The translations under genes and the position numbers were made by a program. Under the pieces are notes generated by a model that was not told where the DNA came from, searched no databases, and saw nothing but the letters and a program-made list of their open reading frames with translations. Positions 1 through 64,000 of a DNA stretch of 64,000 bases are shown piece by piece (position 1 is the first letter of the stretch; each line of letters opens with the position of its first letter). Origin of the DNA: Gemmiger formicilis (GTDB lineage Bacteria > Bacillota > Clostridia > Oscillospirales > Ruminococcaceae). The stretch covers positions 62,001 through 126,000 of the forward strand of contig NZ_JACJJP010000001.1 in assembly GCF_016900095.1 (NCBI RefSeq). The letters are read 5' to 3'.

Positions 1-681
1 AAACCCTTTTTCCGGCTGCTGTGCCGGGCAGCACTTCCATTCCAGCGCCGCTGCATATTCCCGCACCAGCAAAAGCCCGGTGCCGCCCCGGGCCAAAAAG
101 GGTTCTTCCGCTTTGCCCTGGGTCAGCAGCGCAAGGGCGGCCGCATCGGCGCCGGAACCGTTGTCCCGGTACAACAGCCGACGGTCCGCCGTGCAGGTCA
201 GCTCCACCCTGTCTGCTCCCGCCCGTGCCGAATTGGAAAGCAGGTTGGCCAGAAGGCTGTTGATCAGATTGTCATCCGCTTCCAGCCACAATCCGCCCTG
301 GGTCCTGTCGCGAAAGATTACCTGCAGCGGATGGTCGCAGGCTGCCAGTTCCTCCGACGCGCAGGCGCACAGAGCGCGCAAATGCCCGGTCAGTTCCATG
401 GGCAGCGGCGCGCGCAGTCTGCGCAGCTGGGCGCCCAATGCCAGATCCGCCGCGTTATCCGCCAGGCGTTCCAGACGCCGGATCCGGCGATTCATCTCCC
501 GCAAAGAATCCAGCCCCGTACTGCGCACCGGTTCCGGCGCCTGCTGGTCCAGATACCGTGTCAGGGCGTCCACTGCCCCCTGCAAAACACAAAAATCCTC
601 CGCCAGCCGGCCTTTCAGACCGCCGCGAAGGGAATCCATTTTTTCCGGCCAGACCCGGTCGGTCAGATTGTCTGTGTTCAT
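1..681 (-). CDS. Histidine-kinase-like ATPase domain protein, C-terminus cut by window edge
   Basis: The 227 visible codons begin with a helical segment (residues 10-75) followed by a GHKL ATPase domain. The N box is NLLANLLSNSA, the G1 box DNGSG and the G2 box GGTGLLLV, so it should bind ATP. The helical part lacks an H-box: where SHELRTPL would be expected the sequence reads GGLKGRL, with no histidine until about residue 100. It may be a degenerate kinase, a Spo0B-like phosphotransferase or a partner ATPase. No membrane segment or signal peptide is visible, so it is probably cytoplasmic. The ATG follows a GAGGAGA ribosome site. It lies 41 bases downstream of the Spo0A-like regulator on the same strand, so the two are probably co-transcribed. 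No stop codon is seen before base 1. Confidence 0.8.
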   Translation of the reverse strand, partial: MNTDNLTDRVWPEKMDSLRGGLKGRLAEDFCVLQGAVDALTRYLDQQAPEPVRSTGLDSLREMNRRIRRLERLADNAADLALGAQLRRLRAPLPMELTGHLRALCACASEELAACDHPLQVIFRDRTQGGLWLEADDNLINSLLANLLSNSARAGADRVELTCTADRRLLYRDNGSGADAAALALLTQGKAEEPFLARGGTGLLLVREYAAALEWKCCPAQQPEKGF

Positions 682-722
682 CGCAAGAGTCTCCTCTTTA
701 TCCGGACGGGCAGGCAGTTGGC

Positions 723-1487
723 TCAGCGCCCCATGGCACGACGAATCAATTCGGTCAGGCTGCGGATCAGTTCCAGATTGCTCAACCGGCTCCCCGCGGG
801 CTTGTTCACCGCCCGGCACAGGCGGTCATAGCCTTCCGGTCCGGTACGGCGCAGGGATTCATTGATGCGCTGCAATGCAGAACAGACGGTTCCCGGCTGA
901 ATGTGCTGGCCATCCGCCGCATACTGGTACAACTCTTTGGCAATATAATCGTCCGATTCCAGAACGGTGCGAAGCAGGATCCGTTCCAGATAGTTCCAGC
1001 CGCCCAGCCGCCGGTTATAATGCATCTCACAAAGCATATCGTGCAGATATTCCCGCACACGGTACGAATTCCAGGCGCTGTCGCTGCCGCCGCAGCGATA
1101 TACCGCCGCAAACAGCTCCGCCATTGTATATGGCTTAAAGATAATACAATCGGCCCCCATTGTCAAGAAACGGGATGCCGTTTTCTGGGTACAGGGCATA
1201 GCGGTGACCAGAATGCATGGGCGGGATGCAAGATCCAGCCGACCGATCTGCCAAAGCAGCTCTCCCAGGCCGGGACCTTGCAGCAGTGTATCCAGCACCA
1301 GGACCTGCGGACTGAGCCCCTTTTCCAGTATTTCCAATACCTGCAGTCCCGATGTGACGGCCGCACACACTTCCACCGATTGCTGCGCAGCGCCGTACAG
1401 TTTGATCGCACTGCACTGCCCACGGTCACTGTCCGCAAACAGCGCGCTGACCCATTCCTGCTTGTCCCCATTGCGCATCTTCTTCAT
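723..1487 (-). CDS. Spo0A-like response regulator paralogue with divergent DNA-binding domain
   Basis: This 254-residue protein has a receiver domain (about 15-135) with the acidic pocket FADSD, phospho-acceptor Asp in VLVLDTLL, the Thr of LVTAM and Lys of IFKPY. The C-terminal half follows the helix pattern of Spo0A_C: LGGWNYLERILLRTVLESDD matches the helix carrying KGYQFLRDAILLAVEDHEY in the true Spo0A at 55662-56420. The helix that in Spo0A reads SRVERAIRHAIEVAW is GTVCSALQRINESLR here, so conserved DNA-contacting arginines are lost and the target site is probably different. It precedes the ATPase gene at 1-681. The start may be ATG at 1487 or ATG at 1478; the purine run AAAGGG fits 1478 better. 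A role in sporulation or another developmental switch is inference. Confidence 0.8.
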   Translation of the reverse strand: MKKMRNGDKQEWVSALFADSDRGQCSAIKLYGAAQQSVEVCAAVTSGLQVLEILEKGLSPQVLVLDTLLQGPGLGELLWQIGRLDLASRPCILVTAMPCTQKTASRFLTMGADCIIFKPYTMAELFAAVYRCGGSDSAWNSYRVREYLHDMLCEMHYNRRLGGWNYLERILLRTVLESDDYIAKELYQYAADGQHIQPGTVCSALQRINESLRRTGPEGYDRLCRAVNKPAGSRLSNLELIRSLTELIRRAMGR

Positions 1488-1534
1488 CCCTTTGCTTTCG
1501 GCCTTTTCCGGTGCACATCCTTACGCCCGACCGT

Positions 1535-1837
1535 TCATCCGGCACATTCTTCCGCCACGGTACAGATATCGCGGATCACATCGCAGGCGTTTTCCGGCGG
1601 AATTGCATTTTCATACAGAAACCGCAGCAGTCCCCGTCCGAATTCCAGATCCGCCTCGGCCAAAGTACAGTGCACAGCCCGCGTACAGCTCTGTCCGGCT
1701 TCCCGACAGACAACCACCCCCAGCTGCCCTGCCTTGTCATACAGCGCATACCCAATACGGTGAGCCGCCTGCAAGCCTTTGATTTCCGAAAAGTCCCGCG
1801 CATACGATTCCAACAATTCTGTCTGTGCCGGATTCAT
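1535..1837 (-). CDS. Small conserved-type protein of unknown function, possibly DUF6514-like
   Basis: A 100-residue acidic protein with no signal peptide or membrane segment. The pattern RIGYALYDKAG, then a charged central stretch and an ending IPPENACDVIRDIC, recalls the short clostridial DUF6514 family, but I am not certain of the assignment. The ATG at 1837 follows AGAGGAAG closely. It is the first well-supported gene of the operon that continues with the Spo0A-like regulator 47 bases downstream. It could be a partner of that regulator or simply a neighbour. No catalytic motif is visible, so no activity is proposed. Confidence 0.65.
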   Translation of the reverse strand: MNPAQTELLESYARDFSEIKGLQAAHRIGYALYDKAGQLGVVVCREAGQSCTRAVHCTLAEADLEFGRGLLRFLYENAIPPENACDVIRDICTVAEECAG

Positions 1838-2010
1838 CTTCCTCTTGTCTCCCCCACATTAAGATATTCGTCCGGGTGGGTAACGCCTTTTGTTCCGGGT
1901 CCGCAAACGGCGAACACACTCTGCAAAAGATCCTTGCCGTATACCGCAACCGGTTTGGATCTTCTTGATAAATAATCATACCGATTTATCCAAACAAAAT
2001 CAATGGTCAT
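1834..2010 (-). CDS. Possible 58-residue leader gene, low confidence
   Basis: An open frame of 58 codons ends with a 4-base ATGA overlap with the gene at 1535-1837, an arrangement typical of translational coupling. Its C-terminal part, with GPGTKGVTHPDEYL, looks protein-like. Against it: no ribosome site is seen before the ATG at 2010, it uses TTA and AGA codons that are rare in this window, and the best promoter for the operon lies inside it. I recognise no family. It may be a real small gene or chance. Confidence 0.22.
   Translation of the reverse strand: MTIDFVWINRYDYLSRRSKPVAVYGKDLLQSVFAVCGPGTKGVTHPDEYLNVGETRGR
1975..2003 (-). promoter_or_regulatory. Predicted sigma-A promoter of the Spo0A-paralogue operon
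   Basis: On the minus strand TTGATT, a 17-base spacer and TATGAT match the vegetative consensus. Transcription would start near 1968 and leave a leader of about 130 bases before the ATG at 1837. I saw no convincing 0A box (TGTCGAA) in the leader. Apart from this and the tRNA promoter, the AT-rich 1838-2283 interval holds nothing else I can support. Confidence 0.5.
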
Positions 2011-2235
2011 GGGCAAAAACACAATTTACGATTTTATACGTCCTGCGCAAAAATTGCACGACATCTTTCTTTATGACGTTTTATAGACTCTTTTTTGAAC
2101 AATATCGTTTCCATGTTTTCACAGTGCAAAAACGAGGTCATAAGGCAATCTGCTATTAATGATATGCATTATTGTTTTGTGGCATTCCCCTATATCCTGT
2201 TCCTGCACACGCTCCATATTTTTCCCGCACAGCCC

Positions 2236-2264
2236 TTGACATTTTATGACGGATACGGTATAGT
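2236..2264 (+). promoter_or_regulatory. Strong sigma-A promoter of tRNA-Ala
   Basis: A perfect TTGACA box, a 17-base spacer and TATAGT place the start of transcription about 13 bases before the mature tRNA 5' end. Such near-consensus promoters are usual for stable RNA genes. Confidence 0.85.
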
Positions 2265-2283
2265 AATTTGGTCAGGTAAATTT

Positions 2284-2359
2284 GGGCCTGTAGCTCAGTT
2301 GGGAGAGCGTTCGGTTCGCATCCGAGAGGTCAAGGGTTCGAATCCCTCCAGGTCCACCA
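2284..2359 (+). tRNA. tRNA-Ala, anticodon CGC
   Basis: A 76-base cloverleaf. The acceptor stem GGGCCTG pairs with CAGGTCC and contains the G3:U70 wobble pair that identifies alanine tRNAs. The D arm is GCTCAGTTGGGAGAGC, the anticodon stem TTCGG/CCGAG holds the loop TTCGCAT, and the T arm contains GGTTCGAATCC. Discriminator A73 and the CCA end are encoded. Anticodon CGC reads GCG, a codon favoured in GC-rich genomes. The gene has its own promoter and terminator. Confidence 0.97.
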
Positions 2360-2361
2360 GG

Positions 2362-2399
2362 AAACCGGCTTGCTTCAGCAAGCCGGTTTTGTTTTTGTT
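2362..2399 (+). terminator. Rho-independent terminator of tRNA-Ala
   Basis: The 12-base arm AAACCGGCTTGC, loop TTCA and perfect complement are followed by TGTTTTTGTT. The acetyltransferase ATG begins 22 bases later, so read-through may feed that gene. Confidence 0.85.
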
Positions 2400-2421
2400 A
2401 TTTTCCGGAAAGGAGCTTCCC

Positions 2422-3015
2422 ATGGATATACTGGACATGCTCAAATCCCCCGCCGGATACGCTGCGCAGAATCGCAACATTCCTTCCGCGCTGAAAGCCA
2501 CGGCGCAGAAACTGTGCTGGGAGTACAACCGTTCCGCTCCCGACGAGCCGGACGTGCGGCGGAGCATTCTCACCCAACTTCTGGGCACCTGCCATCCGCT
2601 GACCTTCATCGAGCCGGATTTTCACTGCGATTACGGGTTCAACATTCACACCTACGGACTTACCGTCATCAACTATAATTGTGTGATTCTGGATACTTCC
2701 CCTGTGCACATCGGTGCCGGGGCCTTCATTGCCCCCGGCGTCTGTCTGAGCTGTGCGGGGCATTCCATCGATGCCGGACAGCGCTCCGAGGGCATTGGCA
2801 CCTCCAGGCCCATCACCCTGGAAGAGAACGTATGGATCGGTGCCAACGCGGTGATTTGCGGGGGCGTGACCATCGGCAAAGGGGCGGTCATCGGGGCCGG
2901 CAGCGTGGTCACCCACGACATCCCCGCCGGGATGGTGGCGGCCGGTGTCCCCTGCCGGCCGATCCGTCCTGTGACCGAGGCGGACAAAATCGCCCCCGAT
3001 CAGCTGGCATTTTGA
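2422..3015 (+). CDS. Sugar O-acetyltransferase (maltose/galactoside acetyltransferase type)
   Basis: This 197-residue protein belongs to the LacA/Maa group, cytoplasmic trimers that move an acetyl group from acetyl-CoA to a sugar hydroxyl. The N-terminal cap with AQKLCWEYNR is followed by left-handed beta-helix hexapeptide repeats (FNIHTYGLTVINYNC to IGKGAVIGAGSVVTHDIP). Catalytic His lies in CAGHSIDAGQR, and the end VAAGVPCRPIR is typical of the family. The ATG at 2422 follows AAGGAGC. The natural acceptor sugar cannot be read from sequence. It may share transcription with the tRNA upstream, and a strong terminator follows. Confidence 0.88.
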   Translation: MDILDMLKSPAGYAAQNRNIPSALKATAQKLCWEYNRSAPDEPDVRRSILTQLLGTCHPLTFIEPDFHCDYGFNIHTYGLTVINYNCVILDTSPVHIGAGAFIAPGVCLSCAGHSIDAGQRSEGIGTSRPITLEENVWIGANAVICGGVTIGKGAVIGAGSVVTHDIPAGMVAAGVPCRPIRPVTEADKIAPDQLAF

Positions 3016-3047
3016 TGCAGTCCACCTTCATGCCGGATATCGCAAAA

Positions 3048-3105
3048 GGGCGGACTTCCCCGCTCCGCGCCTGCACGGCGCGGGAGGAAGTCCGCCCTCT
3101 TTTTT
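3048..3105. terminator. Terminator between the acetyltransferase and galK
   Basis: The arms GGGCGGACTTCC (3048-3059) and GGAAGTCCGCCC (3086-3097) flank a GC-rich loop and are followed by a T run on the plus strand. The AAAA before the first arm gives a short T run on the minus strand, so it can also serve galK. Confidence 0.85.
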
Positions 3106-3119
3106 GCCTTATGTAAGGG

Positions 3120-4427
3120 TTACATATTTTCTTCCACCGGCACAGCGCCGTAGTTACGCACGCTGAGCACATGGCAGCTGCCCTTGCCGAACACGGCGTC
3201 GATGGCTGCACGGTACTGGTCCAGCAGATCCAGCGGCACAAACGCCTGAATGGTACCGGCAAAACCGCCGCCCTGCAGACGCCATGCACCGCGGCCCTGC
3301 AGCACACGCTGGCTGATGGCCAGAGCCAGAGGCACACCCTGTTCCTTCACATTCTTGATGCTGTAGGCATTCTGGTTGTATTCAAAGCTGGAATGCCCGC
3401 CTTCCAGAATCAGTTCCAGGAAACGGTCAAAATCATCGGCTTTGACCGCCTCGCACAGCTGGGTGGCGCGGCGGCAATCGTTATAGAAATGGATGGCACG
3501 CACCACGGCGCGGTCTCCCACCTTCTTGCGCACGTCGGGGATGGCGGCGATGAAGGTATCTTCATCCACGTCGCGCAGAACCTTCTTGCCGAAGCAGGCC
3601 GCCACCGATTCCATCTCACGGCGGATGGCTGCATAGTCATCGGTCAGGTCCGCATGGCTGCCCTTGGTGTCGCTGATGCACAGCGCAAAGCCCTTGCCGG
3701 CCAGGTCAAAGTCCACCTTGTTGACGATGGGCGCGGTGGGGTCCTTGAAGTCGATGGTGATGGCACTGCCCACGGCGCAGGCGGTCTGGTCCATCAGTCC
3801 GGAGGGCTTGCCGAAGAAAACGTTTTCGGCATACTGGCCAATCTTGGCGATCTCCACCTGGTTCAGGCGCTCCATGTCGTTGTCGTTATACTCGCCGCGG
3901 AAGATGGCGCCCACGCACACCTCAAAGGCAGCCGAGCTGGACAGACCGGAACCGCGGAGCACATCGCTGGTGGAGAAGGCATCAAAGCCGCCCACCTTGC
4001 CGCCTTCTTTCACAATACCGGCTGCCACACCGCGAATCAGGGAGGCGCTGTGTTCCGCCTCGGGCTTCTGCGGGGTCAGAACAGACAAATCAATATCGTC
4101 GATCTTGCCGAAACCTTCAGAGATGAAGCGCACGGTGTTGTCATTGTTCTTGGCCACAGCCGCAATGATGTCCAGATTTACGGCGGCCGCCATCACAATA
4201 CCATTGTTATGGTCGGTGTGGTTGCCGCCGATTTCGGTACGGCCGGGGGCAGAGTACAGCCGCACATCACGATCGGCGCCAAATTCCTTTTCGAAGCTTT
4301 CAATGGTTTTGATGTAACGCGCACGCTGTGCGGCAATGACCGCCGGGTCGGACGCATACAGCTTGGCGAAAGCGGCATCATAGGCGCCGTCTTGAATCTG
4401 CTTTTTCAGTACGCTGGAAATAGCCAT
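3120..4427 (-). CDS. galK: Galactokinase
   Basis: The 435-residue enzyme phosphorylates galactose at C1 with ATP, the entry step of the Leloir pathway. GHMP-kinase marks are clear: galactokinase signature GRTEIGGNHTDHNNG near residue 65, ATP loop SGLSSSAAFEVCVG in the middle, and a C-terminal GGGFAGTIQAF motif. It is longer than the 380-390 residue E. coli type because of an N-terminal extension seen in clostridial members. The ATG at 4427 follows AAAGGTG. It is divergent from an AraC regulator, and no galT or galE lies nearby. The intergenic region carries a palindrome that may be an operator. Confidence 0.95.
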   Translation of the reverse strand: MAISSVLKKQIQDGAYDAAFAKLYASDPAVIAAQRARYIKTIESFEKEFGADRDVRLYSAPGRTEIGGNHTDHNNGIVMAAAVNLDIIAAVAKNNDNTVRFISEGFGKIDDIDLSVLTPQKPEAEHSASLIRGVAAGIVKEGGKVGGFDAFSTSDVLRGSGLSSSAAFEVCVGAIFRGEYNDNDMERLNQVEIAKIGQYAENVFFGKPSGLMDQTACAVGSAITIDFKDPTAPIVNKVDFDLAGKGFALCISDTKGSHADLTDDYAAIRREMESVAACFGKKVLRDVDEDTFIAAIPDVRKKVGDRAVVRAIHFYNDCRRATQLCEAVKADDFDRFLELILEGGHSSFEYNQNAYSIKNVKEQGVPLALAISQRVLQGRGAWRLQGGGFAGTIQAFVPLDLLDQYRAAIDAVFGKGSCHVLSVRNYGAVPVEENM

Positions 4428-4527
4428 GATCGTAACACCTTTCCGTTCCTGTGGGGCTTTGGCAACATGCACAAAAAGCCGCGTGTGATTTTGGCAGTCT
4501 CTTCTCAAAGAGGCTGTATCTATACTC

Positions 4528-4556
4528 AGTATAACAAATTTTACCGTTAAGTAAAC
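4528..4556 (-). promoter_or_regulatory. galK promoter with overlapping palindromic operator
   Basis: On the minus strand TATACT (4533-4528) is a good -10 box with a weak -35 (GTTTAC) 17 bases upstream. The inverted repeat TTTAC-N6-GTAAA at 4540-4555 covers the -35 region and resembles LacI/GalR-type operators. An activator or repressor binding here would control galK. The transcript leader is about 95 bases. Confidence 0.5.
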
Positions 4557-4576
4557 AGTTTTTTTCTACGAGATTA

Positions 4577-4605
4577 TGGACTTTTGATGAATAGCTTGCT
4601 ATAAT
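4577..4605 (+). promoter_or_regulatory. Promoter of the AraC-family regulator
   Basis: TGGACT, 17 bases and TATAAT preceded by TGC (extended -10) form a good vegetative promoter. It lies back to back with the galK promoter, about 50 bases from the regulator ATG. Confidence 0.65.
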
Positions 4606-4653
4606 AAAAGAAATCCCGCGGCGCGTGCCGCAACATCCTTTTGGGGGCAAAAC

Positions 4654-5499
4654 ATGGCAAATCTGCTCAAACAATCCTATAAGCAAAGCTATACCGACAA
4701 CGTGGAGCTTTCCATCTTCAACTGCGGTCACGAATGCTGCCAGCCGGGCCACACCTGGGGCCCCGGTGTCCGGGATCATTACCTGATTCATCTGGTGGTG
4801 GCCGGCAAGGGTGTGTACCAGGTGGGCGGTGCCGCCTTTAATCTGCAGGAAGGCGATCTGTTTCTGGCAAAACCCAATCAGCTGATCACCTACGCCGCGG
4901 ACGAAGCCGAGCCCTGGGAATACTATTGGGTGGGCTTCAACGGTGCCTGTGCCAACAAGCTGGTACAGCAGACCCCGTTTACCGACCAGCATCCCCTGCA
5001 TCACTGCAAGGATCCCCAGAGCGTGCGGGAAGCCCTGTACAACATTTACCTGTCCCGCGGGCCGGAACCTCAGTGCGAAGCGCTGATGACCGGATATCTG
5101 TACCTGTTCATGGCGCAGCTGATGAAGGAAGCCCGGGACACCATGCCCAACCCCGGCAGTTCCAGCAGCCAGTATGTGCTGGCGGCCATCAAGTATATCC
5201 AGTTCAATTATTCCCACGACATTTCGGTGGACGACATTGCCAAAGCTGTGGGGGTGAGCCGCAGCCATCTGTACCGTGTGTTTATGGCCAATGTGGGACA
5301 AAGTCCCATCGACTACCTCACCGGTTACCGGATCAGTGAGGCCTGTTCCCTGCTGAAAAACAGCCACCTTTCCATTGCAGAGATTGCCGTTTCGGTGGGG
5401 TTCTTTGACCAGTTCTATTTTTCCCGCGTTTTCAAAAAGGTCAAGGGTGTGCCCCCCAGCAAATATCTGGCCGCGCTGGAAAAGGACCCGCAGCTGTAA
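4654..5499 (+). CDS. AraC-family transcriptional regulator
   Basis: A 281-residue regulator with an N-terminal cupin sensing domain (about 25-110, HLVVAGKGVYQVGGAAF) of the MsmR/RhaR kind that binds sugars. The C-terminal double helix-turn-helix (about 180-275) includes ISVDDIAKAVGVSRSHLYRV and the family signature EIAVSVGFFDQFYFSRVFKK. The ATG at 4654 follows GGGGGCAAA. It is divergent from galK, so control of galactose or a related sugar is the simplest guess; the effector is not known. It is followed after 84 bases by rlmD, which has its own ribosome site and is functionally unrelated. Confidence 0.9.
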   Translation: MANLLKQSYKQSYTDNVELSIFNCGHECCQPGHTWGPGVRDHYLIHLVVAGKGVYQVGGAAFNLQEGDLFLAKPNQLITYAADEAEPWEYYWVGFNGACANKLVQQTPFTDQHPLHHCKDPQSVREALYNIYLSRGPEPQCEALMTGYLYLFMAQLMKEARDTMPNPGSSSSQYVLAAIKYIQFNYSHDISVDDIAKAVGVSRSHLYRVFMANVGQSPIDYLTGYRISEACSLLKNSHLSIAEIAVSVGFFDQFYFSRVFKKVKGVPPSKYLAALEKDPQL

Positions 5500-5583
5500 G
5501 TTCCGACCCAAAGCGCCGCAAAGGGCAGCGTTTTGGGCCTATTTTGTGTGTATCATCCTCAATTGAAGCCAAGAAGGAGTATT

Positions 5584-6969
5584 ATGCCGAACCTGACCTC
5601 CATTCCATTGAAGAAAAACCAGACCATTGAGCTGGACATCCATTCCCTCTCCAACGACGGCAGCGGTGTGGGCCGCTGGCAGGGGCTGGCCATTTTTGTG
5701 CCTGGCACCGCCCCGGGCGATCGCATTCTGGCACGGGTGACCAAGGTGCTGAAAACCTATGCGTTTGCCCGCATGGAACAGCTGCTGGCCCCCGGCCCGG
5801 GGCGCTGCGAGCCGGATTGTCCGGTGTGCGGCCCCTGCGGCGGATGCAGCCTGCGGCACATCACTTATGAAGCCGAGTGCAAAGCCAAAACCGGGTTTGT
5901 GCGCGACGCTTTCGCCCGGCTGGGCGGCCTGGACACCCCCGTGGAAGAGGTACTGCCCTCTCCTCTGGAAGAGCGCTACCGCAACAAGGTCCAGCTGCCG
6001 GTGGGGCGTGACAGCGACGGACACATCGTGACCGGATTCTACGCCGGGCGCAGCCACCGGATCATCCGCACCCCCGACTGCCGCCTGCAGCCTGTCTGGA
6101 TGAATGAGCTGGCCGCCCGTGCCTGTGCACTGTTTGAGCAGTACGGCGTGGAGCCCTATGACGAAGAAACCGGAAAGGGGCGCATCCGTCATCTGTACAT
6201 GCGCCAGGGCTGGCACAGCGGGCAGCGGCTGCTCTGTTTTGTGGTCAACGGAAACGGTCTGCCCCACGAACCGGAAATCTGCAACGCCTTGCAGCAGGAG
6301 TTCGGGCTGACCACCGTGCTGGTCAACCGCAACACCGCCCGCACCAATGTGATTTTGGGGCAAAACACCCGGACCGTACTGGGCCCCGGCGTGATTGAGG
6401 ACACCCTGGCCGGGGTTCCGCTGCGTATGGGCGTTCACGAGTTTTACCAGGTGAATACCCCGGCCGCCGAGCTGCTGTATGCCACGGCACGGCGGTATGC
6501 GGCCCTGCGCCCGGAAGATTTTTTGCTGGACCTGTACTGCGGTATGGGCACCATCGGCCTTTCCATGCTGCCCGACTGCCGTCGGCTGGTGGGGGTGGAG
6601 GTAGTGCCCCAGGCGGTGGATGCCGCCAAGGAGACCGCTGCACGGCTGGGCCTGGATGAGAAGCGGGCGGACTTTTTCTGCATGGATGCCGGCACCGCCG
6701 CCGCCCGCTTTGCCGCAGAGGGCGCCCGACCTGATGTGATTGTGGTGGACCCACCCCGCAAGGGCTGCGATGAAGCCACCTTGAATGCGCTGGTGGACAT
6801 GGCCCCCCGGACCATCGTCATGGTCAGCTGTAACCCTGCCACCGCCGCCCGGGATACCCGGGCACTGACGGATGCGGGATATTGCCCCGAAACCATCCAA
6901 CCGGTGGACCTGTTTCCCCGCACAAAGCACTGCGAGACCATCGTTCTGCTCCGGCGTTCCGGCAGCTGA
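5584..6969 (+). CDS. rlmD: 23S rRNA (uracil-5-)-methyltransferase RlmD/RumA type
   Basis: This 461-residue enzyme uses S-adenosylmethionine to methylate C5 of a uridine in 23S rRNA (or tRNA in some homologues). A TRAM domain (about 10-65) is followed by cysteines 75, 79, 82, 85 and 88, the iron-sulfur binding cluster of RumA. The methyltransferase domain has the SAM loop LDLYCGMGTIGLSM and PPRKGCD. The catalytic Cys is in MVSCNPAT. The ATG at 5584 follows AAGAAGGAGT. Firmicutes often carry several RumA-like paralogues, so the exact target nucleotide is not certain. No clear terminator follows. Confidence 0.9.
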   Translation: MPNLTSIPLKKNQTIELDIHSLSNDGSGVGRWQGLAIFVPGTAPGDRILARVTKVLKTYAFARMEQLLAPGPGRCEPDCPVCGPCGGCSLRHITYEAECKAKTGFVRDAFARLGGLDTPVEEVLPSPLEERYRNKVQLPVGRDSDGHIVTGFYAGRSHRIIRTPDCRLQPVWMNELAARACALFEQYGVEPYDEETGKGRIRHLYMRQGWHSGQRLLCFVVNGNGLPHEPEICNALQQEFGLTTVLVNRNTARTNVILGQNTRTVLGPGVIEDTLAGVPLRMGVHEFYQVNTPAAELLYATARRYAALRPEDFLLDLYCGMGTIGLSMLPDCRRLVGVEVVPQAVDAAKETAARLGLDEKRADFFCMDAGTAAARFAAEGARPDVIVVDPPRKGCDEATLNALVDMAPRTIVMVSCNPATAARDTRALTDAGYCPETIQPVDLFPRTKHCETIVLLRRSGS

Positions 6970-7105
6970 TTGCCTTCTGTACGGTCTTTTGGGGGCGGTT
7001 GTTTATATTCTGTTTCCTTCCTGTTCACGATTTGACCACAAATTCATGGCATAATAATGCCCGAACCTGATTTTACAATGTTTACAAGAAGGATGCGTGT
7101 TCAAA

Positions 7106-7510
7106 ATGAAAGCATGGTTTCAGCGTTTTATGTCGGGACGGTACGGCGGCGACCAGTTCAACCGGTTTCTGGCAATTGCCTCTCTGGTCTTTCTGGTGTT
7201 GGGGCTGTTTTTGCCCGGGTTGTTCGGCGTACTGTTCTACACCATCGGTTTTGCCATGCTGATTTATTCGTACATCCGCATGTTCAGCCGCAACCATGCC
7301 CAGCGCATTGCCGAAAACCGCTGGTATTGGGAAAAGCGCAACGCCGTGATGAGCTGGTTCGGCGGCGTCAAAACCCGCTTTTCGCTGCGCAAGACTTACC
7401 ATTACTATCGTTGCCCGCGCTGCCACCAGCAGCTGCGGGTGCCGCGGGGCCGGGGCCGCATCTCCATCACCTGCCCCAAGTGCGGCACCAGCTTTATCAA
7501 AAAGAGCTGA
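7106..7510 (+). CDS. Membrane-anchored zinc-ribbon protein of unknown function
   Basis: A 134-residue protein with a basic N-terminus, two adjacent hydrophobic segments (about 20-60, including LAIASLVFLVLGLFLPGL), a basic linker and a C-terminal zinc ribbon with CPRC and CPKC pairs (about 108-130). The ribbon should face the cytoplasm. ATG 7106 is chosen because AAGAAGGA lies about 12 bases before it; a GTG at 7097 is almost on the ribosome site. It precedes a DUF5685-type gene by 31 bases and a DnaJ-domain gene after that, so the three probably form an operon. I do not recognise a named family. Confidence 0.75.
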   Translation: MKAWFQRFMSGRYGGDQFNRFLAIASLVFLVLGLFLPGLFGVLFYTIGFAMLIYSYIRMFSRNHAQRIAENRWYWEKRNAVMSWFGGVKTRFSLRKTYHYYRCPRCHQQLRVPRGRGRISITCPKCGTSFIKKS

Positions 7511-7541
7511 TCCACTCTACAGCCGGAAAGGTTGACGCTGC

Positions 7542-8420
7542 GTGTTCGGATATGTTACGATCTATCGAAAAGGACTGGACAAAGCTGCCATGGACTGCTA
7601 TCAGGCCTATTACTGCGGCCTGTGTCAGTCCCTGGCCCGCCACGGCACTGCGGCGCGGATGGCTCTTTCCTATGATATGACCTTTGCGGCTTTGCTGCTC
7701 AGCGCTTTGTATGAACCGAACACGGTGTTTTCCTCCGGGCGTTGTGTACCACATCCGCTGAAAGCACGGCCCCGGGCGGCAAATCCATATCTGGAATATG
7801 CCGCCGACATGACGGTGGCGCTGGCCTACTACAACTACCTGGACAACTGGCGGGATGACCACAGCCGTGCCGGTCTGCTGGCCGCCCGCCGTCTGGAAGC
7901 GCCTCTGGCACAGATTCGTCGCCGGTGGCCCCGGCAGTGCGGCGCCATAGAGAAGCGTCTGGCCGAGCTGAACCAACTGGAAGGGGTCGGCAGTACCGAT
8001 CTGGATGCCCTGTGCAACTGTTTCGGAGCACTGCTGGGTGCCGTCTTCTGTTATCAGGAAGACATGTGGTCTCCCGTTCTGGACGGACTGGGGCGCGGGC
8101 TGGGCGGCTTTATCTACCTGATGGACGCTTACGACGACCTGAAGAAAGACAAGCGTCACGGCAGTTTCAACGCTCTGGCCGCTACGGCCGACGAGTACGG
8201 CAGCAACAAGGATGGCTTTGAGCAGCGCTGCCATGAACTTTTGACACAGCAGATGGGCCTGTGTGCCCAGAATTTTCAGCTGCTGCCTATCCTGAAAGAC
8301 ACACCGGAAGGACAGCTGCTGCACAACACGATTTACGCCGGGGTCTGGAGCAAATATGCTCTGGTGAAAGCCATGCGCACCAAATCCGGCAAACCAAGGA
8401 AGGGGACGCAAGACGAATGA
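7542..8420 (+). CDS. DUF5685-type protein
   Basis: A 292-residue, mostly alpha-helical protein. The opening MFGYVTIYRKGL, the motif YQAYYCGLCQSLA and ALSYDMTFAALLLSALYE are characteristic of the clostridial DUF5685 family, whose function is unknown. Further conserved-looking stretches are YLDNWRDD and GLGGFIYLMDAYDDLKKD, whose aspartates could bind metal. No signal peptide is present. The start is GTG at 7542 and a weak purine run precedes it. Its stop overlaps the next ATG (ATGA), which strongly couples it to the DnaJ-domain gene. This pairing suggests the J protein serves it or acts on the same membrane target. Confidence 0.82.
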   Translation: MFGYVTIYRKGLDKAAMDCYQAYYCGLCQSLARHGTAARMALSYDMTFAALLLSALYEPNTVFSSGRCVPHPLKARPRAANPYLEYAADMTVALAYYNYLDNWRDDHSRAGLLAARRLEAPLAQIRRRWPRQCGAIEKRLAELNQLEGVGSTDLDALCNCFGALLGAVFCYQEDMWSPVLDGLGRGLGGFIYLMDAYDDLKKDKRHGSFNALAATADEYGSNKDGFEQRCHELLTQQMGLCAQNFQLLPILKDTPEGQLLHNTIYAGVWSKYALVKAMRTKSGKPRKGTQDE

Positions 8421-9142
8421 CCGATCCGTACAGCGTATTGGGCATCCAGCCGGGGGCAGACGAGGAAACCATCAAGAAGGCATACCGCCAGAAGTGCAAG
8501 CAATACCATCCCGACCTGCACCCGGACGACCCCACCTGTGAGGACAAATTCAAGGAAGTGCAGGCCGCATACAGCGAAATCATGCGCCTGCGCTCGGGCG
8601 GCGGGCGTCAGCAATCTCAGAGCAGCTACAACCAAAGCGGCGGATACAGCGGGTACGGCCGCCAGAACACCGGATACCAGGATCCCTTCGGATTCGGGTT
8701 TGATCCTTTTGGGTTCGGCGGATACGAAACCCGAAGCAACACCGGGCGGGAATCCCCCGAAATGCAGGCCGCCAACAACTACATCCGCAACGGCTACTAC
8801 ACCGAAGCACTGCATGTGCTGAACAGCGTGCCTGTGTCCGAGCGGACCGCCCGCTGGCACTACTATGCGGCGCTGGCCAATTCCGGCCTGGGCAACAACA
8901 TCAACGCTCAGAACGAGGCCCGCACCGCCGTGAACCTGGAACCCAACAATTTTGAGTACCAGCGTCTACTGGACCGGCTGCAGAATCCCGGCCGCACCTA
9001 CACATCCTATCAGCAGGCGTATACCCAGCCCGGTTCCCGCATGCAGCAGGGCAACTTCTGCCTGCAGGCCTGGCTGTATCTGATGATGTGCAATCTGTGC
9101 AGCCTGTGCTGCTGCGGCCGCGGCGGATTCTTCTGCTGCTGA
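8417..9142 (+). CDS. DnaJ-domain protein with TPR-like region and cysteine-rich tail
   Basis: The 241-residue protein starts with a J domain (1-65) with intact HPD at residues 31-33, so it can stimulate an Hsp70 ATPase. A Gly/Gln/Tyr-rich linker (about 70-115) leads to a helical repeat region (about 118-195, with SERTARWHYYAALANSGLG) that resembles TPR. The last 25 residues are hydrophobic and contain seven cysteines in 18 positions. It lacks the zinc fingers and C-terminal domains of DnaJ itself. The ATG overlaps the DUF5685 stop. The tail may bind metal, be lipidated or insert in the membrane; none of these is proven. Confidence 0.85.
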   Translation: MTDPYSVLGIQPGADEETIKKAYRQKCKQYHPDLHPDDPTCEDKFKEVQAAYSEIMRLRSGGGRQQSQSSYNQSGGYSGYGRQNTGYQDPFGFGFDPFGFGGYETRSNTGRESPEMQAANNYIRNGYYTEALHVLNSVPVSERTARWHYYAALANSGLGNNINAQNEARTAVNLEPNNFEYQRLLDRLQNPGRTYTSYQQAYTQPGSRMQQGNFCLQAWLYLMMCNLCSLCCCGRGGFFCC

Positions 9143-9156
9143 CCTGCCCATACGAA

Positions 9157-9204
9157 AACACCCCTGTCCCCGTGGCTTGATGCACATGGGACAGGGGTTC
9201 TTTT
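9157..9204. terminator. Terminator shared by convergent genes
   Basis: The perfect 10-base arms CCCCTGTCCC (9161-9170) and GGGACAGGGG (9188-9197) are followed by TTCTTTTTG on the plus strand and flanked by AAAAC on the other side, so it may act both ways between the DnaJ-domain gene and the YkgJ-like gene. Confidence 0.85.
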
Positions 9205-9208
9205 TGTA

Positions 9209-9904
9209 TCAGGTTTTCAGCAAGGTTTGCAGCACGTGATACAGCGTTTCCAGGTTTTCCCGGAACTGAGGATAGAACTCATCCTGGGTGGAGTAATCGT
9301 AATACAGCGCCCGCTCCACACGGCGAACCGCCGGCAGGAACCGGGGGTGTTCCCTGCCCCCTGCCTGCCGCAGCAAGTCCGAAAGGCGGGTGCATTCCAC
9401 CGCCCAGGACGCATCCGTACCCGCCCGCTCGGTCACACCGGCCCCCTGCAGATAGTCTGTCAGGGTCCGACCGGGGGCTTCGGTTCCGCACAAGGGCAGC
9501 TGTGCGTAGTATTCCATCCGGGCTGTGTCCGGGTCAATGGACTGCCCCAGGGGGTACAGGGCACAGGCCAACGGCCGGGCCGGATGCACGGCACAGCCGT
9601 CTCCTTCCAGGAAGGGACAATCCCCCGTGCGGGCCGAAGGACGAAGCACCAGCACCGGAAGGCAGGTGGACTGCCCGATCTCCCGGCGGCAAAAGGCATC
9701 TGCCACCACCCGGGGAGGCAGATGCATCCAGCGGGCCAGGCGGTACAAATCCAACCCCGACAGCACCAGATCACGACGGTTGCGGCAGCAATCTCCGCAG
9801 CCCGCACAGGCAAACTCAAACAAATCCGCATTTTCCAAACGCGGGCAATCCGCCAGTGACGTGGTCAGCTCCGGTTCCCCGGCACGGCCGGGTTCCAGGC
9901 TCAC
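9209..9904 (-). CDS. YkgJ-family cysteine-cluster protein
   Basis: This 231-residue protein has the YkgJ (zinc- or iron-chelating) pattern: FACAGCGDCCRN near residue 33, then CPFLEGDGCAVHPARPLACALYPLG around 95-118. The cysteines probably bind a metal or an Fe-S cluster. The family often sits near modification or redox genes but has no settled activity. The GTG start at 9904 overlaps the stop of the upstream dehydrogenase gene (GTGA), so the two are coupled. The C-terminal 90 residues are helical and not family-specific. Function remains open. Confidence 0.82.
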   Translation of the reverse strand: MSLEPGRAGEPELTTSLADCPRLENADLFEFACAGCGDCCRNRRDLVLSGLDLYRLARWMHLPPRVVADAFCRREIGQSTCLPVLVLRPSARTGDCPFLEGDGCAVHPARPLACALYPLGQSIDPDTARMEYYAQLPLCGTEAPGRTLTDYLQGAGVTERAGTDASWAVECTRLSDLLRQAGGREHPRFLPAVRRVERALYYDYSTQDEFYPQFRENLETLYHVLQTLLKT

Positions 9905-10887
9905 AGATGCACCTCGTTGGGTTCGGGACGGCCGGCGGCAAAGTTGCTGACCGCCTCAAAGGCGCTCTGGACCATGCTGGCTACATTCACATCGGTATAA
10001 AAAGCGGTGTGCGGGCTGACCACCACGTTGGGGAAGCTGCGCAGCAGAGCCAGTTCCCGGTTGGCCAGGGCTTCGCCGGTGCGGTTGTAGTAGCAGATGC
10101 CGTTTTCATCCTCCACCACATCCAGGCCGGCGCCACCGATCTTGCCGCTTTCCAGCCCTTCCACCAGGGCTTTCGGCTCAATCAGGGTGCCGCGGGCGGT
10201 GTTGATGAGGATGACGCCCGGATTCATTTTTTCGATGGCTGCCCGGTTGATCAGATAATGATTTTCCGGCGTGGCATTCAGATGCAGGGTGATGACATCA
10301 CTCTCGGCATACAGAGTATCCAGGTCCACATACTCGGCCACATTGCAGACCTCGTCGTTGGGGTACAGGTCATAAGCCAGAATCCGGCAGCCGAATCCGG
10401 ACAGATGCCGGATGACCGTGCGGCCGATCTTGCCGGTGCCGATCACACCGATGGTGCAGCTGGACAGATCCTTGCCCATCTTGCCGGGCAGGGAGTAATC
10501 CTGGGCAGCGGCGCGCAGCATGATCTGGTTCATCTTGCGGGTGGCCATCAGCATGAGCATGATGGTGTAGTTGGCCACACCCTCGGGCGGATAATGACTG
10601 TGGGAAACCCGCAGCCCCAATTCCTTGGCCGTGTCCAAAGGGATATGATCATATCCTATACTGCGGCACGGCAGGTAACGGATTCCCATTTCAGCAAAAG
10701 TACGCAGATATTCCGGGCGGATTTCACAAGGGTTGGTGCTGACCGCATCGCAGCCTTCCGCCAGATGCAGATTGCCAGGGTTCGGTGCTTCGGAAGTCCA
10801 GGCATAATCGATACCGTACTTTTCTTTGAAGGTTTCGCAATACGGCAGCTCATCAAACTCCCGCAGGGTGTAGAAAAAGATCTTCAT
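9901..10887 (-). CDS. D-isomer 2-hydroxyacid dehydrogenase (D-lactate dehydrogenase-like)
   Basis: The 328-residue NAD-dependent enzyme has the Rossmann loop GVIGTGKIGRTVIRHL (about 148-163). The catalytic Arg is in INTARGTLIE, the Glu in DVVEDENG, and the His in SPHTAFYTD. The overall pattern, with CRSIGYDHIPLDTAKELG, is close to fermentative D-lactate dehydrogenase and VanH. It probably reduces pyruvate or another 2-keto acid to the D-hydroxy acid and recycles NADH. No VanA- or VanX-like genes are nearby, which argues for fermentation rather than glycopeptide resistance. The esterase gene lies 18 bases upstream, so the genes probably share an operon. Confidence 0.9.
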   Translation of the reverse strand: MKIFFYTLREFDELPYCETFKEKYGIDYAWTSEAPNPGNLHLAEGCDAVSTNPCEIRPEYLRTFAEMGIRYLPCRSIGYDHIPLDTAKELGLRVSHSHYPPEGVANYTIMLMLMATRKMNQIMLRAAAQDYSLPGKMGKDLSSCTIGVIGTGKIGRTVIRHLSGFGCRILAYDLYPNDEVCNVAEYVDLDTLYAESDVITLHLNATPENHYLINRAAIEKMNPGVILINTARGTLIEPKALVEGLESGKIGGAGLDVVEDENGICYYNRTGEALANRELALLRSFPNVVVSPHTAFYTDVNVASMVQSAFEAVSNFAAGRPEPNEVHL

Positions 10888-10905
10888 GGCAAAAGCGCCT
10901 CCCTT

Positions 10906-11712
10906 TTACAGGCGAAAATCAAACACATCAGCCAGCCAGTCGATGCACAGCGGCAGCCAGGCCGCATTATGGGTGCTGGGAGAGCCCACTTCCCGGCTGC
11001 AGGTGCTGCTGCCGTGGGCGCCGTGGGTGAACAGGTGCAGCTCATAGTCCACATCACATTTTTCCAGGGCCTGGGCCAGCAGCATGGAATTCTGCACGGG
11101 CACCGACTGGTCCGCCACGGTGTGCCACACAAAGAACGGCGGCAGACCGGGCTTGACCTGATTTTCCAGGCCGAAATACTCTTTCAGCTCCTGATCCGTG
11201 CCTGCAAGGTTTTCGATGGAACCCTCGTGAGCGAATTCACCGGACGTGATCACGGGATATCCCAAAATCACTGCGTTGGGCATCAGCTGGGCGGGCTCGG
11301 CCTGCAGGGCCTTGCACACCGGCTCGCAGTCTGTCAGCAGCGCAGCGGAGGCTGCCAGATGGCCGCCGGCGGAAAAGCCGCAGATGGCCAGCCTGTCAGG
11401 GTCCAGGAACAGGGTTTCGGCGTTACGGCGCAGGTGCAGGATGGCGCCCGACGCATCGGTCAGCGGTGCGTACCGCAGCGGCGCCGCCTGACGGGATGTG
11501 GTGGTGTATTCCAGGATGAACACCTGGTATCCGGCCTGCAAAAACTGCATGGCCACCGGATCGGCTTCCCGGGGGCTGCAGTAGGCGTAACCGCCGCCAG
11601 GCAGGATCAGGATGCCCGGACGCACCTCATATCCGGGCATGGTTTCGGACGGCTGGCGCAGGTATCCGGTCAGCTGCGCCCCACTGGGCAGGGTATATTC
11701 GTACACGCGCAT
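10906..11712 (-). CDS. Alpha/beta hydrolase, esterase of the dienelactone-hydrolase/BD-FAE type
   Basis: A 268-residue serine hydrolase. The oxyanion segment LILPGGGYAYCS (about 50-60) precedes the nucleophile elbow GFSAGGHLAAS. Asp in ADQSVPVQNS and His in THGAHGSS complete the likely triad. The sequence FVWHTVADQSVPV is typical of intracellular esterases near glycan-use genes, which remove acetyl or other acyl groups from sugars. No signal peptide is seen, so it is cytoplasmic. ATG 11712 is preferred because the upstream extension overlaps non-conserved sequence and AGGAGGC lies before it. Substrate is not predictable from context. Confidence 0.87.
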   Translation of the reverse strand: MRVYEYTLPSGAQLTGYLRQPSETMPGYEVRPGILILPGGGYAYCSPREADPVAMQFLQAGYQVFILEYTTTSRQAAPLRYAPLTDASGAILHLRRNAETLFLDPDRLAICGFSAGGHLAASAALLTDCEPVCKALQAEPAQLMPNAVILGYPVITSGEFAHEGSIENLAGTDQELKEYFGLENQVKPGLPPFFVWHTVADQSVPVQNSMLLAQALEKCDVDYELHLFTHGAHGSSTCSREVGSPSTHNAAWLPLCIDWLADVFDFRL

Positions 11713-11729
11713 AAGATAAGCCTCCTGTT

Positions 11730-12194
11730 TTATTTCTTTTCCGGCAGCGGGTGGGCTGCGATATATTCGTCCAAGATGTTGGCCGCCAAACGGACCAGCT
11801 CCGGGCAAGGACGTTTTTTGTAGTATTCGGGCGTGCGGGGGCTGGCCACCGGGCTGCCTTCCGCTTTGGCCAGGCCCAGCAGTTCCCGGCAGACGATGCT
11901 GCCGCGGCCGTTTTCCTCGCCGTACCGTGCGGCAAGAGCCTGCACCTCGGTATACAGAGCGGTTTTCTGGGATGGATCGGGGCTGCCGTACAGTGCCCCC
12001 AGAACCAGCACAATGCCGGAAAACGCACCGCAGACTTCCCGCAGACGGCCCACCCCACCGCCGAATCCGGCGGACATGGTCAGGGCCTGCTCCGGGGTAA
12101 GGTTCATCTCGTCTGCAAAGGCCAGCGCCACCGACTGTGCGCAGTTATAGCCTTTCATAAAGTTGTTGTATGCCTTGTCGCCATGAATGGACAT
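11730..12194 (-). CDS. C_GCAxxG_C_C family redox-type protein
   Basis: This 154-residue protein fits the C_GCAxxG_C_C family. It has GYNCAQSVALAF (residues 15-26), GFGGGVGRLREVCGAFSG (about 43-60) and further cysteines at GSIVCREL and KRPCPELV. The spaced cysteines are thought to bind a metal or act in thiol redox chemistry; activity is not established. It is the first gene of the minus-strand set 12194-9209. The ATG at 12194 follows AAAGGAAG. Its upstream region is back to back with the htpG promoter, so stress co-regulation is possible, but no CIRCE faces this gene directly. Confidence 0.85.
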   Translation of the reverse strand: MSIHGDKAYNNFMKGYNCAQSVALAFADEMNLTPEQALTMSAGFGGGVGRLREVCGAFSGIVLVLGALYGSPDPSQKTALYTEVQALAARYGEENGRGSIVCRELLGLAKAEGSPVASPRTPEYYKKRPCPELVRLAANILDEYIAAHPLPEKK

Positions 12195-12330
12195 TGGTAC
12201 ACTTCCTTTATTTATTGGTAAAATTCCTGTTTTGGTTCAACCATTCATCCAATAGAATAGCGCAAACTTTTCTTTTTGAAAAGAGGAATTCACACGTTTT
12301 TGAATTTTTTGTAAAAAGGCCGCCAGCCCC

Positions 12331-12359
12331 TTGCACTTTGTGTGTCAGAGTGCTACACT
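12331..12359 (+). promoter_or_regulatory. Sigma-A promoter of htpG
   Basis: TTGCAC, a 17-base spacer and TACACT lie just upstream of the CIRCE element, so transcription would begin within or beside the operator and HrcA would block it. Confidence 0.75.
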
Positions 12360-12363
12360 ATCA

Positions 12364-12390
12364 TTAGCACTTGATTGTCAAGAGTGCTAA
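12364..12390 (+). promoter_or_regulatory. CIRCE operator (HrcA binding site) upstream of htpG
   Basis: TTAGCACTT-N9-GAGTGCTAA differs from the consensus TTAGCACTC-N9-GAGTGCTAA at one base. HrcA is known to bind this element at groESL and dnaK operons. A further half-site GAGTGCTA at 12348-12355 overlaps the -10 box and forms an inverted pair with TTAGCAC. Confidence 0.95.
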
Positions 12391-12437
12391 ATTTGTACTG
12401 AATGAAAATTTACGATAAAGAAGAGGTCGATTGCAGT

Positions 12438-14342
12438 ATGGCTATGCGTCAGTTCAAGGCCGAGAGCAAAAAGCTTTTGGACCTGATGATCAATTCCATT
12501 TACACCAACAAGGAAATTTTTCTGCGTGAGCTGATTTCCAACGCTTCGGATGCGTGCGACAAGCTGTATTTCAAATCCCTGACCGATACCAGCATCGGCG
12601 TGAACAAAGCGGACCTGAAGATTCACATTGCCGCCGACAAGGATACCCGTACCCTGACCGTGAGCGATAACGGCATCGGCATGACCAAGGACGAGCTGGA
12701 AAAGAACCTGGGCACCATCGCCAAGTCCGGCAGCCTGGATTTCAAGCAGGAAAACCAGAACGAGAACATCGATATCATCGGTCAGTTCGGTGTCGGTTTC
12801 TACTCCGCCTTCATGGTGGCCTCCAAGGTGACGGTCATCTCCCGTGCCCTGGGTTCCGACGAGGCCTGGAAGTGGGAGTCCAAGGGTGTGGAAGGATACA
12901 CCCTCTCCCCCGCCGAGAAGGACGAAGTGGGCACCGATGTGATCATGGTGCTGAAAGAGGACGCCGACAACGAGGATTACAGCCAATTCCTGGAAGAGTA
13001 CACCCTGGCTGATCTGGTCAAGAAGTACAGCGACTATGTGCACTATCCCATCACCATGTACCGGGAAAAGAGCCGCCAGAAGCCGAAACCGGAAGATGCC
13101 GGCGACGACTACAAGCCGGAATGGGAAACCTACACCGAGCTGGAAACCCTGAACAGCATGGTGCCTATCTGGAAGCGGGACAAGAAGGACCTGAAGGACG
13201 AGGATTACAACGAGTTCTACAAGAACCGTTTCAACGATTACACCGACCCTCTGCGCGTGATTACCTCCCGCACCGAAGGCACTGCCACCTACACCGCTTT
13301 GCTGTTTGTGCCCGGCCGCACGCCGTATGACTACTACACCAAAGAATACGAGAAGGGCCTGGCCCTGTATGCGTCCGGCGTGCTGATCATGGAAAAGTGC
13401 GCCGACCTGCTGCCCGATTATTTCAGCTTCGTCAAGGGCGTTGTGGACAGTGAGGACCTGAGCCTGAACATCAGCCGTGAAACCCTGCAGAAGGACAGCC
13501 AGCTGCGTCTGATGCGCAACAGCCTGGAAAAGAAGATCAAGAACGAGCTGCATGCCATGCTGGTCAACGACCGTGAAAAGTACGAGACCTTCTGGAAGTC
13601 CTTCGGCCGTCAGATCAAATTCGGCATCTACGGCGACTACGGCATGCACAAGGATCTGCTGGCCGACCTGCTGATGTTCTTCTCCGCCAAGGAGCAGAAG
13701 TTCGTCACCCTGGACGAGTACATCGAAAAGATGCCGGAAGACCAGAAGTGCATCTACTACGCTGCCGGTGACGATGCTTCCCGCCTGAGCAAGCTGCCCA
13801 ACGCCCAGCTGGTGCTGAGCAAGGGCTACGACCTGCTGCTGTGCACCGAGGATGTGGATGAATTCTGCCTGCAGATCATGCACAACTACAAGGAAAAGGA
13901 GTTCAAGAACATCAACTCCGGCGATCTGGGCCTGGCCACTGACGAGGAGAAGAAGGCCGCCGAGGAGGCCGCCAATGAGAACAAGGATCTGTTCGAAGCC
14001 ATCAAGACCGCGCTGAACGGCAAGATCAAGGAAGTAAAGGCCAACCCGACCTTGAAGGATCACCCGGTGAGCCTGTCCAGCGAAGGCGGACTTTCCATGG
14101 AGATGGAGAAGGTCCTGCGCAAGATGCCCGGCAACGGTGAAGGCATGGAAAGCACCAAGGTGCTGGAGCTGAACACCACCCATCCCGTTTTTGCGGCGCT
14201 GCAGGCTGCCCAGGCTGCCGGCGACACCGACAAGATCAACAAGTACAGCGAGCTGCTGTATGACCAGGCACTGCTCATCGAGGGTCTGCCCATTGAAGAC
14301 CCCGTGGCGTATGCCCAGCTGGTCTGCGAACTGATGAAGTAA
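12438..14342 (+). CDS. htpG: Chaperone HtpG (Hsp90)
   Basis: The 634-residue ATP-dependent chaperone has the GHKL N-domain with ELISNASDACDKL, DNGIGMTKDEL and the lid glycine run GQFGVGFYSAFMV. The middle domain contains SEDLSLNISRETLQ, and the C-domain ends near VAYAQLVCELMK. Length is normal for HtpG (E. coli 624). The ATG at 12438 is chosen over ATG 12402 because AAGAGG lies 11 bases before it and family homology begins there. It acts in the cytosol on stressed client proteins. The CIRCE element predicts HrcA control and heat induction. A strong terminator follows, so it is monocistronic. Confidence 0.97.
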   Translation: MAMRQFKAESKKLLDLMINSIYTNKEIFLRELISNASDACDKLYFKSLTDTSIGVNKADLKIHIAADKDTRTLTVSDNGIGMTKDELEKNLGTIAKSGSLDFKQENQNENIDIIGQFGVGFYSAFMVASKVTVISRALGSDEAWKWESKGVEGYTLSPAEKDEVGTDVIMVLKEDADNEDYSQFLEEYTLADLVKKYSDYVHYPITMYREKSRQKPKPEDAGDDYKPEWETYTELETLNSMVPIWKRDKKDLKDEDYNEFYKNRFNDYTDPLRVITSRTEGTATYTALLFVPGRTPYDYYTKEYEKGLALYASGVLIMEKCADLLPDYFSFVKGVVDSEDLSLNISRETLQKDSQLRLMRNSLEKKIKNELHAMLVNDREKYETFWKSFGRQIKFGIYGDYGMHKDLLADLLMFFSAKEQKFVTLDEYIEKMPEDQKCIYYAAGDDASRLSKLPNAQLVLSKGYDLLLCTEDVDEFCLQIMHNYKEKEFKNINSGDLGLATDEEKKAAEEAANENKDLFEAIKTALNGKIKEVKANPTLKDHPVSLSSEGGLSMEMEKVLRKMPGNGEGMESTKVLELNTTHPVFAALQAAQAAGDTDKINKYSELLYDQALLIEGLPIEDPVAYAQLVCELMK

Positions 14343-14370
14343 TTTCTCCATCATTCAAATTGACAAACAG

Positions 14371-14427
14371 AAGGCGCCCCGCCCCCGCTCCGCTTTGTGC
14401 GGAACGGGTTGGCGGGGCGCCTTTTTT
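14371..14427 (+). terminator. Terminator of htpG
   Basis: The arms AAGGCGCCCCGCC (14371-14383) and GGCGGGGCGCCTT (14411-14423) are followed by TTTTTT. Confidence 0.9.
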
Positions 14428-14433
14428 ATCTGT

Positions 14434-15813
14434 TCAGCTTTCCTCGGCTTCCAGGGGAAGACGGATGACGGTGCGGGCACCATGGGGTTCGTTGTTTCCG
14501 AATTCTACCCGGCCGCCGTGGGCCTGTATGATCTGCACCACAATGTGAAGGCCCAGCACGTGCGGCGCGGGATCCGGCTGCGGATTGCCTTCCAGAACCG
14601 ACAGCACCGCAGGCGGGTAGCCGCTGCCGTTGTCCGTAACGATGACGACCAGTTCCGATGCTTCCCGCCGGGCGTGGACGGCAATTTCGCACCCCGGATT
14701 GTGCCGGGCACTGTTGCCCAGCAGGTTGGAAAAAGCCCGGCCCAGAAGTCCTTCATCCGCGCGCAGAGTCAGTGCTTCCGCATCGGGGGCCAGGTCAAAA
14801 TCCAGAGAACAGGCTTCCCCATAACCGGAATTGCAGAAATCGGTGACCGCCCTGCGCAGCAATTCTCCCGCCCGTACCGTCTTCAGGCGCAGGGGCTGGG
14901 CGTTATATTGCAGCTTGCTGGTCAGGTTCAGGTCTTCAATCAGGCGGCGAATGGTTTGCCCCTGGACCCGGATGGCCCCCGCCTTGGCCTGCTGGGCCGC
15001 CGGCACCGCCGGGTCGTGTTCCAGCTGTTCGGCATACCCGAAAATCAGGGACAACGGCGTGCGGATATCATGGCTGACCCCGGCAATCCAGTCGGTTCGG
15101 GCAGCGTCCCTCCGGGCGATGATGGTATTCTGACGCTGCAGAAGGGCGCTGGTCTGGTTCAGTTTGCGAGCTACCTCGGCGGTAAAGCCGGTAGCAGGCA
15201 GCTGTACCGCCCCGCCGGCTGCCAACGTATCCAGCCCATTGGCCACACTGGTCAACGCCTTGGCGCCTCGCCAGCTGAACACCATACACCCGGCCACAAT
15301 CAAAGCCACAACGGCCAGCAGCGTGGGCACAATGCCCCGATAAATTCCCCGGAACAGTTCGGTGTAGGAGTAAAAGCTGTACCGGAACATGGTACCTGGC
15401 GTTCTGCCCAGCACCAGCAAACCGTTTTCGGTGATCCAGCAGAACACCGGATAGTCATCCAGGTACCAGCGGGTGAAGGAGGCCACGTCGGTGACGGTGT
15501 AGGTGCGGTCCAGTTGGGGCGGCAGGTCGTACCGCCACACCACATTTCCCTGCTCATCCAACAGCATGGCCCACTCATACCCGTACAGCCATTCCTCCTG
15601 GGTGTTTTCCCCATCCAGATGGTACCCATCCTCACCCCGGACCAAGGCCCGGGCAATCTGCTCCGCGCTGTACCGGACGTTTTCCTGGTATTTATCGGCG
15701 TAATAAGCCACAATGCCCCCAAACGCAGCCAGTATGGCAATCATCAACGCCAGCACGCCCGCCGCCACCGCCAGGGCGTAGCGGCGCAGCATCCGGCCGA
15801 AGGTGCGTATCAT
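14434..15813 (-). CDS. Membrane sensor histidine kinase
   Basis: A 459-residue kinase with two membrane segments (about 10-38 and 170-195), a 130-residue extracytoplasmic sensing loop, and a HAMP-like linker. The phospho-acceptor H-box is GVSHDIRTPLSL (about 250). The ATPase domain has N box LLGRAFSNLLGNSARHNPG, G1 DNGSG and G2 HVLGLHIVVQI. It lies 2 bases downstream of its OmpR-type response regulator. The divergent ABC exporter with direct repeats in its promoter suggests it senses a peptide antibiotic or envelope stress, as CprK or BceS do. The ligand is inference. Confidence 0.92.
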   Translation of the reverse strand: MIRTFGRMLRRYALAVAAGVLALMIAILAAFGGIVAYYADKYQENVRYSAEQIARALVRGEDGYHLDGENTQEEWLYGYEWAMLLDEQGNVVWRYDLPPQLDRTYTVTDVASFTRWYLDDYPVFCWITENGLLVLGRTPGTMFRYSFYSYTELFRGIYRGIVPTLLAVVALIVAGCMVFSWRGAKALTSVANGLDTLAAGGAVQLPATGFTAEVARKLNQTSALLQRQNTIIARRDAARTDWIAGVSHDIRTPLSLIFGYAEQLEHDPAVPAAQQAKAGAIRVQGQTIRRLIEDLNLTSKLQYNAQPLRLKTVRAGELLRRAVTDFCNSGYGEACSLDFDLAPDAEALTLRADEGLLGRAFSNLLGNSARHNPGCEIAVHARREASELVVIVTDNGSGYPPAVLSVLEGNPQPDPAPHVLGLHIVVQIIQAHGGRVEFGNNEPHGARTVIRLPLEAEES

Positions 15814-15815
15814 CC

Positions 15816-16529
15816 TTATTCCTCCGTGATCAGTTTGTATCCCAGCCCCCGGGCCGTTATCAGGCTTTGCGGATGGGAAGGGTCGGCTTCCACCTTTTCC
15901 CGCAGATGCCGGATGTGCACGTTCAGGCTGTTTTCATAACCGTAATACCCCTGTCCCCACACCGACTGGCACACCGCGTCGTAGGTGACGATGTGTCCCC
16001 GGTTGTCCGCCAGCTTTTGCAGAATGGCCCGCTCGGTACCGGTCAGGGTCAGCAGCGTTCCGTCTTCACGCTGCACCGAAGCATCCCCCAGTTCCACCCT
16101 ACAGGCCGCCAGGTGCAGCACATCCGTCCGTCCCCTTTGTCCGCGCTGTCCCCAGACCCGGCGCAGAATCAGTTGAATGCGCAAAAGCAGTTCCTGGGTG
16201 AGAAAGGGCTTGGTCAGATAATCGTCCGCCCCCAGTCCCAGGCCAAACAGACGGTCGGCGTCGGCATCCCGGGCCGACAGGAACAAAACGGGAATCTCCC
16301 CTTCCCCGTTCAGTTCCCGGAACAGGGAAAAACCGTCCCCGTCCGGCAGGTTGATGTCCAGCACCATCAAGCCGGGGCGGGCCTTGGCAAAAACCTGTCT
16401 GGCCTGGGCGCAGGTTTCCGCCGTGCGCAGCCGGGTATACCCGGCCCCGCGCAGCGTCTGGCACAAAAGGTCCAGCAATTCCCGGTTGTCATCTATCAGC
16501 AGGATCTCCACATCCTGAATACGCTGCAT
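15816..16529 (-). CDS. OmpR/PhoB-family response regulator
   Basis: The 237-residue protein has a receiver domain with acidic pocket LIDDN, phospho-acceptor Asp in LMVLDINLPDGDGF, Thr/Ser switch FLSARD and Lys in YLTKPF. The winged helix at about 130-235 contains LTGTERAILQKLADNRG and the ending SLITARGLGYKL, typical of PhoB-like regulators. It is the first gene of the kinase pair, with ATG 16529 after GAGAGGA. Its likely target is the divergent ABC exporter, whose promoter carries three TTAAGS repeats at 11-base steps. Confidence 0.93.
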   Translation of the reverse strand: MQRIQDVEILLIDDNRELLDLLCQTLRGAGYTRLRTAETCAQARQVFAKARPGLMVLDINLPDGDGFSLFRELNGEGEIPVLFLSARDADADRLFGLGLGADDYLTKPFLTQELLLRIQLILRRVWGQRGQRGRTDVLHLAACRVELGDASVQREDGTLLTLTGTERAILQKLADNRGHIVTYDAVCQSVWGQGYYGYENSLNVHIRHLREKVEADPSHPQSLITARGLGYKLITEE

Positions 16530-16566
16530 GCTTATATCCTCTCTTCCCTTTGTATGGAACGCTTAT

Positions 16567-16595
16567 ATTATACGCTCCCTGTCACGGCATGGCCA
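16567..16595 (-). promoter_or_regulatory. Promoter of the two-component system
   Basis: On the minus strand TGGCCA, a 17-base spacer and a perfect TATAAT lie about 38 bases before the regulator ATG. Confidence 0.55.
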
Positions 16596-16611
16596 TCTTC
16601 CCGGGCAAAAT

Positions 16612-16665
16612 TTAAGGCAAAATTAAGCCCGGCATCACCCCGGATTAAGGCCGGCCTTGTATGCT
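16612..16665 (+). promoter_or_regulatory. ABC exporter promoter with response-regulator direct repeats
   Basis: TTAAGG (16612), TTAAGC (16623) and TTAAGG (16645) are spaced by 11 and 22 bases, so they lie on one face of the helix, as OmpR-family sites do. The -10 box TATGCT is at 16660-16665. The expected -35 position is a poor match (ACCCCG), as in activator-dependent promoters. A small hairpin GGTTGC-CAA-GCAACC (16677-16691) begins the leader. Confidence 0.6.
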
Positions 16666-16719
16666 GTGAACAGAGAGGTTGCCAAGCAACCCTCGCCATG
16701 CGAAAGGAGAAAACATGCC

Positions 16720-17643
16720 ATGACCAATATCATAGAGACCCATGATCTGTGCAAGATCTACGGCAGCCACGCCGCGGTGGAACATCTGGACCTGGTGGTA
16801 CCACAGGGGAGCGTGTACGGCTTTATCGGGCCGAACGGTGCGGGTAAAAGCACCACCATGAAAATGCTGCTGGGACTGATCCATCCCACCCAAGGCACCG
16901 TGCAACTGCTGGGGCAGCCGATGAACGACCGCAACCGTCTTTCCATTCTGCGCCATACCGGCAGCCTGATCGAATCACCCGCCGGGTACGCCCATCTGAC
17001 CGCCCAGGAGAATCTGCAGATAGTGGCGGATCTGAAGCAGGTTCCCCGCAAGGATATTGACCGGGTGCTGGAGATCGTCCATCTGCGGGAATACCGGCGG
17101 CGTAAGGTCGGGCAGTATTCTCTGGGCATGCGTCAGCGCCTGGGCATTGCCCAGGCGCTGCTGGGCAGCCCGGAACTTCTGATACTGGATGAGCCCACCA
17201 ACGGCCTGGACCCTGCCGGGATCCAGGAGATGCGCAGCCTGATTGCCGAGATGCCCTCCAGTTGCGGTGCCACGGTGCTGATTTCCAGTCACCTGCTCAG
17301 CGAACTGGAGATGATTGTGGACCGGGTGGGCGTCATCAACAACGGCCGACTGCTGTTTCAAGGGCCGCTGGACCAGCTGCGCCGGCACAGCCGGGGAGAT
17401 ATCCTGCTGGAAACCCTGGACCCGGACCGGGCCCGTCAGGTGCTTCTCGCCAACCGGGTTCGCGTCCGCGACGGCAATTCTCCCCAGTGCCTGATACTGC
17501 CCGCCCTGACCGATGCACCTCTGGCCGAACTGGTGCGGCGACTGGCCGACCAGGGCGCCGGTGTGGTGGGGGTGACACGGCGTACCAAGACGCTGGAAGA
17601 AATCTTCCTGAGTCTGACCGAACACGGCGAGGAGGTGGGCTGA
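16720..17643 (+). CDS. ABC transporter ATP-binding protein, bacitracin/lantibiotic exporter type
   Basis: A 307-residue ATPase of the BcrA/LanF class. It has Walker A GPNGAGKSTTMKM (about 35-47), the Q-loop region, the signature YSLGMRQRLGIAQALLG and Walker B LLILDEPTNGLDP, followed by the H-loop in ISSHLLSELE. The C-terminal 90 residues are a family extension of low conservation. ATG 16720 follows AAAGGAG. The two permease genes follow at once (ATG next to the stop) so the three form one transporter. It probably removes a cationic peptide from the membrane, under the divergent two-component system. The substrate is inferred by family resemblance. Confidence 0.93.
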   Translation: MTNIIETHDLCKIYGSHAAVEHLDLVVPQGSVYGFIGPNGAGKSTTMKMLLGLIHPTQGTVQLLGQPMNDRNRLSILRHTGSLIESPAGYAHLTAQENLQIVADLKQVPRKDIDRVLEIVHLREYRRRKVGQYSLGMRQRLGIAQALLGSPELLILDEPTNGLDPAGIQEMRSLIAEMPSSCGATVLISSHLLSELEMIVDRVGVINNGRLLFQGPLDQLRRHSRGDILLETLDPDRARQVLLANRVRVRDGNSPQCLILPALTDAPLAELVRRLADQGAGVVGVTRRTKTLEEIFLSLTEHGEEVG

Positions 17644-18390
17644 ATGAAAGTCTTTTGGGCCGAGATCCAGAAAGCCCATCGCCGCCATGATCTGCCTGTA
17701 GCGGTGGGCGTTGCGCTGATTGTGGTGTTGTGGGCTTCCGCCAGTTCCCCCACCACCGCCGACGAATTGGCCACCGGATACAGCGGGCTGCTGTACACCC
17801 TGCCTATCATGAATGCGGTGGTCATGCCGGTGGGGATGGCGGCCCTGGCCAGCCGCATCTGGGACGCCGAGACCAAGGGCCAGACCTGCAAACTGCTGTT
17901 CACCCTGCAAAGCCGGGACAGCCTGTTTGCCGCCAAAGTTGCTCTGGGCATGCTGGAGAATCTGCTGGTCTGTGCTCTGGAATGTCTGGCTCTGCCCCTG
18001 CTGGGAGCATTCCGGGGTTTTACCGAATCCGTAAACGCCGGACTCTGTGTATGGCTGGTACTGTGTACCTTCTGCGTGAACGGCATGCTGTATTTTCTTT
18101 CCTTCCTGCTCAGCATCCGGGTGGAAAATCAGGTGGCAGCTTTGGCGGTGGGATTTTGCGGTGCCCTGATCGGGCTGTTTGCTGCCTTTATGCCCCGTTG
18201 GTTTTCCTATCTGGTTCCCTTCGGTTACTATGTACCTTTGAGCCCTGTGGGGATGAACTGGGATTCCGATACCCGCATTGCGGAATTTTTTGTGCGTCCG
18301 CTGTGTCTGCCTTTGCTGGCGGGCACAGTGATTCTGGCGGCAGCGCTGGCCTTGCTGTGCCGCCGGGCAATCCGGAACAAGGAGGTATAA
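17644..18390 (+). CDS. ABC transporter permease, lantibiotic-immunity (LanE/G) type, first subunit
   Basis: The 248-residue membrane protein has about six hydrophobic helices (near 20-36, 50-72, 100-120, 130-158, 165-188, 218-240). Size and layout fit the LanEG/MutG permeases that pair as heterodimers with a BcrA-like ATPase. The short N-terminus MKVFWAEIQKAHRRHD is typical of these permeases. It begins immediately after the ATPase stop and is followed after 3 bases by the second permease. Sequence in this family is poorly conserved, so the assignment rests mainly on length, topology and gene order. Confidence 0.85.
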   Translation: MKVFWAEIQKAHRRHDLPVAVGVALIVVLWASASSPTTADELATGYSGLLYTLPIMNAVVMPVGMAALASRIWDAETKGQTCKLLFTLQSRDSLFAAKVALGMLENLLVCALECLALPLLGAFRGFTESVNAGLCVWLVLCTFCVNGMLYFLSFLLSIRVENQVAALAVGFCGALIGLFAAFMPRWFSYLVPFGYYVPLSPVGMNWDSDTRIAEFFVRPLCLPLLAGTVILAAALALLCRRAIRNKEV

Positions 18391-18393
18391 GCT

Positions 18394-19131
18394 ATGCTGC
18401 TGCGCTGTATTCTGGCCGAAAACCGCAAACTGCACGGTGCGGCCATCTGGCTGGTGTTTCTGATTGTGCCGATGCTGTCGGCTTTGTACGGGACCTTCAA
18501 TTTTTTGCAGAACCTGGAACTGCTGGACTTCGACTGGTACAATCTATGGACCCAGCACACCCTGTTCTACACTCTCTTTTTCTTCGCCCCCATGGTAGGG
18601 GTGTACGCCGCCTACCTGTGGCGGCTGGAACACCTGGGCCACAACTGGAACCTGATCATGTCCGCTCCGGTACATCGTTCCTATCTGTTTGTGGCCAAAT
18701 TCCTGGTGGTGGCCAAGATGACCCTGCTGACCCAAGGGTGGGTATTTCTTCTGTATCTGGCGGCCGGCAAACTGTGGGCCCGGCTGCCGGGCTGGCCGCC
18801 TGCCCAGATCATTCTGTGGCTGCTGCGCGGGGTATTGGGCAGTCTGGGCGTGATTGCCTTTGAACTGTTGCTGGCCATGGTCATCCGCAGTTTTGCCGTA
18901 CCTGTTCTGGTGGGCCTTGCCGGCGGTGTAAGCGGGATGCTGGCCGTCAGCAAAGGATTGTCCCTGCTGTGGCCCTTTGCCCTGATGCAGGCCGGGATGA
19001 ACGCCAACCGCAAGGAGGATATGCTGGGCGGGCAGCATCTGCCCTTTGTTCTGGCCTGCCTGGTGTGGGCGGGAATTTTTCTGGCCGTGGCAGCGTTATT
19101 GCTGCGGGCACGGGATGTACGCGCGGAATAA
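18394..19131 (+). CDS. ABC transporter permease, lantibiotic-immunity type, second subunit
   Basis: A 245-residue membrane protein with about six hydrophobic helices, starting MLLRCILAENRKLHGA and ending with a basic tail. The amphipathic start and the central HNWNLIMSAPVHRSYLFVAKF stretch resemble MutG/LanG permeases. It should pair with the permease at 17644-18390 to form the membrane channel. The ribosome site AAGGAGG lies within the end of the previous gene. No terminator is obvious after it, and a TATAAT box at 19161-19166 belongs to the next gene. Confidence 0.85.
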   Translation: MLLRCILAENRKLHGAAIWLVFLIVPMLSALYGTFNFLQNLELLDFDWYNLWTQHTLFYTLFFFAPMVGVYAAYLWRLEHLGHNWNLIMSAPVHRSYLFVAKFLVVAKMTLLTQGWVFLLYLAAGKLWARLPGWPPAQIILWLLRGVLGSLGVIAFELLLAMVIRSFAVPVLVGLAGGVSGMLAVSKGLSLLWPFALMQAGMNANRKEDMLGGQHLPFVLACLVWAGIFLAVAALLLRARDVRAE

Positions 19132-19203
19132 TTTTTCTGGCTTTTTGAAGGATTTTGCGGTATAATGGGCCGGTAAACCTTGTTGGAGGAGGGACCTTGG
19201 CCG

Positions 19204-19596
19204 ATGACTGCCAACGCTGCCGATTTTTCCGGGCCAACCTGCGGACGCCGGTACGAAAAGGAACTGGAAACGCATTTTCGGGATTGCCTGTTGTTTTATC
19301 TGGACGGGCGCATCAAGTTTGAACGGTACTGTTACGGTGAAGCCGCCTGTCTGGTGTTCAGTGTGTGGGCCCACGGTTTTGATGAAGACGGCCGGATCCG
19401 TTGGGACAAGGAGCCCGAGTTCGAAACCGACCAGAAGGCCCTGCCCCGGGTGCTGACCGATGTGCAGGAAGACGGCACCGCCCTGCAGTTTGACTGCGCC
19501 CGTAAACGGTATGTGATGACCGAAGAGTTTGACACCGACAAGATGAACGGCTACAGCCGATTCAAAGTATTTTTGCTTCGACAGACCCATCGCTGA
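19204..19596 (+). CDS. Hypothetical protein, 130 residues
   Basis: I do not recognise this protein. It is acidic, without signal peptide or membrane segment. It has CGRRYEKELETHFRDCLLFY near the start and a beta-rich centre with FSVWAHGFDEDGRIRWDKEP. ATG 19204 is used because GGAGGAGGG lies about 12 bases upstream; a TTG at 19180 would sit on the ribosome site. A perfect TATAAT at 19161-19166 probably drives it, though no good -35 box is visible. It stands alone between the ABC exporter and the ECF sigma operon, with a terminator after it. Confidence 0.65.
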   Translation: MTANAADFSGPTCGRRYEKELETHFRDCLLFYLDGRIKFERYCYGEAACLVFSVWAHGFDEDGRIRWDKEPEFETDQKALPRVLTDVQEDGTALQFDCARKRYVMTEEFDTDKMNGYSRFKVFLLRQTHR

Positions 19597-19601
19597 TCTG
19601 C

Positions 19602-19645
19602 AAAAACCGGGTATTCCTTCACGGGACACCCGGTTTTTTCTTTTT
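19602..19645 (+). terminator. Terminator after the hypothetical gene
   Basis: AAAACCGGGT (19603-19612) and ACCCGGTTTT (19628-19637) form the stem, followed by TTCTTTTTG. Confidence 0.88.
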
Positions 19646-19650
19646 GGGTG

Positions 19651-19678
19651 TGTAACGAATTCATATTTCCGGCGTCTA
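19651..19678 (+). promoter_or_regulatory. ECF-type promoter, likely autoregulated
   Basis: TGTAAC, a 16-base spacer and CGTCTA have the AAC and CGTC cores typical of ECF sigma promoters. It lies 44 bases before the sigma gene, as expected for autoregulation. Confidence 0.7.
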
Positions 19679-19721
19679 ATTTACAGGAACGTTCCCAATC
19701 CAAAGCAAGGAGGTGATGCCT

Positions 19722-20219
19722 GTGAACCGGAAAGACTTTGAGCAGATTTATCTAGAATACTACAAGCCCGTGTACGCTTTTCTGCTGACCCGCTGCGCAG
19801 ACGAGTCTCTGGCCGCCGACCTGACCCAGGAAACCTTCTTCAAGGCGCTGAAAAGCATCGGACAGTTTCGCGGAGAATCCTCCCTGAATGTGTGGCTGTG
19901 CGGCATAGCCAAAAACACCCTGGTCAGCCATTGGCGGCGGCATCGGCGGGAAATGCCGATGGAAGAACCGCTTCTTGCCCAGGATTCACCCGCCTCCGCG
20001 CAGCCTTCCCCGGCTGTGGGGGTGGAGGCCGCCGAACAGAAGCTGGATCTGCACCGCGCGCTGCACGCCCTGCCGGAACCGTATCGGGAAGTATTCTGGC
20101 TGCGGGTATACGGAGAACTTTCTTTTGCAGACATTGCTGCGCTGTTTCAGAAAACCGAGACCTGGGCACGGGTGACCTTTTACCGTGCCCGCACCAAACT
20201 GAAGGAGGCCTTGACATGA
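19722..20219 (+). CDS. ECF RNA polymerase sigma factor
   Basis: This 165-residue sigma-70 family protein has region 2 (about 8-75, with FLLTRCADESLAADLTQETF and ALKSIGQFRGESSLNVWL) and region 4 (about 105-160, with ALPEPYREVFWLRVYGELSF and a helix-turn-helix). The linker between them is acidic. GTG 19722 is chosen since AAGGAGGTG at 19707-19715 lies 8 bases before it; the earlier GTG and ATG are inside the ribosome site. Its stop overlaps the anti-sigma ATG (ATGA). It probably redirects RNA polymerase to a stress regulon; the signal is unknown. Confidence 0.92.
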   Translation: MNRKDFEQIYLEYYKPVYAFLLTRCADESLAADLTQETFFKALKSIGQFRGESSLNVWLCGIAKNTLVSHWRRHRREMPMEEPLLAQDSPASAQPSPAVGVEAAEQKLDLHRALHALPEPYREVFWLRVYGELSFADIAALFQKTETWARVTFYRARTKLKEALT

Positions 20220-20905
20220 CTCTTCCCTGCTATCTGGTCCGGGACCTGCTGCCGCTGTACCACGACAACCTGTGTGCGCCGGACACCGCAAAGGATGTGA
20301 GCAAGCACCTGGAAACCTGCGAAAGCTGCCGCACCGCCCTGCAAGCCCTGGACATGCCCGACGGCGCTTCTCCCACGTATGAAGAAGAGGATCTGCAGCG
20401 GGCGCAGGCTCTGCAACTGCTGCACCGCAGGCTGCTCCGCAGCCGGGTCCTTACGGTGCTTGTTTCCGCGCTGGCGGTTCTTCTGCTTCTGGTTGCGGGG
20501 GCCTATTTCACCCATGCTTATTTTTCCACCCGGTATCTGGATGCCGACCCGGCAGCGCTTCAGGTCAGCCGGGAAAATGATGTTCTGTATCTGGCGTCCG
20601 GTTCCGGCGTGAAAGCCAACCGCATGAGCGCCACCGTATGCGAATACGGCGGCGACACTGTGGTAGTATTCAGTGTATACGGCAGTGTGTGGGACAGCTG
20701 GTTCGGCAGCGGTTTGCCCGCCGGCGGGCTGAACCTGGTGCGCAACGGTGAGGTGAAAAAGGCCTACTACCTGCCCTACCGGGACTATCTGTCCGTGTTT
20801 GACCGTTCCGATCCGGAATCGGCCGTGTTTCTCACCGAGAATTCGGAACTGACGGCTCTGCCCCCCGATGCCGTGCTCATGTGGCAGGCCGGAACGAATG
20901 GCTGA
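20216..20905 (+). CDS. Zinc-type membrane anti-sigma factor
   Basis: The 229-residue protein begins with a ZAS domain: Cys5, then DLLPLYHDNL and His31-X3-Cys35-X2-Cys38 (KHLETCESC). A single membrane segment lies at about 75-98 (LVSALAVLLLLVAGAYF), followed by a 130-residue extracytoplasmic domain. This layout is that of RsiW-like anti-sigma factors, which hold the partner sigma at the membrane until a signal triggers proteolysis or release. It is translationally coupled to the sigma gene by the ATGA overlap. The outer domain matches no family that I recognise. Confidence 0.9.
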   Translation: MTLPCYLVRDLLPLYHDNLCAPDTAKDVSKHLETCESCRTALQALDMPDGASPTYEEEDLQRAQALQLLHRRLLRSRVLTVLVSALAVLLLLVAGAYFTHAYFSTRYLDADPAALQVSRENDVLYLASGSGVKANRMSATVCEYGGDTVVVFSVYGSVWDSWFGSGLPAGGLNLVRNGEVKKAYYLPYRDYLSVFDRSDPESAVFLTENSELTALPPDAVLMWQAGTNG

Positions 20906-20926
20906 GGCCCCACCCAAAAAACACAG

Positions 20927-20976
20927 CAAAAAACCTCCCGGCCACCGTCTGGATACGGCTACCGGGAGGTTTTTAT
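20927..20976. terminator. Bidirectional terminator between anti-sigma gene and pdp
   Basis: AAACCTCCCGG (20931-20941) and CCGGGAGGTTT (20962-20972) form the stem. A run of A before and T after it gives U tracts on both strands. Confidence 0.9.
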
Positions 20977-20981
20977 GTATT

Positions 20982-22304
20982 TCAGAACCGTTCCACACCC
21001 TGGGGGGTAACCCGGGCATAGATCAGCGGCGGTTCCGCCGGCTTTTGCGCCCCGATGGTCAGGCTGCGGCAGAAGGTTGCCTCCGCACCGCGGAACAGCG
21101 CGGGATCATCGGCGTACAGGGTGGCAATGGCCTGCCCGCTGTGCACCGCATCCCCCAGTTTTTTGTGCAGGACAATGCCCGCGGCAAAATCGATGGTATC
21201 TTCCTTGGTTTGCCGCCCAGCCCCCAGCAGTACGCTGGCAACGCCGATGTCCTCCACATTGTGGGCGGTGATATAACCGTCGGCCCGGGCGGAAATATCA
21301 TACGAATAGCGGGCTTTGGGGAATCTGGACGGGTCTTTCAGCACCGACGTGTCCCCGCCCTGGGCTTCAAACATCTGGCAGCATTTGGCAAAGGCGGTGC
21401 CATTGTTGAGCACCGATTCTGCCAGCGCCCGGCAGGTCTTGAAGTCCCCCTTGCCGGCCAGCAGCAACATGTTGGTGGCCAGCTGCAGGCAGACCTCGGT
21501 GAGGTCTGCGGGGCCTTTGCCCTGCAGCACGGCCATGCTCTCCTGTACTTCCAGGGCGTTGCCGATGTTATGGCCCAGCGGCCGGTCCATATCGGTGATG
21601 AGTGCTGCCATCTTGCGCCCATGGGCCGTGCCGATGGAGACCATCAGACGGGCCAGTTCAATGGCATCGTCCAGGTTCTGCATGAAAGCGCCGGTGCCCA
21701 TGGTCACATCCAGCAGAATGGCGTCCGAACCGGCAGCCAGCTTTTTGGACATGATGGAGGAAGCAATCAGCGGAATACAGCCCACCGTGGCCGTCACATC
21801 CCGCAGGGCATACAGCTTTTTATCGGCCACGGCAATCTCACCGCTCTGGCCGATGACCGACAGCCCGATGCGCCGCACCTGGGCAAAGAATTCTTCCTGG
21901 GTGAGAGACGTACGGGTGCCGGGCACCGCTTCCATCTTGTCGATGGTGCCGCCGGTATGCCCCAACCCCCGGCCGCTCATCTTGGCCACCGGCACACCGC
22001 AGGCCGCCACAATGGGCGCCACCACCAGGGTGGTCTTGTCCCCTACCCCGCCGGTGGAGTGCTTGTCCACCTTGATGCCGGGAATGGGAGAAAGATCCAC
22101 CATATCCCCGGAATGGGCCATGACTTCGGTGAGGATGGCGGTCTCGGCATCGGTCATCCCTTTGAGATAGATCGCCATAAGCAGCGCACTCATCTGATAA
22201 TCGGGGATGGTGCCCGCCACATAGCCGTTGACGGCAAAGGCGATTTCTTCGTCGGAAAGGACGTTGCCGTCCCGCTTGCTGGCAATGATGTCGTACATGC
22301 GCAT
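20982..22304 (-). CDS. pdp: Pyrimidine-nucleoside phosphorylase
   Basis: A 440-residue family 3 glycosyltransferase-type phosphorylase that splits uridine, thymidine or deoxyuridine into base and (deoxy)ribose 1-phosphate. The start MRMYDIIASKRDGNVLSDEE and the signature SGRGLGHTGGTIDKMEAVPG are diagnostic. The phosphate loop DKHSTGGVGDKTTL is intact. ATG 22304 follows AAAGGGGGA, and the upstream in-frame extension is not family-like. It is the last gene of the nupO-nupP-nupQ-pdp set and so acts on nucleosides brought in by that transporter. I cannot separate Pdp from a thymidine-specific DeoA with certainty. Confidence 0.92.
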   Translation of the reverse strand: MRMYDIIASKRDGNVLSDEEIAFAVNGYVAGTIPDYQMSALLMAIYLKGMTDAETAILTEVMAHSGDMVDLSPIPGIKVDKHSTGGVGDKTTLVVAPIVAACGVPVAKMSGRGLGHTGGTIDKMEAVPGTRTSLTQEEFFAQVRRIGLSVIGQSGEIAVADKKLYALRDVTATVGCIPLIASSIMSKKLAAGSDAILLDVTMGTGAFMQNLDDAIELARLMVSIGTAHGRKMAALITDMDRPLGHNIGNALEVQESMAVLQGKGPADLTEVCLQLATNMLLLAGKGDFKTCRALAESVLNNGTAFAKCCQMFEAQGGDTSVLKDPSRFPKARYSYDISARADGYITAHNVEDIGVASVLLGAGRQTKEDTIDFAAGIVLHKKLGDAVHSGQAIATLYADDPALFRGAEATFCRSLTIGAQKPAEPPLIYARVTPQGVERF

Positions 22305-22351
22305 GTTGTGGTCCCCCTTTCGGAGCGCCGCCGCGCAGCGGCAAAAACAGA

Positions 22352-22377
22352 GAAATGCCGCCCGCAGACGGCATTTC
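22352..22377 (-). terminator. Weak intra-operon terminator or processing hairpin
   Basis: On the minus strand GAAATGCCG and CGGCATTTC form a 9-base stem, followed by TCTGTTTTTG and a second small stem. It lies between nupQ and pdp and may reduce pdp expression. Confidence 0.45.
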
Positions 22378-22392
22378 GTGGGTTTGGATGAA

Positions 22393-23310
22393 TCAGCGGC
22401 TGCCCTTGTCGTAGGGGATGCCTTCGGCCTTGGGGGCCATGCTGTTCTTGCTGGTGAAGGCCAGGATGACCATGGAGGCAATGAAGGGCATCATATTGTA
22501 GATGTTGGACGACCAGCCCAACTGGGACAGGATGGTGGCATCCGCAATATTGGCCAGGCTCTTGAACACGGCAAAGAACATGGCCGCACCGAAGATGTGC
22601 ACGGGCTTCCACTGGCCGAAGATCATGACCGCCAGTGCCAGGAAACCGGTGCCGGCCACGCCGACCTCAAAGTTCCAGGTCTGCACGCTGGGAATGATAT
22701 ACGCCAGGCCGCCGATGCCGCCCAGCAGGCCGGAAATCAGCACGCCGCTGTAGCGCATCTTGTAGACATTGATGCCCACCGAGTCCGCAGCCTGAGGATG
22801 CTCGCCGCAGGCGCGCAGGCGCAGGCCGAACCGGGTCTTGTACATCACGATATAGCTGATGACAAGCAGCACGATGCCCAGCGGCACGAAAACGCTGAGT
22901 TCCAGACCACCGATCTTGAACAGAAACGCATTGTTGGTGTAATCGATCTTGGCGGAGGTGGAACCGTTGAAGTTCTTGGCCAGGATGATGGCAATGGCGG
23001 TGGCCAGCATATTCAAGGCTGTACCGCCGATGGTTTGGTCGGCTTTCAGGTGTATGGAGGCAAAGGCCAGCAGTAAGGAGAAGACCATACCGGACAATGC
23101 CGCCACCAGAATGGACACCGCCACGATGACGAAGGCCGGCAGCGAGTTGGGCAGCATGGCCACCGCCAGAACGCCGCCCAGGCCACCGATGACCATGATG
23201 CCTTCCAGCGCGATGTTGATGATGCCGGAATGTTCGCTGAACATGCCGCCCAGCGCCACCAGCATCAGGACAATGCCATACAACAGGGTATACTTGATCA
23301 GCAGCAGCAT
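22393..23310 (-). CDS. nupQ: Nucleoside ABC transporter permease NupQ/YufQ type
   Basis: The 305-residue protein has eight to ten hydrophobic helices and belongs to the BPD_transp_2 (branched-chain/ribose type) permeases. The motif SGIINIALEGIMVIGGLGGV near residue 27 and GLRLRACGEHPQAADSVGINVYKMRY in the cytoplasmic loop are typical of nucleoside (RnsD/NupQ) subunits. ATG 23310 lies one base from the stop of nupP, so the genes are coupled. With nupP it forms the membrane channel for nucleosides delivered by the BMP lipoproteins. Substrate preference is inferred from the salvage genes around it. Confidence 0.92.
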   Translation of the reverse strand: MLLLIKYTLLYGIVLMLVALGGMFSEHSGIINIALEGIMVIGGLGGVLAVAMLPNSLPAFVIVAVSILVAALSGMVFSLLLAFASIHLKADQTIGGTALNMLATAIAIILAKNFNGSTSAKIDYTNNAFLFKIGGLELSVFVPLGIVLLVISYIVMYKTRFGLRLRACGEHPQAADSVGINVYKMRYSGVLISGLLGGIGGLAYIIPSVQTWNFEVGVAGTGFLALAVMIFGQWKPVHIFGAAMFFAVFKSLANIADATILSQLGWSSNIYNMMPFIASMVILAFTSKNSMAPKAEGIPYDKGSR

Positions 23311-23311
23311 G

Positions 23312-24466
23312 TCATTTGCCCTCCTTCTTGGTCTGTGCGGCCGGTTCGGCATTGGCGTCCGGGGCATCCTTGTCCGCATGGAGTTTCTTGGCGATGACGC
23401 CGCGGAACAGCATGGCGAAGGCACACAGATAGATGATGATACCGGAAATCAGGTCGGCGATCTCGGTGGGGAAATAGCGGGTAGGCAGGAAGCTGCCGCC
23501 CACCGTGATGTGCGAGATGAACAGCGAGGAGAAAATCGTGCCGATGGGGTTGGAGGACGCCAGCAACGCGGTGGCGATTCCGTTGAAGCCCATGGCCGGC
23601 AGGCTGGTGCTGTTCAGGGGGTTCCATTCGGCACCGGCGGACAGGTACAGCAGTCCGGCGCCAAAACCGGCCAGCGCCCCCGCGATGGTCATGGACAGGA
23701 TGACATTTTTCTTTTCGTTGATACCGGCGTACCGGGCCGCATTCTTGTTCAGGCCCACCGCCTTGAGTTCATAGCCGAAGGTGGTTTTTTCCAGAATCAC
23801 CCACACCACAACAGCCGCCGCGATGGCCAGGAAGATGGCGATGGTGGTGCTGGACGTATGGAAGAGGTCGGACAAACCGCAGGACGGAATCAGCGCGCCG
23901 GGCGCACGGTCCGCCAGTTTCCAGGTGCGGGTGTTGTTGGCGTCGTACATGGCGCCGGTACCGCGGGCGTAGATGATCTCGTTGACCATATACAGCCCGA
24001 TCCAGTTGAACATGATGGAGGTGATGACCTCGTTGATGTTCAGATATGCCTTGAAGATGCCGGGAATGGCGCCCCAGACCGCGCCGAACAGGGCGGAGGC
24101 CAGCAGGCAGACATACCAGGGCAGGTTGAGGATCAGGGCGCAGTACAGCGCGCCGAAGGCCCCCAGGGTATACTGTCCGGCTGCGCCGATGTTGAACAGG
24201 CCGGTTTTGAAGGCAAAGGCCACCGAAAGACCGGTCATGATCAGGGGGGCGGAGTTGGTCAGGGTCTTGCCCACACCGTAGGGGAAGTCATAAAAACCGC
24301 CCTGGATGATGCGCAGGAACCCCTGGTCCCAGGCATGGCCGGGATTGATGATGAAGAGTGCCACCAGGCCGACCACCAGGCCGATCAGGATGCACAGAAG
24401 AGCGGCCAGCACACTGCTGCTGCGCTGCAGCATGCCTGCGCCCAGATTGCTTTTGTTACGGCTCAT
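23312..24466 (-). CDS. nupP: Nucleoside ABC transporter permease NupP/YufP type
   Basis: A 384-residue permease of the BPD_transp_2 family with an N-terminal basic start [11 protein letters not shown], ten or so membrane helices, and the family segment [20 protein letters not shown]. The loop [20 protein letters not shown] corresponds to the ATPase-contact loop. It is longer than NupQ because of a periplasmic loop around 150-200, as in YufP. The C-terminal tail is charged. It begins 3 bases after the nupO stop and ends one base before nupQ, so translation is linked along the operon. Confidence 0.92.
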
Positions 24467-24469
24467 GGC

Positions 24470-26017
24470 TTACTGTGCCTCCTTTCCCTGCTTTTTGGCA
24501 CCGGCCATATACAGGCCCAGTTCCTGCACCGTGGTGGTTTTGGGATCAAATTCGCCCACAATCTCGCCTTCGTACATGACCAGGATGCGGTCGGACAGGT
24601 TCATGACCTCATCCAGTTCCAGGCTGACCAGCAGCACCGCTTTGCCCTTGTCCCGTTCGGCCACGATCTGTTTGTGGATATATTCGATGGCGCCCACGTC
24701 CAGGCCGCGGGTGGGCTGAACCGCCACCAGCAGTTTGGGGTCCTTATCGATTTCCCGGGCAATGATGGCTTTCTGCTGGTTGCCGCCGGACATGCTGCGG
24801 GCGATGGTCACACTCCCCTGCCCGCTGCGCACGTCGTACTGCTTGATCAGGCGGTCGGAATATTCCCGCACAGCGGCCTTGTTGATGAAGCCGCCCTTCT
24901 GGAACTGGGGTTCCCAGTACCGCTGCAGGACCATGTTGTTTTCCAGGGAGTAATCCAGCACCAGACCGTATTTGTGGCGGTCTTCGGGGATATGGCTCAT
25001 GCCGTCCTTGGAGCGCTGGCGGATGCTGGCATGGGTGATATCCTTGCCGTCCAGGGTCAGGGTGCCATGGGTGACCTTTTCCAGACCGGTGAGGCCGTAT
25101 ACCAGTTCGGTCTGGCCGTTGCCTTCGATACCGGCCAGGCAGACGATCTCGCCGCCGCGCACGTCAAAGGACACGCCGCGCACGGCATCCTTCTTGTGCA
25201 CGCGGCCGGGCACGGTCATATCCCGCACCGACAACACCACATCTCCCACCTTGGCGGGGGCTTTTTCCACCGCGAACTGCACATCGCGGCCCACCATCAT
25301 GCGGGAAAGCTCTTCCTTGGTGGTCTCGGCGATATTCACGGTGCCGATGCCCTTGCCCTTGCGCAGAACGGTGCAGCGGTCCGCCACCTCCATGATCTCG
25401 TTGAGCTTGTGGGTGATGAACAGGATGCTCTTGCCTTCCTTCTTGAAGCCCTTCATGATCTCTATGAGTTCATCGATTTCCTGGGGCGTCAGCACCGCCG
25501 TGGGCTCGTCAAAGATCAGGATTTCGTTGTCCCGGTACAGCATCTTCAGAATTTCCACACGCTGCTGCATGCCCACCGAGATATCGCTGATGAGGGCATC
25601 CGGGTCCACACGCAGGCCGTATTTTTCGGAAAGTTCCACAACCTTTTTCCGGGCAACTTCCTTCTGCAGAAAACCGGCCTTGCAGGGTTCCACGCCCAGC
25701 ATGATATTGTCCAGAACGCTGAAGCATTCCACCAGCTTGAAGTGCTGGTGCACCATGCCGATTCCCAGGTCGTTGGCCACATTGGGGTCCTTGATGTTTA
25801 CCTCTTTGCCGTTCTTTTTGATGACGCCCTGTTCAGGCTGGTACAGACCAAACAATACGCTCATCAGCGTGGATTTTCCCGCGCCGTTTTCGCCCAGAAG
25901 GGCATGCACTTCGCCCCGGCGCAGCTGCAGGGTCACATCATCATTGGCCTTGATGCCGGGAAATTCCTTGGTGATGTGAAGCATTTCGATTACGAAATCC
26001 TCTGCCAATCTGCTCAC
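24470..26017 (-). CDS. nupO: Nucleoside ABC transporter ATPase NupO/YufO type
   Basis: The 515-residue protein contains two ABC domains in tandem, as in sugar and nucleoside importers. The first has intact Walker [12 protein letters not shown] (about 40-50), signature [14 protein letters not shown] and Walker [16 protein letters not shown]. The second has a degenerate Walker A ([13 protein letters not shown]) but keeps [14 protein letters not shown] and [14 protein letters not shown]. This asymmetry is normal for the family. It powers nucleoside import with NupP and NupQ. The ATG follows AAAGGAGCG, and a separate promoter lies upstream, after the terminator of the BMP lipoprotein gene. Confidence 0.93.
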
Positions 26018-26046
26018 GCTCCTTTCGAAATATATTTCTTGTGCTC

Positions 26047-26075
26047 ATTATACAATTATTTGTAAATCTTCACAA
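26047..26075 (-). promoter_or_regulatory. Promoter of nupO-P-Q-pdp
   Basis: On the minus strand TTGTGA, a 17-base spacer and TATAAT lie 30 bases before the nupO ATG, downstream of the BMP gene terminator. Confidence 0.6.
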
Positions 26076-26122
26076 GTTATTTGATCTACTTTTTTGCCAA
26101 AAATCGCGTTTTTTGACTTAAC

Positions 26123-26163
26123 GAAAAAAAGCGGCGGGCACCACTTTCCGGTGTCCGCCGCTT
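26123..26163 (-). terminator. Terminator after the BMP lipoprotein gene
   Basis: On the minus strand AAGCGGCGGACACC and its near-complement GGTGCCCGCCGCTT are followed by TTTTTTTCG. It separates a highly expressed binding protein from the transporter genes. Confidence 0.85.
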
Positions 26164-26193
26164 ACATGTTTGTCAGATTTCCCGATGCAAGGA

Positions 26194-27363
26194 TCAGACC
26201 TGGTAATCCACCGTGACAAAGTCGCTGGTGGTGGGCTTGGTGGCATCGTCGGAGTTGTTGTCGACGATGATCTCACCGCTGCGGATCTTTTCCTTCACGG
26301 CCTCATACTCTTCCACGGTGAAGGTGGAGAAGTTCCAGCTGTCTTCGGCGGTGGGCAGACCGACGTAATCGCCTTCCTGCAGACCGTAGACGAAGTTGGT
26401 ACCGGCGATGGTATCCCAGGTGCCGGCAGCCACGTGATCCAGGGCGTCGGTAACGCCCTCGCTCAGGCCCTTCATGGCGGAGGTCACGAACGGGTTGTAG
26501 CTGTACTTGCCGTCTTCCACACCCTGCTCGCCGATGTAGTTCTGGTCAACGTCAACGCCGATGACCTTGCCGTCATACTTGACAGCCGCTTCCAGGGCGC
26601 TGGTGTAGATGCCGCCGCCGCAGGCAAAGACGACCTGCGTGCCGGCAGAGTACCAGCTCTCCATCTTGGCGGTGATGTTGGCATCGCCGGAGAAGGCGCC
26701 GCCGTACCAGTACTTGATGTTGACATTGGTGCCCAGTTCCTGCGCAGCGGCGTCAGCGCCCTGCACATAGCCGTAACCGAAGCGGATAACGGCGGGGACA
26801 GCCATACCACCCAGGAAGCCCAGCTCGGTGAAGCCATCCTTCACGGCGGCGTAACCGGCCAGGTAGCCGGCCTGCTCTTCTTTGTAGGTGATGCAGTAAA
26901 CGTTGGCGGGGATGGTCTCGGTGCCGATGTCAGCCACAGTCACGTCCACGGCAATGAAGTGGACGTCCGGGTATTCGGTGGCAGCCCAGGCCAGGGAAGG
27001 TCCGTACAGATAGCCGACGCAGACAATGGTGTTGGCGCCGTCGTTGACTGCATTGCGGATCAGGGTTTCGCGGTCCTCATCGTTGGCGTCTTCGCTCGGC
27101 GGCAGGTAGTAGTCCACCTGAATGCCGTTGGCTTCGCCAAAGGCCTCCACAGCGGTCCAGCAGCCCTGGTTGAAGCTCTCGTCGTCGATGGTGCCGACGT
27201 CGCAGACCTGGGCGATGCCGGTGATCTCGGAGGAGGAGGCGCCTTCGGCAGTGGCGTTGGTGGCGGTGCTGCCGGAAGTGGCAGCGGTATCACCGCTGCC
27301 GCCGCAGGCGGCCAGGGACAGCGCCATGACGGCTGCCATGCTCAGCGAAAGAATCTTTTTCAT
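26194..27363 (-). CDS. BMP-family nucleoside-binding lipoprotein
   Basis: This 389-residue protein starts with a lipoprotein signal (MKKILSLSMAAVMALSLAAC; lipobox LAAC with Cys at about 20), followed by a Ser/Thr/Ala-rich linker and a periplasmic-binding fold. The BMP (PnrA-like) features are QVCDVGTIDDESFNQGCW, the Asp in AVDVTVADI, and GFLGGMAVPAVIRFGYGYVQG. It captures nucleosides outside the cell for NupOPQ. ATG 27363 follows AAGGAGAG; the earlier ATG is less well spaced. It has its own strong promoter and terminator, which suggests higher expression than the transporter. Confidence 0.93.
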   Translation of the reverse strand: MKKILSLSMAAVMALSLAACGGSGDTAATSGSTATNATAEGASSSEITGIAQVCDVGTIDDESFNQGCWTAVEAFGEANGIQVDYYLPPSEDANDEDRETLIRNAVNDGANTIVCVGYLYGPSLAWAATEYPDVHFIAVDVTVADIGTETIPANVYCITYKEEQAGYLAGYAAVKDGFTELGFLGGMAVPAVIRFGYGYVQGADAAAQELGTNVNIKYWYGGAFSGDANITAKMESWYSAGTQVVFACGGGIYTSALEAAVKYDGKVIGVDVDQNYIGEQGVEDGKYSYNPFVTSAMKGLSEGVTDALDHVAAGTWDTIAGTNFVYGLQEGDYVGLPTAEDSWNFSTFTVEEYEAVKEKIRSGEIIVDNNSDDATKPTTSDFVTVDYQV

Positions 27364-27453
27364 CTCGGTACTCTCCTTTTTCATTGGGAAAAGGTAAAAT
27401 AAAGGGCGGACGCCTGCGTGCATAACACTCCACAGCGCCCGCCTGACAGCTTC

Positions 27454-27482
27454 AGTATACTGGATTTTTTTGTTTTTTTCAA
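27454..27482 (-). promoter_or_regulatory. Strong promoter of the BMP lipoprotein gene
   Basis: On the minus strand TTGAAA, a 17-base spacer and TATACT match the vegetative consensus well. I saw no purine riboswitch in the 85-base leader. Confidence 0.78.
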
Positions 27483-27529
27483 TGGAAAAAACAACGAAAT
27501 CACATTACAAAAACATAACAAAACGCCCG

Positions 27530-28717
27530 TTATCCCAAAATGTTGACAGCCACATTGGGCGTTTCCGGCAAGGAGGATACATCCGAAAGCTTCTCCACCT
27601 TGATGACACTGTCGTGCAGGTTCTGATACAGCTTTTCATACTCTCTCTGACCGAAATAGGCCATGCGCCAGTTGACCTGCGGCAGCCCCACGGCATATTC
27701 CGAAGCCCCCACGCGATCGGTGGTGCCTCCGCCCTGGCCCCAGCCGCCGGCGCTGAAATACTCATACAGCTTGTGCTGCACGGTAAGAGAGTAATTCTTC
27801 ATGGCGCTGGTCAGCACAACGGAATCGTTGCCGGTACTGTCCCAGTCGGTGCCGATGACCACGGCCCCGGTACCCTGTGCCGCATCAATGCAGCCCTGCA
27901 GGGTGCCGTCACCGGCCGCCATCACCGCTTCTATGCCGTCGCCGTACCATTCGGACATGCGCTGGGTCACAACGTCGTAAGCGTCCTCACTGCCCACATA
28001 CCACACTTCCACACTGGCCTGCACACCCTGGCTCTGGGCCGCGGCGTCCACGCCCTGCAGAAAGCCGGTGCAGCACCGCACAATTCCCGGCATGGATTCC
28101 GAACCCACGAAGCCCAGCTTGGTGCGGCCATCCATCACGGTGGCATATCCGGCCAGGTAGGCAGCCTGCTCCTCATTGAAGAGCACGCAGTGGGTGTTGA
28201 CCGCCGTCTGATAGGAGGTGTAATCCTCGGCGTGAGGTTCGGCGTCCAGACACAGATACGCCACCGAGGGGTAGTTGTTCTGGATGTTGTACAGCGCCGC
28301 CGCCATATCCTCGCCGCGGCACACCACCATGGCGGCTCCGCTTTCTGCCGCGGAGCGCAGTGCATTTTCCCGGGATTCCAGGCTGGCTTCCTCGGTCTGG
28401 TACAGCTGCGCCGTGTAACTGAAGGTATCGGCAAACGCCTGCACACCGCGCCACAGCGCCGCGTCCGGCCCGGTGTCGGTACCGTCGGTATCCGCCACAA
28501 ATGCCACCGCCGCGCCCTGCCCGTTCAGGGGGGTATCCGTATTCTCTTCGTGCAGCACATACAGGCTGTCATCCACCAAAGGGGAGTCTTCCACCTGCGG
28601 AATGCCGGACGAGGCGGAGGACGGTGCCGAACAGGCACACATCGAAACAGCAAGCAGGCCGCAGAGAGCAGCCTTCCAGGAATGACGGAGAGTGTGAAAA
28701 CGCTGGTTCTGATCCAT
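27530..28717 (-). CDS. Second, divergent BMP-family lipoprotein
   Basis: A 395-residue paralogue of the protein at 26194-27363. The signal sequence ends VSMCACSAPSS, a less usual lipobox (MCAC). The fold marks are present: FNEEQAAYLAGYATVMDGRT, GFVGSESMPGIVRCCTGFLQG and a final YFGQREYEKLYQNL. The ligand loop differs, since the usual DDESFNQG motif is missing from the N-terminal part, so it may bind another nucleoside, a modified one or none. It is the third gene of the deoD-cdd operon, 18 bases after cdd. AAAGGAG lies before the ATG. Confidence 0.88.
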   Translation of the reverse strand: MDQNQRFHTLRHSWKAALCGLLAVSMCACSAPSSASSGIPQVEDSPLVDDSLYVLHEENTDTPLNGQGAAVAFVADTDGTDTGPDAALWRGVQAFADTFSYTAQLYQTEEASLESRENALRSAAESGAAMVVCRGEDMAAALYNIQNNYPSVAYLCLDAEPHAEDYTSYQTAVNTHCVLFNEEQAAYLAGYATVMDGRTKLGFVGSESMPGIVRCCTGFLQGVDAAAQSQGVQASVEVWYVGSEDAYDVVTQRMSEWYGDGIEAVMAAGDGTLQGCIDAAQGTGAVVIGTDWDSTGNDSVVLTSAMKNYSLTVQHKLYEYFSAGGWGQGGGTTDRVGASEYAVGLPQVNWRMAYFGQREYEKLYQNLHDSVIKVEKLSDVSSLPETPNVAVNILG

Positions 28718-28735
28718 AAGTGCAGAAAACTCCTT

Positions 28736-29179
28736 TTATTCGGGGTCGATCTCAAGATTTTGCGGGCCGAACCCATAGGGCAGCAGTTCACCCAAGGTGG
28801 TCTGGATATAATCCTGTTCGCTCTTGGCCATGATCACGACAAGAGACGGACCGCCGAATTCGTACAGTGCCTGGCGGCAGACGCCGCAGGGTCCCGTGAC
28901 AAGATCGTTGGTCTTGCCTTCCAGGCTGCCCACAATGGCAATGGCCGCAAAGCGGGTCACGCCCTCGCTGACCGCCTTGAACAATGCCGTTCGTTCGGCA
29001 CAGTTGGTGGGCGTGTAGCCCGCATTTTCAATGTTGCAGCCGGTAAAGACGCGCCCGTCCTTGCTCAGCAGGGCCGCCCCCACCCGGAAGTGGGAGTACG
29101 GCACATAGGCAAACCGTCTGGCCGCAAAGGCCGCGCGGATGAGTTCGGCGCGGGTTTCGGCCGACAGTTCCGCGCTCAC
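28736..29179 (-). CDS. cdd: Cytidine deaminase
   Basis: A 147-residue zinc enzyme that converts cytidine and deoxycytidine to uridine and deoxyuridine. The catalytic signature is NCAERTALF with PCGVCRQALYEFG, giving the three Cys ligands and the Glu general acid. CNIENAGYTPTNC is the substrate loop. Its length is normal for the tetrameric T-CDA type. The GTG start at 29179 overlaps the deoD stop (GTGA), so it is coupled to deoD. It feeds the uridine that Pdp then splits. Confidence 0.95.
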   Translation of the reverse strand: MSAELSAETRAELIRAAFAARRFAYVPYSHFRVGAALLSKDGRVFTGCNIENAGYTPTNCAERTALFKAVSEGVTRFAAIAIVGSLEGKTNDLVTGPCGVCRQALYEFGGPSLVVIMAKSEQDYIQTTLGELLPYGFGPQNLEIDPE

Positions 29180-29895
29180 AGTTCCGCCCCCAGGGCCACC
29201 TTCATCATGGCGGTGAAGCTGGTCTGCCGCTGTTCGGCGGTGGTGATTTCCGGGGAAACAAAGCTGTCCGAGATGGTCAGCAGGCAGGCGGCGTTCTTGC
29301 CCAGCACCTTGGCGTTGTGGAACAGGGCAAAGCTCTCCATCTCCACCGCCAGGCAGCCCTTTTCGTCCCGCAGGCGCTCCCAGTAGGCTGGCTTTTCGTC
29401 CGAGGGCTCCCGGTAGAAGACGTCGGCGGAATGGATGACGCCCTCAATGAGGGGAATGTTCTGGGCGGCGGCGCTGCGGCGCAGGGCCTCGTTGAGCGCC
29501 TGGCTGGGGCGCTGGATTTCATCGGTATCGCCGGACTGGGTCACGGCATAGTTGCTTTCGGAATAGGCACCGGTGGACAGCAGCACATCGAAAAGCTTGG
29601 CCTTTTCGGTATACGAGCCGGCGGAACCGATGCGAATGATGTTTTCCACCCCGTACTGGGTGTACAGCTCATAGGAATAGATGCCGATGGACGGCATTCC
29701 CATACCGCTGCCCATAACGCTGACAGGTCGGCCCTGGTAGGTACCGGTATACCCCAGCATACCCCGGACATCGGTGACCAGACGGGGATTTTCCAGGAAG
29801 GTCTCGGCAATGAATTTGGCGCGCAGCGGATCGCCGGGCATCAGGACGGTGCGGGCGAAATCGCCCTTTTCGGCGCGGTTATGAGGGGTAGACAT
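29176..29895 (-). CDS. deoD: Purine-nucleoside phosphorylase, DeoD type
   Basis: The 239-residue hexameric phosphorylase splits purine nucleosides into base and (deoxy)ribose 1-phosphate. The phosphate site VLMPGDPLRAKFIAE (about 18-32), the nucleoside loop VMGSGMGMPSIGIYSYEL and MESFALFHNAKVLGK are intact. The final SDSFVSPEITTAEQRQTSF fits the DeoD family. ATG 29895 follows AAAGGAG. It is the first gene of the salvage operon deoD-cdd-BMP2. No deoB or deoC is in the window, so phosphopentose handling must be encoded elsewhere. Confidence 0.95.
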   Translation of the reverse strand: MSTPHNRAEKGDFARTVLMPGDPLRAKFIAETFLENPRLVTDVRGMLGYTGTYQGRPVSVMGSGMGMPSIGIYSYELYTQYGVENIIRIGSAGSYTEKAKLFDVLLSTGAYSESNYAVTQSGDTDEIQRPSQALNEALRRSAAAQNIPLIEGVIHSADVFYREPSDEKPAYWERLRDEKGCLAVEMESFALFHNAKVLGKNAACLLTISDSFVSPEITTAEQRQTSFTAMMKVALGAEL

Positions 29896-29969
29896 AGCGG
29901 ATCTCCTTTTTGTACGTTTGTATGCGGTTTTCTTCACAGGACAACCTGTCCCACCGCTTTGTTCTTATT

Positions 29970-29999
29970 AGTATACCACATTTTGGCGTTTTGTGCTAA
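29970..29999 (-). promoter_or_regulatory. Likely promoter of deoD-cdd-BMP2
   Basis: On the minus strand TATACT is a good -10 box, with TTAGCA 18 bases upstream as a fair -35. Confidence 0.45.
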
Positions 30000-30043
30000 A
30001 CTGTTTACCAAAAGACGCAGTTTTTCACAAAGGAGAATCGTCC

Positions 30044-30961
30044 ATGCTCCCACTACCCGATCACTGTACCTTGTGCCCCCGGACCTGCGGCGCCGACCGT
30101 GCCGCGGGCAAGCGCGGCGTGTGCGGCGCTGCCGACCAGTTGCTGGTGGCCCGCGCCGCTTTGCACCACTGGGAGGAACCATGCCTGAGCGGTGACCCCA
30201 ACGCCACCACCGGAAGCGGCACCGTGTTTTTTACCGGCTGTGCCCTGGGGTGTTGTTACTGCCAGAATTACGCCATCAGCCAGCAAGGACTGGGGAAGGC
30301 AATCGACGAGAACCGACTGGCGGAAATCTTTCTGGAATTGCAGGAAAAAGGCGCCCAGAACATCAACCTTGTGACTGCCACCCAGTGGCTGCCCTGGGTA
30401 ACAGCCGCCCTGGATGAAGCCCGCCGCCGAGGGCTTCGACTTCCGGTTATCTACAACACTGGCGGGTACGAAACACTTGAGACGGTAGAAGCGCTGAAGT
30501 CCTATGTGGACATCTGGCTCACCGACTACAAGTATGCCTCCCCTGCCCTGGCCCAAGAACTGTCCCGGGCCCGGGATTACCCCGCCGTGGCGGATGCAGC
30601 CCTTTGCCGGATGCTGCGGCAGACCGGGGCGCCGGTGTTCGGGGACGACGGCTATCTGCGACGCGGAGTGATTGTGCGGCATCTGGCTCTGCCGGGCCAT
30701 GTGAACGACAGCCTGGCGGTACTGCGGCGTCTGGCCCAGATCCGCAAAGAAACCGGCATCCCCTTCCTGACCAGTCTGATGAGCCAGTTCACACCTTTCT
30801 ACCATGCCGAAGAGCACGGACTGGGGCGGCGCATCACCACCTACGAGTATCGCAAGGTGGTGGAAGAAGCCATCGCACTGGGGCTGACCGAGGGATACAT
30901 GCAGGAAAAGAGCAGTGCCCGGGAAGAGTATACCCCGCCTTTTGATCTGGAGGGTGTCTGA
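30044..30961 (+). CDS. Radical SAM protein, PflX type
   Basis: A 305-residue radical SAM enzyme of the group once named PflX, relatives of pyruvate formate-lyase activase. An N-terminal cysteine cluster CTLCPRTCGADRAAGKRGVC precedes the radical SAM motif CALGCCYCQN (C-X3-C-X2-C) near residue 70. The remaining barrel includes YNTGGYETLETVEALK and VIVRHLALPGHVNDS. It lacks a known substrate; proposals such as glycyl-radical activation are inference. ATG 30044 follows AAAGGAG. Its stop overlaps the ATG of the next membrane gene (TGATG), so the two are coupled, though a functional link is not obvious. Confidence 0.88.
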   Translation: MLPLPDHCTLCPRTCGADRAAGKRGVCGAADQLLVARAALHHWEEPCLSGDPNATTGSGTVFFTGCALGCCYCQNYAISQQGLGKAIDENRLAEIFLELQEKGAQNINLVTATQWLPWVTAALDEARRRGLRLPVIYNTGGYETLETVEALKSYVDIWLTDYKYASPALAQELSRARDYPAVADAALCRMLRQTGAPVFGDDGYLRRGVIVRHLALPGHVNDSLAVLRRLAQIRKETGIPFLTSLMSQFTPFYHAEEHGLGRRITTYEYRKVVEEAIALGLTEGYMQEKSSAREEYTPPFDLEGV

Positions 30962-32844
30962 TGTTGGGGACATTGTTGGGCTGCGGGTATCTGGCCTTGT
31001 TTTTGCTGGCCGGGTTCCTGACCGCCCGTCGGGCCTTGCCGGGGGCCTCCGCCGGGGCAGCCGTCGGATTGGGTTGTGCTTTCGGAGTCAGTTATCTGGC
31101 CGTTCTCCCTGCCTGTTTTGCTCTTGCGCTGGGCTTCGGCGTCGCGGCGGCGGCCTGTGCCGGCGCGGTGGCTTTTCTGGCGGTGCTGGGATTGCTGCTT
31201 GCCGGCGGACCCCTTCCACCTTTGCGTGCCGACCGCACGGATGCCGCCATGTGGGCCTGCGCCCTGCCCATGCTGGCTATCACCGCCTATCTGCTCCACA
31301 CCCACGTACTGCATCTGGTGGATGGCGCCTACCACACCGGGCAAAGCTGCTATGGTGACATGGCCATGCATCTGGGGTTCATCAAGAACATTGCGGTCAC
31401 GGGGCAGTTTCCGCCGCTGTATCCCCTTCTGGCCGGAGAAAACCGGTTTGGCTATCCCTTCCTGTGCGAATGCGTATCCAGCGTGTTCCTGGTGTTGGGA
31501 GGGAGCCTCCGCTTCGCCTACATCCTGCCCATGCTGCCTGCCTTTGTAGCGGTGTATCTGATGTTCTGGCAGCTGGCCCGCCATGTGCTGGGGTCCGTCG
31601 GGAAAGCCTGCCTGGCTTTCTGGCTCTTCTTTATGGGCAGCGGTTTCGGGTTCGTGTATTTTCTGAAAGACAAGGACACTTTTCTTTCCATCTTTACCGG
31701 GTTTTACACCACCCCCACCAACGACACTGCCCATAATGTAATCTGGGTGAACCCGTTGGCCGATCTGCTGATTCCCCAGCGGGCCACCCTGTTCGGGTGG
31801 TGTCTGCTGTTTGCCGCGCTCTACCTGCTCTGGCGATTCTGCATGGAAAACCGTCCGCGGCTGTGGCTGCCCCTGGCGGTGCTGGTTCTGCCCTTGCCTC
31901 TGATGCAGACCCACTCCGCCCTGGCCTTGGTGCTGTGCTGTCTGGTCTGCGGAGTGTATACCCTGGTGCACCGCCCGCGGGTGCGTACGGTACTGCTGCC
32001 CTGGCTGTGGCTGGCGTTGGTCTGCGGTGTCGCCTGGGCCGCCCAGATGTGGGGCACCGTCTTTGCCCAGTCGGTGGACGGGCAGCACATGCTGCGCCTG
32101 CACCTGAATTGGGTGAACAACACCGGCAGCGGTCTGAAAGACAATTATTTCTGGTTCTACATCAAGAACATCGGGGTGGTGTATCTGCTGCTGATTCCCG
32201 CCTTTTTCCACGCCGACCGCCGCCAGCGCTGGTTTTACGGCGGCGGGGTGGTGATCTGGGCCCTGGCAGAAATGGTGGTGTTCCAGCCCAACACCTATGA
32301 CAACAACAAGCTGCTGTTTGTGTGGCACGGGCTGGGATGCATCCTGGTGGCGGGCTTGCTGTGCGATTGGTTCGGCCAGCTGCGGGCCCGTTGGCTCAGC
32401 GCTGCAGGTTTGGCTGCCGTGTGTTTCTTCGGGATGTTCGGCAGCGTACTGACCCTGGGACGGGAGGCCGTGAGCGATTACCAGCAATGGAGTGTCGCGG
32501 CCATCCGGATGGCCGACTATGTGGACGAACACGCCGAAGCGGATGCCCTGTTCCTGACCAGTGACGACCATCTGACACCGGTGTTTTCTCTGGCGGGACG
32601 GCAGATTGTCTGTGGCTCGGCAAGCTTTGTGTATTACCACGGTATGGACTACTCCGACGAGTACAGCGCCATGGTCAGCCTGTACGAAATGCCGGACGAG
32701 GTCACTTTACAGGCATGGGGCGTGGATTACGTGCTGTTTGACGGCGCGGTATATGCTCGCTTTCAAGCTGATGAGGACTGGTACCGGCAGCGGTATGAAC
32801 TGTGGTACAGCGATGACGAGTACCGCATTTACAAGATTACCTAA
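30961..32844 (+). CDS. Large multi-pass membrane protein, GT-C glycosyltransferase-like
   Basis: A 627-residue protein with twelve or more hydrophobic helices. The loop YGDMAMHLGFIKNIAVTGQF near residue 137 has the acidic motif in the first outer loop that marks GT-C enzymes, which use lipid-linked sugars. Near the C-terminus a soluble part (about 530-627) with LFLTSDDHLTPVFSLAGRQ follows the membrane region, as in other GT-C relatives. Acceptor and donor are unknown. It is coupled by a TGATG overlap to the radical SAM gene and followed by a terminator. A similarly sized but different membrane protein is found at 43191-44918. Confidence 0.75.
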   Translation: MLGTLLGCGYLALFLLAGFLTARRALPGASAGAAVGLGCAFGVSYLAVLPACFALALGFGVAAAACAGAVAFLAVLGLLLAGGPLPPLRADRTDAAMWACALPMLAITAYLLHTHVLHLVDGAYHTGQSCYGDMAMHLGFIKNIAVTGQFPPLYPLLAGENRFGYPFLCECVSSVFLVLGGSLRFAYILPMLPAFVAVYLMFWQLARHVLGSVGKACLAFWLFFMGSGFGFVYFLKDKDTFLSIFTGFYTTPTNDTAHNVIWVNPLADLLIPQRATLFGWCLLFAALYLLWRFCMENRPRLWLPLAVLVLPLPLMQTHSALALVLCCLVCGVYTLVHRPRVRTVLLPWLWLALVCGVAWAAQMWGTVFAQSVDGQHMLRLHLNWVNNTGSGLKDNYFWFYIKNIGVVYLLLIPAFFHADRRQRWFYGGGVVIWALAEMVVFQPNTYDNNKLLFVWHGLGCILVAGLLCDWFGQLRARWLSAAGLAAVCFFGMFGSVLTLGREAVSDYQQWSVAAIRMADYVDEHAEADALFLTSDDHLTPVFSLAGRQIVCGSASFVYYHGMDYSDEYSAMVSLYEMPDEVTLQAWGVDYVLFDGAVYARFQADEDWYRQRYELWYSDDEYRIYKIT

Positions 32845-32884
32845 AAAAGGGGAGGCTTGCCTTGGCGGCAGGTCTCCCCTTTTC
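32843..32884. terminator. Bidirectional terminator between convergent genes
   Basis: AAAAAAGGGGAG and CTCCCCTTTT enclose an inner stem GCTTGCC/GGCAGG. U tracts arise on both strands. Confidence 0.88.
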
Positions 32885-32891
32885 AGGTGAT

Positions 32892-33686
32892 TCAATTGAG
32901 CATGGTCCATCCACCCACCTCGGAAAATCCAATACGGTGGTAGATGCGCCCGGCAGCGGGGTTGTCGTAGAACAGGCAGAGGAATTCTCGTCCCTGCGCA
33001 AAGCTGCGGCGACAGAGTTCCGCAACCACAGCGCTGGCATAGCCGTGCCCACGTTCCTCGGGGCGGGTGGCCACCCCCACAACCATGGCACTGCGACTGC
33101 TGGCCGCGGTGGTCTGAGCGGTGGAAACGAGACGGCCGTCCTTGAAAGCCCCTATCATCATACCGCCGCATTTCCAGCACTGGGCCAGTTCTTCCCGTTC
33201 CTGTTGCTCTCCATGATAAGAATCGGAAAATTCTTCGATTCCACGCAACAGATCCAGAGCCTGGTCCAAATCCTCGATGCCAAGCTCCCGCACCGCAACG
33301 CCGTCCGGTGTTTGCGTTACAAAAGAGGGATCTACTGTATTGCAACGGCTCATATACGTTACTTGGTACTTTTTCTCCGGGAAGTACGGTGCCAGGCGTT
33401 CCATCAGGTCTTTTTTGCCGCTGATTCCCTGCACCTTACGGCCACGCAGAAATTCGGCAGCGGCAGCCGCGTCATACTTCGGGTTTTGGCTATACAGGAT
33501 ATAGCTGTCAAAATATTGCAGAATCAGGCAATCCCAGCCTTCCCGACCGGGGTTGGCCCACACCTGGACAGGAGGCGTATCCACCCCGACTGTTTCCACA
33601 TCACCATAGATGAAAAGATTGATTTCCGGCTCCGCATCAATATAGGCAAGAATATTCTTGCGATCCGCTTGGGTACAGCGCAACAT
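32892..33686 (-). CDS. GNAT-family N-acetyltransferase
   Basis: The 264-residue protein has a GNAT fold in its C-terminal half (about 125-264). The acetyl-CoA loop VGVATRPEERGHGYASAVVAELC matches motif A, and FYDNPAAGRIYHRIGFSEVG is motif B. The N-terminal half (1-120), with DRKNILAYIDAEPEINLFI, is a helper domain found in several Firmicute acetyltransferases. The substrate may be a small amine, an amino acid or a protein N-terminus; sequence does not decide. ATG 33686 follows AAGGAGG. It is the last gene of the run that begins upstream with the S1-domain and methyltransferase genes. Confidence 0.87.
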   Translation of the reverse strand: MLRCTQADRKNILAYIDAEPEINLFIYGDVETVGVDTPPVQVWANPGREGWDCLILQYFDSYILYSQNPKYDAAAAAEFLRGRKVQGISGKKDLMERLAPYFPEKKYQVTYMSRCNTVDPSFVTQTPDGVAVRELGIEDLDQALDLLRGIEEFSDSYHGEQQEREELAQCWKCGGMMIGAFKDGRLVSTAQTTAASSRSAMVVGVATRPEERGHGYASAVVAELCRRSFAQGREFLCLFYDNPAAGRIYHRIGFSEVGGWTMLN

Positions 33687-33725
33687 GACATGCTTCCTCC
33701 TTTTCGGATCACGGGGACAGGCAAT

Positions 33726-34583
33726 TTACTTTTTATGGGATGTCCGTTTTTTGGACGCCGCGCGGGACGGTGCCTTGCGGGGCGCGCCTTTCTTGGTGGC
33801 CGGTTTGGGCTGGGGACGGATGCGCACAAACTGGATGGGGTTGCCGTTGGCCAGAATCCGTTCTTCCACTTCCAGCTCCGGGAAGGAAGCCAGGAATCGG
33901 TTGAGGCTCTTGGAGCCGAAGTTGCGCACGTCGAAGTCGGGATAACGCTTGATGAGCTGATCGCCCACCCGGGAGGTGCGCACCCAACCGGTGCCGTCGT
34001 CCATCTCGTCGATCATGCCGCGGACCAGCTTGTACACCGAGTCCCGGTTAATGGCGGTGTCGTCCCCGGCCGCTGCGCGGGCGGCGGCTTCGGCGGCATC
34101 CGTCACAGTATGACTGTTGGCGGGGGTGGCCGGCTCGTTCTGGTCGCTGTGGTCCAGAATCAGGTCCAGATATTTGAACTGGTCGCAAGCCTTGACAAAG
34201 GGACCAAGAGTCTTGCTCTCCCCCATGCCGATGACCAGTTTGCCGGCTTCCCGCAAGCGGGCGGCCAGGCGGGTAAAGTCACTGTCCGAGGACACAATGC
34301 AGAAACCATCCAGATTGCCGGAATACAACAGGTCCATGGCGTCGATGATCATCGCCGAATCGGTGGCATTTTTGCCGGTGGTATAGCTGTATTGCTGCAT
34401 GGGGATGATGGAGTTGTTCAGCAAGGCATCCTTCCAGCTTTTCAGGCGCGGATCGCTCCAGTCGCCATAGATGCGCTTGGCTGCCGCCACGCCGAAGGAT
34501 GCGGCTTCGTCCAGAATGACCTTGACGTATTTGGGCGAGATGTTGTCGGCGTCGATGAGGATGGCCAGTTTCAGATCTTCCAT
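33726..34583 (-). CDS. NYN-domain protein with LOTUS/OST-HTH domain, putative RNase
   Basis: The 285-residue protein has an N-terminal NYN (PIN-like) nuclease domain (1-145), with the acidic residues in LIDADN, ATDSAMIIDAMDLLY and VSSDSDFTRLA in place. A LOTUS/OST-HTH domain (about 180-250, RDSVYKLVRGMIDEM to LNRFLASFPELEVE) follows and should bind RNA. The tail is very basic (KPATKKGAPRKAPSR). Eukaryotic relatives such as MARF1 cut or regulate RNA; bacterial ones are little studied. ATG 34583 follows AGGAGG. It lies 12 bases after the methyltransferase gene, so an RNA-linked role fits. Confidence 0.88.
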   Translation of the reverse strand: MEDLKLAILIDADNISPKYVKVILDEAASFGVAAAKRIYGDWSDPRLKSWKDALLNNSIIPMQQYSYTTGKNATDSAMIIDAMDLLYSGNLDGFCIVSSDSDFTRLAARLREAGKLVIGMGESKTLGPFVKACDQFKYLDLILDHSDQNEPATPANSHTVTDAAEAAARAAAGDDTAINRDSVYKLVRGMIDEMDDGTGWVRTSRVGDQLIKRYPDFDVRNFGSKSLNRFLASFPELEVEERILANGNPIQFVRIRPQPKPATKKGAPRKAPSRAASKKRTSHKK

Positions 34584-34595
34584 CCGGTTTCCTCC

Positions 34596-35723
34596 TTACT
34601 TCTTTCGGTCAAAATACATATACACCTGGCACGGGATCATACCGTTGTAGATTTTGCGGCGCTTGGTGGCTTTTCCGCCGAAATGGGCTTCAAAATCGGC
34701 GTCGGCGGTGATGGCATACAGTCCGGCACCGGGGTTGGCATGCCAGGCACGGCCCAGAGCGGCGGCCAGGGCGGCAGCCTCGGCGGCATCGCCCAGGCGT
34801 TCCCCGTATGGCGGATTGGTCAGCACGGTGGCCCCGGCTTTGGGCACAAAATCCTTCACATCCGCCACCTCAAAATGGCAGCGGTCCCCCACCCCGGCCA
34901 GCTTGGCGTTGGCGGTGGCCAGGGCCACGGCGGCGGGGTCAATGTCATAGCCGAAGCCTTCAAAGGCGGCGTCCGGTTTGGCCTGCTCGATGGCCTTGGC
35001 GCGCTCGGCCCGCCATACCTGGGCGGGGACAAAATCGAACTGTTCGGCGGCAAAGCGGCGGCGCAGACCCGGGGCGATGTTCAGGGCTTTCTGGGCTGCC
35101 TCAATGACCAGGGTGCCGGAGCCGCAGAAGGGGTCCTGCACCAGGGTATCCCGCCGCACGCGGCCCAGGTCGGCAATGGCAGCCGCCAGGGTCTCCTTGA
35201 TGGGCGCCAGGGTGGCATTGCGGCGGTAGCCCCGCTTGTGCAGACCGTCGCCGGAAGTGTCCAGCATCATCTCCACGGTATTCTTGCGCAACGCAAACCG
35301 CAGCTTGTACACCTTACCCGTTTCGGGCAGGGTGTTGGTATGGTGGCCGGCCATCAGCCGCTTGACCACCGCCTTTTTGACAATGCTCTGGCAGGCGGGA
35401 ACGCTGGAAAGCTGGCTGGACAGGCTGGACCCCTTGACCGGGAACTGGGCGTCGGCGGGGATGATCTCCTCCCAGGGAATGGAATACACACCGTCAAACA
35501 GTTCGTCGAAGGTGGTGGCCTGCCAGGTCTTGAGCAGCAACAGCACGCGTTCGGCGGTGCGCAGGTTCAGGTTGGCGGCGGCAATAACGGAAGCATCCCC
35601 CTCAAAAGCCACACGGCCGTCGGTGACCTGCACGTTCTGCGCGCCGATGCGGCGCACCTCAAAGGCCAGGGTGGATTCGGTGCCGAAAAAGCAAGGGGCT
35701 ACCAGAGTGTAGTTGGTGGGCAT
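34596..35723 (-). CDS. THUMP-domain RNA methyltransferase (RlmL/YpsC type)
   Basis: The 375-residue enzyme combines a THUMP RNA-binding domain (about 45-155) with a UPF0020 methyltransferase domain. The SAM site is VQDPFCGSGTLVIEAAQ (about 200) and the catalytic motif is TNPPYGERLGD. This set matches YpsC/RlmL proteins that form N2-methylguanine in 23S rRNA, though the modified base has not been shown for this protein. ATG 35723 follows AAAGGATG. It is the first gene of a three-gene group with the NYN-LOTUS and GNAT genes, and is separated from the S1 gene by a terminator. Confidence 0.9.
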   Translation of the reverse strand: MPTNYTLVAPCFFGTESTLAFEVRRIGAQNVQVTDGRVAFEGDASVIAAANLNLRTAERVLLLLKTWQATTFDELFDGVYSIPWEEIIPADAQFPVKGSSLSSQLSSVPACQSIVKKAVVKRLMAGHHTNTLPETGKVYKLRFALRKNTVEMMLDTSGDGLHKRGYRRNATLAPIKETLAAAIADLGRVRRDTLVQDPFCGSGTLVIEAAQKALNIAPGLRRRFAAEQFDFVPAQVWRAERAKAIEQAKPDAAFEGFGYDIDPAAVALATANAKLAGVGDRCHFEVADVKDFVPKAGATVLTNPPYGERLGDAAEAAALAAALGRAWHANPGAGLYAITADADFEAHFGGKATKRRKIYNGMIPCQVYMYFDRKK

Positions 35724-35773
35724 GAGACATCCTTTCGTTGAATGGTCCGGAACGTGGGAAAACCCGCGTTATG

Positions 35774-35829
35774 CAAAAAAGGCAGGCCGCATTGCCCGGC
35801 CGGTTGGACCAGGCTGTACAGGGCCTGCC
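35774..35829 (-). terminator. Terminator after the S1-domain gene
   Basis: On the minus strand GGCAGGCC and GGCCTGCC enclose a GC-rich loop and are followed by TTTTTTGC. Confidence 0.82.
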
Positions 35830-35855
35830 GCTGTGTGCGGTTCTTGTTTTTGGGC

Positions 35856-36323
35856 TCAGCGCCGACGGGAATAGCCGCCGCGACGATTTTCGGTCACGCG
35901 CTTGAGGTCAGCGATCTTTTCTTCGCTCTGAGACTTATAACGAGCCATCATATCTTCAAAGCTGAGATTTCCCTGCGGCTGTGTGGGCTTGGGCTGCCAC
36001 ACACGGGGCGGTGCTTCACGCTTGGCACGAGGCGCAGACCCCTGCTGCCGCTGCTGGGAGCCACCCTGCCGTGCCCCACGCTCGGGCGCGGGCTGCGTGC
36101 GCTTGATGGAAAGTGCAATCTTGCCGTCCGGCGCAATGGACAGAATCTTGACCTTGACGGTCTGGCCGTCGCTCAAAACGGCAGACAGATCCTGCACATA
36201 CTCGTACGAAACTTCGGAAATGTGGACAAGGCCGTTCTTGCCTTCCGGCAAAGAAACGAAAGCGCCAAACGGCTTGATACCGGTGACTTTGCCTTCGACG
36301 ATATCCCCAACCTGAAATGCCAA
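35856..36323 (-). CDS. yabR: S1 RNA-binding domain protein (YabR type)
   Basis: A 155-residue protein with one S1 domain (residues 3-75: QVGDIVEGKVTGIKPFGAFV to KVKILSIAPDGKIALSIK), followed by a basic, Gln/Arg-rich low-complexity linker (about 80-115) and a final helical segment. YabR-like proteins follow divIC in many Firmicutes. They bind RNA, and their exact role (translation or general stress) is not settled. ATG 36323 has a fair ribosome site. It lies 93 bases after divIC, with no terminator between, so it is probably in the same operon. Confidence 0.9.
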   Translation of the reverse strand: MAFQVGDIVEGKVTGIKPFGAFVSLPEGKNGLVHISEVSYEYVQDLSAVLSDGQTVKVKILSIAPDGKIALSIKRTQPAPERGARQGGSQQRQQGSAPRAKREAPPRVWQPKPTQPQGNLSFEDMMARYKSQSEEKIADLKRVTENRRGGYSRRR

Positions 36324-36416
36324 ACTATGATACCCCTTTTTCCGGCAAGGTGCACAGACCCCGCCTGTTTTTATTTCAGAAAAGAGCGGAACGCCCTTCG
36401 CTGTTCGATGAAATGA

Positions 36417-36698
36417 TCACTTGCCGCTGATATCGATCCAGATGCGTTCATTGGGCTTGGAATAGCCCTCGTCACGGGCAATGCGCTCGATAATGGCATC
36501 TTCGCCGTCGTCCAGCGTGCGCTGCAGTTCTTCGTTCTGGGCCAGCTGGTCATTCAGCTGGGCCTGCACGCCGACCAGTTCCTGCTGCTTGGCACTGATG
36601 GACATCTGGCAGCGTACCAGGCTGTATACCAGCGATGCGCACAGGACCAGGATAAATAACGGGAGCAAACGCCGCAATATACCGTTTTTTCGGGTCAT
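36417..36698 (-). CDS. divIC: Septum formation initiator (DivIC/FtsB family)
   Basis: A 93-residue bitopic membrane protein: a basic cytoplasmic start (MTRKNGILRR), one membrane helix (about 11-30), then a coiled coil (about 33-70, ISAKQQELVGVQAQLNDQ) and a short outer end with IARDEGYSKPNERIW. This is the DivIC pattern. It works in the divisome with FtsL and DivIB. ATG 36698 follows AAAGGAGGGG. The gene follows yabQ by 50 bases, an order conserved among endospore-formers. Confidence 0.9.
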   Translation of the reverse strand: MTRKNGILRRLLPLFILVLCASLVYSLVRCQMSISAKQQELVGVQAQLNDQLAQNEELQRTLDDGEDAIIERIARDEGYSKPNERIWIDISGK

Positions 36699-36748
36699 GG
36701 TCTGCTCCCCCTCCTTTACCATGTCGGATATAGCAGATTTATGCAGAA

Positions 36749-37234
36749 TCAATTATATAATATTTTCCTGGGTTTTTGCAACTGTTTTTTCTTCTTTGTT
36801 ACTTTTTCCGCTCTTTTTTTCGCTTTGGCAGCCGTTTTTGTTTGTTTTCTTGCCGCAAAATGCCGTTTCAGATGTACAAAAGGTGCCAGAAAAACTCCTT
36901 GCAGGCGCAGGGCAGCGCCGGTGACCAGTGCTGCCCCACCCGCTGCCAGCCGGTACAGCGTGCGGGACACCGCCCACCGCCAGGCCAGCGCCCCGGCCCC
37001 CGCCCCGGCTGCCATATACCAGCGCGTGCCGCCGCCCGTGGAGGCCGAGGCCGCAAATCCGCACAGCAGCACGGCGGCGGCCACAAATGACAGCAAATCC
37101 CACACAAAACACAAAATGCGGCCATTGCCCAGCAGCAGCCCCGCAAAGCTGCGGAACATTCCCAGCAGCAGCCCGAGACCCAGGCACCACAGAAGGTCCC
37201 GCCCCACGGCCCACAGGGCCGGCGCGGCCGCCAT
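36749..37234 (-). CDS. yabQ: Spore cortex biosynthesis protein YabQ
   Basis: A 161-residue membrane protein with about four hydrophobic segments in the first 110 residues (including LLWCLGLGLLLGMF and ICFVWDLLSFVAAAVLLCGF patterns) and a long basic C-terminal tail (AARKQTKTAAKAKKRAE). In Bacillus, YabQ is a forespore-envelope membrane protein needed for cortex formation. The assignment rests on the position between yabP and divIC, size, and the F-W-D-L motif of the family. Its ATG overlaps the yabP stop (TGATG). The lysine-rich tail uses AAA/AAG codons heavily and differs from its neighbours in base content. Confidence 0.85.
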   Translation of the reverse strand: MAAAPALWAVGRDLLWCLGLGLLLGMFRSFAGLLLGNGRILCFVWDLLSFVAAAVLLCGFAASASTGGGTRWYMAAGAGAGALAWRWAVSRTLYRLAAGGAALVTGAALRLQGVFLAPFVHLKRHFAARKQTKTAAKAKKRAEKVTKKKKQLQKPRKILYN

Positions 37235-37545
37235 CAGCGCAGCAGCCGGTTCAGCAGCCCGCCGCCGCTTTCCCGGTTCTCGGTGTATTGCAGGAACTCA
37301 ATCTTGCCGGTGATGTGTACCTGGCCGGTGCGCACCGACAGTTCCCCGATCTGGATTTCCTGTCCGCCGATGGTCAGATCCCCCTGGGCCGTCTTGAGCA
37401 ACGCTCCGCTCTCGTCACAGCTGATGATGCGGGTCACCCCGGTGACGGTCAGCCGGGACCTGTCCTCCAGTTGCAGGGTATGGGCCTTGGGCGCCGGAAC
37501 TTCGGCGGACGGCAGAATGACGGACTGGCTGGTTTGTTCTGGCAT
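37234..37545 (-). CDS. yabP: Sporulation protein YabP
   Basis: The 103-residue soluble protein matches the YabP/YqfC fold: HTLQLEDRSRLTVTGVTRII, then SCDESGALLKTAQGDLTIGG and a final HITGKIEFLQYTENR. In Bacillus, YabP is needed for spore cortex formation and acts in the mother cell with YabQ. ATG 37545 is used; AAGGGGGC lies 10 bases before it, and the in-frame upstream ATG is not family-like. Translation is coupled to yabQ. The gap to rqcP is 89 bases and carries no clear sporulation promoter that I could identify. Confidence 0.92.
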   Translation of the reverse strand: MPEQTSQSVILPSAEVPAPKAHTLQLEDRSRLTVTGVTRIISCDESGALLKTAQGDLTIGGQEIQIGELSVRTGQVHITGKIEFLQYTENRESGGGLLNRLLR

Positions 37546-37634
37546 AAGAAAAAGCCCCCTTGGTGCGGTATGGTAATACATATGCACCGGGGAGCTTGAT
37601 TATGCCCCTTTACGGGGGGCAGGCCGTAAAAAAT

Positions 37635-37880
37635 TCAGCCTTCCAGCACTTCGTACAGTTCGCGGGCAACATCCTTGCCCTTGGGTTCCTCCACCGAGAG
37701 GACCCGAACCTTGACCGGGCGGTTGCCAAAGGTGATTTCGATCACATCGCCCACCTTGACCGCATAGCTGGCTTTGGCCGGTTTGCCCCCCACCAGGATC
37801 CGGCCGGCGTCAGCCACTTCGTTGGCCAGGGTACGGCGCTTGATCAGGCGGCTGACCTTGAGATATTTATCCAGACGCAT
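37635..37880 (-). CDS. rqcP: S4-domain protein RqcP (YabO)
   Basis: An 81-residue S4 RNA-binding protein: MRLDKYLKVSRLIKRRTLAN followed by the alpha-L turn AGRILVGGKPAKASYAVK and IEITFGN. In Firmicutes this protein (RqcP/YabO) binds stalled 50S subunits and supports alanine-tailing by RqcH during ribosome rescue. ATG 37880 follows AAAGGAAG; the GTG five codons upstream lies on the ribosome site. It lies between hup and yabP, the order conserved in spore-formers, though it is not itself a sporulation protein. Confidence 0.95.
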   Translation of the reverse strand: MRLDKYLKVSRLIKRRTLANEVADAGRILVGGKPAKASYAVKVGDVIEITFGNRPVKVRVLSVEEPKGKDVARELYEVLEG

Positions 37881-37904
37881 AAAGCTTCCTTTCACACAAA
37901 ACCA

Positions 37905-37945
37905 TAAAAAAGATGCCTGCCGGGCCAGACGAGCCGGCGGCAGGC
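37905..37945 (-). terminator. Terminator after hup
   Basis: On the minus strand GCCTGCCG and CGGCAGGC enclose a GC-rich inner stem, followed by ATCTTTTTTATGG. It should partly uncouple hup from rqcP. Confidence 0.8.
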
Positions 37946-37967
37946 AATGCGCTGCAAAAGCGCTTGA

Positions 37968-38240
37968 TTACTTGACGGCGTCTTTCAGAGCCTTGCCGGC
38001 GCTGAAAGCGGGCAGTTTGGACGCGGGGATGGTCATGGGCTCACGGGTCTGGGGGTTGCGGCCCTGGCGCTCCTTGCGTTCACGCACTTCAAAGGTGCCG
38101 AAGCCGACCAGGGATACCTTCTCGCCGTTCTTCAGAGCTTCGGTGATCACATCCAGCGTGGCGCTGACAGCCTTCTCGGCGTCCTTCTTGGTCAGGCCGG
38201 CATTGGTAGCGACGGCGGCGATCAGTTCAACTTTGGTCAT
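37968..38240 (-). CDS. hup: DNA-binding protein HU
   Basis: The 90-residue HU/IHF family protein has the signature [20 protein letters not shown] (about 46-65) with the DNA-intercalating arm proline, and ends in [12 protein letters not shown]. It bends and packs DNA as a dimer. ATG 38240 follows AGGTAAA with a weak match. It follows mazG by 63 bases and is separated from rqcP by a terminator, which fits its need for high expression. No second HU gene is in the window. Confidence 0.97.
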
Positions 38241-38303
38241 TGTTTTTACCTCCAAGTGATTTATATGCCAAAAGCGGGTCACACTTTACGGAAAGTTCCG
38301 CCT

Positions 38304-38990
38304 TTAGACGGTTTGTTCGGTTGCGCTTTTTTCAAATGCATCATTCCGACGGGAAAGCGCCTGTTCCGGATCCACGCCGACAGCACGGGCCAGGGCCACC
38401 GCCTGAAACAGCAGCTGCCCCACAGCCTGCTCGGCTTCGGGACCACCTGCGGCACAGGTCTGTGCCAGCCGGGTCATGTCCTCCGGTGACGGGACCGGTA
38501 CGGCGGCCTCATGTTTGGCGGCACGCTTTTGCAGCTTGGCCGCGCGCATGAGCGCCGGCAGGGCCCGGGGTACGCTGGCCAGGTCTTTGGCCAGGGTGGT
38601 GCGGCCCTTTTCCATATTCTTGAGCGTATCCCAGTCTTTTATGCCTTCGGAACCGCTTTGGGCACCAAAAATATGGGGATGCCGCCAGATCAGTTTGCGG
38701 CAGACCTCATCACAGATCTGCCCCCAACCGCCGCGGCCGGTTTCTTCCTCAATACGGGCATGAAACACAACCTGCATCAGCACATCGCCCAGTTCCTCGC
38801 ACAAAAGTTCGGGGTCCTTAAGATCGATGGCATCCACCGCTTCGTAGGCTTCCTCCAGGAAGTTCATGCGGATGGATTCATGGGTTTGCACCTTGTCCCA
38901 CGGACAGCCATTTTCCGGATCACGCAGAATGGCGATGATCGCCACCAGATCGTCGGCTGTATAGCGGTCTTTTTTCGGATACTCGGTCAT
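38304..38990 (-). CDS. mazG: Nucleoside triphosphate pyrophosphohydrolase MazG
   Basis: A 228-residue MazG enzyme that hydrolyses (d)NTPs, especially damaged ones, to the monophosphate. The metal-binding EEAYEAVDAID and EELGDVLMQVVFHARI motifs (about 46-80) are intact; CPWDKVQTHESIRMNFLEE is the family start. The second half (about 120-228) contains a weaker repeat of the fold, as in full-length MazG. It is preceded by a short leader; ATG 38990 has a poor ribosome site (AGGGAACATC). It begins the conserved mazG-hup-rqcP-yabP-yabQ-divIC cluster. Confidence 0.93.
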   Translation of the reverse strand: MTEYPKKDRYTADDLVAIIAILRDPENGCPWDKVQTHESIRMNFLEEAYEAVDAIDLKDPELLCEELGDVLMQVVFHARIEEETGRGGWGQICDEVCRKLIWRHPHIFGAQSGSEGIKDWDTLKNMEKGRTTLAKDLASVPRALPALMRAAKLQKRAAKHEAAVPVPSPEDMTRLAQTCAAGGPEAEQAVGQLLFQAVALARAVGVDPEQALSRRNDAFEKSATEQTV

Positions 38991-39061
38991 GATGTTCCCT
39001 GTGTCGGCACAGCGCGCCGGACTCTTATTGTACAACAGAAATCGGATTCGTCAAGCACTTT

Positions 39062-39541
39062 TTACAGCTGGGCGCCGCAATGATTGCAGAACAGCGCGTC
39101 CACATCCACCTTGGCGTTGCACACCGGGCAGGTCTTGGTGAGGTGGCTCGGGGTGATTTCTTCCTCGTCCTCGTAGGATTCCTCCTCCGGAGCGGCAGCC
39201 TCGGCGGTATCGGCCATATCGGTGGCCTGGGCTGCGGTTTCCTCCGCCTGGGCGGCTTCGTCCGCGGTCATACGGCCCTTGATTTCCTCAATGGCGGCTT
39301 CGATGGAAGCGATATGCTCAATATATTTATCCACCAGGGGCTGGTTCTCTTCGCCGGACTTATGCAGCGTATACACCAGAGCGCCAAGCTGACGCTGTGC
39401 CTTGGAAAGCTGGGTCTGCTGGTTGACCAGATCAAGCTGATTCTTGCCCTTATCCGCCAGATCCATCGCGGTCTTCTTGGCCACTTCCACAAACTGCATG
39501 CTCTGTTCCTTGATCTTGTCAAAATCGAGTTCAAACGTCAT
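39062..39541 (-). CDS. Coiled-coil protein with C-terminal zinc ribbon, unknown function
   Basis: The 159-residue protein starts with a helical, coiled-coil-prone region (1-95, with MTFELDFDKIKEQSMQFVEV), an acidic Ala/Glu linker (about 98-135) and a C-terminal zinc ribbon CPVCNAKVDVDALFCNHCG. It has no membrane segment. Similar zinc-ribbon proteins are common in Clostridia and have no known role. A strong promoter (39610-39638) and a leader hairpin precede it, which suggests steady expression. It lies 71 bases upstream of mazG on the same strand. Confidence 0.75.
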   Translation of the reverse strand: MTFELDFDKIKEQSMQFVEVAKKTAMDLADKGKNQLDLVNQQTQLSKAQRQLGALVYTLHKSGEENQPLVDKYIEHIASIEAAIEEIKGRMTADEAAQAEETAAQATDMADTAEAAAPEEESYEDEEEITPSHLTKTCPVCNAKVDVDALFCNHCGAQL

Positions 39542-39609
39542 GGGGAATGCACCTCACATTCATATGATACTGACGCGGGCCGTGCCGGACACGACCCGCT
39601 GCTATCTGC

Positions 39610-39638
39610 ATTATAGCCGATTGCAGCGCGCATTTCAA
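39610..39638 (-). promoter_or_regulatory. Strong promoter of the zinc-ribbon gene
   Basis: On the minus strand TTGAAA, a 17-base spacer and TATAAT are near consensus. A leader hairpin follows (39575-39599, ten base pairs), which closes fully only in the minus-strand RNA because one position is a G-U pair there and a C-A mismatch on the other strand. No U run follows it. Confidence 0.75.
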
Positions 39639-39702
39639 TCTGAAATGGCGCCAAAATGTTACGTTTTCGTTAATATTTACCGGTTTTAGTACACACTCTT
39701 GT

Positions 39703-40632
39703 TTATTGTCCGATAAATTCCCGCAGCATACTGTCGGTAGGCACCACGGTTCCGGGCATGGGTTCAAAGGCCTCAAACCGGCTGCACAGATTTTGCAGGC
39801 GATCGGCGTATTCATGCGCCGTCATCTTGGGGGTGTAATGCCCCCACAGGCAGACTTCATAGCTGAAAGAGGTATCCAACACCAGGTCCGCCCGGCTCTT
39901 GAACGCCTTGATGTACCGGTCCTCCGACTGGCAGACATGGGGCCACAGCCGCAGAGTGAAATCCGCATCATGACCCCGGAAAAGATAGTCCCGGGTCAGG
40001 CGGCGGGCCAGCCGGATATCCCGGGTGGCCAACGTGCGGGAACCGTCTGCCGCCGCGTACTCCTCCCGCAGACCGGCATACATATGGATGGCCGTGCCCT
40101 TGGGAAGACTGTCAACCCCCAGTGCGGGATTGAAGGCGTGCAGCCCCTCGATCACCACCACGCCGCCCCGGCCATCGATGTGCCGGGTGGTGCCGGTGGG
40201 ACGCTGGGTCAGGAAATCAAAGATGGGGGTTTCACACACGCCGGTTCCGGCCAGGTCTTGCAGACACTGACGCAGCACCGGCAGGTCCAGGGCTTCCACA
40301 CACTCATAGTCGTCCGACCCGTCGGCCTGTTTGGGGTACCGCCCCTCCCCCACAAAGAAATCATCCAGGCTGATCACCGCGCTGCGGCGGCCGGATTCCG
40401 CAATCAATGCGGACAGTTTGCGGGCGGTGGTGGTTTTGCCCGCCGCCGAAGGACCGGTGAGCATCACGATCTGGGCGCCGCTTTCCAGGGCGGCGAGGGC
40501 GGCAGCTTCCAGCCGGTCATGGTAGCGCTGTTCGCACACCTGCACAAACCGTGTTTGATCTGCCGCCGCCAGATTGATCAGTTCACACTCCACCAGACGT
40601 TTGGGCGGTGTCCGTTTGGAAACAAGCGTCAT
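39703..40632 (-). CDS. Uridine kinase-like nucleoside kinase
   Basis: The 309-residue P-loop kinase has Walker A LTGPSAAGKTTTARKL (about 58-73), the acceptor-binding VISLDDFFVG and a Walker B region GGVVVIEGLHAF. It resembles the phosphoribulokinase/uridine kinase superfamily, with an N-terminal extension (1-45) shared by clostridial uridine-kinase paralogues. It probably phosphorylates a nucleoside or related substrate with ATP, but the substrate is not proven. Its ATG at 40632 lies inside the end of hemZ, a 50-base overlap, so it is closely coupled. Neighbouring genes do not show a pathway. Confidence 0.85.
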   Translation of the reverse strand: MTLVSKRTPPKRLVECELINLAAADQTRFVQVCEQRYHDRLEAAALAALESGAQIVMLTGPSAAGKTTTARKLSALIAESGRRSAVISLDDFFVGEGRYPKQADGSDDYECVEALDLPVLRQCLQDLAGTGVCETPIFDFLTQRPTGTTRHIDGRGGVVVIEGLHAFNPALGVDSLPKGTAIHMYAGLREEYAAADGSRTLATRDIRLARRLTRDYLFRGHDADFTLRLWPHVCQSEDRYIKAFKSRADLVLDTSFSYEVCLWGHYTPKMTAHEYADRLQNLCSRFEAFEPMPGTVVPTDSMLREFIGQ

Positions 40633-42076
40633 AAAAACGTTTCACTCCCTTCTTGCGGTCCAGGACCGTATCGAAGCGATCAATGTATTCAGTCGGGTAC
40701 TTGAAGTTGAAGATGCGTTCGATCTTGCCGCGGCGCTGCCCCGGCATGACCAGCTTAGTGGAACCGCCCGCCCCTGCCGACAGGATGGTGTGCACCTCTT
40801 CCATGATGTAGATGTTGTACAGGCATTCCCGGCCGGGTTTGCTCCAGCCGATGTTTTCCAGGTTCTGCAGGGTGCCTTTCTGGCGATACAGATAATAGGG
40901 ACGGTACCCGACCTGATACAAGAGATCACAGCTTTGCAGCATGGCTGCCACATCAGCATATGCGGCAGCCCGGTGTTCCACCACCAGGTTGGAAGCGCGT
41001 TTCAGGGTCAGGGTATGCACCGTAATGTTCTCGGGGTCCAGGGAGATGGCGGTTTCCAGACTATGACGGAAGCCTTCCACCGTATCCCCGGGCAGACCGG
41101 CAATCAGATCCATATTGATGTTGTCGTGTCCCACGGCGCGGGCGGTGCGGTAACAGTCCAGAATATCCCGGGCCGTATGCTTGCGCCCGATGTTGCGCAG
41201 CACTTCGTCCGAGAAGGTCTGGGGATTGATGGATATACGGGTGGCTCCGTATTCTTTCAGGATGCGCAGCTTTTCCTCATCGGTGCAGTCGGGACGCCCC
41301 GCCTCCACCGTGTATTCCTGGATTTCGGACAGCGGAAACTCCTGCGCCATGCGCTCCATCAGCCGGCGCAGCTGGGGCGCCGTCAGGCTGGTAGGGGTGC
41401 CGCCGCCGATATACAAGGTGCGCACCCGCAGGCCGCATTCGTCCACCGCTTGCCGGGTGGCGGTGAGCTCCCGGCACAAACAGTCCACATAGGGGTCCAC
41501 CAGGGCTCGGGTAGACTTGTCCCCCACCGTGCGGGAGACAAAGCTGCAATAGCTGCACCGGCTGGGGCAGAAAGGAATGCCCGCATAGACACTGCAGTCC
41601 ATGGGCCGGGATGCCTCCAGCACCGGGTGCTGCAGGTCGGCAATGGCCAGGGCGGTGGCAAACCGTTCGGGGGTGCAGTCGTATTCCTGCAGGAAGCGGT
41701 CCCTGATCTGTTCTTCGGTGGCGCCGGCGTCCCGCATATCATGAATGATGCGCACCGGACGCACGCCGGTCATCATGCCCCAGGGCGGACGCATGCCCGT
41801 GTGTTCCCGCGCCAGGGTGTACAGCATCCGGCAAAGGGCATACTCCCGCTGTTTGGCGGGCATATCCCGGTCCACCGTTTCCATATGCCAGAACAGATCC
41901 CCGCCCCGGCGCAGATAGACAAGCTGTGCCACGCTGTGATCAATGGCCGCCACAACATCGGCGGCGGGATCCTCCAGCGGGCAGTCCGCACCGGCCAGCA
42001 CCGCATCCGGGAAAAACATTCGGGCTACATGTTCGGCTTCATAGCCGGCCGCGGGACCGCGCAAAACGATTTGCAT
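40583..42076 (-). CDS. hemZ: Oxygen-independent coproporphyrinogen dehydrogenase HemZ-type radical SAM
   Basis: A 497-residue radical SAM protein with the motif PFCPSRCSYCSF (C-X3-C-X2-C) near residue 165. It continues with YIGGGTPTSL, GRPDCTDEEKLRILKEYGAT and INMDLIAGLPGDT, the usual HemN/HemZ blocks. The N-terminal 160 residues are specific to HemZ of Firmicutes. HemZ is annotated for coproporphyrinogen oxidation, but the organism may lack haem synthesis, so another substrate is possible. ATG 42076 follows AGGAGGT. It sits in the tight gene run from recJ downstream. Confidence 0.9.
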   Translation of the reverse strand: MQIVLRGPAAGYEAEHVARMFFPDAVLAGADCPLEDPAADVVAAIDHSVAQLVYLRRGGDLFWHMETVDRDMPAKQREYALCRMLYTLAREHTGMRPPWGMMTGVRPVRIIHDMRDAGATEEQIRDRFLQEYDCTPERFATALAIADLQHPVLEASRPMDCSVYAGIPFCPSRCSYCSFVSRTVGDKSTRALVDPYVDCLCRELTATRQAVDECGLRVRTLYIGGGTPTSLTAPQLRRLMERMAQEFPLSEIQEYTVEAGRPDCTDEEKLRILKEYGATRISINPQTFSDEVLRNIGRKHTARDILDCYRTARAVGHDNINMDLIAGLPGDTVEGFRHSLETAISLDPENITVHTLTLKRASNLVVEHRAAAYADVAAMLQSCDLLYQVGYRPYYLYRQKGTLQNLENIGWSKPGRECLYNIYIMEEVHTILSAGAGGSTKLVMPGQRRGKIERIFNFKYPTEYIDRFDTVLDRKKGVKRFYDACFQTDTAQTSGGV

Positions 42077-42093
42077 GGGGAGACCTCCTGCCA

Positions 42094-42699
42094 TCAGTAC
42101 CATTCGCCCAGCAGATAGGGATTGCTGCGGCGCTCCTGGCCAAGGGTGGAAAAGCTTTCGTGTCCGGGCAGGACTTTGGTTTCGTCCGGCAGAGGAAGAT
42201 TGGCCACCAGCGAAAGGCTGGTGCGCATCTGCTGGGGGCTGCCGCCGGGAAGGTCCACCCGGCCGCAGGAGGAGGCAAACAGGGTATCTCCGCTGAACAG
42301 GCAGCCGTCACAGGCCAGGCAGACACTGCCCTGGCTGTGGCCGGGGGTGTGCCAGACCCGGAAGGTCAGTTCATCCACCGTGACGGTGCCGTTTTCCGGC
42401 CAGGCTTCGTCGATGATGTCCCGGGTCAGAGGGAACATCTGGCTGCCCTGGGCATCGGCAGGGTCCATCATCACCTTGGCGCCGGTCTGCTGTTTCAGGG
42501 CAGCCACGGTCCCCACATGGTCATAATGGCCGTGGGTGAGGAAGATATGGGTCAGGGTGGCGCCGGCTTCCTTCAGCGGATCCAGATAACGGGCAGCGTC
42601 CGCCGCCGGGTCAACGGCAATGCCGTGGCCCGCCTGGGTGATGATCAGGAAGGTGTTGGTGCAAAGAGGCCAGGGGCCGGAGATGTGCAGCAGTTTCAT
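42094..42699 (-). CDS. Metallo-beta-lactamase-fold hydrolase (glyoxalase II-like)
   Basis: A 201-residue MBL-fold enzyme. The zinc motif THGHYDHVG (HXHXDH) lies near residue 55, with further ligands in VWHTPGHSQGS, LFSGDTLF and LPGHESFS. It matches the small glyoxalase II-like or YcbL group that hydrolyses thioesters such as S-lactoylglutathione or related thiol esters. The substrate is not fixed because Firmicutes lack glutathione. ATG 42699 is followed after 17 bases by hemZ and preceded by dtd after 10 bases, so it is part of the operon. Confidence 0.9.
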   Translation of the reverse strand: MKLLHISGPWPLCTNTFLIITQAGHGIAVDPAADAARYLDPLKEAGATLTHIFLTHGHYDHVGTVAALKQQTGAKVMMDPADAQGSQMFPLTRDIIDEAWPENGTVTVDELTFRVWHTPGHSQGSVCLACDGCLFSGDTLFASSCGRVDLPGGSPQQMRTSLSLVANLPLPDETKVLPGHESFSTLGQERRSNPYLLGEWY

Positions 42700-42709
42700 G
42701 GGAATATCC

Positions 42710-43165
42710 TCACTTTTTCCATTCGTCGGTATCGATCATGATGGTCACGGGACCATCGTTGGTCAGGGTAACCTGCATATCGGCGCCGAACTCACCGTGC
42801 TGCAACGCCTTCAGGGGCTGTTTGCGCAGTTCGGCCAGAAACGCTTCGTACAAGGTTTCGGCGGCTTCCCCTTTGGCCGCCCGGATAAAACTGGGACGGT
42901 TGCCCCGGGAAGTATCGCCGTACAGGGTAAAGTTGGAGACCACCAGAACGGACAGGCCCAATTCGGTGGCACTGCGGTTGAGTTTGCCCTGCTCATCGGT
43001 AAAGATGCGCAGGTTGGCACATTTGGTGGCCAGCTTGGGAACGATGGCGGCATCTTCCCCATCGCAGACCCCCAGCAGAATGACCAGACCGGGGCCGATG
43101 GTGCGGGGCTCGCCGCCGTTGACTACCACCGATGCCTGGGACACACGTTGAATGACAGCGCGCAT
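42710..43165 (-). CDS. dtd: D-aminoacyl-tRNA deacylase
   Basis: The 151-residue DTD enzyme hydrolyses D-amino acids wrongly attached to tRNA. It has MRAVIQRVSQASVVVNGG at the start, the GLVILLGV stretch, the SVLVVSNFTLYGDTSRGNRPSF core with the catalytic Thr-dependent pocket, and the Gly-cisPro-type motif in TNDGPVTIMID. ATG 43165 follows AAGGAGAA. The usual Firmicute order relA-dtd is almost kept: here a membrane protein gene (43191-44918) lies between them. Confidence 0.95.
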   Translation of the reverse strand: MRAVIQRVSQASVVVNGGEPRTIGPGLVILLGVCDGEDAAIVPKLATKCANLRIFTDEQGKLNRSATELGLSVLVVSNFTLYGDTSRGNRPSFIRAAKGEAAETLYEAFLAELRKQPLKALQHGEFGADMQVTLTNDGPVTIMIDTDEWKK

Positions 43166-43190
43166 GAAAATGTTCTCCTTATAATGAAAA

Positions 43191-44918
43191 TCAGGGTTGC
43201 AGGCACAGCATGAAATAGCAGGAATCCGCCACAAAGAAGGTGGGAGCGGGATCCTCGGCATAGATCCGCTGCCATTGGTTCCACACCGATTCGTCCGTGG
43301 TCACATAGACGGCAGAAGGATCGTATTCCCCACGCAGCAGCCCGGCCGCGGTATCGGCACGGCTTTGGGCAGCGGCCTCGTGACTGCCGGACACCGCAAT
43401 GTCCAGGTTGGTGGTCAGACCTTCCCGCCCGGCCAGAATGGCCAGCAGACGCAGACGGTCCTCCCGCACATCCCCGGCAGCCAACAGGGCGGTGCGTCCC
43501 GCGCCGATTCCCGCCGTCATGGGATGGCTGGCCACGTTCTCCACCGGATGGGCCATGCAGTCTGTAAAGTAGTTTCGCTTTTCAGCCGCCACGGCGGATA
43601 AATCCCACACCTGCACAATCAGCAGCAAAGCCAAAAGCACACTGGCGCACACCGCCGGGTAAGGCAACCGGCCGCAGGCACGGCGCAGAGTATACACACC
43701 CCAAACCACCAGGCAGGCGGCGGGCAGATAGAACATGCGGCCGCTGGCGCGGAAAATGCCGCACAGGTTCAACAGCCATGCCGGCAAAGGCAGGGTGAAG
43801 CCGGTGTTGCCCCAATACACATGGTTGCTCACCGCAAATACCGTCAGCAGACCGCAGGCAACAGCCACCGTCCAGTTTCGGCCCCACCAGGCCCTGACCG
43901 ATTGCGGGCGGCGGAACACCGCCGCAGCGGATACAAGCAGAGCCAGGGCCAGCAAGACCAGCACGCCCAGACCCAGATAGTTGAAACCATCATACTGGCC
44001 GGGCTGCTGGGTCAGCACCGGCAAAAGGCGGGACCAGGTGTATCCGCCCCGGGAAGAGGGATTGAACAGGGCGTTCAGGTTCATGGAGAACTCCCCGTAC
44101 CCGTCCCGGCTCAAGGAACTTTCCGTGCCGATGGCACCGCAGACCACACCGCCCACCAGGGCGGCAGCCAACGCTGCCAGGAAATCCAGGACGGCGCCGG
44201 GCATACCGCCCTTCAGACGCACGCGATCCACGCTCCAAAGGAGCGCACAGATCATGACCGGCGGCAGAAAATACGGATGGATACCCACGGCGGCAAAGGC
44301 CAGGATCACCAGCCACCAGCGCCGTTTTGGGGCACGCCCGGTCCGGCGCAGGGCTTCCCTGCTTTCCAGGTAGACATACAGGGCAAACAGGAACAGCCAC
44401 TGGGAGGCCAGCGCCGTATGGCGGAAAGCCCGTTCCCACAGGGTGGGCAGACAGGCGAACAAAGCTCCGCCCAGCAGGCCGGTAACGGCCGCCTGTACTC
44501 TGCCGGTCAGGCCGCGGGCACAAAGCAGACCGCCCGCCGCTCCCTGCAAAGCAAAACACCCCAGCACGTACAGCCCGAACCACTGGAACGTAGCGGGCAG
44601 AAAGCCCCGCAGCAGTTTGAGAAAAATGCTGACCCAGGGCAGGCTGTCGGTGTAGGAAACGGCGGTGCCGTCCGGTGCAGCCAGGGTATCGGCCACGCCC
44701 AGGGGGAAGGTCCAGTGGGAATTGCGGAACAACAGCCAGCCCGCATAATGCTGCTGGACGTCCAACTCATCGTAGCCGCCCAGGATCCAGTTGTCCCAGC
44801 TCACATGCAGCGGCGCGGTGCCGTACACCCACAGGAACACGGCCACCCCCGCCGCGGCGCCCAGCATTGCGGGCAACAAACGCAGCACAACCGAAGATTT
44901 TTGAAGTGGATTCTTCAT
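43191..44918 (-). CDS. DUF6311-like multi-pass membrane protein, GT-C type
   Basis: A 575-residue membrane protein with about eleven helices. WDNWILGGYDELDVQQHYAG near residue 40 and the following WTFPLGVADTLAAPDGTAVS and YTDSLPWVSIFLKLL fit the DUF6311 family of GT-C-like proteins, which may use a polyprenyl sugar. A soluble tail is found at about 470-575. It sits between relA and dtd, a place usually without a gene, so it may be an insertion into the operon. It is only 5 bases after the relA stop. It does not share obvious sequence with the membrane protein at 30961-32844. Confidence 0.78.
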   Translation of the reverse strand: MKNPLQKSSVVLRLLPAMLGAAAGVAVFLWVYGTAPLHVSWDNWILGGYDELDVQQHYAGWLLFRNSHWTFPLGVADTLAAPDGTAVSYTDSLPWVSIFLKLLRGFLPATFQWFGLYVLGCFALQGAAGGLLCARGLTGRVQAAVTGLLGGALFACLPTLWERAFRHTALASQWLFLFALYVYLESREALRRTGRAPKRRWWLVILAFAAVGIHPYFLPPVMICALLWSVDRVRLKGGMPGAVLDFLAALAAALVGGVVCGAIGTESSLSRDGYGEFSMNLNALFNPSSRGGYTWSRLLPVLTQQPGQYDGFNYLGLGVLVLLALALLVSAAAVFRRPQSVRAWWGRNWTVAVACGLLTVFAVSNHVYWGNTGFTLPLPAWLLNLCGIFRASGRMFYLPAACLVVWGVYTLRRACGRLPYPAVCASVLLALLLIVQVWDLSAVAAEKRNYFTDCMAHPVENVASHPMTAGIGAGRTALLAAGDVREDRLRLLAILAGREGLTTNLDIAVSGSHEAAAQSRADTAAGLLRGEYDPSAVYVTTDESVWNQWQRIYAEDPAPTFFVADSCYFMLCLQP

Positions 44919-44923
44919 AGATA

Positions 44924-47092
44924 TCAGATACGGGTCACCGACATCACGTCCCGCACCTTCTGCAGGCGCAGCACCACATTGTTCAGATGTTCGGTATTGT
45001 TGATGCCGATGGTCAGGGACATGCGGGCACGTCCCTGGTCAGCGGCGCGGGCATCCAGCGAATAGATGGGCACGCGCATATCTCCCAGCGCCAGCGCCAC
45101 ATCCGAAACCAGATTGGCACGGTCCATGCAGACCAGTTCCAGGGTGGCCTTGTAGTCTTCCCGCACATTGTCGGCCCAGTAGGCACGCACCCAGCGGCCG
45201 GCATTTTCGGGGGACTTCATGCTCTCCCGCACGTTGCCGCAATCCTTTTTGTGGATGGACACACCGAAACCGCGGGTAACAAAACCGATGATCTCATCCC
45301 CGGGCAGCGGCGAGCAGCACTTGGCAAACTTGATGGGGCAGTTGTCGATGCCTTCCACCACCACGCCAGCGGTGGAGTGGACCTTTTTCACATCCACGGT
45401 GACCGGCTTGGGCTCGGAGGCTTTCAGGCGGTTGTACTCGTCCTTCAGCTTGGGCAGGACCCGGGCCATCTGCAGACCGCCGTATCCGATGGTGGCATAC
45501 ATTTCCTCCACCGTGTTGCAGTGGTTGCGCTTGGCCAAAGCGGCCATAAAGTTGTCGTACTGGTCCGCCGGAACGGTCATCAGATTGCGGCGCATCTCCC
45601 GTTCCAGGGCTTCCTTGCCTTCCACAATATTTTCTTCCCGGCGTTCTTTCTTGAACCAGTTGCGGATCTTGTTCTTGGCTTCGCTGGTCTTGACGATATT
45701 GAGCCAGTCGCGGGAGGGACCGCGGTTTTCCGGCCCGGTGATGATCTCGATGATCTCGCCGGTGGCCACCTGGTGATCGATGGGCACAATGCGGTTGTTC
45801 ACCTTGGCGCCGATCATCCGGTTGCCCACCGCCGAATGGATGGCATAGGCAAAGTCGATGACGGTGGCCCCCGCCGGCAGGTTGATCACATCGCCCCGGG
45901 GGGTAAAGGCAAAGACTTCTTCAGGCAGAAGGTCGGACTTGATATCGCTGAGCAGGTCGGTGGCATCCACGCTGGAGCGCTGACTTTCCAGCAATTGCCG
46001 CACCCAGGCCAGGCGCTCTTCCAGCTTTTCGTTGCTGGTGGAAATGCCCGCCTTGTACTTCCAGTGGGCGGCAATGCCGTATTCCGCCATGCGGTCCATG
46101 TCCCAGGTGCGGATCTGCACTTCAAAGGGGATGGCTTCCCGGCCGATGACGGTGGTATGCAGGCTCTGGTAGCCGTTGGGCTTGGGGGTGGAGATGTAAT
46201 CCTTGAACCGGTTGGGCAGCGGATGATACATATCGTGGATCAGGCCCAGGGCGGTGTAGCATTCGGCCACCGAATTGATGATGATCCGCACGGCATAGAC
46301 ATCGTAAATTTCCTCGAAGTCCTTGTTCTGCATATACATCTTGCGGTAGATGCCGTAGATGCTCTTCACGCGATGGCGGATGGCCGCGTTCTCGATGCCG
46401 TTGTCCTCCAAATGGGTGCGGATGGTCTGGCAGACTCCTTCCAGGAAAGCGTCGCCGTGCTTGTTCAGCAAGGACCGGATGGTCTCATAGCCCACAGGGT
46501 CCAGGTAGTGCAGGCTGCGGTCCTCCAGCTCCTCCTTGATGTTGGAGATGCCCAGACGGTGGGCGATGGGAGCATAGACCTCCATGGTTTCCAGGGCCTT
46601 GTCCCGGCGCTTCTGCTCGGGCCAGGCATCACCGGTGCGCATGTTGTGCAGACGGTCGCACAGTTTGATGATCATGACCCGTACGTCCTGGCTCATGGCC
46701 AGCAGCATCTTGCGCAGGTTTTCGGCCTGGCGGTCCTCCACATTGGAAAACTTGATCTGGGTCAGCTTGGTGACGCCATCCACCAGCAAAGCCACTTCGT
46801 TGCCGAACTTGCTGCGGATTTCGTCCACACTGACAGCGGTGTCCTCGGCCACGTCGTGCATCAGCGCCGCCGCAATGCTTTCGCTGTCCATGCCCAGTTC
46901 CACCAGGATCCGGGCCACCGACAGCGGATGGCAGATATACGGTTCGCCACTGCGGCGCCGCTGTCCGCTGTGTGCCGATTCAGCCAGCGCATAGGCGCGG
47001 TCCACCATAGCAAAGTCGTACGGACGGCCGCTGTCGATCATATCCTGTTTAAGCTGCTCATAGGTAATGGGCATTTTCACATCGTTCTCCAT
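44924..47092 (-). CDS. relA: Bifunctional (p)ppGpp synthetase/hydrolase RelA/SpoT
   Basis: The 722-residue Rel protein makes and breaks (p)ppGpp, the stringent-response signal. The HD hydrolase domain has HPLSVARILVELGMD and LMHDVAEDT (about 55-90). The synthetase domain has FKDYISTPKPNGYQSLHTTV (about 290-315), followed by the TGS domain with FTPRGDVINLPAGATVIDFA and the ACT domain near the C-terminus. All parts are present, so both activities are expected. ATG 47092 follows GGGGGAGG. It lies 56 bases after recJ, in the Firmicute recJ-(apt)-relA-dtd order, here without apt. Confidence 0.96.
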   Translation of the reverse strand: MENDVKMPITYEQLKQDMIDSGRPYDFAMVDRAYALAESAHSGQRRRSGEPYICHPLSVARILVELGMDSESIAAALMHDVAEDTAVSVDEIRSKFGNEVALLVDGVTKLTQIKFSNVEDRQAENLRKMLLAMSQDVRVMIIKLCDRLHNMRTGDAWPEQKRRDKALETMEVYAPIAHRLGISNIKEELEDRSLHYLDPVGYETIRSLLNKHGDAFLEGVCQTIRTHLEDNGIENAAIRHRVKSIYGIYRKMYMQNKDFEEIYDVYAVRIIINSVAECYTALGLIHDMYHPLPNRFKDYISTPKPNGYQSLHTTVIGREAIPFEVQIRTWDMDRMAEYGIAAHWKYKAGISTSNEKLEERLAWVRQLLESQRSSVDATDLLSDIKSDLLPEEVFAFTPRGDVINLPAGATVIDFAYAIHSAVGNRMIGAKVNNRIVPIDHQVATGEIIEIITGPENRGPSRDWLNIVKTSEAKNKIRNWFKKERREENIVEGKEALEREMRRNLMTVPADQYDNFMAALAKRNHCNTVEEMYATIGYGGLQMARVLPKLKDEYNRLKASEPKPVTVDVKKVHSTAGVVVEGIDNCPIKFAKCCSPLPGDEIIGFVTRGFGVSIHKKDCGNVRESMKSPENAGRWVRAYWADNVREDYKATLELVCMDRANLVSDVALALGDMRVPIYSLDARAADQGRARMSLTIGINNTEHLNNVVLRLQKVRDVMSVTRI

Positions 47093-47148
47093 GGTGGTTC
47101 CTCCCCCTGATTTTTGGTATTCATCCGCAATGTCCGGCATTGGCGGGG

Positions 47149-49191
47149 TCATTCCCCCTGCCCCGCCGCCATGGCACGCAGTTTTTGCAGAATGGGCGCA
47201 TCATCCAGATTCTTTTTCCCGGTGACGGCCGCGGGCATCCAGCGTCCGTTTTGCTGTTCCACCAGCCCCAGTTCGCACAGAGCCTGCAGGCTGGCCAGCG
47301 TTTTGCCGGTGTTTTCCGCGCCGGATGCCGCAAACACCGGCTGCAGATCTTCGGCACAGACGCCGCCTGCCCGGATGCGGCGGTACAGGTTGGCGGTATC
47401 ATTGCGGTCCGGCAAAAACGCCTGCGCCCGGTCGGGCGGCAGGACCGTTCCGGCGCAGACGGCATCGAAAGCCGCTGCCTGTCGGGCCGGTTCGTTGCCC
47501 AGCCCCGCCGGACGCATGGCCTTGCAATGGGCCGATACCATCGGCCCGCTGCGGCCCTGGAAGACGCTGACCTCGATGGCCGCATCCACCGCCGTCCCCG
47601 GCTGGTAGGGCAGTTCCTGCGGGGAGGTGCCGAACACCGACACAAAGCAGGTGGAATCCCCCTGGCGCAGCCGCACCCGGGTGTGGCGGCCTTCGCTGCC
47701 CAGGGGCCAGAGCCCATCCACCACGGCGTTCTGCACCAGCAGCAGCGGAACCGGGTTGCCGCTGCCAAAGGGTGCCAGCCGGGACAGCTGCCGCACCGAG
47801 GCCAGGTCCAGTTCGCCGAGCCGGACGGCGGCGTCCAGCTTGAGGGTGCCGGGTTCCGGCACCGGGTATTCCCGCACCGCCCAGGCATTGATGGCAGCGC
47901 GGAAAGCCCCGATCTTCTCTTCCTCCACCAGCAGTCCCGCCGCCGCGGCATGTCCGCCGCTGCGGATCAGGCAGGAGGAGCAGGCGGCCAGCGCCCCGTG
48001 CAGGTTGAAGCCTGACGGTGCGCGGCCACTGCCGCGGCCTTCCCCGTTTTCGGTGGAGATCACAATAGCGGGGCGGCCGTAGCGCTCCATCAGGCGGCTG
48101 GCTACGATGCCGATGACACCGGGATGCCAGCCCTCCCCCGCCACCACCAGCACCCGGTCGTGGGCCCGGGCCGGGTCCGCCTGGATGGTCTGCAGGGCGG
48201 CAGCCAGAATCTGCTGTTCGGTCTGCTGGCGCTCGGCGTTGATCTCGCCCAGGCGGGCGGCGATGCCCGCCGCCTGTTCCTCGTTTTCACACAGCAGCAG
48301 CTTGAGGGCCACCGCCGCGGTATCCATGCGCCCCGCCGCGTTCAGCCGGGGCGCCAGCCCATAGCTGACGGTTTCGGCGGTGACCGGTTTGCCCGCGTAG
48401 CCCGCGTTTTCCAACAAGGCCTGCAAGCCGGGACGCATGGTCTCCTGCAGAACCGCCAGGCCCTCCCGCACCAGGGTGCGGTTTTCCCCCGTGAGGGGCA
48501 TCACATCGGCGATGGTGCCCAGGGCCGCCAGCTCACCGAACATGTCCAGCAGCTCGGCGGGGTCACAGCCTTCCAGGGCGGCACAGAGTTTGAAAGCTAC
48601 CCCGGCCCCGCACAAAAACTTGAACGGGCTTTCGTCGTCGGCACGGTTGGGGTCCACCACGGCCACGGCATCGGGCAGCTTCTCACCGGGCAGATGATGA
48701 TCGGTGATGACCAGATCAATGCCCAGCTCCCTGGCATAGTCGGCTTCCTCCACAGCGGCAATGCCGTTGTCCACCGTAACCACCAGGGTGTAGCCTTTGT
48801 CGGCCAGACCCTTGAGGATTTCCTTGTTCAGGCCGTACCCGCCGCCGTCCCGGCTGGGCAGCTTGCACCGCACCTGGGCCCCCTGGTTGGACAGGCATTC
48901 AAACAGGATGGCGGTGGCCGAAACCCCGTCCACATCATAGTCGCCGAAGATGACGATGGGTTCCCCTTCCTCCACGGCCCGCTGAATCCTGGACACGGCC
49001 TTGTCCATGTCCTTGATCAGGAAGGGGTCGCTGAGTTCGTCCCGCCCGTCCAGAAGGTGCCGGGCCGCTTCAGGCGTATGAATCCCCCGCGCAGCCAGCA
49101 CACGGCTGAGCAGAACACCGAAGCCTTCGGCTTGAAGGGCTTCGGCATCCTGTTCGGCAGAAGGATTCAGCTGCCAGGCACGGTAATTCAT
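47149..49191 (-). CDS. recJ: Single-stranded-DNA-specific exonuclease RecJ
   Basis: The 680-residue RecJ degrades single-stranded DNA 5' to 3' in repair. DHH motifs are visible: FGDYDVDGVSATAI (about 80), LVVTVDNGIAAVEE and LVITDHHLPGEKLP. A DHHA1 motif lies at RSGGHAAAAGLLVEEE. The C-terminal 200 residues (PVPEPGTLKLDAAV onward) carry an OB-type and a RecJ-specific extension, so it is longer than E. coli RecJ (577) and shorter than that of B. subtilis. The upstream gene is the XpaC-like gene, 20 bases away. Confidence 0.94.
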   Translation of the reverse strand: MNYRAWQLNPSAEQDAEALQAEGFGVLLSRVLAARGIHTPEAARHLLDGRDELSDPFLIKDMDKAVSRIQRAVEEGEPIVIFGDYDVDGVSATAILFECLSNQGAQVRCKLPSRDGGGYGLNKEILKGLADKGYTLVVTVDNGIAAVEEADYARELGIDLVITDHHLPGEKLPDAVAVVDPNRADDESPFKFLCGAGVAFKLCAALEGCDPAELLDMFGELAALGTIADVMPLTGENRTLVREGLAVLQETMRPGLQALLENAGYAGKPVTAETVSYGLAPRLNAAGRMDTAAVALKLLLCENEEQAAGIAARLGEINAERQQTEQQILAAALQTIQADPARAHDRVLVVAGEGWHPGVIGIVASRLMERYGRPAIVISTENGEGRGSGRAPSGFNLHGALAACSSCLIRSGGHAAAAGLLVEEEKIGAFRAAINAWAVREYPVPEPGTLKLDAAVRLGELDLASVRQLSRLAPFGSGNPVPLLLVQNAVVDGLWPLGSEGRHTRVRLRQGDSTCFVSVFGTSPQELPYQPGTAVDAAIEVSVFQGRSGPMVSAHCKAMRPAGLGNEPARQAAAFDAVCAGTVLPPDRAQAFLPDRNDTANLYRRIRAGGVCAEDLQPVFAASGAENTGKTLASLQALCELGLVEQQNGRWMPAAVTGKKNLDDAPILQKLRAMAAGQGE

Positions 49192-49211
49192 AGCGGTACG
49201 CTCCTTACAAT

Positions 49212-50384
49212 TTACAATTCCACATTCCGGGTTCCGGCACCGAAATCCTGCCGGAAATCATGGGTCAGACCGTCCTGCCGCAGCATGGTTTCCAGCGTAT
49301 CGATCTCGGTGGAAACATCCAGACTCACATCCAGCAGCAGGGTTTCATACAGTTTGCCGTAGGCCATATTCAGGGTGTGCAGAATGCCGGTGATCTCGCC
49401 GCGGATCTTGTCGGCGGCAGCCGCATCGGTATCCCCCAGCCCCATGGCGGTGTCCAGCAGTTTGCGGGTGGTGGGCAGATAGTATTCCCGGAAACGGCGC
49501 AGCCGGGGCACCTGTTCCGGGTGGTTGTGGGCAAAGCCCAGAATGGCGCCGCAGGTTTTCTGCATGGTGGCCAGTTCCTCGTCGGCGCTCTCCCCCAGCC
49601 GGCCCCGGCAGACCCGCAGATAATTGAGGAACTCTACGCCCTCTTTGCGCAGCTGCTCCGCCGCATCCGGGGCGGGTGCGGCAGACGGGGCAGCTGTTTC
49701 TTCCGTCCGGGACGGGGTGTACAGGGAATCATCCAGGTACAGCGTCCGCCCATCCGCAGAGACAAGCGCCCCGGGAATCTCCCCGCGGGCAATGGCTCTC
49801 TGTAATTCTTCCCGCACCCGGGTTTCAGGCTGCATGACGGTCCGGGCCAAGGTGGGAATATCACAGACCCAGTCCCGGGCGCCGCGCAGATAACTGCGCA
49901 GCCGGTTGTAACGTCCCCACAGCCGGACCCCGATGACCCCCATGACCGAAAAGCCCGCCGCAATGGGGGCAAAACAAGCCGCCAGAATGGGAAACACAAC
50001 GTGTTCGTCCGGCGTCATGCCCAGCGCCTGGGGGCTGACCATGGCCAGAACGAACATGACCAGCGCCGCAATGCCGAAGCCGGCGGCAAAAATCCAGCCG
50101 CCCACCGACATGCCCAGATAGCCGTCCTGCTCTTTATTTTTCAGCTGGCGGTCCATCCGGCGGATCCAGGTGGGAAAAGGCACATCCTTGTTGTCCAGGC
50201 TGCGGCTGTTCAGTGCATCCCCCACTGACCGGACCACCCCGGCCAGACCGTCCAGCAAACCGGAACCGATTTCGGCGCCGGCCTGTACGATCTCGTTGAC
50301 AGCCTCATCCACATCGGGGATGCCGGTATATTCTTCCGCCGGGCGGGATTGCTTGTCTTCCCGGTAGGGGTTGTTGGACGGCAT
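49212..50384 (-). CDS. XpaC-like (5-bromo-4-chloroindolyl phosphate hydrolysis) membrane protein
   Basis: A 390-residue protein with an acidic start, two membrane helices (about 92-115 and 128-152) and a helical C-terminal domain (about 230-370) that matches the XpaC group. XpaC was named for an indicator hydrolysis activity, and the family's real role is unknown; many members sit with TelA-like proteins, but no telA is here. The end ASTEIDTLETMLRQDGLTHD-type segment (DVSTEIDTLETML) is typical. ATG 50384 follows AAAGGAAAAGG. It is inside the run from cdaA to recJ. Confidence 0.8.
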   Translation of the reverse strand: MPSNNPYREDKQSRPAEEYTGIPDVDEAVNEIVQAGAEIGSGLLDGLAGVVRSVGDALNSRSLDNKDVPFPTWIRRMDRQLKNKEQDGYLGMSVGGWIFAAGFGIAALVMFVLAMVSPQALGMTPDEHVVFPILAACFAPIAAGFSVMGVIGVRLWGRYNRLRSYLRGARDWVCDIPTLARTVMQPETRVREELQRAIARGEIPGALVSADGRTLYLDDSLYTPSRTEETAAPSAAPAPDAAEQLRKEGVEFLNYLRVCRGRLGESADEELATMQKTCGAILGFAHNHPEQVPRLRRFREYYLPTTRKLLDTAMGLGDTDAAAADKIRGEITGILHTLNMAYGKLYETLLLDVSLDVSTEIDTLETMLRQDGLTHDFRQDFGAGTRNVEL

Positions 50385-50412
50385 ATTCCTTTTCCTTTCC
50401 TATGCATCAAAT

Positions 50413-52017
50413 TCAGGCGTCTGTGCGGGGCGGCGCACTCTGTTCCATCAGGGCAGCGGCACAGCGCAGCCCATCCACCGCGGCGGTCATAATGCCGCCG
50501 GCGTAACCGGCGCCCTCACCGCAGGGATACAGCCCCGGCAAGGCCACGCATTGCAGGTCCTGCCCGCGCAGCAGGCGCAGGGGGCTGGAAGTTCTGGTTT
50601 CCAGGCCGGTAAGCACCGCATCCGGTGCCCGGTATGCCGCCATCTTGCGGCCAAAGGCAGTCAGTCCCTGGCGCAGGGCGGCGGAGAGTTCCTGCGGGAG
50701 CAAACTGCCCAGATCGCAGGGTTCCACGCCCCGGGGATAGGTGGGCTGCACCGCTCCCAGTTCCAGGCGTCCCCTGCCTTGCAGGAAGCTGCCCACCGTT
50801 TCCGCCGGGGCGGCGTAGTTGGATCCGCCGGCCCGGAAGGCCGCCTGTTCCAGCTGCCGCTGGAAGGCCACAGCCCGGGCGGGATCATTGTCAAAGTCGC
50901 GGCCGTCCACGCTGACCACCACCGCCGCGTTGGCGTTGCGGCCGTCCCGGGCATGCAGGCTCATGCCGTTGGTGACCACGCCGCCTTCCTCGCTGGCGGC
51001 GGCGCAGACGCTGCCGCCGGGGCACATGCAGAAGGTGTACACGCAGCGTCCGCCGTCCACATGCTGGCTGAGCTGGTATTCGCCCCTGGGCAGGGCCGGA
51101 TGCCCGGCCGCCCCATGGTAGAGGCTGCGCTCGATCTCGGATTGCAGGTGTTCCGCACGGAAGCCCACCGAGAAGGGTTTGCACTCCAGCGGCAAGCCCA
51201 GCGTGTGCAGCATGGAAAAGGTATCCCGGGCACTGTGGCCCACCGCCAGAATCATCCGATCGCAGGCAAAGTCGCCGCCTGTGGTCTTCACGCCGCACAG
51301 CACGCCGCCGCGCATTTCCAGACCGGTCAGCCTGGTGTTGAACAGCACGGTGCCGCCCAGAGATTCGATCTCGGCCCGGATACCGGTAATGACTCCGCGC
51401 AGCAAATCGGTGCCCACATGGGGTTTCTGCCGCCAGGCAATGTCCCGGGGTGCGCCGTGTTCCAGAAAGGTCTGGGTGACATAGGCGCACAGGGCATCCC
51501 CGGTACGGGTGGTCAGTTTTCCGTCTGAGAAGGTCCCGGCGCCCCCTTCTCCGAACTGGATGTTGGCGTCGGGGTTCAGCGCGCCGCCGGCCTCAAAGGC
51601 CTGCACGGCAGCGATCCGCTGTTCCAGGGCCGGGCCCCGTTCCAGCACCAGCGGGCGATACCCGTGCCGGGCCAGCAGCAGCGCCGCAAACAATCCGGCA
51701 GGCCCCAGGCCCACCACCACCGGCCGGTGGGCCAGCGGGGTCTGGCCCTGGGAAAAGTGAAATTCCGGCCGACGGGTGAAACAGACGCAGGGCGAGGCCC
51801 CGGCCAAAGCCGATTCCTCACCCTCGTCCTTGAGCGTGATGGCTACGGTGTATACCAGCACGGGCGTACCGTGCCGGGCATCCACCGAAAGTTTTGCGAT
51901 GCCGGTTTCCGCCGGATACCCGGCGGAAAGTCCCAGCGTCTTGCGCGCCCGGCGCACGGCCTCGGCCCCGGGATCGGAGCAGGCCAGCGGCAGGCGGATG
52001 TTGCGAACCAAAAACAC
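50413..52017 (-). CDS. FAD-dependent dehydrogenase (COG2509 type)
   Basis: A 534-residue flavoprotein. An N-terminal domain (1-90) is followed by the FAD-binding dinucleotide loop VVVGLGPAGLFAALLLARHG (about 98-117), GEGGAGTFSDGKLTTR and a final ALPGLYPCGEGAGYAGGI. The set is typical of the uncharacterised COG2509 dehydrogenases. The start is taken as GTG at 52017, which begins the conserved FLVRNIRLPL; AAGGAG lies about 14 bases before it. Substrate unknown. It lies 25 bases after cdaR in the same transcription unit. Confidence 0.88.
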   Translation of the reverse strand: MFLVRNIRLPLACSDPGAEAVRRARKTLGLSAGYPAETGIAKLSVDARHGTPVLVYTVAITLKDEGEESALAGASPCVCFTRRPEFHFSQGQTPLAHRPVVVGLGPAGLFAALLLARHGYRPLVLERGPALEQRIAAVQAFEAGGALNPDANIQFGEGGAGTFSDGKLTTRTGDALCAYVTQTFLEHGAPRDIAWRQKPHVGTDLLRGVITGIRAEIESLGGTVLFNTRLTGLEMRGGVLCGVKTTGGDFACDRMILAVGHSARDTFSMLHTLGLPLECKPFSVGFRAEHLQSEIERSLYHGAAGHPALPRGEYQLSQHVDGGRCVYTFCMCPGGSVCAAASEEGGVVTNGMSLHARDGRNANAAVVVSVDGRDFDNDPARAVAFQRQLEQAAFRAGGSNYAAPAETVGSFLQGRGRLELGAVQPTYPRGVEPCDLGSLLPQELSAALRQGLTAFGRKMAAYRAPDAVLTGLETRTSSPLRLLRGQDLQCVALPGLYPCGEGAGYAGGIMTAAVDGLRCAAALMEQSAPPRTDA

Positions 52018-52042
52018 TGTGAGATACGGTCTCCTTATCGTT

Positions 52043-53362
52043 TTACTTGGTGGTAATGGCGCACTGCACCGTATAGCTGCCCACCGCAAAGATGCGGCTG
52101 GACGAAGGCACCTGGATGTTGACCGGCAGGGTCTGCTGGCCGGCCGTCACCGAGATACTCTGGCAGTCCACCTGTGCCAGAACGCTGTCGGCGGAAAGTT
52201 CTTCGATCTCATCCGCCGGGCCGTACAATGTCACACCGCTGATGCGGCTGGTCAGCACATCCACATCCACGTCACTGGGAATGTTGATGACCCGGATGTT
52301 GGTGTTGGCCACATTCAGGGTAGTGCTGGCCATGTTGGTGGTATCGAAGGTCAGGGTGACGGTGGTGATGCCATCCTGAGAGACAATGCCGTCCGGCAGT
52401 TCCACCGAAAGCTGATAATCCCGGTCAAAGGCAAAGCTCTGTCCCAGGTCCAGACTGGCCACGCTCAGCTCGTTCAGTTTACTGATGGTGCGGGCGGGTC
52501 CGGCCACGCGCAGGGTTTCGCGGTCCAGGGAATATTTCAGGCTGGAAACGTCAAATCCGGTGGGCAGGCCGATGAAGTCCACCGTCAGCGGCAGTTCCCG
52601 CACCTGCAGCACGTTCAGGGTAACGGCGGCGGTATCGCTGTCCATGGTGGTATACTGCGGGGTGACGGCGTTGCCGTTGGCGTCCCGCATTTCCAGGGCG
52701 GATTCCAGGGTGATGGAATCATCCAGCTTGTCTTCCGAGGCCACCGTGGCCACCACCGAGTCGATCTGTTCCAGCTCGCTGGTGGGGCCGGTGAGGGTAA
52801 CTTCCGCCGGGATGCTGGACACACTGTTCAGAATGAACCCGTCCGCAATGGCGATCTGGGACGTATCGGCGGTGACCCGCACCGTCTTTTCGCTCACATT
52901 GTCGAAGACAACGGTCACGGTGGCGGGGTTTTCCACCGTCAGTTCGATGCCCAGGTTGTCGTAATCCGACGTAATGAACCGGGCCCCCAGTTCCAGGGTC
53001 ACGGTACCCGCGCCGCGCACGGTGGAATACTTGGGGTAAACCATAATGTCGCTTTCCCGGATGCCGCCGATGATGGTGCCGCTGCCTTTGATGCGCACGG
53101 TCACGTTGGAGACGTCGGGCGTTTCCACAATGTCCAGACCAAGGCTTGTGTAGGTGCTGGACTGGTAGGTATAGGTGATGGTGTTGATGGTGACAGTCTT
53201 ATCGCTTTCCTGGTCAAAATACATGGTGACAATGAGCCAGGCAAGCACCGCACAGGCCACTGCCGCGCACCAGAGCACGGCCGGGTAATCCCAGATCGTA
53301 CGTTTTTCCCGCGCTTTGGGTGCCACCGCAGGCTGTTCACTTTTCTTTTTGTTCAGTGCCAT
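52043..53362 (-). CDS. cdaR: YbbR-domain protein CdaR, regulator of the diadenylate cyclase
   Basis: The 439-residue protein has a basic cytoplasmic start, one membrane helix (about 35-55, LWCAAVACAVLAWLIVTM) and four YbbR-like repeats outside the cell (for example YTSLGLDIVETPDVSNVTVR). CdaR is known to bind and modulate the diadenylate cyclase CdaA. The genes overlap by 26 bases, which suggests linked translation. ATG 53362 follows AAAGGAGG at 11 bases. The usual third member glmM is absent from this locus. Confidence 0.92.
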   Translation of the reverse strand: MALNKKKSEQPAVAPKAREKRTIWDYPAVLWCAAVACAVLAWLIVTMYFDQESDKTVTINTITYTYQSSTYTSLGLDIVETPDVSNVTVRIKGSGTIIGGIRESDIMVYPKYSTVRGAGTVTLELGARFITSDYDNLGIELTVENPATVTVVFDNVSEKTVRVTADTSQIAIADGFILNSVSSIPAEVTLTGPTSELEQIDSVVATVASEDKLDDSITLESALEMRDANGNAVTPQYTTMDSDTAAVTLNVLQVRELPLTVDFIGLPTGFDVSSLKYSLDRETLRVAGPARTISKLNELSVASLDLGQSFAFDRDYQLSVELPDGIVSQDGITTVTLTFDTTNMASTTLNVANTNIRVINIPSDVDVDVLTSRISGVTLYGPADEIEELSADSVLAQVDCQSISVTAGQQTLPVNIQVPSSSRIFAVGSYTVQCAITTK

Positions 53363-54242
53363 GCTTCTGGGCACCTCCTTTGCCAAACAAACGAGCCCAC
53401 ACGGGTACTTTCTGTTCTTCCGGAGACTCGGGCGGGATGATTTCTTCCTGCAGCAGATTGAACAGGTTCTGGCGGTCCAGGCGGCGGATCAGCACGCCGT
53501 TTTTCGCCAAAGAGATGATGCCGGTCTCCTCGCTGACCACGATGACCACGGCATCGGAATTTTCGCTCATGCCCAGACCGGCGCGGTGGCGCGTGCCCAT
53601 ATCCTTGCCCATTTCCAGGTTATTGGACAAAGGCAGAACGCACCCGGCCGCCACGATCCGTCCGTCCCGGATGATGACGGCGCCGTCATGCAGGGGCGTA
53701 CCTTCATAGAAGATGGTGCCCAGCATTTCCGGAATCACATTGGCCGACAGAGGCGTGCCGGTGCGGATGATCTCTTCCAGGTTGTTGTTGCGTTCCAGCA
53801 CCATCAGGGCGCCGGTGCGGGTATCCGAAAGCTGTTCTGCCGCATCACAGATGGCCACCACGGCGCTCTGCCACACCGCCCGCAGGGACGGGTCGCTGCG
53901 CCGGATGCTGAACAGCCGGCCGGTCCAGTTGGCGCTCTGGCCCAGACGTTCCAGGGTGCGACGCAGTTCCGGCTGGAACAGCACCACGGCCGCAATGAAG
54001 CCCACCTGCAAAAAGTTGTTCAACAGCCAGCGCACGGTGCGCAGCTCAAACAGATAGGCCAGCGCAAAGCAGGCCAGCGCAAGCACCATGCCGCGGACCA
54101 GCTGACCCGCGCGGGATTTGCGCGCAAACAGAAACAGTTCATAAAAGGCGACGGAAATGACCAGAATATCAACCAGGTCTCGCACGCCAAAGGTGCGCAG
54201 GTTGCTGATCACACCGCCGAAAAAGTCGTAAATGCCGAGCAT
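53337..54242 (-). CDS. cdaA: Diadenylate cyclase CdaA
   Basis: A 301-residue membrane enzyme that makes cyclic di-AMP from two ATP. Three membrane helices (about 25-100) precede the DAC domain, with the catalytic motifs GTPLHDGAVIIRDGRIVAAG and GTRHRAGLGMSE (DGA and RHR). The C-terminal tail is charged. c-di-AMP controls potassium and osmotic balance, and the trkH/trkA genes near the right end may be targets. ATG 54242 is taken rather than GTG 54251 because GGAGG lies only 2 bases before the GTG. It is the first gene of a long run. Confidence 0.95.
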   Translation of the reverse strand: MLGIYDFFGGVISNLRTFGVRDLVDILVISVAFYELFLFARKSRAGQLVRGMVLALACFALAYLFELRTVRWLLNNFLQVGFIAAVVLFQPELRRTLERLGQSANWTGRLFSIRRSDPSLRAVWQSAVVAICDAAEQLSDTRTGALMVLERNNNLEEIIRTGTPLSANVIPEMLGTIFYEGTPLHDGAVIIRDGRIVAAGCVLPLSNNLEMGKDMGTRHRAGLGMSENSDAVVIVVSEETGIISLAKNGVLIRRLDRQNLFNLLQEEIIPPESPEEQKVPVWARLFGKGGAQKHGTEQKEK

Positions 54243-54301
54243 GCCGGTCACAGCCTCCTAACAGCCGCCGGGCAAAGGGCGGGCACGGTTCTCTTCTTCT
54301 C

Positions 54302-54330
54302 AGTATAACACACCGCAAGACCGGTGGAAA
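54302..54330 (-). promoter_or_regulatory. Likely promoter of cdaA operon
   Basis: On the minus strand TTTCCA, a 17-base spacer and TATACT lie 60 bases before the cdaA ATG and next to the ispDF stop. Confidence 0.5.
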
Positions 54331-54339
54331 GTTGCCGGT

Positions 54340-55467
54340 TCAGGACTCCAGAAGGGCCACGGCGTGGGCCGCAATCCCCTGTCCCTGGCCGGTAAAGCCC
54401 AGGTGTTCCTCGGTGGTGGCCTTCACGCTGATGCACTCCACCGGCACATCCAGCGCCCGGGCAATGTTGGCCCGCATGGTCTGGATATGGGGCGCCAGCT
54501 TGGGAGCCTGACACAGAACGGTGGCATCCACGTTGCCCACCGTGTAACCGGCCTGCCGCACCAGATTGCCCACTTCCTGCAAAAGCCGCAGGGAATCAGC
54601 ACCTTCATACCGGGGGTCTGTGTCCGGAAAATGCTTGCCGATGTCCCCCAGCGCAGCAGCGCCCAACAGAGCATCCGAAACGGCATGCAGCAGCACGTCG
54701 GCGTCGGAGTGACCCAACAGTCCCTTTTCGTAGGGGATGTCCACCCCGCCCAGAATCAGCCGCCGGCCTTCCACCAGGCGGTGCACGTCATAACCATGTC
54801 CGATGCGCATGGTGCTTTCCCCTTTCAGATCCTCTTTTGTGGTGATTTTCAGGTTGGCATAGTCTCCCGGCGTCAATACCACCGGCAGACCGGCCAGTTC
54901 AAACAGACTGCAGTCGTCGGTGACAAGGTCGGCCTTGTCTTCCGACACGGCATCCAGTGCCCGCAGATACAGTTCCCGCCGGAAGCACTGGGGCGTCTGG
55001 ACCGCAAACAGGGTGCTGCGGTCGGGGGTGTTCAGCACCCGGCCGTCGGCAGCGGCCACCTTGACCGTATCCTTCACCGCAACGGCCGGCGCCGCAGCAC
55101 CGGTCTGTTCGGCGGCATCGATGGCGGCGGTGATGACCTCTTCACTGACGAAGGGTCTGGCCGCATCATGAATGGCCACCATCTCGCCGGTGGCCGCAGC
55201 CAGACCGGCGCAGACGCTTTGCGCCCGCGTGGCCCCGCCCGGCACCGCCGTGCACGGCTTGGTGCAAGCCGCGGCCAGCTGACGGCAGGTTTCCAGGTTG
55301 GCGCCGGCCACCAGCACAATCTGGGTGATGCGTGGATGATTTTCAAAGGCACGCAGGCTTGTCTGCAGCACGGTCAGCCCGCCGGGCAGACGGTGGCTGA
55401 GTTTATCGAATCCCATACGGCGGGAGGCTCCCGCCGCCACCAGGATTGCGGTTACGGTTTGCGCCAT
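54340..55467 (-). CDS. ispDF: Bifunctional IspD-IspF enzyme of isoprenoid synthesis
   Basis: This 375-residue fusion joins IspD (CTP transfer to methylerythritol 4-phosphate; residues 1-215, with [15 protein letters not shown]) and IspF (cyclodiphosphate synthase; residues 218-375, with [12 protein letters not shown] and [20 protein letters not shown]). IspF metal ligands Asp and His are present in GYDVH and GHSDAD. The MEP pathway makes isoprenoid precursors in these bacteria. ATG 55467 follows AAAGGGGGC. A perfect TATAAT at 55549-55544 on the minus strand may be its -10 box but has no good -35. It ends just before the cdaA promoter. Confidence 0.95.
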
Positions 55468-55603
55468 GGCTGGCGCCCCCTTTCGGTTGAAACTACGGAC
55501 CGGGGCACACAGCGTATACACACCCCAGTTTGACCATGCTATCATTATACAAGCATCCAACGGAAAAATCTACCGCTTTGGGGCGGATTCAAAAAGTTTT
55601 GAA

Positions 55604-55637
55604 ATAAAAAAGCCTCCCGGCCGCAGCGGGAGGTAAA
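55604..55637 (-). terminator. Terminator of spo0A
   Basis: On the minus strand CCTCCCG and CGGGAGG enclose a 7-base loop and are followed by CTTTTTTATTTC. Confidence 0.88.
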
Positions 55638-55661
55638 ACGCACAAGTATACTTTTGACAAA

Positions 55662-56420
55662 TCAAGCGCGACGACGCTTGTCCAGGCGGATTTTGTCCGC
55701 AATCATGGCAATAAATTCCGAGTTGGTGGGCTTGCCCCGCAGGCTGTGGATGGTGTAGCCGAAATACCCGTTGAGGGTATCCACATCGCCCCGGTCCCAG
55801 GCCACCTCGATGGCGTGGCGGATGGCCCGCTCCACCCGGGAAGCGGTGGTGCCGTTGCGCTTGGCGATTTCGGGGTACAGACGCTTGGTCACGGCGTTGA
55901 TGTACTCGTGGTCTTCCACCGCCAGCAAGATGGCATCCCGCAAAAACTGATATCCCTTGATGTGGGCCGGAACCCCCACCTGGTGCAGAATTTCGGTGAC
56001 GGTCAGCTCGTCACTGTCCTGAGAGAAGGCCTGCGGGCGTGCGGGTGTACCCGCCGCCTTGAGCACCCGGCTGACCAGGACCGACTCGTCAAAAGGTTTG
56101 ACAAAAAAGAAGGAAAAGCCGTTGTCCAGCAGTTCCTGTTCGATCTCCTCACTCTGGAAAGCCCCGGTCACAAAAAAGGTGGTGTGGGTGCCGGAGGTAT
56201 CCTGGGCTTCGTACCGCTGCTTGACCGTGATGGCATCCAGGTCCGGCATGAAGGTATCCAGCAGAACCGCCTGGGGATGGGTGTCCAGCAGCGCTTTCAG
56301 GGCTTTGCTGCCGTTTTTCTCGCACACCGTCACCGAAACGCCTTTGTCCTCCAGCGCCTGGCGGCACAGCGCCGTGGTCTGCGCGCCGGTATCGGTCATC
56401 AAAAACTTGATCTTGTCCAT
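55662..56420 (-). CDS. spo0A: Sporulation master regulator Spo0A
   Basis: A 252-residue response regulator. The receiver has MTDTGAQ, the phospho-acceptor Asp in VLLDTFMPDLDAITV, Thr in FVTGAF and Lys in FFVKPFDES. The C-terminal domain is the diagnostic Spo0A_C: ILHQVGVPAHIKGYQFLRDA, VEDHEYINAVTKRLYPEIA and the recognition helix SRVERAIRHAIEVAW. It ends HSLRGKPTNSEFIAMIADK, as in other Spo0A proteins. When phosphorylated it starts endospore formation. ATG 56420 follows GAGGAGT. It lies near spoIVB, the usual neighbour, with one extra gene between. Confidence 0.97.
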   Translation of the reverse strand: MDKIKFLMTDTGAQTTALCRQALEDKGVSVTVCEKNGSKALKALLDTHPQAVLLDTFMPDLDAITVKQRYEAQDTSGTHTTFFVTGAFQSEEIEQELLDNGFSFFFVKPFDESVLVSRVLKAAGTPARPQAFSQDSDELTVTEILHQVGVPAHIKGYQFLRDAILLAVEDHEYINAVTKRLYPEIAKRNGTTASRVERAIRHAIEVAWDRGDVDTLNGYFGYTIHSLRGKPTNSEFIAMIADKIRLDKRRRA

Positions 56421-56479
56421 TGTGATACACTCCTCATTCATCAGCGGCCAGCCGCCCGGCCGCGCAGGTTTCTCTCGAC

Positions 56480-56493
56480 AATGGAAATATTAC
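56480..56493. repeat. Palindrome TGGNAATATTNCCA, copy overlapping the spo0A -10 box
   Basis: TGGAAATATTACCA is a near-perfect 14-base inverted repeat. The spo0A -10 box TAATAT lies inside it. A second copy is found at 56656-56669. Confidence 0.75.
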
Positions 56494-56513
56494 CATATTT
56501 TACCAATTCTGGC
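56485..56513 (-). promoter_or_regulatory. Likely sigma-A promoter of spo0A
   Basis: On the minus strand TTGCCA, a 17-base spacer and TAATAT lie 65 bases before the spo0A ATG. The -10 box is inside a palindrome. I could not make a convincing sigma-H promoter here. Confidence 0.6.
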
Positions 56514-56541
56514 AATAGGAAATTTTCGGGGTTCTTTCGCT

Positions 56542-56564
56542 TTTTGTCTCTTTTTGCGACAAAA
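56542..56564. promoter_or_regulatory. Inverted pair of 0A-box-like sites upstream of spo0A
   Basis: TTTTGTC-N9-GACAAAA. The minus-strand half reads TTTTGTCGCAAAA, one insertion away from the Spo0A consensus core TTTGTCGAA. Another partial site TTGTCGAGA (minus strand) lies near 56470-56480. They suggest autoregulation. Confidence 0.45.
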
Positions 56565-56655
56565 CCCGGCACGGTATCTCTTGTTTCGCCCTTTGTATGC
56601 CTTCCTTTTGCCGTGTTCCCCACCATTTTGGACCCGCATGTCACTGGAAAGACGA

Positions 56656-56669
56656 TGGGAATATTACCA
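56656..56669. repeat. Palindrome TGGNAATATTNCCA, upstream copy
   Basis: TGGGAATATTACCA matches the copy at 56480-56493 in 13 of 14 bases. With one flanking base included (ATGG...), 14 of 15 agree. It lies 176 bases from the first copy, 30 bases from the end of the next gene upstream. Confidence 0.7.
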
Positions 56670-56698
56670 GCACAGCTTGCCTATGCCTGCCACACGGG

Positions 56699-57121
56699 TT
56701 ATTCCTGCACCTCGTAGACAATGTTGCCGGTATAATACAGGGAAAGCATGACCTCCATCAGAGGTTCCCGATCCGGCAGCGACAGGTAACCGCGGTATGT
56801 AACCGTGTGGTAGCCGTATGCCTCATCCAGAATTTCAAAGGAGATGTCCCGGTAGCGGTCCAGAAACGACTCCAGCTCCATGCGCTGGCCTTGGAATGTT
56901 CCGTAGGCACCGTTTTCGCTCAGGAAATAAACATCCGAAAAGGCCATGCTGACCCGTTCGATCAGCAGATCACCCGACACCTGCCGGTTTTCTCCCTTCA
57001 GTTCTACATACCCCGTTTCAAAACAGAACCGAAGATTTTCCCCTGTCCGTTCAATCCGGTTCACCCGCATGTCGTGGAGGCTGTATGGCGCGGTGGGTTG
57101 AAAATGGTAGATCACATTCAT
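56699..57121 (-). CDS. Unknown protein between spoIVB and spo0A
   Basis: A 140-residue soluble protein with a mostly beta pattern (YHFQPTAPYSLHDMRVNRIE, then LRFCFETGYVELKGE and a final LYYTGNIVYEVQE). I do not recognise a family, and no signal or membrane segment is seen. ATG 57121 is chosen because AGGGGCATTCAC-type spacing (AAAGGGGC) lies before it and the longer frame overlaps the promoter. It has its own promoter and lies between two sporulation genes that are usually adjacent, so it may be a lineage-specific insertion or a sporulation-linked gene. Confidence 0.65.
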   Translation of the reverse strand: MNVIYHFQPTAPYSLHDMRVNRIERTGENLRFCFETGYVELKGENRQVSGDLLIERVSMAFSDVYFLSENGAYGTFQGQRMELESFLDRYRDISFEILDEAYGYHTVTYRGYLSLPDREPLMEVMLSLYYTGNIVYEVQE

Positions 57122-57151
57122 GTGAATGCCCCTTTCCTGTTGTTTGGCTCC

Positions 57152-57181
57152 AGTATAGCAAAACAGGCAGAGGCTTGTCAC
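57152..57181 (-). promoter_or_regulatory. Promoter of the unknown gene at 56699-57121
   Basis: On the minus strand GTGACA, an 18-base spacer and TATACT. The -35 box lies in the loop of the spoIVB terminator hairpin. Confidence 0.5.
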
Positions 57182-57189
57182 CTCTGCCC
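57158..57189 (-). terminator. Terminator of spoIVB
   Basis: On the minus strand GGCAGAGG and CCTCTGCC enclose a 7-base loop, followed by TGTTTTGC, a short U run. Confidence 0.7.
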
Positions 57190-57201
57190 GAAAGCTTTTT
57201 C

Positions 57202-58446
57202 TCATTGGGAAGTTACCAGCGCATCCGCCGTCTTGAGCATATTTTCCGCGAAGATGCCATACCCCCTGGTGGGATCATTGACCAGCACGTGGGTCACAGC
57301 TCCTACCAGGCGGCCGTCCTGCAGGATAGGGCTGCCGCTCATACCCTGCACAATGCCCCCGGTGGCGGAAAGCAGCCGTTCATCGGTCACCCGGACCAGC
57401 AGGTTGCGGTTAGGGTCCCCCGCTGTCATGTTCACCCGCTCGATGGTCACGTCGTACAGTTGCGGCTGGGTGCCGTTGATGGTGGTGAGGATCTGGGCCG
57501 GCCCGGTTGCCACCTGCTGGATGTTGGCCACCGGCATACTCTGCCCGGACACCGCCGGAGCGCCTTCGCTCAGTGTGCCGTACACACCGGCGGTGTCGTT
57601 GGCGGTGACGCTGCCCAGGGCCGCGCCGCCGGAAAATTCGCCTTTCAGCTCTCCCGGCGCGCCGGCCGTGCCTTTTTGCACCCCGATGATGGTCACGGGT
57701 ACAATCTCCCCGGACAGCAGCGGAAAGTCGGCGCCGGTGTCGCTGTCACTCACCGCATGGCCCAGGCCCGCAAAAGTCCCTTTCTCTGTATCCACAAAGG
57801 TCAGGGTGCCGATCCCCGCCGAGGAATCCCGTACCCACACCCCGGCACGCCACACACCGCTGTCCCGGTCCTGCACGGGGGTCACGCTGCAGGTATGCTG
57901 CACCCCATCCCGCACATACACAATGTTCACCGCGTTTCCTCCTGCCGCCGTGATAGCCGCGGACAATTCCTCATTGCCGTGCACCGGGCTGCCCCCCGCC
58001 GAAACGATCACATCTCCCAGGCGAAGCCCTGCCTCCTTGGCCGGGTTTTCGCTGCCGAGAACGGTAAGCTGGTCGGAGAAGGCCACCACCAGGGCACCGT
58101 CGGCAAACATCTTGACGCCGAAAGGCGCCCCGGACACAGTGACCGTGCGGGTGGCGGATTCCACCGTGCGCACCGTTTTGACCGGCACTACCCCGAACAG
58201 ACGCAGGGTCTGGTTGCAGCTGCCGGTATCCGTGGTGCCGCTGACGGCGGCAGTGTGCCCGCGCGACGGTTTCCCCGCCTGCAAAAACGGCATGGATGCC
58301 AGCGCCAGGGATTCCCCGGGCGCCACATAAAAAGTATCCGGAAGTGCGGCGCGAAGCCCCAGCACAACAGCAGCAGACAAAGCCGCAAGCAATGCCAACG
58401 CTCCCAGCAGGCGGCGCACAAGGCGCCTTGCGGAATAACCGGGCAA
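57202..58446 (-). CDS. spoIVB: SpoIVB signalling serine protease
   Basis: A protein of about 414 residues that in Bacillus is secreted from the forespore and triggers sigma-K processing. A membrane anchor (about 12-32) is followed by a PDZ domain (about 105-185, with NPAKEAGLRLGDVIVSAGG) and the S55 peptidase domain. The catalytic Ser is in GMSGSPILQDG and the His in AGLGHAVSD. I use the TTG at 58446: GGAGGGG lies 6 bases before it, and a sigma-G-like promoter would start RNA near 58466, so the in-frame ATG at 58467 would lie outside the message. The ATG remains possible if another promoter exists. Confidence 0.9.
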   Translation of the reverse strand: MPGYSARRLVRRLLGALALLAALSAAVVLGLRAALPDTFYVAPGESLALASMPFLQAGKPSRGHTAAVSGTTDTGSCNQTLRLFGVVPVKTVRTVESATRTVTVSGAPFGVKMFADGALVVAFSDQLTVLGSENPAKEAGLRLGDVIVSAGGSPVHGNEELSAAITAAGGNAVNIVYVRDGVQHTCSVTPVQDRDSGVWRAGVWVRDSSAGIGTLTFVDTEKGTFAGLGHAVSDSDTGADFPLLSGEIVPVTIIGVQKGTAGAPGELKGEFSGGAALGSVTANDTAGVYGTLSEGAPAVSGQSMPVANIQQVATGPAQILTTINGTQPQLYDVTIERVNMTAGDPNRNLLVRVTDERLLSATGGIVQGMSGSPILQDGRLVGAVTHVLVNDPTRGYGIFAENMLKTADALVTSQ

Positions 58447-58472
58447 TGGTATCCCCTCCTTTTCCATACCTC

Positions 58473-58502
58473 AGTATGTGCAGGGAGGGTCGAAATATTG
58501 CA
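58473..58502 (-). promoter_or_regulatory. Sigma-G/sigma-F-like promoter of spoIVB
   Basis: On the minus strand TGCAATA, a 17-base spacer and CATACTG resemble the forespore consensus TGMATA and CATACTA. B. subtilis spoIVB is a known forespore gene, so this fits the family. Confidence 0.55.
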
Positions 58503-58541
58503 GAAAAAAATCCGCCGCACGGAAAACCCGCACGACGGATC
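58503..58541 (-). terminator. Terminator of the DMT transporter gene
   Basis: On the minus strand an ATCCGYCG-type 12-base stem (with G-U pairs) and a short loop are followed by TTTTTTTCT. Confidence 0.75.
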
Positions 58542-58546
58542 TGTTT

Positions 58547-59407
58547 TTACACCAGCATAAGCAGGGTGCCGGCCACATTCAAGGCCAGGCCAAGGGCTGC
58601 TTTTCGGCTGAGTTTTTCGCCAAAGACGATGGCCGAGAAGGCCACGGTAACCAGAATGCTGAGCTTGTCCACCGGCGCCACCACGCTGGCGGGACCATCC
58701 TGCAAGGCGCGGTAGTAGCACAGCCAGGACGCCCCGGTGGCAAGGCCGGACAGCCCCAGAAAGCCCAGCTCCCGCCGGGGAACCTTGGATACCTCTTTCT
58801 GCTTGCCTGTCACAAACACCATGACCCAGGCCATGACCAGCACCACACTGGTGCGAATGGCCGTGCCCAGGTTGGAGCCGATATCGCTGACGCCCACCTT
58901 CCCCAGAATGGAGGTCAGGCTGGCAAAGATGGCCGACCCTGCCGCGTACCAGAACCATCCCTTGGAGGAAGAAGTGGAGGACGTGCCGGATTTCTTTTCG
59001 ATCATGAGCCAGGTTCCGGCCAGAATCAGCACCATGGCCACCGTCTTGACAGGGGTGACCCCCTCGCCCAGAAAGAGCAGCGCCAGCAGGATGGTCAGCA
59101 CCGTGCTGGTTTTATCCACCGGTACCACCCGGTTGATATCCCCGATCTGCAGGGCTTTGAAGTAGCAGAGCCAGGATGCGCCGGTGCACAAACCGGACAG
59201 CACCAGAAACACCATGGCCCTGTCGGTGATGTCCTGTATGCCGGACCATTGGCCGGACACTGGCACCATGACCCAGGCCATGACCAGCACCACACAGGTG
59301 CGCAGCGCCGTGGCCACGGTGGAATCGGTCTGCCGGATACCACACTTGGCCAGAATGGCGGTGATACCGGCAAAAAACGCGGATGCAGCGGCAAACAGCA
59401 GCCACAT
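58547..59407 (-). CDS. EamA-type (DMT) membrane transporter
   Basis: The 286-residue protein has ten hydrophobic helices in two EamA halves that are clearly duplicated: SGLCTGASWLCYFKALQIGD in the first and SGLATGASWLCYYRALQDGP in the second, each followed by VVPVDK or VVAPVDK. Such exporters move amino acids or other metabolites, but the substrate is unknown. ATG 59407 follows AGAGGGA. It has a terminator after it and no operon partner, lying 57 bases from the amylase gene upstream on the same strand. Confidence 0.9.
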   Translation of the reverse strand: MWLLFAAASAFFAGITAILAKCGIRQTDSTVATALRTCVVLVMAWVMVPVSGQWSGIQDITDRAMVFLVLSGLCTGASWLCYFKALQIGDINRVVPVDKTSTVLTILLALLFLGEGVTPVKTVAMVLILAGTWLMIEKKSGTSSTSSSKGWFWYAAGSAIFASLTSILGKVGVSDIGSNLGTAIRTSVVLVMAWVMVFVTGKQKEVSKVPRRELGFLGLSGLATGASWLCYYRALQDGPASVVAPVDKLSILVTVAFSAIVFGEKLSRKAALGLALNVAGTLLMLV

Positions 59408-59463
59408 AAAAAGGTCCCTCTTTTCCTGTTCAGGCAACAGATTATAAATTTGGATATTCCGTA

Positions 59464-60771
59464 TTATTCGGTTTTCCAGAAAGCGCAGGAGTAGGCGGGC
59501 AGATCACTGCCGCCGCCGAAATCGTGAGGCTTGCCGGTGATCAGATCCACCGCACAGCCCGCCTCGGCGTTGAAATCGGCGTGGTAGGGCTGGCTGTCGG
59601 CGTTGATGGCCACCAGAACCCGGTCTTCCCCACTGCGGCGCTCAAAAATCAGCTGTTTGGGCTGCACCAGAATGTTGCGGTAACTGCCGTGGCACAGCGC
59701 CGGGCTGGCGGCACGGGCCCCGGCCAATGCGGTGATCCAGTCGGTCAGTTCGTTGTGTTCCGGCTTTTCGATGGCCGGGCGCAGGGCGGGGTCACCGTCC
59801 TTCTTCTCCCCGGTGATGCCCCATTCACTGCCGTAGTAGATAGCAGGGGTGCCCGGCATGCCGAACAGCAGACCGTACAGCGGCTCCAGCTCCTTCTTGT
59901 CGGCCAGAATGCTGGCCACGCGGGTGACATCGTGGTTGTCCGCAAAGCTCAGCAGCTGCCGGCCGGTGTACAGGCACCAGGGCTCGGAGCCGAACTGCCG
60001 GTTCAGGCTGTAGGAGATCTCATGCATATTGCCGGTGTTGAAGCTGGAATACAGTCCCTTGTAGCATTCGTAGTTGGTCACCGAATGGCAGGCATGGTCG
60101 TTCATCCAGCGGTTGTAGTCCCCGTGCAGGGTCTCGCCCACCAGCACAAAGTCCTCCTTGAGGGAGGAAGTGTACTGCCGCAGCGCCCCCAGAAAATCCA
60201 GGTCCAGGCAGTAGGCCACGTCCAGGCGCAGACCGTCAATGTCATAATCCCGCACCCAGGAAGAGATGGCGTCAAACAGATGTTCCCGCACCGCCGGGTT
60301 GTGCAGATTCAGCTTGACCAGCTCGTTGCAGCCTTCCCAGCTTTCGTACCAGAAACCATCGTTGTAGTTGGTGTTGCCGTCAAAGTGAATGTTGAACCAA
60401 TTCTTGTACGGGCTGTCCCAGCGCTTTTCCTGTACGTCCCGGAAAGCCCAGAACCCACGGCCCACATGATTGAACACGCCGTCAAACATCACCTTGAGCC
60501 CGGCATCGTGCAGCGCTTTGCAGACGCGGCGCAGATCCTCGTTGGTGCCCAGGCGCACATCCACCTTCCGGTAATCCCGGGTGTCGTAGCCGTGGGCGTC
60601 GCTCTCAAACAGGGGGTTGAACAGCACGCAGGTGGCGCCCAGTTCCCGGATATGGTCCACCCAGTCCAGCACCCGCAGAATACGGTGTTCGGGCACCCCG
60701 TCATTCTGCAAGGGCGCCCCGCACAGTCCCAGCGGGTAGATCTGGTAGATGACAGCATTTTGATACCACAT
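59464..60771 (-). CDS. GH13 alpha-amylase family enzyme
   Basis: A 435-residue cytoplasmic GH13 hydrolase without signal peptide. The family regions are visible: DGVFNHVGRGF (region I), GLRLDVAYCLDLDF (region II, nucleophile Asp), VLVGETLHGDYN (region III, Glu) and FADNHDVTRV (region IV, Asp). The short domain set and size are like maltodextrin-degrading or cyclomaltodextrinase-type enzymes in Clostridia. It should cut imported maltodextrins. ATG 60771 has a fair GGAAAG site (AGGAAAGATCGACC). It follows the membrane protein gene at 60807-61343 by 35 bases. Confidence 0.93.
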   Translation of the reverse strand: MWYQNAVIYQIYPLGLCGAPLQNDGVPEHRILRVLDWVDHIRELGATCVLFNPLFESDAHGYDTRDYRKVDVRLGTNEDLRRVCKALHDAGLKVMFDGVFNHVGRGFWAFRDVQEKRWDSPYKNWFNIHFDGNTNYNDGFWYESWEGCNELVKLNLHNPAVREHLFDAISSWVRDYDIDGLRLDVAYCLDLDFLGALRQYTSSLKEDFVLVGETLHGDYNRWMNDHACHSVTNYECYKGLYSSFNTGNMHEISYSLNRQFGSEPWCLYTGRQLLSFADNHDVTRVASILADKKELEPLYGLLFGMPGTPAIYYGSEWGITGEKKDGDPALRPAIEKPEHNELTDWITALAGARAASPALCHGSYRNILVQPKQLIFERRSGEDRVLVAINADSQPYHADFNAEAGCAVDLITGKPHDFGGGSDLPAYSCAFWKTE

Positions 60772-60806
60772 GGTCGATCTTCCTTTCCTGAGCTTAGTCA
60801 CCAAGC

Positions 60807-61343
60807 TCAAAAGCGTTTTTTCCAGTATCGGCGCAGACGAAGGCGATAAACCAGGGTCAGCGCGGTCACGGCACGGTCACACAGAACAAATGCCAGATTA
60901 CACAACAGAACCAGCGGCACCCACAAGGCCAGGGTGGCGGGCATGGTTTCGGCCAGACCGGGCAGAAACACCAGCAAGAGCAGCGCATACATAATGCCTG
61001 CCGACAGATTGAATACCGCCAGTTTGGCCGCCCAGCGCAGTGCTGCAGGGTGCAAGTGGTCCAGCACCGTCTTCCACACAGGATAAGGGCCCAGCACCAG
61101 CGCATAGAAAAAGGACAGTTCCGGGTCCGGCACAAGCAGAAGTCCCAGCACCGCCGCGGCCGCATACTGGGTCAGGGCAGCACGGGGACCATATTCCACC
61201 AGCGGCGGGATCAGCAAAAAGGAGGCCAGCATGGGCGCGGCATAGGTACCGATGCCCAGTGCCGTGCCCACCAGCAGAATGACCACCGTCAGGGCAGCCA
61301 GCACGCCGCAGAGCGCGATGCGGCGGCTTTGGGTATTTTTCAT
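60807..61343 (-). CDS. Small integral membrane protein of unknown function
   Basis: The 178-residue protein has about five membrane helices (LCGVLAALTVVILLVGTALG, the following MLASFLLIPPLVEYG, and others) and a basic end YRLRLRRYWKKRF. Its layout recalls the small S components of ECF-type transporters, but I see no diagnostic motif. It is common in this type of Clostridia as a hypothetical protein. A strong promoter precedes it, and ATG 61343 follows AGGAAG. It may be transcribed with the amylase gene downstream. Confidence 0.7.
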   Translation of the reverse strand: MKNTQSRRIALCGVLAALTVVILLVGTALGIGTYAAPMLASFLLIPPLVEYGPRAALTQYAAAAVLGLLLVPDPELSFFYALVLGPYPVWKTVLDHLHPAALRWAAKLAVFNLSAGIMYALLLLVFLPGLAETMPATLALWVPLVLLCNLAFVLCDRAVTALTLVYRLRLRRYWKKRF

Positions 61344-61391
61344 GTGCAAACTTCCTAGAATCTCGACGCAGCGCGCCTTGGTTTTGTTCTT

Positions 61392-61420
61392 ATTATACAT
61401 GGTGTACAGTGTCTTTGCAA
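61392..61420 (-). promoter_or_regulatory. Strong promoter of the membrane protein/amylase pair
   Basis: On the minus strand TTGCAA, a 17-base spacer and TATAAT are a near-consensus sigma-A promoter, located after the stop of the deacetylase gene. Confidence 0.78.
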
Positions 61421-61433
61421 TTCCTTTTGCCCA

Positions 61434-62228
61434 TCAATTTTCTTTTGTCAGGGCATACATCTGTTCCACCGTACAAAATTCATATTCCTGGTCTGCAAAC
61501 CAGTCCAGTATTTCCGGCAGCGCCTGCACCGTCTGTCTGGTGGCCGCGGTATCGTGAAGCAGCACAACGCAGACATCCCGGCCTTCGGCCCCCTCTTTCA
61601 CGTTGCGCAGGATGGCGGCGGCATCTGGGTGTGCGGAAGTGGCGTCTTCTCCGCAGACGTTCCAGTCAATCCAATGATACCCTTTCTCTTCCGCCTGGGC
61701 CACAAGGTCTTTCATGATATCACTGCCACCGTAACGGTGGCTGACTGTGTTGGTACTGCCGCCGGGAAAACGCAGCCAATGAATCTGCTCCACATCCACA
61801 TAGGCGGACAGGGTCTGCCGCAGCTGTTTGATGTCCAGCCAGAAGTCGGTGGTACTGCGGTAGATTTCCGCATACCGGTGGCTGGCACTGTGCAGCCCGA
61901 TCTGGTGGCCGCCGGCCGCAATCAGGGGCAACTGATCCAAGTAGGGCTCATTGATGGGCTGGGCCGTGACAAAAAAGGTGGCCGGCGCCTGATACCGTGC
62001 CAGAATCTCCAGAATGGCGGCGGTGTTTTCGGAGGGGCCGTCATCAAAGGTCAGGCAGGCATATTTTCCTTCCAGCACGGCGGCAGCCTCCACCGCAACC
62101 CGGTCATCCGGGATTGCGGTTTCCTCCTGCCGGTTACGGAACCTTTGTCCGGCCAGGATTCCCACCAGCCCGCAGAGAAGAAGCAGGGCTACCAGGCTGC
62201 ACAAAACGGCTTTGCCGGATACGCGCAT
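61434..62228 (-). CDS. Polysaccharide deacetylase family protein
   Basis: The 264-residue protein has an N-terminal membrane helix (about 6-28) and an outer NodB domain. The motifs are CLTFDDGPSENTAAIL (about 75-90, Asp pair), IGLHSASHRYAEIY (metal His pair) and LRFPGGSTNTVSHRYG. It should remove N-acetyl groups from peptidoglycan or a related glycan; many spore-formers have sporulation-linked versions such as PdaA, but this cannot be told from sequence alone. ATG 62228 follows AAAGGGGGAAGG. It follows trkH after a terminator. Confidence 0.92.
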   Translation of the reverse strand: MRVSGKAVLCSLVALLLLCGLVGILAGQRFRNRQEETAIPDDRVAVEAAAVLEGKYACLTFDDGPSENTAAILEILARYQAPATFFVTAQPINEPYLDQLPLIAAGGHQIGLHSASHRYAEIYRSTTDFWLDIKQLRQTLSAYVDVEQIHWLRFPGGSTNTVSHRYGGSDIMKDLVAQAEEKGYHWIDWNVCGEDATSAHPDAAAILRNVKEGAEGRDVCVVLLHDTAATRQTVQALPEILDWFADQEYEFCTVEQMYALTKEN

Positions 62229-62288
62229 GGAACCTTCCCCCTTTGTATGGTGTCGTTCCATCTGTATGCGCCGGCGGCTTCCGGCATA

Positions 62289-62322
62289 CAAAAACGCCCC
62301 GGAACCGATGGTTCCGGGGCGT
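62289..62322 (-). terminator. Terminator of trkH
   Basis: On the minus strand ACGCCCCGGAACC and GGTTCCGGGGCGT form a perfect 13-base stem, followed by TTTTTG. Confidence 0.9.
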
Positions 62323-62336
62323 GCTGCCAACAAACG

Positions 62337-63809
62337 TCAGAAGCGCAGGGCCACGCGGCCACCGCGACGGCGGCGGCGCCAGGTGGACGGCGCGAACAGC
62401 GCCAGCATGGGGAATAGTTCCAGACGGCCGGCCAGCATATCGAAGCTGAACAGCCATTTGCACCAAGGGGAGAAATCCGCAAAGGAGCCCATGGGGCCCA
62501 CAATTTCCAGGCCGGGGCCAACGTTGTTGATACAGGTGGCCACGGCGGTGAAACTGGTGATCAAATCAAATCCATCCAGCGAGACAAGCAGAATGGAGAG
62601 GACAAACAAAGACAGATACACACTGAGATACACGCTGGCACCGCGGACAGTCTTGTCGTCCAGGGGACGGCCTTCAAACCGGATGGTGGTGACCGCATGG
62701 GGATGCAGCATGTGCTGGACCTCCCGCACGCTGGACTTGACCAGGATGATCACGCGGGAGACCTTCAGGCCGCCGGCCGTGGACCCGGCGCAAGCCCCCA
62801 GGAACATGAGCATGACCAGGATGGTACGGCTGAAAGAGGGCCAGGCATTGAAATCGGTGGTGGCGTACCCGGTGGTGGTGACAATGGAAGACACCTGGAA
62901 GAAGGACAGACGCAGCGCCTGGGCAAAGTTGCTGCACATCTGGCTCAGGTTGACGGCAATGGCGAGGGTGGACGCCGCCACCACCCCCAGGTAGGTCAGC
63001 AGTTCCTCGGAAAGGAAGGCCTGGCGGAAATGCCGCAGCAGAATGTAATAATACAGGTTGAAGTTGATGCCGAACAGCAGCATGAACACCGCGATGACCA
63101 TCTCGATATAAGCGCTGTTGTAGGCACCCACGCTGAGAGCCTTGCAGCTGAAACCGCCGGTACCGGCCGTGCCGAAGGAATGGATGAGGGCGTCGTACAG
63201 CGGCATGCCCCCGGCCAGGAGCAGCACCACTTCCGCCGCTGTCATCACCAGATAGATGCGGTAAAGGATTTTGGCGGTGTCCTGCAGTTTGCTGGACAGC
63301 TTGCCCACGGTAGGTCCGGGCACTTCGGCCCGCATCAGGTGCATGGCACGGCCGTCGGTCATAGGCACCACGGCCATGACAAAAACCAGGACGCCCATGC
63401 CGCCCACCCAGTGGGACAGGCTGCGCCAGAACAGGCACCCGCGGCTCATGGCCTCCACATCAGTCAGGATGCTGGACCCCGTGGTGGTGAAACCGGACAC
63501 CATCTCAAAGAAGGCATCGGTGTAGTCGGGGATATCCCCGGAAAGCAGGAACGGCAGCGCGCCGAAGGCACTCATCAGCACCCAGGCCAATGCTACCACC
63601 ACCAGGCCGTCCCGGGCATAAATTACAGTATCCTTTGGTTTGCGCAGACCAAGCACGCAGCCCAGCACCACCAGCAGCAGAATGGGAACCAGGAAAGCAA
63701 ACAGTGTATTCTCGCCGTACAGCAGGGCGCAAACCAACGGCAGCACCAGCAAGGCCGCTTCTGCCATGAAAATGCGGCCCAGAACAAAAGCAATCATTCG
63801 ATAATTCAT
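62337..63809 (-). CDS. trkH: Potassium uptake protein TrkH/KtrB family
   Basis: A 490-residue channel-like potassium transporter with four membrane-pore-membrane repeats. Pore glycines are in GFTTTGSSIL, GTAGTGGFSCK, SIVTTTGYATTDFN and CINNVGPGLE. The N-terminus has two extra helices, as in TrkH. It imports K+ with the peripheral NAD-binding subunit TrkA, whose gene lies 12 bases upstream. c-di-AMP often inhibits such systems, and cdaA is in this window, so a link is plausible. It ends in a basic Arg-rich tail (WRRRRRGGRVALRF). Confidence 0.95.
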   Translation of the reverse strand: MNYRMIAFVLGRIFMAEAALLVLPLVCALLYGENTLFAFLVPILLLVVLGCVLGLRKPKDTVIYARDGLVVVALAWVLMSAFGALPFLLSGDIPDYTDAFFEMVSGFTTTGSSILTDVEAMSRGCLFWRSLSHWVGGMGVLVFVMAVVPMTDGRAMHLMRAEVPGPTVGKLSSKLQDTAKILYRIYLVMTAAEVVLLLAGGMPLYDALIHSFGTAGTGGFSCKALSVGAYNSAYIEMVIAVFMLLFGINFNLYYYILLRHFRQAFLSEELLTYLGVVAASTLAIAVNLSQMCSNFAQALRLSFFQVSSIVTTTGYATTDFNAWPSFSRTILVMLMFLGACAGSTAGGLKVSRVIILVKSSVREVQHMLHPHAVTTIRFEGRPLDDKTVRGASVYLSVYLSLFVLSILLVSLDGFDLITSFTAVATCINNVGPGLEIVGPMGSFADFSPWCKWLFSFDMLAGRLELFPMLALFAPSTWRRRRRGGRVALRF

Positions 63810-63821
63810 CTGGCGCGCCCC

Positions 63822-64000
63822 TTACCGTACAATCTCTCGCAGGTCGTTAATGGGCGTGCCGGTGGTTACAACCACCACGTCATCCCCCTGGCGCAGGCAA
63901 TCGGAACCGGACGCAATGATGGTCTGCCCGTTGGCGCGCACAATGCCCGCAATCAGCATGTCCTTTTTCAGGGTCAGGTCCCGCAGGGGAACCCCCACAA
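63822..64000 (-). CDS. trkA: TrkA potassium regulatory subunit, C-terminal part only
   Basis: Only the last 58 or so codons are in the window, cut at base 64000. The readable end VGVPLRDLTLKKDMLIAGIV and GDDVVVVTTG match the RCK_C domain of TrkA, which binds ligands and controls the TrkH pore. The stop is 12 bases before the trkH ATG, so the genes are in one operon with trkA first. The nucleotide-binding RCK_N domain lies outside the window. Confidence 0.85.
   Translation of the reverse strand, partial: VGVPLRDLTLKKDMLIAGIVRANGQTIIASGSDCLRQGDDVVVVTTGTPINDLREIVR

Follow-up and report, generated by a model that had tools for sequence, protein, structure and literature searches.

A three-gene operon of Gemmiger formicilis encodes a response regulator homologous to Spo0A, a kinase-like ATPase in which the phospho-acceptor histidine of histidine kinases is absent, and a small protein putatively of a distant DUF6514 type. 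We propose, at roughly even confidence, that these genes represent an autoregulated former two-component system in which the pseudokinase controls the regulator non-covalently and without His-Asp phosphotransfer, in the manner of DivL. Because the kinase has lost the histidine that passes on phosphate, the pair probably works otherwise, while the conservation of the former kinase argues that it is not a relic. The operon lies at the beginning of the window, by which we mean the whole 64,000-nucleotide stretch of the G. formicilis genome that was analysed.

Gene order and distribution of the operon

All three genes were confirmed on the minus strand, in the order small protein (positions 1535-1837 of the window, 100 amino acids), regulator (723-1487, 254 amino acids, a receiver followed by a Spo0A_C-like output domain) and ATPase (274 amino acids), which begins at position 681 and runs past base 1, its last 144 bases falling outside the window (whole gene L002:9857-10681). 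Domain matches downstream of the ATPase mark an AA_kinase-family protein (presumably PyrH), ribosome recycling factor, a CTP_transf_1 protein and an M50 peptidase (which we take to be CdsA and RseP, respectively), as well as DXP reductoisomerase. The trio recurs across the family, often directly 5' of pyrH.

Within Gemmiger, the regulator is present in all 35 genomes and is adjoined by the kinase-like gene in every one of them, with the small protein in 34 and pyrH within the flank in 27 of 31 loci. The sole Gemmiger locus lacking the small protein (L038) also lacks the upstream repeat described below and keeps the promoter-like stretch CATTGATTTTT. A profile of the small protein matched in 51 of 396 family genomes and, across the order, in 8 of 297 genomes drawn, six of the eight within the family; of those outside it, L160 shows a regulator with a Spo0A_C score of 53.3 bits and no kinase match, and L159 has neither. 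Among 40 non-Gemmiger stretches, all selected by a small-protein match, profiles recovered the trio in 34, of which 24 contain pyrH. The stretches read did not include the small-protein match places in G570, G061, G140, G599, G195 and G046:C180; rows L116, L118, L120 and L127 were omitted as the same places as L007, L009, L011 and L014, and L038 stands outside the small-protein set. More than half of the remaining small-protein match places are Gemmiger-independent stretches. Linkage to the small upstream gene, whose conservation the initial annotation had looked to as support for a system, is thus conserved both in the genus and beyond it. Its description of the arrangement as lineage-specific is too narrow, since the module is found across the family, part of it with ordinary histidine kinases.

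Pfam yields no match at E<=10 for the small protein of the window, and its tentative assignment comes from proteins in the same gene position, of which 17 of 33 match DUF6514 (PF20124) at E<=1, the best at 1.6e-9. A serine, S17, is nearly invariant (at least 90%) among the small proteins. DUF6514 as such was considered as the key to the system and rejected: none of the order's 30 best DUF6514 loci has a regulator or kinase match in its 1.5-kb flanks, so that only a distant DUF6514 subset belongs to the module. Close relatives of the small protein without regulator and kinase were seen ahead of genes of the phosphoglucomutase type (L144, L146, L150) or of an MTHFR gene (L121), twice in succession (L155) and at a further locus (L147). 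One assembly (G052; completeness 66%, contamination 4%) contains two diverged pairs of regulator and kinase, L008 and L027, with a pyrH match beside each and the small protein beside the L008 pair only.

The regulator and the kinase-like ATPase

In the Pfam scan the regulator matches Response_reg at 30.5 bits (cut-off 30.2) and Spo0A_C (PF08769) at 16.9 bits (E=0.0063, profile positions 2-102 of 104), the latter below the curated cut-off of 25, and it matches no other DNA-binding family. Spo0A_C matches at E<=1 were obtained for 29 of the 36 proteins of the regulator set, the true Spo0A being one of them. The Spo0A equivalog TIGR02875 scores 44.3 bits against the regulator, under its curated cut-off of 200, compared with 243.9 for the true Spo0A of the window. 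Conversely, a profile of Gemmiger C-terminal halves from which Spo0A was excluded recovers the true Spo0A of the genome at E=2.1e-8, and among 545 frames nothing matched besides that protein and the regulator itself. The C-terminal profiles used as evidence were all built without true Spo0A, and one profile that contained it was set aside. Homology of the output half therefore places the regulator in the Spo0A superfamily in the wide sense. This claim is drawn from sequence, because the structural match list consists mostly of receivers, hardly probes the output half and has top rows that are near ties, within less than 1-2 Z. Identity between the regulator and the Spo0A of the same genome is about 16-18% over the whole alignment.

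The initial annotation had recognized a Spo0A paralogue that keeps the receiver Asp, Thr and Lys and carries an altered recognition helix. Both points stand: the three residues are D66, T95 and K118, and GTVCSALQRINESLR is aligned to the place at which Spo0A has SRVERAIRHAIEVAW. Its premise that Spo0A is normally single-copy does not always hold in the order, in which 83 of 247 genomes have at least two Spo0A_C matches at E<=0.001 (six in G299), a count that includes a few genomes, such as G063 and G344, with equal-scoring copies on two contigs that may be assembly duplicates. The true Spo0A of the genome is encoded at 55662-56441 on the minus strand, with a fully typical Spo0A_C domain (154 bits) and a receiver start, LMTDTG, that has D-T in place of two acids.

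Among Gemmiger regulators, D66 is kept in 35 of 35 and K118 in 32 of 35. The acidic pair of the receiver reads D19-S20 in the window protein, the second acid being absent; both acids are present in 1 of 35 Gemmiger loci, as against 10 of 13 loci outside the genus whose kinase has the histidine and 4 of 24 whose kinase does not, and the acid at position 19 is itself missing in 13 of the 35. The missing second acid alone proves nothing, since D-T stands there in the window's true Spo0A as well. Outside the genus, D66 is lost in 8 of the 24 histidine-less loci and, among the 13 with histidine, in L131, where the kinase histidine is present and the receiver Asp absent. Outside the genus the receiver Thr column cannot be relied on, as a Ser or Thr may fall one place on.

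The best Pfam match of the ATPase is HATPase_c, at 27.3 bits against a cut-off of 26.4. HisKA does not match it at E<=10, and the protein is absent from the 22 HisKA matches of the genome, one of which, a histidine kinase, is encoded elsewhere in the window (14908-15102, minus strand; G000:C11:76908-77102). The N, G1 and G2 boxes are all present, as was initially reported, and the sequence GGLKGRL (ATPase residues 20-26, at 598-618 on the minus strand as counted from the ATPase start at 681) indeed occupies the place of the H-box. It aligns to SHEFKTPL or THEFKTPI in relatives, with G24, the Gly after the Lys, in the His column and R25 in the Glu column, and no His occurs anywhere in residues 1-89, the DHp part. 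Neither finding that was initially named as contrary, another DNA-binding family in the regulator or a DHp domain with histidine in the ATPase, was made. Structure prediction gives the ATPase the fold of a DHp-CA histidine kinase; such a predicted fold, lacking the phospho-acceptor, fits the anatomy of a pseudo-histidine kinase of the DivL type.

This altered motif is fixed in the genus. G24 and R25 are found in 35 of 35 Gemmiger kinases, which have no sensor domain and share the motif GG[LV]xGR, and N150, D173, G175 and G202 occur together in 32 of the 35. In 29 Gemmiger species (a count that omits L051 and L052, while the 35-locus residue counts include all), LRGGLKGR is the most conserved eight-residue window of the ATPase, at 0.905, followed by the G1 box at 0.793 and compared with a mean of 0.519; no His reaches 95% conservation anywhere in the protein. 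Over 30 comparisons, of three genes in 10 pairs, dN/dS is 0.06-0.31, which indicates that the genes of the operon are under purifying selection. At its C-terminus (L002:9860-9960, minus strand) the ATPase of the window species bears a Cys/His-rich tail, CRHAACRRC; relatives keep a helix there with an invariant or near-invariant Glu (E266) and do not keep the cysteines.

Outside Gemmiger, orthologues that share the gene order carry the phospho-acceptor histidine in 13 of 37 rows. The other 24 have Gly (5), Ala (4), Gln (4) or Glu (3) in its place, and Asn, Lys, Cys, Met, Ser, Tyr, Asp and Arg once each; the genus g9 by itself includes a kinase with His (L131) and three with Gln (L130, L134, L140). 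Ten kinases were scanned with Pfam. The HisKA cut-off is passed by L014, L133, L139, L142 and L131, all of which have the histidine, and by L009, which has Asn; L137 (His) falls below it, L130 (Gln) narrowly misses it, and two Gemmiger kinases show HATPase_c alone. The L014 and L133 kinases also have PAS domains. Since HisKA matches persist in kinases without the histidine, these are DHp domains whose key residue has been replaced. The tree requires at least 17 changes of the residue, and at least four between His and not-His; as no more than four of the latter are required, the histidine may have been lost independently on few occasions. The test of whether the histidine and the receiver residues were lost jointly had three independent pairs (p=1) and is underpowered. 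Sporulation status was tried as a cause of the loss and rejected, as SpoIVA, found in 43 of the 46 genomes checked, does not distinguish the groups.

The predicted operator and promoter

Upstream of the small gene, the loci have in common a direct repeat in tandem, whose period is exactly 10 bp. Words of five bases repeated at a distance of 10 occur in 15 of 29 Gemmiger upstream regions and 25 of 36 others, as compared with 1-10 at other distances from 7 to 25; for words of six bases the counts are 12 of 29 and 19 of 36, with 4 of 68 in coding stretches. Shuffles that shift two-base blocks gave means of 1.40 (Gemmiger) and 1.84 (others) for six-base words, with maxima of 7 and 7 over 1000, while for five-base words the largest of 1000 equals the Gemmiger count of 15. 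These upstream counts, from which L052 was omitted, are not independent because the regions share descent.

The 0A boxes that Spo0A binds in tandem are arranged head to tail. The half-sites seen here differ by group: GACGA in g9, CGACGG in g58, and in Gemmiger CGTA or CGAA, where the following bases vary and are frequently identical in both halves. In L139 the half-site is GGTCGA, close to the 0A-box core TGTCGAA as given in PMC3485338. The arrangement CGTA-N6-CGTA is present in 17 of 30 Gemmiger upstream regions (shuffle mean 0.26, maximum 3 over 500), rising to 22 when CGAA/CATA variants are allowed; 8 of the 30 have no repeat even with CGAA/CATA half-sites, and L161-L163 have none with CGTA/CGAA. 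The window site, CGTATAAAATCGTA (2027-2040, minus strand), is the single match to CGTANNAAAWCGTA in the 3.26-Mb genome and lies at its own operon. CGTANNAAAWCGTA is present in many Gemmiger, with 23 exact matches in 19 of 35 genomes, 18 of them at the operon; these are remarkable by place and not by number, because reversing the pattern as a control yields 18 matches in the same 35 genomes.

In the window, this predicted operator ends 23 bases upstream of the -35 element of a promoter-like site, TTGATT-17-TATGAT (1975-2003, minus strand; 9/12), which is also supported by the alignment of four close species. In some other Gemmiger, the operator is downstream of the best promoter-like match. An inverted repeat, GATAAAT-N10-ATTTATC, spans the -10 element at about 1956-1980 (minus strand) and is nearly unchanged, being seen in the four close species only. 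The regulator probably controls its own operon through the predicted operator.

A sporulation side branch, with the paralogue as a competitor of Spo0A for phosphate or for DNA, is improbable. The homology of the regulator to Spo0A, the prevalence of SpoIVA in the genomes checked and the nearly 0A-box tandem repeat of the histidine-containing L139 are in its favour. However, the 0A box TGTCGAA does not occur near the operon (two occurrences in the window versus 5.2 expected), the Gemmiger repeat differs and is located at its own operon, and no gene or site connection to spo0A was found. The earlier suggestion of a regulator or phosphate sink for Spo0A finds no tie of this kind, with a predicted site unlike the 0A box and present once in the genome of the window.

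A probable former two-component system and its possible mode of action

In the mechanism that we propose, the three genes would form a self-contained module derived from an ordinary histidine kinase, a Spo0A-family regulator and a DUF6514-type small protein. The Gemmiger kinase would have lost its sensor domain and its histidine, the site now reading G24-R25, and retained the dimerisation hairpin and ATP pocket. The regulator would bind the tandem 10-bp-period operator at its own promoter, and the pseudokinase would make direct, ATP-dependent and non-covalent contact with the receiver in the region of D66, as DivL senses DivK, with the small protein perhaps serving as input in place of the former sensor. 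The pseudokinase would thereby set the amount of regulator free for the operon, with a possible effect on the genes that it precedes (pyrH, frr, cdsA, dxr and rseP). A precedent for non-covalent control by a pseudokinase is the DivL-DivK pair of Caulobacter (PMC4211667). As described in that source, DivL has PAS domains and a single-domain partner, whereas the Gemmiger protein has no sensor, a Gly-Arg at the H-box and a Spo0A-type DNA-binding partner in its operon.

A more specific version, which we consider less likely than not, is that of a two-component system rebuilt as a phosphotransfer-free switch, with GG[LV]xGR as a docking motif on D66. The Arg of the motif, in place of the catalytic acid, would contact the invariant D66, and ATP binding would gate the grip. 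The regulator would act on little besides its own operon, the half-sites having shifted alongside the recognition helix, and the relatives, in which the His place holds H, Q, N, A, K, C, Y, M, E, S, D, R or G, would represent stages and side branches of the change.

The kept D66 and K118 also fit continued phosphorylation, and so stand against our main reading. The chief rival, possible although we think it unlikely, is that a different kinase, or a small phosphodonor, still phosphorylates D66, with the histidine-less protein as a dedicated phosphatase or adaptor. The 22 HisKA matches elsewhere in the genome offer candidate kinases. On the other side is the erosion of the acidic pair, including the 13 loci without an acid at position 19, although true Spo0A lacks the second acid too. 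The phosphatase variant must further contend with the loss of the HisKA phosphatase motif, H-E/D-x-x-T/N, of which G24, R25 and the variable residue 28 now hold the key places. ChrS of Corynebacterium, as reported in PMC9491836, is a catalytically dead kinase that aids another kinase and still influences a regulator, as is supposed here; according to that source its defect is a frameshift in the CA domain from laboratory evolution, whereas the loss of His in Gemmiger is fixed genus-wide.

It is improbable, and slightly more so than a sporulation branch, that the ATPase is a GHKL-type Ser/Thr kinase, of which SpoIIAB and PDK are known types, acting on the small protein or the regulator: the ATP site is intact and S17 of the small proteins could be a target, but the best Pfam match is HATPase_c, with HATPase_c_2 not among the matches at E<=10, the relatives are HisKA kinases, and no direct sign of such activity was seen. 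That the operon is a decaying two-component relic, functionless today, is very unlikely even with His, sensor domain and receiver residues lost, given a regulator in every Gemmiger genome, the low dN/dS values and the invariant motif that now occupies the former H-box.

There are precedents for both pseudo-histidine kinases and second Spo0A homologues. Clostridium thermocellum likewise has a second Spo0A-family protein beside true Spo0A (PMC4890492, PMC4236516); the two are given there as 56% identical, as against about 16-18% here, where a kinase-like gene is linked as well. The sporulation kinases tested in PMC6136694 are orphans. With Spo0A of the B. subtilis type (PDB 1dz3, 1qmp, 5wq0) the regulator shares a receiver, a Spo0A_C-type output domain and tandem binding sites, the last predicted here, and differs from it in the changed helix and predicted site core, the Spo0A scores below cut-off and the linked kinase-like partner. 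One open library, outside which most subscription papers fall, returned no paper on DUF6514 or on Gemmiger with sporulation and Spo0A, and no title describing the operon among the matches listed; nor did we find in it the combination in one operon, the fixed Gly-Arg, the range of relatives or the diverging tandem repeat.

Pseudokinases derived from histidine kinases have seldom been studied, and a question that they raise is how a signalling pair persists once its chemistry has been lost. As the operon spans the range from a normal kinase to a fixed pseudokinase, along with a regulator and a predicted DNA site, the change should be testable by comparison of its members. Caution is warranted in annotation, as some proteins match HisKA or Response_reg though the phosphorylated residue is gone (for example, the L009 kinase). 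The operon also illustrates Spo0A-type regulators assuming other roles in gut bacteria.
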